This document shows positions 1 to 20,151 of a stretch of 20,151 bases of DNA, piece by piece. Position 1 is the first letter of the stretch. Each line of letters starts with the position of its first letter. The stretch lies in the IMG/VR virus record IMGVR_UViG_3300042887_000462, positions 1 through 20,151 of that record; one strand, 5' to 3'. The DNA comes from a virus. The notes beneath the pieces are model-generated. The model worked only from the letters and a program-made list of their open reading frames with translations. It was not told where the DNA came from and ran no database searches. Position numbers and translations under genes: made by a program.

Positions 1-49
1 AACAAAATCAAGCACTTAGCAAAATCTCAATAAAATCAACAATTTAGCC
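1..49. repeat. Tandem A/T-rich repeat pair upstream of promoter P1
   Basis: Two imperfect copies of a roughly 20-bp unit lie at 1-20 and 29-49. The consensus is AAYAAAATCAA followed by a few variable bases and YTTAGCC. The same unit occurs twice, better conserved, at 11941-11987, again just ahead of a composite promoter (P4). The window edge may cut further copies. The role is unknown; a regulator-binding site or iteron is possible. Confidence 0.6.
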
Positions 50-64
50 AGCTATGCATTTCAT

Positions 65-129
65 GTATGGCTGGTATGTCATTTCCACCCTTGAAAATCG
101 GGGTTGCCGACCCCATCTATAGTATATGA
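65..129 (+). promoter_or_regulatory. Composite phage promoter P1
   Basis: A TTGAAA box at 91-96 is followed by a 21-bp spacer and TATAGTATATGA at 118-129. A 15-bp element (65-79), related to the palindrome GCATANCWGYTATGC, starts 26 bp upstream of TTGAAA. The same architecture with identical spacing recurs four more times (P2-P5). A 10-bp imperfect stem (48-57 with 65-74, two G-U pairs) overlaps the element. A conventional 17-bp spacing would give only a poor -10 (CATCTA), so the sigma factor is uncertain. Confidence 0.7.
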
Positions 130-159
130 TGAGACAGATTCAGTTCCTTCGTTCCCTCT

Positions 160-176
160 ACCGATTTTTCATCGGT
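160..176 (+). promoter_or_regulatory. Small hairpin in the P1 leader
   Basis: ACCGAT (160-165) and ATCGGT (171-176) form a perfect 6-bp stem around a TTTTC loop in the untranslated leader between P1 and the first gene. No T-run follows, so it is not an obvious terminator. It may stabilise or regulate the leader RNA. Confidence 0.3.
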
Positions 177-208
177 CCCCTCCCCCGCTACAACTATAAA
201 GTGTCCTA

Positions 209-400
209 ATGCAAAATATCGACCAAATGATTCTCACATACTTTGAACGTGGTGGTTGTATTACTGTTGGGAAATACAAAAAGCCCAAAAAGAGCGAACG
301 GACTTTCCGTAACGACCGCAGTTCTGTTTTCAATGCTGGTCGGAAACAGATTACGCTACGTAAACTTGGATATAAGGCGAGTGGTGCGCGGGCCGCATAG
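209..400 (+). CDS. Small basic phage protein, function unknown
   Basis: This 63-residue protein is rich in Lys and Arg. Its opening, in which a short helix runs into FERGGCITVGKYKKPKK, resembles small phage proteins with an 'F..GG.(I/V)T' segment near the N-terminus. That resemblance is from memory and gives no function. No strong Shine-Dalgarno precedes the ATG, so the start is less certain than in neighbours. The gene lies about 80 bases downstream of P1. Its TAG stop falls inside the palindromic element of P2, so the gene ends exactly where the next promoter unit begins. An overlapping hydrophobic frame at 243-452 is treated as a shadow. Confidence 0.55.
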   Translation: MQNIDQMILTYFERGGCITVGKYKKPKKSERTFRNDRSSVFNAGRKQITLRKLGYKASGARAA

Positions 401-459
401 CAGCTATGCAAACAGAACCCTTGAAAAACCGACTTGCCGATCTTATCTATAGTATATGA
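395..459 (+). promoter_or_regulatory. Composite phage promoter P2
   Basis: A perfect 7-1-7 palindrome GCATAGCAGCTATGC (395-409) is followed by 11 bp, TTGAAA (421-426), a 21-bp spacer and TATAGTATATGA (448-459). This is the clearest palindrome of the five copies. The ATG within the last box is too close to the expected transcription start to be the start codon of the following gene. Confidence 0.72.
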
Positions 460-473
460 GAAAGAGAGACACC

Positions 474-764
474 ATGACCTTCGTCGTTTTTGAGATTGCC
501 ACCACCCGCTATGCTGGGAAAAAGGCCAAGTATGACGCACCCATCTTTGACTCCATCGCTGCGGCCAAGTCTCACATGGCTCGGATGATCAAGTCTGGGA
601 AGTACACCGCTGATCAACTTGCGGTTGCTGAAGCTGACTACTATCACGACCACATTGAAGCGATTGTCCAGCGTACCAATCTCATGAGCGGGAAGCCGTT
701 CTTTGAGCGTATCAATACGCCGAACTACTGTTCGCCCTCGTCTGAAACTTACTGGAGCATGTAA
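474..764 (+). CDS. Conserved phage protein ending SPSSETYWSM
   Basis: The 96-residue product begins MTFVVFEIATTRY and ends in a distinctive segment (RTNLMSGKPF, then NTPNYCSPSSETYWSM) that I recognise from conserved hypothetical proteins of unrelated phages. No catalytic motif is visible. I chose the ATG at 474 because GAGAG lies about 6 bases upstream; the earlier in-frame ATG at 456 lies inside the P2 -10 region and would be upstream of the transcript. This is the first gene of the P2 unit and overlaps the next start (TAATG). An early accessory role is inferred from position only. Confidence 0.8.
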   Translation: MTFVVFEIATTRYAGKKAKYDAPIFDSIAAAKSHMARMIKSGKYTADQLAVAEADYYHDHIEAIVQRTNLMSGKPFFERINTPNYCSPSSETYWSM

Positions 765-907
765 TGTCTAAAATGTCCCCGTCTGAAATCCGTGAAATGT
801 TTGACATGAACCCCAATATGACAGTGGCTCAGCTTGCACGAATCGCAGGCATCACTGCCGATCAAGTCAAGCGTATTCTGATGCAATCTGTAAGCTGCCC
901 CTTCTAA
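764..907 (+). CDS. Small helix-turn-helix-like phage protein
   Basis: The 47-residue product contains PNMTVAQLARIAGITADQV followed by KRILM, which reads as a compact helix-turn-helix of the kind seen in small phage proteins ('MT..ELS..TG.....LK.ILM'). It starts in a TAATG overlap with the previous gene and ends 11 bases before the next, which has its own AAGGAG. DNA binding is plausible but unproven, and no partner or target can be read from the sequence. Confidence 0.7.
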   Translation: MSKMSPSEIREMFDMNPNMTVAQLARIAGITADQVKRILMQSVSCPF

Positions 908-918
908 GGAGAAAACGA

Positions 919-1188
919 ATGAATCGTCGTGAATATAATGGTTGGACCAACTATGAAACCTGGCTCGTCAATCTCTGGTACGGTGATGTTTTCGCCGACA
1001 TGCAGAATGACGGTAATGTAATTGACGCAGAATATATCCAGTCCTTCGTTGAAGAGATGCTGGAATCTGACGGTGCCCTGCCGCAGTATGGCTTCGCTGC
1101 TGATATCATGAACGCGGCCCTCCGTGAGGTTGACTGGGATGATCTGGCTGATCATTACCGTGTGGAAGAAGAGGCTGAAGCGGCTTGA
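919..1188 (+). CDS. NYETWLVNLW-family phage protein
   Basis: The 89-residue acidic protein starts with NGWTNYETWLVNLWYGD. This signature is shared by a widespread phage and plasmid family of unknown function (I believe DUF7249; not checked). A strong AAGGAG lies 7 bases before the ATG. The C-terminus is Glu-rich. The TGA stop overlaps the -35 box of a sigma70-like promoter at 1185-1213. No enzymatic motif is visible. Identification of the family is confident; the role is unknown. Confidence 0.85.
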   Translation: MNRREYNGWTNYETWLVNLWYGDVFADMQNDGNVIDAEYIQSFVEEMLESDGALPQYGFAADIMNAALREVDWDDLADHYRVEEEAEAA

Positions 1189-1213
1189 CGCGGCCGCGAC
1201 TATCTGCTACAAT
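1185..1213 (+). promoter_or_regulatory. Sigma70-like promoter
   Basis: TTGACG (1185-1190) and TACAAT (1208-1213) are separated by 17 bp, a near-consensus housekeeping promoter. It differs from the five composite promoters in spacing and lacks the palindromic element. The spacer includes a NotI-type GCGGCCGC. It would drive the gene starting at 1238. Confidence 0.6.
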
Positions 1214-1237
1214 ACTCTAACAATCAATGAGGAAATC

Positions 1238-1648
1238 ATGCTGAAGTTTGATCGTAAGGTTGCTGGTGAAGTGTTCTGGGAAGATTACAAGACCGTCACT
1301 GGTATGCGCCCGCGCAGCCATCGCTTCTATGATGCGGATTGTTCCGATGCTGAGGCGCAGTCTATTGCCGAATCATACTCTAAGTGGGCTGAAGAGACTC
1401 TTGAGCGTGAACGTGATGAAGAGGAACGCAAGATCAAGGTCTTTGAGGAGAAGATCGCTCTGATTCAGAACCTCATGGATTGTGATGAGGATCGCGCAAT
1501 CTATCACTATGTCGTATCGCTCAAACCTGAAGCGTATGACTTGCGTGATGTTGGCTATCTGTGCTACATCAACGGCCTGCCCTATCATCTTGAACATGTA
1601 TTGGCTCCTGCTGCAAAGCAGCTACTAGAGGAACTGGAAGATGCGTAA
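1238..1648 (+). CDS. Conserved phage protein with charged coiled-coil segment
   Basis: The 136-residue product begins MLKFDRKVAGEVFWEDYK, then has GMRPRSHRF; this 'FW..Y....G.RPR' pattern recurs in small phage proteins. Residues about 45-75 form a highly charged Glu/Arg/Lys helix likely to be a coiled coil. The start at 1238 is chosen because GAGGAAATC precedes it; an upstream extension to 1124 would overlap the previous gene and the promoter at 1185-1213. It overlaps the following 37-residue gene by 8 bases. Function unknown. Confidence 0.8.
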   Translation: MLKFDRKVAGEVFWEDYKTVTGMRPRSHRFYDADCSDAEAQSIAESYSKWAEETLERERDEEERKIKVFEEKIALIQNLMDCDEDRAIYHYVVSLKPEAYDLRDVGYLCYINGLPYHLEHVLAPAAKQLLEELEDA

Positions 1649-1754
1649 TCACATAGCAAAAGTTCTGTGGTCTCCCAAATACCGACAACAAACCGTTAAG
1701 AACAAGAAGGTCTACACCCGTAAGATTAAGCACAAGAAGATTGATTATGCGTAA
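1641..1754 (+). CDS. Tiny basic phage protein (37 aa)
   Basis: The product begins MRNHIAKVLWSPKYRQQ, and most of the remainder is Lys/Arg/His-rich (KVYTRKIKHKK). The pattern 'M.N.(I/V)AK.L..PKYR' is one I recognise from very short conserved phage proteins. GAGGAACTGGAAG just upstream of the ATG can serve as ribosome binding site. It overlaps both the preceding and following genes by 8 bases, consistent with translational coupling. The high charge suggests nucleic-acid contact, an inference only. Confidence 0.75.
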   Translation: MRNHIAKVLWSPKYRQQTVKNKKVYTRKIKHKKIDYA

Positions 1755-1926
1755 GCACTACCAGACCTATGCTGAGATTCCTCAACTCGTCGCTGATTAC
1801 ATCTTGACTGTGGCCGAGAGAAAGCATATAATGAGCATTCCGTTGGACGATATCAACTCGTTCCTTGACGGGCTCCATGAGTATCATAGTAATAAGCGTG
1901 AAGAATATTCGGAAGGTTGGGTGTAA
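1747..1926 (+). CDS. Small phage protein, function unknown
   Basis: The 59-residue product (MRKHYQTYAEIPQLVADY at the N-terminus) is predicted mostly helical, with no recognisable domain. The ATG at 1747 is preferred over an in-frame TTG at 1741 because AAGAAG lies at suitable distance. The gene overlaps its upstream neighbour by 8 bases, and its TAA overlaps the next ATG (TAATG). Position in a tight operon supports it being real. Confidence 0.65.
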   Translation: MRKHYQTYAEIPQLVADYILTVAERKHIMSIPLDDINSFLDGLHEYHSNKREEYSEGWV

Positions 1927-1994
1927 TGTGGTTCTTGATCTACGTTATCGTAATGTGGATCATATTCATCATACTCTTAGAAGCGATAGGATAA
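1926..1994 (+). CDS. Putative 22-aa single-pass membrane peptide
   Basis: The open frame starting in the TAATG overlap encodes MWFLIYVIVMWIIFIILLEA plus two residues, essentially one hydrophobic helix with a short acidic end. There is no gap it could otherwise be explained by: it exactly fills the space between two supported genes. Very short membrane peptides are common in phage early operons. Two similar small membrane genes occur at 2809 and 5852. No function can be assigned. Confidence 0.45.
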   Translation: MWFLIYVIVMWIIFIILLEAIG

Positions 1995-1997
1995 TTA

Positions 1998-2360
1998 ATG
2001 GCACTTGTATACACTAAGACTTCATCTGGTCGTAAAAAGCCATCCGCTAAGACACTGCGTCTTCGTGAGGAACGTAAAGCGTATTTCAAGTCCATTCTCA
2101 AGGGTTCTACCAAAGAACGCCCAATTAATATGCCTGAGCCATTGCCGAAGCGAGAATTAGCACCACTGTCTAACTCGGTCGGCAATGGCTTCAAGCGGTC
2201 TGTTGAAGACTACAAGTGGAAGCGCGACCGTGAGGAATCTGTTGCGACCATCAAAGAGATTGAACGTAAGAAAACTCGGGTTGCTCCAGCTTATAATAAG
2301 GGTGCTATTCAATACTTGACAGAAGGCACGGATCCTACTACAATAGGACGTAAGATATAG
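1998..2360 (+). CDS. Conserved phage protein, function unknown
   Basis: The 120-residue basic product carries the segments LPKRELAPLSNSVGNGFKRS (about 49-68) and ERKKTRVAPAYNKGAIQYL (about 88-106). I recognise both as hallmarks of a conserved hypothetical family in tailed phages. GGATAATTA precedes the ATG. Predicted helical and highly charged, with no enzymatic motif. The next gene, the 3'-phosphatase, starts 8 bases later, so the two are probably cotranscribed. Confidence 0.8.
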   Translation: MALVYTKTSSGRKKPSAKTLRLREERKAYFKSILKGSTKERPINMPEPLPKRELAPLSNSVGNGFKRSVEDYKWKRDREESVATIKEIERKKTRVAPAYNKGAIQYLTEGTDPTTIGRKI

Positions 2361-2368
2361 AGGTAATA

Positions 2369-2809
2369 ATGACCAAGGTTATCGTTTTTGACATTGACGG
2401 CACTCTTGCGAACATTGAGCATCGGCGTGCCTTTGTCGCAACGAAGCCAAAGAACTGGAAAGCCTTCAATGCTGGTATTGTAAATGATACGCCGCATGAG
2501 GACATTGTACATCTTTCTACTATGCTTGTAGCCGCTGGTAATACTCTGCTTCTTTGCTCAGGTCGTAGCGAAGATCAGCGGCGGGAAACTGTAGTGCAGA
2601 TGACGAATTTTGGTGTTCTGTATTCCAAGCTGTACATGAGACCTGCGAAAGATCATCGGCCTGATGATATCATCAAGGTTGAACTGCTTCAGCAGATCCG
2701 TGCTGAGTTCGGCAATCCGTTTCTGTGGTTTGATGACCGAAGTCGGGTCGTGAATGCAATCCGTGCTGAAGGTGTTCGTGTTCTACAGGTAGCACCAGGA
2801 GATTTCTGA
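2369..2809 (+). CDS. HAD-family polynucleotide 3'-phosphatase (stand-alone half of T4 Pnkp)
   Basis: The 146-residue protein matches the C-terminal phosphatase domain of T4 polynucleotide kinase/phosphatase. It has the nucleophile loop FDIDGT (D8, D10), the SGR motif (64-66), RPDDIIKVE with the conserved Lys (about 103), FDDRSRVV (DD 122-123), and ends QVAPGDF where T4 PseT ends with a nearly identical sequence. The T4 domain removes 3'-phosphate and 2',3'-cyclic phosphate from RNA or DNA ends, leaving 3'-OH. Here the kinase domain is absent from this protein and lies as a separate gene at 4291, beyond the RNA ligase. AGAGGTAATA precedes the ATG. The family call is firm; substrate is inferred from the T4 relative. 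Confidence 0.88.
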   Translation: MTKVIVFDIDGTLANIEHRRAFVATKPKNWKAFNAGIVNDTPHEDIVHLSTMLVAAGNTLLLCSGRSEDQRRETVVQMTNFGVLYSKLYMRPAKDHRPDDIIKVELLQQIRAEFGNPFLWFDDRSRVVNAIRAEGVRVLQVAPGDF

Positions 2810-2907
2810 TGGAATTTTTAGTGATCATCGTCATTATTCTCCTGTGTGTTGTTCTAGATAAGTTGAATAACTTAGAAAAGTTGGTAAAGAAAAGTCATGA
2901 AATATAA
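2809..2907 (+). CDS. Putative 32-aa membrane peptide
   Basis: The open frame starts on the last base of the phosphatase stop (TGATG) and encodes MEFLVIIVIILLCVVLDKLN plus a Lys-rich tail. This is one N-terminal transmembrane helix with a short basic cytoplasmic segment. It overlaps the next start by 11 bases. AGGAG lies about 11 bases upstream of the ATG. The coherent topology and fit into the operon support a real gene; function unknown. Confidence 0.5.
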   Translation: MEFLVIIVIILLCVVLDKLNNLEKLVKKSHEI

Positions 2908-3079
2908 AGGTGGAGAAAAAGCTGCATATCCTGATGTGCAGGTGATTGTAGAGAATCTTCATAATATGAACCAAGTTCTTGGTTCAGTGTATATTGATGC
3001 AGCTATCATCAAGTTGATTGAAGCCTCTTATATGATCAAGGATCTCCGCGGACTCGTTGAGAGACAAAAGGAACAATAA
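2897..3079 (+). CDS. Small phage protein, function unknown
   Basis: The 60-residue product (MKYKGGEKAAYPDVQVIVEN at the N-terminus) is predicted mostly helical, with no recognised motif. AAAGAAAAG upstream of the ATG is a plausible ribosome binding site. It begins inside the preceding membrane-peptide gene and ends one base before the RNA ligase start. Its place between phosphatase and ligase makes coexpression likely; a role in end repair would be pure inference. Confidence 0.6.
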   Translation: MKYKGGEKAAYPDVQVIVENLHNMNQVLGSVYIDAAIIKLIEASYMIKDLRGLVERQKEQ

Positions 3080-3080
3080 A

Positions 3081-4298
3081 ATGAACTACGATTTTCCTGT
3101 TATATCGCATATAGATGATGTGTTACCGCACATCAAGGACTCTCCTGAGTTCATCCATGTTGTGAAGGATGGTTATCAGGTCATCAACTATGTTGTGGCT
3201 GGTCATGATACTTTTCCTGACGTTCATGTAACTGGTGATGTATACATCTCTGGGCAAAATGCAGGAGAGTATTCTGGTCAGTTGCACGGCGCTGCTGTTC
3301 GTCGTGAGTGTCGTGGTCTTGTGTTTGATATGGACGGCGATCTGATCGGTCGTCGGTATCACAAGTTCTTCAATGTGAACGAGCGTGATGAGACTTCTAT
3401 CGGTAAGATTGATTGGTCTCGCCCGCATGTGATCCTTGAGAAGCTTGACGGCTCTATGGTGTCTCCTTGTTTCGTCAACGGGCACCTTCGTTGGATGACC
3501 AAGATGGGTATCACTGACACTTCCATGGAAGCAGAAGCTTTCGTAGCCTCTCGCCCTGACTATACTGAACTTGCTGCTCACTATCTTGAACATGGATTCA
3601 CTCCTGTGTTTGAGTGGTGTTCAAACAAGAACCGTATTGTGCTGGACTATCCTGAAGATCGTCTTGTGCTGACTGCAATGCGTGAAATGAAGTTTGGTAG
3701 CTATATGCTGCATGATGCATTAGAGCGTATCGGTGAGCGTTACGGCATTCCTGTTGTGAAGGCATGGTCACACGAACAAATTCAAAAGATGGGTACTCTC
3801 ATCGGCATAGTTCGCGAAATGGAAGATGCTGAAGGTGTAGTTGTTCGGTTTGATGATGGTCACATGGTCAAGATCAAGTCGGACTGGTATGTTCGTATTC
3901 ACAAGATCAAGTCACTGCTTGGTCAGGAACGTGATGTTGTAGAACTGATCCTGAAGAACGAATTGGATGATATGCTTCCTGTCCTTCCGCGTGAAGATGT
4001 GGAAAAGATTGAGAAGTTCCAAGGTGTTCTTATGGAACAGATACGTCTTGCTGCATGGCATGTTTATCAGACTGTCAAGCAGAACCGTGAGACGATGGAT
4101 CGGAAGACGTTTGCAATCAACTATGCGCCGACTTTTGATCCTATGTTGCGCGGCCTTGTTTTCCAGTTTTGGGACAAGGAATGTGATGAACGCTTGACTT
4201 ATGAAGCGGTTGTTGCTATGATACTCAAGAACTGTGGATCTAATGCTTCCTATACAAAGGTCAAGGAAGCTTTTCTGAAGGATGCTCACTATGTCTAA
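3081..4298 (+). CDS. rnlA: T4 Rnl1-type RNA ligase
   Basis: The 405-residue protein has the nucleotidyltransferase motifs of ATP-dependent RNA ligase 1 in order: RECRGLVFDMDG (about 75-86), motif I EKLDGS with the adenylated Lys at about 121, FEWCS (motif III), EGVVVR (motif IV) and VKIKSDWY (motif V, almost identical to T4 Rnl1). T4 Rnl1 is 374 residues and seals 3'-OH/5'-phosphate RNA ends, for example in cleaved tRNA. The ATG at 3081 follows AAAGGAACAATAAA; an in-frame TTG at 3057 is less likely. It overlaps the 5'-kinase gene by 8 bases, and the 3'-phosphatase lies two small genes upstream, so the cluster can supply all three steps of the T4 repair route. Confidence 0.93.
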   Translation: MNYDFPVISHIDDVLPHIKDSPEFIHVVKDGYQVINYVVAGHDTFPDVHVTGDVYISGQNAGEYSGQLHGAAVRRECRGLVFDMDGDLIGRRYHKFFNVNERDETSIGKIDWSRPHVILEKLDGSMVSPCFVNGHLRWMTKMGITDTSMEAEAFVASRPDYTELAAHYLEHGFTPVFEWCSNKNRIVLDYPEDRLVLTAMREMKFGSYMLHDALERIGERYGIPVVKAWSHEQIQKMGTLIGIVREMEDAEGVVVRFDDGHMVKIKSDWYVRIHKIKSLLGQERDVVELILKNELDDMLPVLPREDVEKIEKFQGVLMEQIRLAAWHVYQTVKQNRETMDRKTFAINYAPTFDPMLRGLVFQFWDKECDERLTYEAVVAMILKNCGSNASYTKVKEAFLKDAHYV

Positions 4299-4770
4299 CC
4301 CTACGCTGTATATGCTTGTCGGAGTCCCTGGCTCCGGCAAGTCTACTTGGATCACAGAGAACTTTCCTGATCTGACTGGTTGTTATGTTGCGTCTACGGA
4401 TCGGTTGCTGGAAATCTATGCATCTATGCGCGGCGCAACTTACAATGATGTGTTTCAAGGTAACATTGATTATGCTAACAAGGCCATGATGACGCATGTT
4501 AAGGATGCTGTTATGTATGGTTATAACATCATCTGGGATCAGACCAATCTTACTCCGAAGTCCCGTGCTGCCAAGCTGGCTGCGGTTCCTAAGAACTATC
4601 GCAAGATTGGTATTTTCTTTCCTGTTCCTGAAACTGAAGAACTTTATCGTCGGCTTGACTCTCGTCCTGGCAAGACGATTCCAGAACATGCTGTCCAGCA
4701 AATGATAAACTGCCTGAAGCAGCCGACTGTTGCCGAAGGCTTTGATGAAATTCGTGCCGCATATGTCTAG
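4291..4770 (+). CDS. P-loop polynucleotide 5'-kinase (stand-alone half of T4 Pnkp)
   Basis: The 159-residue protein matches the N-terminal kinase domain of T4 Pnkp. It has the P-loop GVPGSGKST (11-19), STDRLL with the presumed general base D37, WDQTNLTP (82-89, aligning with T4 DTNLNP) and SRPGKTIP (Arg about 125 in the lid). The reaction would be transfer of the ATP gamma-phosphate to 5'-OH ends. It ends before any phosphatase domain; that activity is encoded at 2369. The ATG at 4291 is preferred over 4282 because GAAGGA sits about 8 bases upstream. It overlaps the ligase stop by 8 bases and the next gene likewise. Confidence 0.88.
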   Translation: MSNPTLYMLVGVPGSGKSTWITENFPDLTGCYVASTDRLLEIYASMRGATYNDVFQGNIDYANKAMMTHVKDAVMYGYNIIWDQTNLTPKSRAAKLAAVPKNYRKIGIFFPVPETEELYRRLDSRPGKTIPEHAVQQMINCLKQPTVAEGFDEIRAAYV

Positions 4771-5050
4771 TTGGGGTAGTGAAGTTGAGGTTGAGCGGCG
4801 CAATCGCATCCGCTTGACCTTGGCTGCATATGCATATGAGTTTGATGATAATCCTATCATGTCAGATGCAGAGTTTGATGAACTGTCGCAGAAGATTCGG
4901 CCTGAGATTGAAACAGGTATGAAGAAGCATGATGAGTTCTTTCGTACTCACTTTGATCCAAACACAGGCATGTGGATTCGTCAGCATCCGTTTCTTCGCA
5001 AGGTAGAACATACATATCGTTGGTTCCTAAATAAAGGATATTATAAATGA
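4763..5050 (+). CDS. Conserved phage protein (AAYAYEF...PIMSDAEFDEL)
   Basis: The 95-residue product contains RNRIRLTLAAYAYEFDDNP followed by IMSDAEFDEL. I recognise this pattern from conserved phage hypotheticals; it also faintly recalls the N-terminal helical segment of NAD-dependent DNA ligases ('Y.Y...D.P.ISDAEYD.L'). No nucleotidyltransferase domain follows, so it is not a ligase. Two starts are possible: ATG 4763, overlapping the kinase stop, or ATG 4745, which has GAAGG upstream and would add six residues. The C-terminus overlaps the next gene (ATGA). Confidence 0.75.
   Translation: MSSWGSEVEVERRNRIRLTLAAYAYEFDDNPIMSDAEFDELSQKIRPEIETGMKKHDEFFRTHFDPNTGMWIRQHPFLRKVEHTYRWFLNKGYYK
5027..5033 (+). 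promoter_or_regulatory. CTAAATA box, possible T4-like late promoter
   Basis: CTAAATA lies 13 bases before the ATG at 5047, at the end of the preceding gene. T4 late promoters are TATAAATA and some T4-like phages use CTAAATA. It overlaps coding sequence, so chance occurrence is possible. Confidence 0.3.
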
Positions 5051-5193
5051 AAAAGTTTACTATTCGTTATGCCATTGGTTCATATTGGTATCAATCTGAA
5101 GTCTTTACAGACAGTTCAAACGCTGCTATACTTTGGGCCGAGAAGATCGGTGGATATGGTATCTCGGTCGTGAAGCAAGAGGAAGTAGAGTGA
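5047..5193 (+). CDS. Small phage protein (48 aa), function unknown
   Basis: The product begins MKKFTIRYAIGSYWYQSEVF and reads as a short beta-rich domain followed by one helix (AAILWAEKIGGYG). AAAGGA lies about 10 bases before the ATG, which overlaps the previous stop (ATGA). The stop at 5191-5193 overlaps the GTG start of the phosphoesterase. No domain recognised; the strong ribosome binding site and exact fit between neighbours make the gene likely. Confidence 0.65.
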   Translation: MKKFTIRYAIGSYWYQSEVFTDSSNAAILWAEKIGGYGISVVKQEEVE

Positions 5194-5852
5194 AGTTTGG
5201 TATCTTCTCAGACCTGCATATGGAATTTCAGCCGTGGTTCTTTGAGCCTGATCCTGATGTGTTCTATCTGAATGCTGGTGATACTCATCCGCAGAAGTTG
5301 ATTCGCGACTATTTCTATTCTCTGTTCAAGGATAAACTCTTTTCAGTGCCGGGCAATCACGACTATTATGGCAACTCTTTTAGAGATGCTGAAATGGATG
5401 TGTTCGTAAAGCATGTGAATGGTCTAAAGATTGCTGGAGCTACTCTGTGGACTGACATTCGTCCTGATCGCTGGTTTGACTTTCGTGAATATATGATAGA
5501 CTATCGGCAGATCAAGGGAATGAACTATGATAGATACATGAATGCACACAAGACGCATTGTGACTTTCTGTTTAATTCAGGTGCAGACATTTGGGTAGTG
5601 CATCATCTGCCGTCTTTCCAGTCAGTGCATCCTAAGTATCGTGAGTCTGGCGGTAACGACTTTTTCGCTACTGAACTGTCGTACCAGATCCTTGAAATGA
5701 AGAAGCCGCCGAAGCTTATCGTGCATGGGCACACGCATGAACGATGTGACTATATGATTGGCAATACAAGAGTTGTGTGCAATCCTCGCGGCTATCCGAA
5801 TGAACAGCCGTGGTATCAAAACTATGAACCCCTAATTGTGGAGATTGACTAA
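5190..5852 (+). CDS. Calcineurin-like metallophosphoesterase
   Basis: The 220-residue protein has the complete metallophosphoesterase signature: DLH (D8, H10), AGD (D31), GNHD (55-58), VVHH (136-139) and HGHTH (179-183). These residues bind two divalent metal ions and the family hydrolyses phosphomonoesters or phosphodiesters. The GTG start at 5190 follows GAGGAAGTA at ideal spacing. Substrate cannot be read from the sequence. It follows the 5'-kinase closely, and in bacterial Pnkp/Hen1 RNA repair systems the phosphatase is a calcineurin-like domain, so a role in RNA end healing is a reasonable but unproven guess. A cyclic-nucleotide or dinucleotide phosphodiesterase is an alternative. Confidence 0.87.
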   Translation: MKFGIFSDLHMEFQPWFFEPDPDVFYLNAGDTHPQKLIRDYFYSLFKDKLFSVPGNHDYYGNSFRDAEMDVFVKHVNGLKIAGATLWTDIRPDRWFDFREYMIDYRQIKGMNYDRYMNAHKTHCDFLFNSGADIWVVHHLPSFQSVHPKYRESGGNDFFATELSYQILEMKKPPKLIVHGHTHERCDYMIGNTRVVCNPRGYPNEQPWYQNYEPLIVEID

Positions 5853-6049
5853 TGACCGAAGTGACTAAGAGAGCTTTGTTCAAGACTGCATTGACAGTCG
5901 GTATTATTGCCATTCTATATGTGATAGGCACAGTGTGGCCTTCAATTGTTGGATATATGGCAATTGCTCTTGTTGTAAGTGTTTGTGTTGGAGTAATCTA
6001 TATGTTCTTTCACATGATTGAAGATACCAGAACTTGGAGAAGGCGATGA
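5852..6049 (+). CDS. Small two-helix membrane protein
   Basis: The 65-residue product has two hydrophobic helices (about 13-31 and 33-53) and a basic tail ending TRTWRRR, so both ends are probably cytoplasmic. It starts in a TAATG overlap with the phosphoesterase and its stop overlaps the glutaredoxin ATG. No known family is recognised. Holin-like topology alone is not enough to call lysis function, and no endolysin is nearby. Confidence 0.65.
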   Translation: MTEVTKRALFKTALTVGIIAILYVIGTVWPSIVGYMAIALVVSVCVGVIYMFFHMIEDTRTWRRR

Positions 6050-6297
6050 ACATCGTAATATATTCTAAGCCAAACTGCTCTTGGTGCGTTAAGGCTAAAG
6101 AACTCATGAACAAGTTGAATCTCAATTATGATGAAAAGGTACTTAATGTGGACTACACGCGGGATGAGTTGAAACAGCTTATGCCTGAAAATCTACCCTT
6201 GACAGTGCCGCAGATTTTCGTGTATAATAAGCGCATTGGTGGTTATGAAGACTTCGCGGAATGGTGTGATAATCACGGTTATGGCAATGGGCAGTGA
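6046..6297 (+). CDS. Glutaredoxin
   Basis: The 83-residue protein has the thioredoxin-fold glutaredoxin signature: beta strand MNIVIYSKP, active site CSWC (C11, C14), TVPQIF with the cis-proline (about 56-61), and GGYEDF near the end for glutathione contact. T4-like phages commonly encode such proteins (T4 NrdC) to reduce ribonucleotide reductase. No reductase gene lies in this window, so its partner may be elsewhere or host-derived. GGAGAAGGCG precedes the ATG, which overlaps the previous stop (ATGA). Confidence 0.92.
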   Translation: MNIVIYSKPNCSWCVKAKELMNKLNLNYDEKVLNVDYTRDELKQLMPENLPLTVPQIFVYNKRIGGYEDFAEWCDNHGYGNGQ

Positions 6298-6538
6298 TAG
6301 ATTTCCAGACACAAAGGCAAACACATATGCATTCGGTGATGCTGAATGGAAAAAGATTGTATCTGAAAGTTCTATATCTATCAATCTCAGCCTACCCGTA
6401 TCAGACTGGGAATGTGTCGTGATTAGTAATGGTCAGTGGTCTACAACATTCCGCCCCGTGAAAGGAAGTGAACCCAACTGGTTTCATCGCAAGATGCAAG
6501 AGTTATGTTTTGGTATTAAATGGAGAAAGGTAAAGTAA
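6281..6538 (+). CDS. Conserved phage protein ending WFHRKMQELCFGIKWRKVK
   Basis: The product (85 residues from ATG 6281, or 83 from ATG 6287) is beta-rich with a conserved C-terminal segment PNWFHRKMQELCFGIKW that I recognise from phage hypotheticals. Neither candidate start has a convincing Shine-Dalgarno, so translation is probably coupled to the glutaredoxin, which it overlaps by 11-17 bases. Its stop overlaps the next ATG (TAATG). No function is known to me. Confidence 0.7.
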   Translation: MAMGSDRFPDTKANTYAFGDAEWKKIVSESSISINLSLPVSDWECVVISNGQWSTTFRPVKGSEPNWFHRKMQELCFGIKWRKVK

Positions 6539-6813
6539 TGTATAACGTGAGTGTGAAGCGGAATATGGAAATTGACCTTGAAGCTGCTGGCAATATTGTT
6601 GCTCAGGTTCTCAAGGAAGACTTTGAATTTGTCTGTCAGGAACTTCATGAGTTGAAGCACAAGATGGGCAATATGAAGGACTTTGAGATTGAGGACTTCA
6701 AGCGTAATGCTGAGGTTCATGATGCTATGAAGATTCTTCTTGGCTACTACATGACCAAGGGAGATTATGACGAATTCATGGAACTTCAGAGGGTATATGG
6801 CAATGTTGAGTAA
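6538..6813 (+). CDS. Helical acidic phage protein, function unknown
   Basis: The 91-residue product is nearly all helix-forming, with charged repeats (ELHELKHKMGNMKDFEIEDF in the middle) and a C-terminal GDYDEFMELQ. It may form a coiled coil. The start at 6538 has GAGAAAGGTAAAG upstream and overlaps the previous stop. I recognise the general type (phage 'helical, YYMTxxDYDEF' protein) but no function. It overlaps the next gene by 11 bases. Confidence 0.75.
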   Translation: MYNVSVKRNMEIDLEAAGNIVAQVLKEDFEFVCQELHELKHKMGNMKDFEIEDFKRNAEVHDAMKILLGYYMTKGDYDEFMELQRVYGNVE

Positions 6814-7072
6814 GATTGAACTGAAAGAGAGCCTTTCAAAGTGTGTTGCTAAGGTCGTCTTCAACAAGAGTGACGGTACAGTCCGAATGATGAACTGCAC
6901 TCTAATGGCTGATTATCTGCCTATGGCCATAAGTGAGGAAAAGGTTGCTCATGTTCCTAGAAAGCAGAATGATGAAGTTCTTGCTGTTTGGGATTTAGAC
7001 AACAAGGGTTGGCGGTCTTTCAATGTCAATTCGGTGATTGAAGTTCAATATATAGGAGTAGATAGAGTATAA
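6803..7072 (+). CDS. SH3-barrel-like (DUF2693-type) phage protein
   Basis: The 89-residue product contains KSDGTVRMMNCTLMADYLP (about 22-40) and VLAVWDLDNKGWRSFNVNSV (about 63-82). This 'K.DGT.R.M.CT ... (V/A)(F/W)D.....WRSF....V' arrangement is that of a small SH3-like beta-barrel family found in T4-like phages, which I remember as DUF2693. Function is unknown. Start could be ATG 6803 or ATG 6797, both close to AGAGGG. It ends in a TAATG overlap with a tiny basic gene. Confidence 0.75.
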   Translation: MLSKIELKESLSKCVAKVVFNKSDGTVRMMNCTLMADYLPMAISEEKVAHVPRKQNDEVLAVWDLDNKGWRSFNVNSVIEVQYIGVDRV

Positions 7073-7158
7073 TGGCACATCCACATAAAAATCGCCCGCG
7101 AAAGGGCCGCCGTAAGATCGGCTCAAAGAAGCGAAAAGCACGCAACAGGAGAAAGTAA
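7072..7158 (+). CDS. 28-aa highly basic peptide
   Basis: The frame encodes MAHPHKNRPRKGRRKIGSKK plus RKARNRRK: more than half of its residues are Lys, Arg or His. The 'KGRRK(I/V)GSKKR' core is one I have seen in equally short phage proteins. It starts in a TAATG overlap and ends one base before the next gene. Such a peptide would bind nucleic acid or ribosomes; this is inferred from charge only. Confidence 0.65.
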   Translation: MAHPHKNRPRKGRRKIGSKKRKARNRRK

Positions 7159-7159
7159 T

Positions 7160-7393
7160 ATGGCTAAGAGCAGGGCTGAACGCCGTCATCATCATGATAG
7201 GATGCTGAACAAGGTCAAGAAGTTTTTTTGGTACAAGAATTGGTTCTCAGGTGAAGAACACAAGGAACAGCATCAAAAGAGAATGGCCGAAACGCGAAAG
7301 CCCTGCTCTTGCTATGCGTGTGGTAATCCTCGCAAACACTGGAAACAAAAGACTATGCAAGAAAAGAGATTTGATGAATATGAGATTGAATAA
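7160..7393 (+). CDS. Putative zinc-binding protein with CSCYACGNPRKHW motif
   Basis: The 77-residue basic protein carries CSCYACGNPRKHW (about 49-61), a three-cysteine cluster followed by a His, typical of a small phage/bacterial family of unknown function in which 'C.C..CGNPRK' is invariant. The N-terminal half is Arg/His/Lys-rich, and residues 62-71 (KQKTMQEKRF) continue the family signature. Metal binding is likely. A good AGGAGAAAG ribosome binding site precedes the ATG. The stop overlaps the next start (TAATG). Confidence 0.8.
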   Translation: MAKSRAERRHHHDRMLNKVKKFFWYKNWFSGEEHKEQHQKRMAETRKPCSCYACGNPRKHWKQKTMQEKRFDEYEIE

Positions 7394-7716
7394 TGTCAGC
7401 CGATAATGGAATTTATATCCTACAGACCGAAGGTCCAGAATTTCGTGTAGGATATCATCAGGCTATTGACAACATTTATGGGAACTTTTCCGACGAATCA
7501 TTCCAATGGCAGGGTGATCCTGAAACAATGGTTAATTATTTCCATTCTGACAAGATATTTTCCAATCTTGAAGAAGCACTTGACTTTGCCTCAGACCTCA
7601 GCTACAATTATGAATATCTCGAAGACGGAATCTGTGTGATTACCGACTTCAAAGACTGGAATTTTGGAAAGCTTAAGGAACGATATGGCAAAGAAGCAGA
7701 AGGCAATTCGCGGTAA
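7393..7716 (+). CDS. MSADNGIYIL-family phage protein
   Basis: The 107-residue acidic product starts MSADNGIYILQTEGPEFRVG and continues with QAIDNIYGN, the signature of a conserved family in tailed phages whose role is unknown. The rest is an alpha/beta domain rich in Asp and Glu (EALDFASDLSYNYEYLEDGI). The gene starts in a TAATG overlap and overlaps the following larger gene by 32 bases, where the next start has its own AAGGA. Confidence 0.82.
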   Translation: MSADNGIYILQTEGPEFRVGYHQAIDNIYGNFSDESFQWQGDPETMVNYFHSDKIFSNLEEALDFASDLSYNYEYLEDGICVITDFKDWNFGKLKERYGKEAEGNSR

Positions 7717-8812
7717 GTTTGCGGACGAGAAGTATCTGGGCGCTGAACCTGATCTTCGCGGTGATGTTACAGATGCTCAGGTCATTCAGGCTTACAATTG
7801 GTATAACTACTTTTACGACCCAGATCAGGCAAAGATCTGGGTTGTGGACTATTTGAAGGAATTTCACAAATCAGAAAAGGAACTAATTAAAAATGCCAAC
7901 AGAATTAATCCTAATCTCTGCCGCACTAGCGGTTGGAATTGCCGTATACTACTTCTGGGTGGGAATCTCCCAAGCAAAATCGAACAGCGAAACCTCGAAC
8001 GTATCCGCGCCCTTGCCGCTGGATCCAACACCAGTGACACCAGCGCCGAAGAAGAAGTCGTCAAGAAAGAAGAAGTCTCAAAGCAAGTAATCTCTATTCA
8101 AGATCGTGTAACTAATCGTGCTAATGATCTGATTGCCAGCATTGAAGAACAGATTGACTCGTTCTATCGTGATGGCACTCAGTTCAAGGCTAGCGATTGG
8201 CTTTCACAGCATGATGTGAAGCCTGCTATTGCACAGCGCATTGCAGATTATTATAAGCCTCTCTATTCTGAACTCTTTGATGCTCTCTCTGGTAAAGTGC
8301 CTGAGTTGCGTGAAGCATACTCACACTACACCAAGCCGAAGCTGAAGGCTTATGTTGAGTTTATCAAGTCTATTGTTTCTGCGGCCGAGACCCGTGCTGT
8401 GGTCGTCAAAGCTGCACGAAAGCCGCGCAAGAAGAAGGAAAAACCTGCTTCTGTCGTTGTCTCTAAACTCAAGTTTAAAGAAAAGGATGAAGCCTACAAT
8501 GTCGTATCTGTTGATCCGAAGCAAATCGTTGGAGCTAATCAGCTTTGGGTGTTCAATACCAAATATCGAACTCTGGCTGTTTACAATGCTATGGGCCCTG
8601 CTGGGCTTAACGTCAAGGGTAGCACAGTAATTGGCTTTGACGAGAAAACATCCATTGTAAAGAAACTGCGAAAGCCTACTGAACAAGTGAACAAGTTGAA
8701 AGACGGTGGTAAGGTCGTACTTCGTAAGTTTATGGATGAAATCAAATGCAAGCCTAAGACCGCTACTGGTCGCATAAATACTGAAGTAGTGCTTGTAAGG
8801 ATTATTAAATGA
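7685..8812 (+). CDS. Large conserved phage protein, function unknown
   Basis: The 375-residue protein has three visible parts. The N-terminal part (1-95) has KGFxDEKYLG-like and YNWYNYFYDPDQAK segments and GWNCRILLLGGNLP. A low-complexity Glu/Lys linker spans about 115-135. The rest begins SIQDRV (137-142), has the basic stretch KAARKPRKKKEKP (242-254) and closes with LWVFNTKYRTL (287-297) and a KGSTVIGFDEKTS segment. I recognise this order from conserved proteins of T4-like phages of unknown role. AAGGAACGAT precedes the ATG. A second frame at 7893-8090 inside this gene may also be coding. Confidence 0.85.
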   Translation: MAKKQKAIRGKFADEKYLGAEPDLRGDVTDAQVIQAYNWYNYFYDPDQAKIWVVDYLKEFHKSEKELIKNANRINPNLCRTSGWNCRILLLGGNLPSKIEQRNLERIRALAAGSNTSDTSAEEEVVKKEEVSKQVISIQDRVTNRANDLIASIEEQIDSFYRDGTQFKASDWLSQHDVKPAIAQRIADYYKPLYSELFDALSGKVPELREAYSHYTKPKLKAYVEFIKSIVSAAETRAVVVKAARKPRKKKEKPASVVVSKLKFKEKDEAYNVVSVDPKQIVGANQLWVFNTKYRTLAVYNAMGPAGLNVKGSTVIGFDEKTSIVKKLRKPTEQVNKLKDGGKVVLRKFMDEIKCKPKTATGRINTEVVLVRIIK

Positions 8813-9189
8813 CAACTATCGTAAAGTTTCCTACTAATCGCATCATCCGAGAAGTTCCGCCAAACATTGAAGAAATTAACAAAGCTAAAGAGAAAAGTTT
8901 GCAAAAGCACGCCGAAACAATCGTAGAAGACTTGGTTCTTTCTATCATAGATGCAGTAGAGAACTACGGTATTGATACTGAAACAGAATCGTTTGAGAGA
9001 GACTTTTCTTTTGTTGCTGACGGACTTAGAGCTACGATTTATAGATCATTCAATATAAATCATCCTCTTCACTCTTTCATTGACACAAATGTTACTCTTG
9101 TCAAAGCAGAGAACTTTGATGATCTAAGACTTAAGATAGATCAAGTCATAGAAGAAATGTCTGACACTAATCTCGACAGTAAAGAATAG
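8809..9189 (+). CDS. Conserved T4-like phage protein, function unknown
   Basis: The 126-residue acidic product begins MTTIVKFPTNRIIRE and contains ERDFSFVADGLRATIYRSF (about 63-81) and HPLHSFIDTNV (about 85-95), a combination I associate with a conserved hypothetical family in T4-like phages. It starts on the stop of the preceding large gene (ATGA). A sigma70-like promoter overlaps its end, marking the start of the RNase H unit. No catalytic motif is visible. Confidence 0.8.
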   Translation: MTTIVKFPTNRIIREVPPNIEEINKAKEKSLQKHAETIVEDLVLSIIDAVENYGIDTETESFERDFSFVADGLRATIYRSFNINHPLHSFIDTNVTLVKAENFDDLRLKIDQVIEEMSDTNLDSKE

Positions 9190-9201
9190 CTGCTATATAA
9201 T
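9173..9201 (+). promoter_or_regulatory. Sigma70-like promoter ahead of RNase H
   Basis: TCGACA (9173-9178) and a perfect TATAAT (9196-9201) are 17 bp apart. The expected transcript start near 9208 is followed by AAGGTG (9213-9218) and the RNase H ATG at 9223. It lacks the palindromic element of the composite promoters. Confidence 0.55.
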
Positions 9202-9222
9202 AGCATATGATTAAGGTGAAAA

Positions 9223-10074
9223 ATGATATTGATTGATTTAAACCAGGTTTTGATTTCAAATCTGATGCAGCAAATTGGATCCAGTCCAAAGATTGCAATT
9301 GAAGAAGACCTGATTCGGCATATGGTGCTCAACAGTCTTCGTTCATACATTAGGCAATTCAAGTCTAAGTACGGAGACATTGTTATTTGTTGCGATTCTA
9401 AACGCTACTGGCGTAGAGGTGTGTTTCCATTCTACAAGTCCAATAGAAAGAAAGATCGAGAAGCATCTTCGCTTGATTGGAATCTTATCTTTGAAACTCT
9501 CAACAAAATCCGTGAAGAACTGAAAGAATATTTTCCCTATCGGGTCATTGAAGTTGATGGCGCTGAAGCAGATGATATTATTGCAACTCTGGTTGCCAGA
9601 AATGCTCCACACGAGGAAGTGTTAATTCTATCTTCGGACAAAGACTTCGTCCAGCTACAGAAATATCCTAATGTACTTCAATATTCTCCTATTCTGAAGC
9701 GATTCATCAAGACAGAAGATCCTAAGATATTTATCCGTGAACACATTATCAAGGGTGATCGCGGAGACGGCATTCCTAACTTTCTATCTGCTGATAATGT
9801 CTTTGCTATTGGCGAACGTCAAAAAGTCATAAATAAAAAGAAGCTTGAGCAATGGGTTCATATGAATCCAGAAGAGTTCTGCGTCAATGATACCATGCTG
9901 AGAGGATATGCCAGAAACAGAATGCTCGTTGATCTGGATCTAATTCCAGCAGACATACAGAAGAGTATTGTTGAAGCATATGAAACTGTTCAGACTGGTT
10001 CAAAGAACAAGATGCTCAACTATTTTATTGAGAAGAAACTTCGGAACATGATTGAAGTTTTGGACGAATTTTAA
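9223..10074 (+). CDS. rnh: T4-type RNase H (5'-3' exonuclease, FEN family)
   Basis: The 283-residue protein aligns along its length with T4 Rnh (305 residues), which removes RNA primers and acts as a flap 5'-nuclease on lagging strands. Metal-binding acidic residues are visible: D5 (ILIDLNQ), D58 (CCDSKRYWRR), the cluster EADD (115-118), SSDKDF (137-142) and KGDRGDG (177-183). The NRKKDREASSLDW helix and a KYPNVLQYSP segment match T4 closely. It has its own sigma70-like promoter and AAGGTG. Expected to act at the phage replication fork with polymerase and gp32-like proteins not in this window. Confidence 0.95.
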   Translation: MILIDLNQVLISNLMQQIGSSPKIAIEEDLIRHMVLNSLRSYIRQFKSKYGDIVICCDSKRYWRRGVFPFYKSNRKKDREASSLDWNLIFETLNKIREELKEYFPYRVIEVDGAEADDIIATLVARNAPHEEVLILSSDKDFVQLQKYPNVLQYSPILKRFIKTEDPKIFIREHIIKGDRGDGIPNFLSADNVFAIGERQKVINKKKLEQWVHMNPEEFCVNDTMLRGYARNRMLVDLDLIPADIQKSIVEAYETVQTGSKNKMLNYFIEKKLRNMIEVLDEF

Positions 10075-10087
10075 AGAAAGAAAGATA

Positions 10088-10510
10088 ATGAAACAGATTT
10101 ATGAGATTTTTGAAGAATTTGAAAAGGCCAGAAGTAAGAAAGAAAAGATAGAAGTATTGCAGAAGAACGATACCTTTGCTTTACGAACTGTTCTTCAGGC
10201 AGCTTTTCATCCTCGTGTTGAATTTATGATTGATAAGGTTCCGTATTACAAGCCAGAGCAAGTACCGCCTGGAATGGGATACTCTACAATCATTCAAGAA
10301 CTAGATCGATTGTATTTGCTAGTTAAAGGTCATCCTCGTTGTCCTGAAACTCTAACACAGGAAAGACGAGAACAGATTCTAATTCAGATGCTTGAAGCTT
10401 TGGAAGGAAAAGAATCGGTCGTGTTTATGAATATGCTTTTGAAGAATCTTAAAATCAAGGGCTTAGATGATAAGATCGTAGCAGAGGCTTTTCCTAACAT
10501 TCTGAACTAA
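10088..10510 (+). CDS. DUF6433-like phage protein
   Basis: The 140-residue helical protein shows the pattern I remember for DUF6433 of T4-like phages: an N-terminal IYEIFEEFEKA helix, KNDTFALRTVLQAAFHPRVE (about 28-47), YKPEQVPPGMGYS, RREQILIQMLEALEGKE and a final LDDKIVAEAFPNIL. Function is unknown. GAAAGAAAGATA precedes the ATG at 10088; an upstream in-frame start at 10052 would overlap RNase H without a ribosome binding site. The DUF number is from memory. Confidence 0.8.
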   Translation: MKQIYEIFEEFEKARSKKEKIEVLQKNDTFALRTVLQAAFHPRVEFMIDKVPYYKPEQVPPGMGYSTIIQELDRLYLLVKGHPRCPETLTQERREQILIQMLEALEGKESVVFMNMLLKNLKIKGLDDKIVAEAFPNILN

Positions 10511-10512
10511 TC

Positions 10513-10541
10513 TTGAAAATGTATATTGATCGACCTAGATT
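10513..10541 (+). promoter_or_regulatory. Possible weak sigma70-like promoter
   Basis: TTGAAA (10513-10518) and TAGATT (10536-10541) are 17 bp apart within the 57-base gap before the SprT-like gene. The -10 is a four-of-six match only. The palindromic element of P1-P5 is absent. Confidence 0.3.
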
Positions 10542-10567
10542 ATGTGGACCTATCTTAGGATGCACAT

Positions 10568-10975
10568 ATGTCAAAAAGAAAAACAAGATCGCAACTAGTC
10601 AAGATTATGGAATCTCATGATGAAGATGTATATCACACAACTGCGGAAGATTGCATGAAATGGTTTAAGGTTATAAACCGTGAAGTGTTCGACAACAAAC
10701 TGTCTCCTCTAGACGAAATTGATATTCGTTGGAGAAGAGGTGCACACGCATATTATGAATCAGTAAAAGATACGAAAAATCCTCTTTACAGATATTCAAA
10801 ACTCTGTATGAACAAGCGTTACAAATCCAAAAAGTTTTTCATTGAAGTTCTTGCCCATGAACTTGTTCATCACTATCAGTTTATAACTGAAGGTGTAACA
10901 AGTCACGGCAAAACTTTTATGAATTGGACTGAGAAGTTTAACAAGAAAGGATTACGTTTAGTAAAGGCTTATTGA
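10568..10975 (+). CDS. SprT-like zinc metalloprotease
   Basis: The 135-residue protein has the zinc motif HELVH (H97, E98, H101) in AHELVHHYQF, followed by SHGKTFMNW, whose H113 is a likely third ligand. It also has the SprT-type upstream element of a strand pair ending RYSKLCMNKRY. The SprT/Spartan family includes proteases acting on DNA-bound proteins. The C-terminal zinc ribbon of bacterial SprT is absent, as in many phage versions. AGGATGCACAT precedes the ATG. The family call is good; substrates are unknown. Confidence 0.85.
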   Translation: MSKRKTRSQLVKIMESHDEDVYHTTAEDCMKWFKVINREVFDNKLSPLDEIDIRWRRGAHAYYESVKDTKNPLYRYSKLCMNKRYKSKKFFIEVLAHELVHHYQFITEGVTSHGKTFMNWTEKFNKKGLRLVKAY

Positions 10976-10976
10976 C

Positions 10977-11153
10977 ATGAAATATAAAAAGAATCACTAT
11001 GGCACTCAAGAGAATGTTGATGATGAAGATTATGTGGATATGCGAAAGGGCACAAAAAGACGCCCGATCCGAAACTGGACAAAAGCTTATGTCCAACACC
11101 AGGATGAAGCCGACGAAATAGACGACTTTTACGGTAACAAAACAAGTTACTAA
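10977..11153 (+). CDS. 58-aa charged phage protein, function unknown
   Basis: The product begins MKYKKNHYGTQENVDDEDYV, has a basic centre (RKGTKRRPIRNWTKAYVQHQ) and an acidic end (DEADEIDDFYG). The segment with alternating charge blocks looks like small phage proteins ending '(R/K)NW.KA...H.D....DDFY', seen in relatives. TAAAGG lies about 11 bases before the ATG. It is the last gene of this transcription unit, just upstream of a strong inverted repeat and P3. Confidence 0.65.
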   Translation: MKYKKNHYGTQENVDDEDYVDMRKGTKRRPIRNWTKAYVQHQDEADEIDDFYGNKTSY

Positions 11154-11165
11154 TAACGTAGCGTA

Positions 11166-11194
11166 AACAGGTATGCAGCCAAAGCATACCTGTT
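11166..11194. repeat. Perfect 11-bp inverted repeat upstream of P3
   Basis: AACAGGTATGC (11166-11176) and GCATACCTGTT (11184-11194) are exact reverse complements around a 7-base loop. The right arm is the first part of the conserved 15-mer of P3. No T-run follows, so a protein-binding site or attenuating hairpin is more likely than a classic terminator, although it does lie right after the last gene of an operon. Confidence 0.75.
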
Positions 11195-11248
11195 ATGCGT
11201 TTGAAACCATTGAAATTCGGGGCACCGATACCCATATCTAGTCTATCA
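11184..11248 (+). promoter_or_regulatory. Composite phage promoter P3
   Basis: The element GCATACCTGTTATGC (11184-11198) is followed by 11 bp, TTGAAA (11210-11215), a 21-bp spacer and TCTAGTCTATCA (11237-11248). The -10 region is the least conserved of the five copies. The next gene starts at 11270. Confidence 0.65.
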
Positions 11249-11269
11249 GTTAACAATGGAGACTACTCT

Positions 11270-11899
11270 ATGGCTATTCTTTACACCGCTGCCCGCGATT
11301 CCAACGAGAACCGCTATGAGGGCTTTGTTCTCGCAAAGGTTGTAGACCAGTCCTATCGGATCATGTCCGACGTATGGGGTACGGCCGACTTTGCCCGCGT
11401 CTGGGATGAGGCTACGGCTTCACCGAAAATGATCCTAGTCAATGTGTACGATATGAATCCCGAGAGCTGGCGCCCCGTCCAGATCACGGTGGACGCGACC
11501 GACGAAATCCGCGAAAAATACAAGCAGTGGATGATCAATCTGGAGTTTAACCGATTGCTGGATCTTGAACAGAATCGCGTCCGTCAGATTGAGAAAGGTA
11601 CTATCGCTAAGGTTGTGAAGGGTAAGAACGGCAAGGGCACTGTCGGGCCAGTTGTTGTCATGATGGATGCAACCTACGGTATGGGCTGGCGCTCTTCCGT
11701 AGAGAAGAAGCTGGCTATCGCCACCTCTGACGTTAAGGTCAAGAAGGCCTTACGTTCTGGTAAGGTTGCTGAGGTCTATCAGGATGTGGTCTGGGTTTGG
11801 GCACGTAACTGCCAGCGGGTTGATGTTCCTCAGATTGACAAGGACGCTCTCCTTCAGACGGCTCAGGAACGGGTGCAGTGGCAATACCGAGCCGCTTAA
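11270..11899 (+). CDS. Phage protein with KOW-like beta segment
   Basis: The 209-residue product has an N-terminal alpha/beta part (MAILYTAARDSNENRYEGFV) and a middle stretch KGTIAKVVKGKNGKGTVGPV (about 111-130). This resembles KOW or SH3-like loops in small phage proteins ('V.KG(R/K)..PKGT.G.V....YG'). The last third ends in a VWARN segment and a helix. The ATG at 11270 follows TGGAGA at 8-base spacing; the frame extends upstream into P3 but those residues are untranslated leader. It is the sole gene driven by P3 before the repeat region. Function unknown. Confidence 0.78.
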   Translation: MAILYTAARDSNENRYEGFVLAKVVDQSYRIMSDVWGTADFARVWDEATASPKMILVNVYDMNPESWRPVQITVDATDEIREKYKQWMINLEFNRLLDLEQNRVRQIEKGTIAKVVKGKNGKGTVGPVVVMMDATYGMGWRSSVEKKLAIATSDVKVKKALRSGKVAEVYQDVVWVWARNCQRVDVPQIDKDALLQTAQERVQWQYRAA

Positions 11900-11940
11900 C
11901 CCCTGCTCCAGCCCTTTCCTCCTGCGTTTTTCACGACTTC

Positions 11941-11987
11941 AATAAAATCAATGACTTAGCCAGATCAATAAAATCAATGACTTAGCC
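11941..11987. repeat. Tandem repeat pair upstream of promoter P4
   Basis: Two identical 21-bp units (AATAAAATCAATGACTTAGC plus C) lie at 11941-11961 and 11967-11987 with a 26-bp period. They are close copies of the pair at 1-49. They lie in the only sizeable gap here (11900-12080), which otherwise holds a pyrimidine-rich stretch and P4. Confidence 0.75.
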
Positions 11988-11999
11988 TATGTTCTGGCC

Positions 12000-12064
12000 G
12001 CATACCAGTTATGCGGTTGGAACCCTTGAAAATCCTGAGTTCCATACCCATATATAGTATGTAA
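12000..12064 (+). promoter_or_regulatory. Composite phage promoter P4
   Basis: GCATACCAGTTATGC (12000-12014), inside a CCGCATA/TATGCGG inverted repeat (11998-12016), is followed by 11 bp, TTGAAA (12026-12031), a 21-bp spacer and TATAGTATGTAA (12053-12064). GAGAGAGAAAAAC and the next start codon follow at 12081. Confidence 0.72.
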
Positions 12065-12080
12065 CAAGAGAGAGAAAAAC

Positions 12081-12278
12081 ATGGCTTCGCCTGCTCCTAA
12101 GATTGCCCCTGCTGACCTCGTTGCTGCTTTGGCAGCTTTTGCAACTTCTGGTAAAGAAGTCACTAAGGTTGAAGTGGGTGCCGCTTCCAACGTCAAAAAG
12201 TCCAAGTATGTCGGCAAGAAGGCGCTCAAGGGCATTGCCCAGCGACTCGGCCATGCACCCAGCGCATATCTGGGTTGA
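12081..12278 (+). CDS. Small basic phage protein (65 aa)
   Basis: The product has an Ala/Pro-rich helical N-terminus (MASPAPKIAPADLVAALAAF) and a Lys-rich C-terminus (KKSKYVGKKALKGIAQRLG). GAGAGAGAAA lies just upstream of the ATG, 23 bases after the P4 -10 box. Its TGA stop is the last triplet of the P5 15-mer, the same arrangement as the gene at 209-400 and P2. DNA binding is possible from composition. No family is recognised with confidence. Confidence 0.7.
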   Translation: MASPAPKIAPADLVAALAAFATSGKEVTKVEVGAASNVKKSKYVGKKALKGIAQRLGHAPSAYLG

Positions 12279-12328
12279 TCGGAAATCTCTTGAAATTCCG
12301 ACTGTCCAATCCCATCTATAGTATATGA
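12264..12328 (+). promoter_or_regulatory. Composite phage promoter P5
   Basis: A degenerate element GCATATCTGGGTTGA (12264-12278; left half conserved) lies 26 bp upstream of TTGAAA (12290-12295), with a 21-bp spacer and TATAGTATATGA (12317-12328). An ACCCAG/CTGGGT inverted repeat surrounds the element's left half. It overlaps the end of the previous gene and drives the gene run from 12349. Confidence 0.68.
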
Positions 12329-12348
12329 CAGTGACAAGAAAGGTTCCA

Positions 12349-12552
12349 ATGTCCCGCAAGGTTAAGATTGCTGAGTCGATTGAAAAGCACAAGGATGTGG
12401 AAGTCCGTCTCGCAGCCGACTTCCTGCTTACCGCAGTAAAGCACGCCAAGGCTGGCAATCTCATCCGCATGGCTTCCTGCATCCGTCTGGCTGCAATGTA
12501 TGAAGCCGCTATTCCTTCGTCCACTAAAGAGGAGCTCCGCGCTAATGGCTAA
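12349..12552 (+). CDS. Small helical phage protein, function unknown
   Basis: The 67-residue product (MSRKVKIAESIEKHKDVEVR at the N-terminus) reads as three helices, including AADFLLTAVKHAKAGNLIRM. GAAAGG lies 6 bases before the ATG at 12349. The earlier in-frame ATG at 12325 is inside the P5 -10 region and is rejected. It is the first gene of the P5 unit and overlaps the next gene by 8 bases. No family recognised. Confidence 0.7.
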   Translation: MSRKVKIAESIEKHKDVEVRLAADFLLTAVKHAKAGNLIRMASCIRLAAMYEAAIPSSTKEELRANG

Positions 12553-12763
12553 GATCCGCGTCGGTAAACTGTACCAGACTCTTACCTACTGGGGTAGTGT
12601 GGATCGTGGCGTGAATGTTCCTGCCACACTTGAGGTCGTCAAGGTCATTGCTATTACTGATGACCAGATTACCTATCAGAGGCTTGACGGTATTGTGTCT
12701 ACGACCGCCGCCAAGTATGTCAAACCCCTTCCGAAACACTTTGAGGATGCTATCTATGCCTAA
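12545..12763 (+). CDS. Small beta-rich phage protein, function unknown
   Basis: The 72-residue product (MAKIRVGKLYQTLTYWGSVD at the N-terminus) reads as a compact beta barrel, with LEVVKVIAITDDQITYQRLD in the centre, recalling small SH3-like phage proteins. GAGGAG lies about 10 bases upstream of the ATG. It overlaps its neighbours by 8 bases on each side. No function can be assigned. Confidence 0.7.
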   Translation: MAKIRVGKLYQTLTYWGSVDRGVNVPATLEVVKVIAITDDQITYQRLDGIVSTTAAKYVKPLPKHFEDAIYA

Positions 12764-13049
12764 ACCCAACGAACGCAAGACCGTCCCGATTGACGCGCTT
12801 ATTGAGTATGCCAACGGATATCTTGCAGCCGACTTCCCGAACGGTGACTCGTCTGATGCTATCGCTCGGCGTATGGGTCTGATTCACATGATTGAACAGG
12901 CTCTTACTACGGCTCAGCGGTATCGCGGTTACTCTTATCTTGACCAGCGCGGCTTTGTTCACTGCAAGCCTGGTATTCGCTGGGTTGAAGGTCAGGCACC
13001 CAATCACTCGTTTCACGAAACTGATTCCACTCGTCGGAGATATGCATGA
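12756..13049 (+). CDS. Conserved phage protein (YANGYLAAD...YRGYSYL...DSTRRRYA)
   Basis: The 97-residue product contains IDALIEYANGYLAADFPNGD, ARRMGLIHMIEQAL, YRGYSYL and ends ETDSTRRRYA. This ordered set of segments is a family I recognise in many tailed phages, function unknown. GAGGATGCTATCT precedes the ATG at 12756. It overlaps the previous gene by 8 bases and the next by 4 (ATGA). No catalytic pattern stands out. Confidence 0.82.
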   Translation: MPKPNERKTVPIDALIEYANGYLAADFPNGDSSDAIARRMGLIHMIEQALTTAQRYRGYSYLDQRGFVHCKPGIRWVEGQAPNHSFHETDSTRRRYA

Positions 13050-13213
13050 CGGTTGATAAGATCCGAGTTTTTGAGTATCTTGAAGCCTTGCGCGATTCAG
13101 GCATTACCAATATGTTTGGTGCAACTCCCTATATTGAACGGGTATTTGATATCCCGCGCAAGGAAGCTGTAAAACTTTTGGTTGAATGGATGGAAAATAA
13201 GCGTAATGGCTAA
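13046..13213 (+). CDS. Small conserved phage protein (SGITNMFGATPYIE)
   Basis: The 55-residue product contains LRDSGITNMFGATPYIERVF followed by DIPRKEAVKLLVEWM. The motif 'SG.TNMFGA.PY' with a following helical 'A...L..WM' is strongly conserved in short phage proteins of unknown role. It starts on the previous stop (ATGA) and overlaps the next gene by 8 bases. Confidence 0.82.
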   Translation: MTVDKIRVFEYLEALRDSGITNMFGATPYIERVFDIPRKEAVKLLVEWMENKRNG

Positions 13214-13397
13214 GGTAAAGGACTTTCTCATCGGCGTAGAAGAGTTGGTCTGGACTGCCCTTGAGAAAGGCATGACCGACGAGGAAAATATCTACTCCTA
13301 TGTGTACATGCACGAAAAGCTGGTGGATAGGGATATCGTTAAGAATATGCTTGACAGTATGCTCGGTTCCGATTATTATATGCAGGTAAATCAGTAA
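13206..13397 (+). CDS. Small acidic helical phage protein (63 aa)
   Basis: The product begins MAKVKDFLIGVEELVWTALE and is predicted helical throughout, with TDEENIYSYVYMHEKLVDRD in the middle. TGGAAAATAAGCGTA lies upstream of the ATG; translation is probably coupled to the preceding gene, which it overlaps by 8 bases. The nearby small proteins share an acidic helical character, but I recognise no family. Confidence 0.72.
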   Translation: MAKVKDFLIGVEELVWTALEKGMTDEENIYSYVYMHEKLVDRDIVKNMLDSMLGSDYYMQVNQ

Positions 13398-13418
13398 CTA
13401 ACACAGGAAAACACACAC

Positions 13419-13937
13419 ATGACTAAGACTGCCGCCCACTTTGTTGCTCTTGAATTTCTCAAGTCCAAGGGTACTGCTACTCCCGACGAAATTAATGCCC
13501 ACGTTGGTAAGGGCAATTATGCTTCCAAATATATCTGCTATCTTAAGCTTGAAGGTTATGAAATTGAAACCGTCAAGGACGGTCGTACGGTGGTCGAGTA
13601 TAAGTTTATCTCTGACGGCGACTCTGCTATCCGTGAATACAAGTGGGTGCCGCCTGCCCAGCGCGGTCAGGTCAAGACGCCGAAGGTCAAGGCTGCTAAG
13701 GCAACTAAGCCGAAGGCATCTAAGCCTGTCAAGGTGCGGCAGTCCAAGCAGACGCCGAGTGCGCCTGTCAAGAAAGCCGCGCGTAATGCGCTCAAGGATC
13801 GTGCTGACGCTGAGGCCGACCGCTTGCTGGCTGAAATCGGCATGAAGAATGCTGGTGAATACGCTGGTGGCACCTACTCTGTTGATCCTGACTGGGACAG
13901 CATGGACGGTATTGATGTTGCTAACTTCCTCAAGTAA
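13419..13937 (+). CDS. Winged-helix-like protein with Lys/Pro/Ala-rich linker
   Basis: The 172-residue product has an N-terminal domain (1-65) that reads as a winged helix: helices HFVALEFLKSKG and TPDEINAHVG, a third helix NYASKYICYLKLEGY, then a hairpin ending GRTVVEYKF. Residues 85-125 form a histone-like linker of repeated KAAKATKPKASKP and KVRQSKQTPSAPVKK. The acidic C-terminus (130-172) ends DVANFLK. DNA binding with a flexible basic arm is likely. A candidate early regulator or nucleoid-like protein; no target is visible. AGGA lies 11 bases before the ATG. Confidence 0.8.
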   Translation: MTKTAAHFVALEFLKSKGTATPDEINAHVGKGNYASKYICYLKLEGYEIETVKDGRTVVEYKFISDGDSAIREYKWVPPAQRGQVKTPKVKAAKATKPKASKPVKVRQSKQTPSAPVKKAARNALKDRADAEADRLLAEIGMKNAGEYAGGTYSVDPDWDSMDGIDVANFLK

Positions 13938-13947
13938 GGAGATATGA

Positions 13948-14340
13948 ATGTATCGCTATTATCCTAAAGTTGATGTTTCTGTTTTGATGCATCGCACCAT
14001 CACCAATCTACAACAGAATGGTTATGACGAATTGCTGTTTACCATGGACAATGGTGACCGCTACATCATGTATCATTCACAGGATTGTTGTGAGTATGTG
14101 CGTATCGAGGACATTGATGGCGACCTTAATGATCTTGTAGGCTCGCCAATCTTGCAGGCCGAGGAAGTGACTGGTGAAACCCAAGATAGCTGGGAAGAAG
14201 ACGAACGGCAAGATTCTTACACTTGGACATTCTACAAGTTTGCGACCATCAAGGGTTCCGTAACCCTGCGTTGGTTGGGTGAGTCCAACGGTTACTACTC
14301 TGAGAGTGTTGATTTTGGAAAGGTTGAAGATGATGAATAA
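13948..14340 (+). CDS. DUF7448-like conserved phage protein
   Basis: The 130-residue acidic product contains YHSQDCCEYVRIEDIDGDLN followed by DLVGSPILQAEE, and later SYTWTFYKFATIKGSVTLRW with GESNGYYSESVDF. These segments are diagnostic of a phage and bacterial family I recall as DUF7448 (number from memory). The role is unknown. A strong AAGGAG precedes ATG 13948; the ATG at 13944 runs into a stop after seven codons. It overlaps the secreted-protein gene by about 11 bases. Confidence 0.85.
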   Translation: MYRYYPKVDVSVLMHRTITNLQQNGYDELLFTMDNGDRYIMYHSQDCCEYVRIEDIDGDLNDLVGSPILQAEEVTGETQDSWEEDERQDSYTWTFYKFATIKGSVTLRWLGESNGYYSESVDFGKVEDDE

Positions 14341-14545
14341 GCGATGGTTACTTGCAGGGCTTGCTGCTCTGCCTTTTATCGGTGTTGCTAATGCATCTGG
14401 CAAGAACTCTGCTTCATGGCGTGTTCCTGCTGGTATTAAAAAGATCCGTGTTCGGTCTTGGAATGCAGACGGCAGCAAGGATCTAGACAGGACTCTGAGT
14501 GTAGAGCCTGGTGACTTTTTTCGTATTGATGCAATTGAGGAATAA
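14330..14545 (+). CDS. Small exported protein with Sec signal peptide
   Basis: The product (71 residues from ATG 14330, 70 from ATG 14333) starts with a classic signal peptide: positive NKR, hydrophobic WLLAGLAALPFIGV and a type I cleavage site ANA before SGKN. The mature part (about 50 residues) contains WRVPAGIKKIRVRSWNADG and LSVEPGDFFRIDAI, a beta-rich segment I have seen in small phage proteins. It should be in the periplasm of a Gram-negative host. It is paired with the lipoprotein gene five bases downstream. Confidence 0.78.
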   Translation: MMNKRWLLAGLAALPFIGVANASGKNSASWRVPAGIKKIRVRSWNADGSKDLDRTLSVEPGDFFRIDAIEE

Positions 14546-14549
14546 TGAA

Positions 14550-14936
14550 ATGATGAAGCGTGTTCTTTCTGCTCTTGGTATTGTTGGTGTTGCTCTCGGT
14601 CTTGGCGCATGTACGGATGCTGAAATGGCATCACAGAACATCTCTAAGGCCGCGGACTATTTTGAGATTAATCGGCGCATCATCTTCTACAATGGTATCA
14701 CCGATAACTATATGCTGACGATTGAGGGTCGGTGTTCCATCAAGAAGGACAATCAGGACAATCAGCTTGAAGTGACATGTAAGACAAGCCCGACTGAATA
14801 CAAGAAGCATTTTCTTGGCATCTCGGATAACGTGACCTATTTCGTAGAACAGTTGGAATATGCCAATGTGAGTACCTATCAGTATCGCGTGGTCTTCAAG
14901 CCGTCTGCTATCATGCCTGACATTGAGGTGAAGTAA
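14550..14936 (+). CDS. Phage lipoprotein (beta-sandwich type)
   Basis: The 128-residue product has a lipoprotein signal: basic MMKR, hydrophobic VLSALGIVGVALG and lipobox LGAC before TDAEMASQN. The mature domain contains EINRRIIFYNGITDNYMLTI, the paired cysteines in EGRCSIKK and VTCKTSP, YKKHFLGISDNVTYFVEQLE and ends VFKPSAIMPDIEVK. This is a conserved phage family I recall being called beta-sandwich lipoprotein; some databases attach a recombination directionality label, which the lipobox makes doubtful. It should sit in a bacterial membrane facing the periplasm; superinfection exclusion is possible. GAGGAATAATGAA precedes the start (14550 or 14553). Confidence 0.8.
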   Translation: MMKRVLSALGIVGVALGLGACTDAEMASQNISKAADYFEINRRIIFYNGITDNYMLTIEGRCSIKKDNQDNQLEVTCKTSPTEYKKHFLGISDNVTYFVEQLEYANVSTYQYRVVFKPSAIMPDIEVK

Positions 14937-15145
14937 TGAATGAACAACTGTATCAAGATACCGATGTAAGGGTCATTGACCAGCGTATTGGTGTGGGCAT
15001 TGGTGGTCTTAATACAGTTATTCGGCTGTATCATAAGCCTACTGGTATTCTTATTGAAATGCCTCGCTTGAATAGAAGCCAATATTATGATAAGGTATTG
15101 GCGTTTGAGATGTTGGAATATGCGATATTAGGAGTAAAAGAATGA
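14936..15145 (+). CDS. RF-1/ArfB-like domain protein without a GGQ motif
   Basis: The 69-residue product aligns with the C-terminal part of the class I release factor catalytic domain: VIRLYHKPTGILIEMPR (28-44) corresponds to the '(A/V)VR.TH.PTGIVVE' strand pair, RSQYYDKVLAFEMLEYAI (47-64) to 'RSQ..NK..A...L...L'. The peptidyl-tRNA hydrolysis GGQ is missing; the region reads GVGIGGLN. It therefore cannot hydrolyse peptidyl-tRNA in the usual way. Ribosome or RNA binding without catalysis is an inference. GAGGTGAAG precedes the TAATG-overlapping start. Confidence 0.7.
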   Translation: MNEQLYQDTDVRVIDQRIGVGIGGLNTVIRLYHKPTGILIEMPRLNRSQYYDKVLAFEMLEYAILGVKE

Positions 15146-15471
15146 GTGATATTGTGGAGAGGCTCCTCCATTGCTCCGAAAACTGTGGAGATGAGTATTT
15201 ACATGAGCTTACAGGGAAGGCCGCCGACACCATCACCCGCCTCACCGCAGAGGTGCGCGTTAGGCAGACAATAGTTGAGGAAGCGCGGGACGAAAGAGAT
15301 GCTGCACTCGCAGAGGTGGAGAAGCTGCGGGCGGCGCTAAAGGAGATTGCCAAGCCAACCTACGGTACAGAATTTAACATGAGCGATGAAGATAGAGCCG
15401 ATATTCTGGGGCGGCATTTGTTTGCCAAACAGGATCTAGCCCGTGCCACACTCTCAGGAGATAAGCAATGA
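15142..15471 (+). CDS. Ead/Ea22-like coiled-coil protein
   Basis: The 109-residue product starts MSDIVERLLHCSENCGDEYL, continues with AADTITRLTAEV and a long heptad-rich helix (about 40-70: ERDAALAEVEKLRAALKEIA) and ends in a short helical segment. This 'ERLR.....A...I..L.AEV..L...' layout is typical of lambda Ea22-like phage accessory proteins, function unknown. Codon usage looks more GC-rich than neighbours (several GCG, CGC, GCC), hinting at a separate origin. AGGAG lies about 8 bases before the ATG, which overlaps the previous stop. Confidence 0.78.
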   Translation: MSDIVERLLHCSENCGDEYLHELTGKAADTITRLTAEVRVRQTIVEEARDERDAALAEVEKLRAALKEIAKPTYGTEFNMSDEDRADILGRHLFAKQDLARATLSGDKQ

Positions 15472-15677
15472 GTGGCATTATTAAAATGGCAGAAGCCCGC
15501 AATGAATTTGTTGTATTAGAAGATGGTTTCTGCTATTATTGGCCTAGTCAGCATGGCGCAATTTCCTCATATCAACTGCGCCAGCTTGCAGATGAACTTG
15601 ATAAACGTAATAAAAAGTGGAGCGAAGAAATAGATGAATATTTTCGCAATCAAGAACTGAGTAAAGATGATCTGTAA
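15468..15677 (+). CDS. Conserved small phage protein (DGFCYYWP...LADELDKRN)
   Basis: The 69-residue product contains EFVVLEDGFCYYWPSQHGAI, then SSYQLRQLADELDKRNKKW and a final acidic helix. The combination 'DGF.Y.WP....GA.S...LR.LADELD..N' is a family I know from many tailed phages with no assigned role. GGAGATAAGC precedes the ATG, which overlaps the previous stop (ATGA). It is the last gene before a 41-base gap with a late-promoter-like box. Confidence 0.82.
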   Translation: MSGIIKMAEARNEFVVLEDGFCYYWPSQHGAISSYQLRQLADELDKRNKKWSEEIDEYFRNQELSKDDL

Positions 15678-15689
15678 AGATGATATTTA

Positions 15690-15696
15690 CTAAATA
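15690..15696 (+). promoter_or_regulatory. CTAAATA box, possible late promoter
   Basis: CTAAATA in TTTACTAAATACTC lies in the gap before the endonuclease gene, 22 bases upstream of its ATG, leaving room for a short leader and AAGGAG. T4-like late promoters are single -10-like boxes of this kind. No -35 is evident. Confidence 0.45.
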
Positions 15697-15718
15697 CTCT
15701 ATAACAAGGAGTATCATC

Positions 15719-16174
15719 ATGCGTACCACACAAGACGGAGAACAAAAGGTTTGCAGTCAATGCAACGAAACAAAGCACATTGACTGCTTTCCTAAAGCCA
15801 ATCCTAAGACCAAATCGTTTCACAAGTATAAGAATGGTATCAAACCTTGGTGTAAAGACTGCTATCGGACATATAACACCAAGTATATGAGAAAAATGCG
15901 AAGTGAAGGAACGAAAGCGTATAGTCACTATTATAAGAAGTATGGTCTGACTCAGGAAGAAGTTATTCTAATGCACGAGCAACGGAACTTCAAGTGTGAC
16001 ATATGCGGAAACGATACAGATCATCGCTATGATAAGTTGTGTGTAGATCATTCACACACGACAGGAAATGTCAGAGGACTTCTCTGTTTCAGTTGTAATA
16101 CGTTGCTTGGTAATGCGAAAGATGATATAATGATTCTACAAAACGCAATAAGGTATTTGGAAAACAATAAATGA
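15719..16174 (+). CDS. Endonuclease VII-like HNH nuclease
   Basis: The 151-residue protein has an N-terminal CXXC pair (C12, C15) followed by WCKDC (C45, C48), a probable zinc knuckle. The C-terminal nuclease has CDIC (C93-C96), VDHSHTTGNVRGLLC (109-123) and FSCNTLLGNA, matching the catalytic and zinc residues of T4 endonuclease VII (gp49) and relatives. T4 gp49 resolves Holliday junctions and trims branched DNA before packaging. This protein lacks T4's long C-terminal half, so it may instead be a stand-alone homing-type nuclease. It has its own AAGGAG and a late-promoter-like box. The family call is firm; the exact role is not. Confidence 0.88.
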   Translation: MRTTQDGEQKVCSQCNETKHIDCFPKANPKTKSFHKYKNGIKPWCKDCYRTYNTKYMRKMRSEGTKAYSHYYKKYGLTQEEVILMHEQRNFKCDICGNDTDHRYDKLCVDHSHTTGNVRGLLCFSCNTLLGNAKDDIMILQNAIRYLENNK

Positions 16175-16710
16175 ACATCTTTGCCGTAGATAACGATCCC
16201 GTTCAGGCCGCACAGTGGCTTGTTGATAAACATATTGTAAAAATGGTTTTAGAAAGTTGTCAACTCCTGTCCACCGCTCATCGGTTACTTGACGGTGAAC
16301 AATACATTGACAAGACCAAGACTGGTCGCAATGTAAAGCGGTGGCGTTTGCCTGACGAGCGTGAGCAAGTATTGTATTCAGCCACACATATCAATCATCC
16401 GTCAGCCGTGTGGTGTCGTAAAAACTTCAGCAACTATAACTGGCTCTATCATCACTTTGCTGCTCTACTGAATGAGTATACATATCGTTATGGCAAAGTG
16501 CATAAGTGTGCTGCAATGGCTCTTACTCTACGTTTTACTCCACAGCGTATACCGCTTGGTGATCTGACTCCAGTAACACCCGCAATGCCTGATGAATACA
16601 AAGTGCCTAATGATCACGTAGAATCCTATCGTAACTATTATCGTATTGCAAAAGAGAGAATGCACAAATGGACGAAGCGCGAAAAGCCCGCATGGATCAC
16701 AATCAGTTAA
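16171..16710 (+). CDS. Conserved phage protein (NIFAVDNDPVQAAQWLVDKH family)
   Basis: The 179-residue product begins MNIFAVDNDPVQAAQWLVDK and contains HIVKMVLESCQLLSTAHRLL, ATHINHPSAVWCRKNFSNYN, NEYTYRYGKVHK and a closing AMPDEYKVPNDHVESYRNYY with KWTKREKPAW. I recognise this as a family widespread in marine and enterobacterial phages. It is sometimes labelled pyrimidine-dimer glycosylase, but it does not resemble T4 DenV, so I leave the function open. The many conserved His, Asp and Arg residues suggest an enzyme. The start overlaps the nuclease stop (ATGA). Confidence 0.85.
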   Translation: MNIFAVDNDPVQAAQWLVDKHIVKMVLESCQLLSTAHRLLDGEQYIDKTKTGRNVKRWRLPDEREQVLYSATHINHPSAVWCRKNFSNYNWLYHHFAALLNEYTYRYGKVHKCAAMALTLRFTPQRIPLGDLTPVTPAMPDEYKVPNDHVESYRNYYRIAKERMHKWTKREKPAWITIS

Positions 16711-17006
16711 AAGAGTTGATTGATAATCTGCGGCATCCAACAGAAACATCTATACCATTTACTGAACTAATGAATGATGCCGCAGATGAACTTGAAGAGA
16801 TAATGGTCCTGTTAGAAAAGCAGCAGGTCATCATTCGTCGCATCTATGCAGAGAAGCTGCCTGACACTTGGTTCGTGTGTGGTGAAAGTGGCAACAAGGA
16901 TCAAAACGGGCTACCTGATCGCATTGAAGTCTGCCCTGCCTATGGTGTTGGTTGGACACAACTCTATCAGAAAACTGACACAACTATCATGCTGGAAGGT
17001 TCATAA
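16668..17006 (+). CDS. Phage accessory protein (CGESGNKDQNGLPDRI)
   Basis: The 112-residue product has an N-terminal helical part with LKELIDNLRHP and MNDAADELEEIMVLLEKQQ, as in Ea8.5/Ead-type accessory proteins. Its C-terminal part WFVCGESGNKDQNGLPDRIE, then VCPAYGVGWTQLYQK, is typical of small conserved phage domains. GAGAGAATGCACAA precedes ATG 16668, giving a 43-base overlap; ATG 16692 would shorten the protein by eight residues but has no ribosome binding site. Function unknown. Confidence 0.75.
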   Translation: MDEARKARMDHNQLKELIDNLRHPTETSIPFTELMNDAADELEEIMVLLEKQQVIIRRIYAEKLPDTWFVCGESGNKDQNGLPDRIEVCPAYGVGWTQLYQKTDTTIMLEGS

Positions 17007-17007
17007 A

Positions 17008-17412
17008 ATGGTAAAATATCAGTACTACTATCATAATCACAACATCAGGGCTGAAACCAATGTGACCGAGAGACGGGCGCCGACCGATGAGTCTGTGCGA
17101 CTTCTCAAAGAGATGGAGTTTGAAGCAAAGCAGAAGATCGTTGAATCGATCACTGTGAACAATACCACATTTGAATGTAGCATTCAGATGAACATTGATA
17201 TGCTCAATGACAAGTCAGTATACTGGATCGTGTACAGGCTGAATGGCAAACAGGGAAAACTTGAGGTCGGTATTCCAAACTATAGAAATCTTACGGACAT
17301 TGAAAAGATCATTCATGTTCGTGATGAACTGGCCAAGGACATTGCAGCAAACATGATTGACGATCTACTAAGAACCGAACGCACACGAAATCTATTTTTG
17401 CGCGGCCATTGA
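17008..17412 (+). CDS. Conserved phage protein, function unknown
   Basis: The 134-residue product contains ERRAPTDESVRLLKEMEFEA followed by KQKIVESITVNNTTFECSIQ, and ends in a helical IHVRDELAKDIAANMIDDLL. I recognise 'R.APTD.SV.LL.EME..A..KI..SI.V..T.FEC' from conserved phage proteins. No catalytic motif is visible. GGAAGGTTCATAAA precedes the ATG at 17008. A 35-base gap with a late-promoter-like box follows. Confidence 0.8.
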   Translation: MVKYQYYYHNHNIRAETNVTERRAPTDESVRLLKEMEFEAKQKIVESITVNNTTFECSIQMNIDMLNDKSVYWIVYRLNGKQGKLEVGIPNYRNLTDIEKIIHVRDELAKDIAANMIDDLLRTERTRNLFLRGH

Positions 17413-17435
17413 GCTGTATGAACACATAGGAGATA

Positions 17436-17442
17436 CTAAATA
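17436..17442 (+). promoter_or_regulatory. CTAAATA box, possible late promoter
   Basis: CTAAATA lies between AGGAG (17429-17433) and the ATG at 17448. As a late promoter it would start transcription at about the start codon, so it could only serve leaderless translation or downstream genes. Chance is a real alternative. Confidence 0.25.
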
Positions 17443-17447
17443 ATAGC

Positions 17448-17708
17448 ATGATTTATTCATTTATAGATACCGAAACCGAAGAAGAGTTTGAATTGGAAAT
17501 GACCTATGATCAACTCAAGGTATTTCTAGAAGCTAATCCAAAATTTAACCAGACATTTCGCATGAATGTTGTTGATCCAGTAGGAATTGGCGTTACCAAA
17601 CCACCAGCAGATTTTCAAAAGCATGTTCTAGGTCGCATTAAAGAAGCTGTGCCAGGAACAAGCAAAAAAGCCATTGAGAAACGATGGCACATTCCAAAAG
17701 AGATTTAA
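17448..17708 (+). CDS. Small conserved phage protein with FmdB-like N-terminus
   Basis: The 86-residue product begins MIYSFIDTETEEEFELEMTY, which resembles the first strands of FmdB-type zinc ribbons ('Y.F.....(G/E)EEFE....') but without any cysteines. Later segments KPPADFQKHVLGRIKEAVPG and KKAIEKRWHIPKEI resemble conserved proteins of T4-like cyanophages. AGGAG is 14 bases before the ATG, longer than usual. It ends just before a stable hairpin. The role is unknown. Confidence 0.75.
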   Translation: MIYSFIDTETEEEFELEMTYDQLKVFLEANPKFNQTFRMNVVDPVGIGVTKPPADFQKHVLGRIKEAVPGTSKKAIEKRWHIPKEI

Positions 17709-17731
17709 CATAAAAAAGAATTTACGATTTT

Positions 17732-17775
17732 CAGAAGAGAGTGGTCACGCAAGTGATTCGCTCTCTTCTGCTTTT
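17732..17775 (+). terminator. Hairpin with GCAA tetraloop upstream of phoH (terminator or leader element)
   Basis: CAGAAGAGAG (17732-17741) and CTCTCTTCTG (17761-17770) form a perfect 10-bp stem. Inside, TCAC-GCAA-GTGA forms a second stem closed by a GNRA-type tetraloop. CTTTT follows. This suits an intrinsic terminator after the gene ending at 17708, but the short T-run and the AAGGGAG of phoH starting 6 bases later also allow a role in phoH translation or RNA stability. Confidence 0.6.
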
Positions 17776-17787
17776 AAGGGAGCTAAA

Positions 17788-18504
17788 ATGTCTAAGAAAC
17801 CAAAGAACAAGACTAACAGACAACAACCAGAAGCACAAAAGCAGGCTGCTCATTTTGAGTTAAGACACATCAAGCCGCTTACACCAAATCAGGAGAAAGC
17901 ATTCAATTCATACAAACAAGGCTATCATCTTATGCTTCATGGTTTTGCTGGAACAGGGAAAACATTCTGCGCTCTATATCTTGCTCTAAATGAAATCTTG
18001 ACAGACACATCAATATACAATAAAATAATCATTGTTCGCTCAGTTGTGCCTTCCAGAGATATGGGATTTCTACCTGGCTCTATGAAAGAGAAAGCTGCTG
18101 TGTATGAAGAACCATACCGTGAGATTTGTGATAGTCTCTTTGGTCGCGGTGATGGATATGATATACTGAAGATGAAAGGTATTGTCCAGTTTACAACCAC
18201 ATCATTCTTGCGTGGTATTACATTCAACAAGGCTATTGTAATTTTGGATGAAAGTCAAAATCTCACGTTTCAAGAAGCTGATACTGTGATGACTCGTATG
18301 GGTGATGAATCCCGTATCATTGTGTGTGGTGACTTCAGACAGACAGACTTGTTGAAGAGATATGAACAAGAAGGCATCACACAGTTGATGGCCATTACTA
18401 AGAGAATAAATACTTTCTCACATATAGATTTTCAGAAAGAAGACATTGTACGTTCTGGCCTTGTCAAATCGTACATCATACAGAAGGATGCAATGGGGCT
18501 ATGA
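17788..18504 (+). CDS. phoH: PhoH-like P-loop ATPase
   Basis: The 238-residue protein has a basic Gln/Lys-rich N-terminus (1-22), then the PhoH ATPase core: KPLTPNQEKAF (Q-motif-like), Walker A GFAGTGKT (52-59), VRSVVPSRDMGFLPGSMKEK (83-102), Walker B VILDESQN (151-158) and CGDFRQTDL (sensor region). The family is related to superfamily 1 helicases, and PhoH genes are common in phages of marine and soil bacteria. A helicase or nuclease-associated RNA function is suspected but not settled. AAGGGAG precedes the ATG at 17788. The frame runs upstream into the hairpin but that part is untranslated. Confidence 0.93.
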   Translation: MSKKPKNKTNRQQPEAQKQAAHFELRHIKPLTPNQEKAFNSYKQGYHLMLHGFAGTGKTFCALYLALNEILTDTSIYNKIIIVRSVVPSRDMGFLPGSMKEKAAVYEEPYREICDSLFGRGDGYDILKMKGIVQFTTTSFLRGITFNKAIVILDESQNLTFQEADTVMTRMGDESRIIVCGDFRQTDLLKRYEQEGITQLMAITKRINTFSHIDFQKEDIVRSGLVKSYIIQKDAMGL

Positions 18505-18917
18505 AGACATTCAGCGAATATTTGGCTGAAGCCAATATTACAAACAAAGAAGTGGCCGATATGGCAAATGCTAATGATGCATTACTTGATAAGACATATG
18601 GATATGGTAGAAGCAGGATCAGCCCAATTCGCGGCAAAAACAAAGCATTTGGGCAAGCATCAAACTTCAATAGTGCATTGCGCGGAATAATTGCCGCTAA
18701 GAGAAGCAAGGGTAATCTTCGTGCCACATCTGATGCTATTCATCGCGGCTGGGGTGAAACTGTCAAGACACATCCTGCTTCTGATTCAAAGAAGCAGGCA
18801 AATCGTGAAAAACTCAAAGGCACACCATACTTCAAACTTTCACGCGATGAACAAAGCAAAGATGATGTGATTGCCAAAAATATCATCAAGCGTGTAAAGA
18901 GAAAGAAGAAGAAATAA
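18501..18917 (+). CDS. Basic protein with T4-like capsid-targeting N-terminus (putative internal head protein)
   Basis: The 138-residue product opens MKTFSEYLAEA, very close to the capsid-targeting sequence MKTYQEFIAEA of T4 internal proteins. In T4 this tag directs proteins into the prohead and is cut off by the gp21 protease after an (L/I)-x-E; here LAE fits. The remainder is strongly basic (KAFGQASNFNSALRGIIAAK, later HPASDSKKQANREKLKG, and a final KRVKRKKKK), as expected of a protein that co-packages with DNA. It starts on the phoH stop (ATGA) and overlaps the next gene (TAATG). Packaging is inferred, not shown. Confidence 0.75.
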   Translation: MKTFSEYLAEANITNKEVADMANANDALLDKTYGYGRSRISPIRGKNKAFGQASNFNSALRGIIAAKRSKGNLRATSDAIHRGWGETVKTHPASDSKKQANREKLKGTPYFKLSRDEQSKDDVIAKNIIKRVKRKKKK

Positions 18918-19348
18918 TGCCAAGATTAGTTCTCATTACAGGTGGTTTTGATCCTGTTCACTCAGGCCACATAGAGTATATCAATGCGGCCAAAGAACTC
19001 GGAAACTATCTGTTTGTGGGACTGAACAGCGATGAATGGCTTACTCGCAAGAAGGGTAAGCCATTCATGCCCTGGCATGAAAGACATATGATCATATCAA
19101 ATCTGAGGGCAGTAGATGATTGTTTTGCGTTTGATGATAGTGATAGTTCGGCGTGCGATGCGATTCGTAAAGTCAGAGAAGAGAATCCAGAACAGACGAT
19201 TGTCTTTGCGAACGGAGGCGACAGAACTCAGGAGAACATACCAGAAATGAATTGTGGTGTGGATGATGTTGAGTTTGTCTTTGGTATTGGTGGTCAAGAA
19301 AAGAAGAACAGTTCATCTTGGATTCTAAAGAATTGGGAAAGCAAATGA
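18917..19348 (+). CDS. Cytidylyltransferase-like nucleotidyltransferase
   Basis: The 143-residue protein has the HxGH nucleotide-binding motif in GGFDPVHSGHIEYINAAKEL (9-28), VGLNSDEWLTRKKGKPF and a C-terminal SSSWIL corresponding to the (I/S)ST(S/T).(I/L) motif. It belongs to the glycerol-3-phosphate cytidylyltransferase/RfaE family, which activates phosphorylated sugars or polyols with CTP or ATP. Such genes occur in T4-like phages, where the substrate is unknown; envelope or capsule precursors or NAD metabolism are options. It lies between two genes with capsid-targeting-like leaders but lacks one itself. Confidence 0.85.
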   Translation: MPRLVLITGGFDPVHSGHIEYINAAKELGNYLFVGLNSDEWLTRKKGKPFMPWHERHMIISNLRAVDDCFAFDDSDSSACDAIRKVREENPEQTIVFANGGDRTQENIPEMNCGVDDVEFVFGIGGQEKKNSSSWILKNWESK

Positions 19349-19557
19349 AGAGCTTTAAGGAATATCTAACAGAAGAAAAAGCTTCAAAAGAAGAAGCCGT
19401 GTATCAAGACAATCCTAAGAATGAACAGAAGTGTATCAACTGTACCATGTGGCGTGAACCTAATAAGTGTACTGCGGTTGCTGGCGTGATTGATCCTAAT
19501 GGATGGTGCAAGTGGTACAAAGGTGGTGCTTATGGTAAGAGAGGTAATAAAGTGTGA
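19345..19557 (+). CDS. Capsid-targeted HiPIP-like iron-sulfur protein (putative)
   Basis: The 70-residue product opens MKSFKEYLTEEKA, again like the T4 capsid-targeting tag with an LTE protease site. The mature part has four cysteines (C30, C33, C42, C55) in KCINCTMWREPNKCTAVAGV, then IDPNGWCKWY. The last part fits the high-potential iron-sulfur protein pattern C-x(6)-I-x(3)-G-W-C-x(2)-Y, with CxxC upstream. A 4Fe-4S cluster is likely; simple zinc binding is the alternative. The ATG at 19345 overlaps the previous stop (ATGA); the frame's earlier codons belong to the previous gene. Confidence 0.72.
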   Translation: MKSFKEYLTEEKASKEEAVYQDNPKNEQKCINCTMWREPNKCTAVAGVIDPNGWCKWYKGGAYGKRGNKV

Positions 19558-20151
19558 AGAAGTTTAAATTCGTTGAAGGAATGCCAGAGTTAAAACAACT
19601 TGATGTGGACGAAAGCACAGGTAAAAGATTCTATATCACACCAAACGGCGTAAAGCTTCCTTCCGTTACAACTGTTCTCGGCCACTTCAAAAAGAAGTCT
19701 CTCATTGAATGGCGCAATAGAATTGGCAATGAAGAAGCTGATAAGGTAATGTTCCGCGCTTCCAATCGTGGCACTCGCTTTCATAACATGATGGAAGGTT
19801 ATCTTCGCAACGAGGATGACTTTCTCAATGGTGTAATGCCTGACATGAGACAGGCTTTCAACGATATGAAAGAAACGCTTGACTTGATTGACAATATACG
19901 TTATATTGAAAGTCCTCTCTACAGTGAGAAGCTTGGTGTTGCAGGAAGAACAGATGTCATCGCAGAGTTTGCTGGTGTTCCTTCTATCATAGACTTCAAG
20001 ACTTCGCGCAATGAAAAGAAAGTAGAATGGATTGAAAATTACTTTGAGCAAGGAACTGCGTATGCTCTGATGTATGAAGAATTGGTAAACGAACCTATGA
20101 ATCAAATCGTTATTCTCATATCGGTTGATTTTATGGAACATCCACAAGTTT
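19554..20151 (+). CDS. PD-(D/E)XK exonuclease, 5' part (runs off the window)
   Basis: At least 199 residues are encoded without a stop. The GTG start at 19554 overlaps the previous stop and follows AGAGG. The protein has PSVTTVLGHFKKKSLIEWRN (36-55), ASNRGTRFHNMMEGYL (69-84), GVAGRTDVIAEF with the metal-binding Asp, IIDFKTSR (the D-x-K motif) and a helix EQGTAYALMYEEL. This order is that of RecB/MGME1-like exonucleases encoded by T4-like phages, acting on DNA ends in recombination or repair. The C-terminus lies beyond the window. Confidence 0.85.
   Translation, partial: MKKFKFVEGMPELKQLDVDESTGKRFYITPNGVKLPSVTTVLGHFKKKSLIEWRNRIGNEEADKVMFRASNRGTRFHNMMEGYLRNEDDFLNGVMPDMRQAFNDMKETLDLIDNIRYIESPLYSEKLGVAGRTDVIAEFAGVPSIIDFKTSRNEKKVEWIENYFEQGTAYALMYEELVNEPMNQIVILISVDFMEHPQV

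Follow-up and report, generated by a model that had tools for sequence, protein, structure and literature searches.

Judging from its sequence, a small high-potential iron-sulfur protein (HiPIP) encoded by T4-like phages is probably carried by these viruses, and may be injected, as a ready-made redox protein. We found its gene in a viral fragment of 20,151 bases (IMG/VR record IMGVR_UViG_3300042887_000462), the whole of which is called the window here. Translation of positions 19345-19557 (+) gives MKSFKEYLTEEKASKEEAVYQDNPKNEQKCINCTMWREPNKCTAVAGVIDPNGWCKWYKGGAYGKRGNKV, followed by the stop. The features of the gene and of its immediate surroundings are collected in Table 1. The family to which this protein belongs is undescribed: no paper on phage HiPIPs was found in a literature search that had preprints and most subscription journals outside its coverage.

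Table 1. Features of the HiPIP gene and of the adjoining genes in the window.
Feature	Position	Strand	Details and basis
Lysine/arginine-rich 138-aa ORF with leader MKTFSEYLAE/A (cut after E)	18501..18917	+	Sequence
Cytidylyltransferase-like / heptose-1-P adenylyltransferase-like protein	18917..19348	+	PF01467 8.5e-14; phrog_7878 2.4e-28
Phage HiPIP-family protein, 70 aa	19345..19557	+	ATG at 19345, stop TGA at 19555-19557; PF01355 and PioC match
Leader MKSFKEYLTE of capsid-targeting-like type; prohead-protease cut predicted after E10 (LTE/E)	19345..19374	+	Likeness to T4 IPII/IPIII
HiPIP domain, residues 11-60, predicted [4Fe-4S] site	19375..19524	+	Gapless against PioC over 50-51 residues
Tyr20, counterpart of the conserved cluster-side HiPIP tyrosine	19402..19404	+	Invariant; opposite the PioC Tyr in the alignment
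Cys30, predicted cluster ligand 1	19432..19434	+	Invariant; PioC Cys22 (PMC7462912)
Cys33, predicted cluster ligand 2	19441..19443	+	Invariant; PioC Cys25
Cys42, predicted cluster ligand 3	19468..19470	+	Invariant; PioC Cys34
Cys55 of GWC, predicted cluster ligand 4	19507..19509	+	Invariant; PioC Cys47; Trp at i-1, aromatic at i+2/i+3
PD-(D/E)XK exonuclease, running past the window end	19554..20151	+	phrog_298 4e-64; PF12705; context

An initial annotation, made by reading the sequence, had proposed a HiPIP-type protein on the strength of two patterns, C-x2-C-x8-C-x12-C and C-x(6)-I-x(3)-G-W-C-x(2)-Y. Both are exact in the open reading frame (C30-x2-C33-x8-C42-x12-C55, and C42-x6-I49-x3-G53-W54-C55-x2-Y58), and the assignment was borne out by profile and alignment searches. 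The protein scored 24.7 bits with the Pfam HIPIP model PF01355, above the curated cut-off of 22. Its best solved relative in a single-sequence phmmer search was PioC (E=1.6e-10), and a profile of the phage family, which aligned end to end with solved HiPIPs, matched PioC at 3.5e-14 and the HiPIP 3h31 at 4.1e-5, with 1isu and 1hpi as weak matches. Local alignment to PioC gave z=22 relative to full shuffles and z=13 relative to those in which the cysteines were kept fixed; a chance cysteine pattern was rejected on these grounds. The NCBIfam Iro model NF041615 also matched over the HiPIP domain (E 2.5e-11), but the score of 43.7 bits is below the curated cut-off of 100 and places the phage protein outside that equivalog. 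PHROGs searches returned no family for it. Taken together, these results make it virtually certain that the window protein is a homologue of HiPIPs.

Characterized HiPIPs have a tryptophan right before the fourth cysteine and an aromatic residue right after it, and the cluster of PioC is held by Cys22, Cys25, Cys34 and Cys47 (PMC7462912). The same marks are present in the phage protein, with W54 before C55, W57/Y58 after it, and the conserved tyrosine ahead. AlphaFold gave no confident model (mean pLDDT of 53 without an alignment and 43 with 33 homologues), so the HiPIP fold was inferred from sequence alone. These low values would fit a reading in which the likeness to HiPIPs is degenerate and the four cysteines bind zinc or nothing. 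We regard that as very unlikely, since the spacing is identical to that of PioC, the Tyr, Trp and Gly are conserved with it, the profile match to PioC is strong, and the protein is under strong purifying selection (see below). A zinc-ribbon reading in particular is less likely because the cluster-side aromatic residues are conserved. On this evidence the phage HiPIP very probably binds a 4Fe-4S cluster.

The family is large. At least 122 IMG/VR contigs carry members, and a second search added further contigs, while the one isolate with a member is Synechococcus phage S-SRM01, whose protein (QPX48026) bears the annotation 'hypothetical protein'. In 35 non-redundant phage sequences there is no variation at K12, K15, Y20, P39, G47, G53 and W54 or at any of the four cysteines. 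Pairwise dN was 0.075-0.16 against a dS of about 1.4 or more, which is partly saturated, and dN/dS was below 0.1 where dS could be estimated; low dN against high dS indicates strong selection on the protein. In a tree built from few alignment columns, all phage HiPIPs except one formed a single group (support 94/92). The exception (L002:4788-5186, LR756508.1) is a divergent HiPIP domain located C-terminally in an ORF of ~130 aa from a 484-kb phage.

HiPIPs are known from textbooks as exported electron carriers. All 17 bacterial relatives that we compared, from alpha- and gammaproteobacteria and including PioC, have an exported-type N-terminus, and at least 16 of them carry a twin-arginine motif when read by eye, with one (L124) ambiguous. 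Among bacterial sequences in the genome contigs searched, the best match to the phage family was a Methylobacter HiPIP with a twin-arginine signal (L121:5213-5491; 53% identity). By contrast, N-termini of the phage HiPIPs, likewise read by eye, showed no RR motif with a hydrophobic stretch. The absence of a Tat signal is a difference in localisation and does not imply a difference in fold. In bacteria, HiPIPs acquire the cluster while still in the cytoplasm, and the Tat pathway then exports them in folded form (PMC7462912). Lack of export would thus not in itself preclude loading of the phage form.

In place of an export signal the phage proteins begin with a short leader resembling those of the T4 internal head proteins. 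For T4 IPIII, the ten N-terminal residues are enough for packaging, and gp21 cleaves after (L/I)xE (PMC9026906). The T4 leaders, read from NC_000866 with a slash marking the cut, are MKTYQEFIAE/A for both IPII and IPIII, and MKTFKEF...TITE/A for IPI. The window protein has such an N-terminal leader of about ten residues ending in (L/I)xE, and homologues carry MKSYQEFIAE/E (L085), MKSFQEFLSE/E, MRFIEFISE/A or MKIQDLFE/A; in the S-SRM01 protein the predicted leader is MKSFQEFLFE or MKSFQEFLFEE. An [LIVF]xE site precedes the HiPIP domain in 62 of 63 distinct phage homologues; what the initial annotation had simply called a leader is thus real and conserved. The whole leader pattern is rare, being present in 3 of the 276 open frames of S-SRM01 (4 in a position scan), and the remaining leader-bearing proteins of that phage are QPX48173 (conserved family phrog_1742), QPX48223 (a cytidyltransferase) and QPX48235. 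In the 484-kb phage, the leader motif is absent directly before the divergent HiPIP domain, which counts against the explanation favoured here.

Whether the head machinery needed for such a leader accompanies the HiPIP was judged from related HiPIP records, as it is not visible within the 20-kb window. The T4-type prohead protease (PF03420) was found in 8 of 13 records, and gp23 (PF07068) in the same 8; the other 5, all partial contigs, have neither. Protease and gp23 thus occur together in 8/8 records with head genes found, S-SRM01 and the 484-kb phage being among them. The gp23 N-termini that we read, those of S-SRM01 (...RSFLSE/ASPT) and of a 330-kb phage (...RKYLSE/SATA), contain LSE sites that we infer to be equivalent to the T4 gp23 cut position.

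Fusions of the HiPIP to other domains have potential cleavage sites as well. An [LIV]xE triplet lies directly C-terminal of the HiPIP in all seven distinct fusions, a count to be read against the shortness of such protease motifs, a background of about 32% of random 25-aa windows for [LIVM]xE-type triplets and the partial interrelatedness of the fusions. The sites are IDE/D, VAE/S, VDE/S, VDE/D, VNE/A, LAE/S and LTE/A, those with V-x-E being an extension of the L/I-x-E rule of T4. In L005 a leader, MKTFKQVLNE/V, is followed by another domain, then by VVAE/E, and then by the HiPIP. The partner domain of three HiPIP proteins (L017, L018 and L138) occurs in 42 distinct contexts, 3 of them with the HiPIP. 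Among the 39 contexts without it, about 30 begin with the same type of leader, as counted by eye. These patterns suggest that T4-like internal head proteins may be shuffled as interchangeable modules separated by the protease.

Recurrent modules were also noticed beyond the HiPIP itself. A domain of ~150 aa, QWKNDEPAGYVKQL...DYVYSYVDLKVPH... (L017:1656-2108, L138, L179-L244), is present in 66 viral contigs, where it forms part of several different fusions and in most cases follows a capsid-targeting-like leader; the L138 sequence had no match in Pfam. A search for the partner domain in isolate phages with a self-made composite of related domains, a weak query, gave no match. The C-terminal module GRIVKGVNTTVDVGPxEIKxQAAKFGNxVDKDGxPPxL recurs in L014, L017, L018, L019, L184 and L194, and is common to otherwise unlike leader-bearing proteins, the leader of L194 being MRLREIFE. 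In L020:5986-7206 a single ORF combines the HiPIP with a HAD/polynucleotide-kinase-like phosphatase (phrog_415) and a further domain.

The head destination proposed in the initial annotation is supported by the T4-type leader, by the co-occurrence of protease and gp23, by the [LIV]xE junctions and by the loss of the Tat signal. As far as can be told from sequence, it is likely that the phage HiPIP is packaged in the head and, with a little less assurance, that its leader is clipped by the prohead protease.

We propose that T4-like phages acquired a small PioC/Iro-type HiPIP, which came to bear a capsid-targeting leader in place of the twin-arginine signal. The protein would fold and receive its [4Fe-4S] cluster in the cytoplasm of the infected cell. 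MKSFKEYLTE would then bind the prohead core, as the first ten residues of IPIII do, and a gp21-type protease would cut after the glutamate of LxE, leaving a basic HiPIP of ~6.8 kDa with the DNA. With the genome, it would exit into the next cell. Its likeliest job, we guess, is that of a one-electron donor or acceptor, the cluster being assumed to stay reduced in the cell and to yield one electron to strong oxidants. It might quench oxidants and DNA radicals in the head and during entry, or might contact a redox partner of the host just after entry. The initial annotation had named DNA protection, redox sensing and interference with host respiration or defence as conceivable functions. We lean towards this explanation as a whole, in which a capsid leader has taken the place of the Tat signal of a HiPIP that is then packaged, clipped and ejected. 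Action through electron transfer, taken by itself, falls just short of an even chance. That a working high-potential electron carrier resides in T4-like heads, delivered with the DNA and exchanged as a cassette among protease-separated modules, is put forward more tentatively still.

The surroundings of the gene bear on what the protein might do. Start and stop codons overlap on both sides of the HiPIP gene (ATGA at 19345-19348, GTGA at 19554-19557), which is consistent with a single operon containing the cytidylyltransferase-like (5') and exonuclease (3') genes. The former, which overlaps the HiPIP start, is regarded as context outside the proposed mechanism. Comparison of neighbourhoods revealed no redox partner gene conserved beside the HiPIP; neighbours vary among phages and are kept only within clades, apart from genes for PhoH and an exonuclease, which form a pair close to three members. 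That members occur in phages with differing neighbour genes points, weakly, to a role in the particle rather than in a host pathway.

A packaged HiPIP might have no redox job at all and serve as a compact knob, pinned by metal, at the N-terminal end of internal head proteins, with a role in folding, in density or in getting through the tail tube. Its exchange among otherwise unrelated internal-protein modules, its small size and basic charge (pI about 9), and the lack of a conserved redox partner gene would all agree with this. However, the cluster-side Tyr, the GW-C and the aromatic residue at +2/+3 are kept beyond the ligands themselves, for which a knob has no obvious need, and we consider such a role unlikely. 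Equally improbable in our estimate is an ejected effector that binds a component of the host, be it an electron carrier, a complex of respiration or photosynthesis, or a protein of defence, and blocks or drains it, in the manner in which T4 IPI blocks a restriction enzyme. T4 internal proteins with such a leader are ejected, IPI being an inhibitor that acts against restriction (PMC9026906), and bacterial HiPIPs dock on reaction centres (PMC10304953). The known partners of HiPIPs are periplasmic, though, whereas IPI of T4 is cytoplasmic, no defence-system model matched the HiPIP protein, and the variety of neighbour genes among the phages speaks against a single host-specific target.

It is also conceivable that the protein is an ordinary auxiliary metabolic gene product, active in the infected cytoplasm, whose leader resembles those of T4 without causing packaging. 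S-SRM01 does possess photosynthesis and redox genes, among them petF, psbA and hli (PMC8557907). Yet almost all members bear a T4-type leader, of which cytoplasmic gene products have no need, and the leader is also found on fusions whose partner domains bear it elsewhere; this alternative therefore appears quite unlikely.

The closest solved relative, PioC, is a periplasmic HiPIP of Rhodopseudomonas palustris TIE-1 (PDB 6xyv, 7a4l, 7a58). The phage protein resembles it in its gapless alignment over the whole domain, its cysteine spacing, its small size and its basic charge. PioC, however, is exported by the Tat pathway and has PioAB and the reaction centre as partners, whereas the phage form has a capsid-targeting-like leader. 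The Iro family (Feoxidase_Iro, NF041615) likewise shares the HiPIP domain, but the phage protein, besides scoring below its cut-off, is without an export signal. With T4 IPII and IPIII it has in common a ten-residue leader, and with the T4 internal proteins generally an (L/I)xE cut site and a small basic mature protein, both predicted here; a gp21-type protease is encoded in genomes of the same HiPIP phage family. IPI, IPII and IPIII differ in having no cysteine metal site and in their mature sequences, which are unrelated to the phage HiPIP. Some phage tail-tip and hub proteins, such as lambda gpL and the RcGTA hub, are known to hold an iron-sulfur cluster with four cysteines (PMC7296036). 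Those are parts of the tail tip or baseplate, whereas the phage HiPIP is a candidate head-internal protein of the HiPIP type; our literature search found no Fe-S cluster in head-internal phage proteins. What is new is the combination, as the HiPIP fold and the targeting device are each known and their pairing is unreported.

If the proposal is true, this would be, to our knowledge, the first redox carrier packaged in a phage head. Replacement of an export signal by a capsid leader across a large phage family would imply a redox protein, and iron, inside heads, and would offer a candidate head-located source in the debate over iron in phage particles. The paper on S-SRM01 (PMC8557907) mentions neither iron nor mass spectrometry of virions, and this cultured phage can be used to ask whether heads hold an Fe-S protein and what its role in entry would be.

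Several other genes of the window deserve mention. The lysine/arginine-rich ORF at 18501-18917, which had no match in Pfam and PHROG searches, is by its sequence a second candidate internal head protein. A further redox protein, with a glutaredoxin/thioredoxin domain (phrog_22), is encoded at 6049-6297 (+). A T4-type RNA ligase gene (phrog_562) at 3081-4298 (+) adjoins that of a P-loop kinase/ATPase (phrog_2071) at 4282-4770 (+), and the two likely form an RNA-repair pair.
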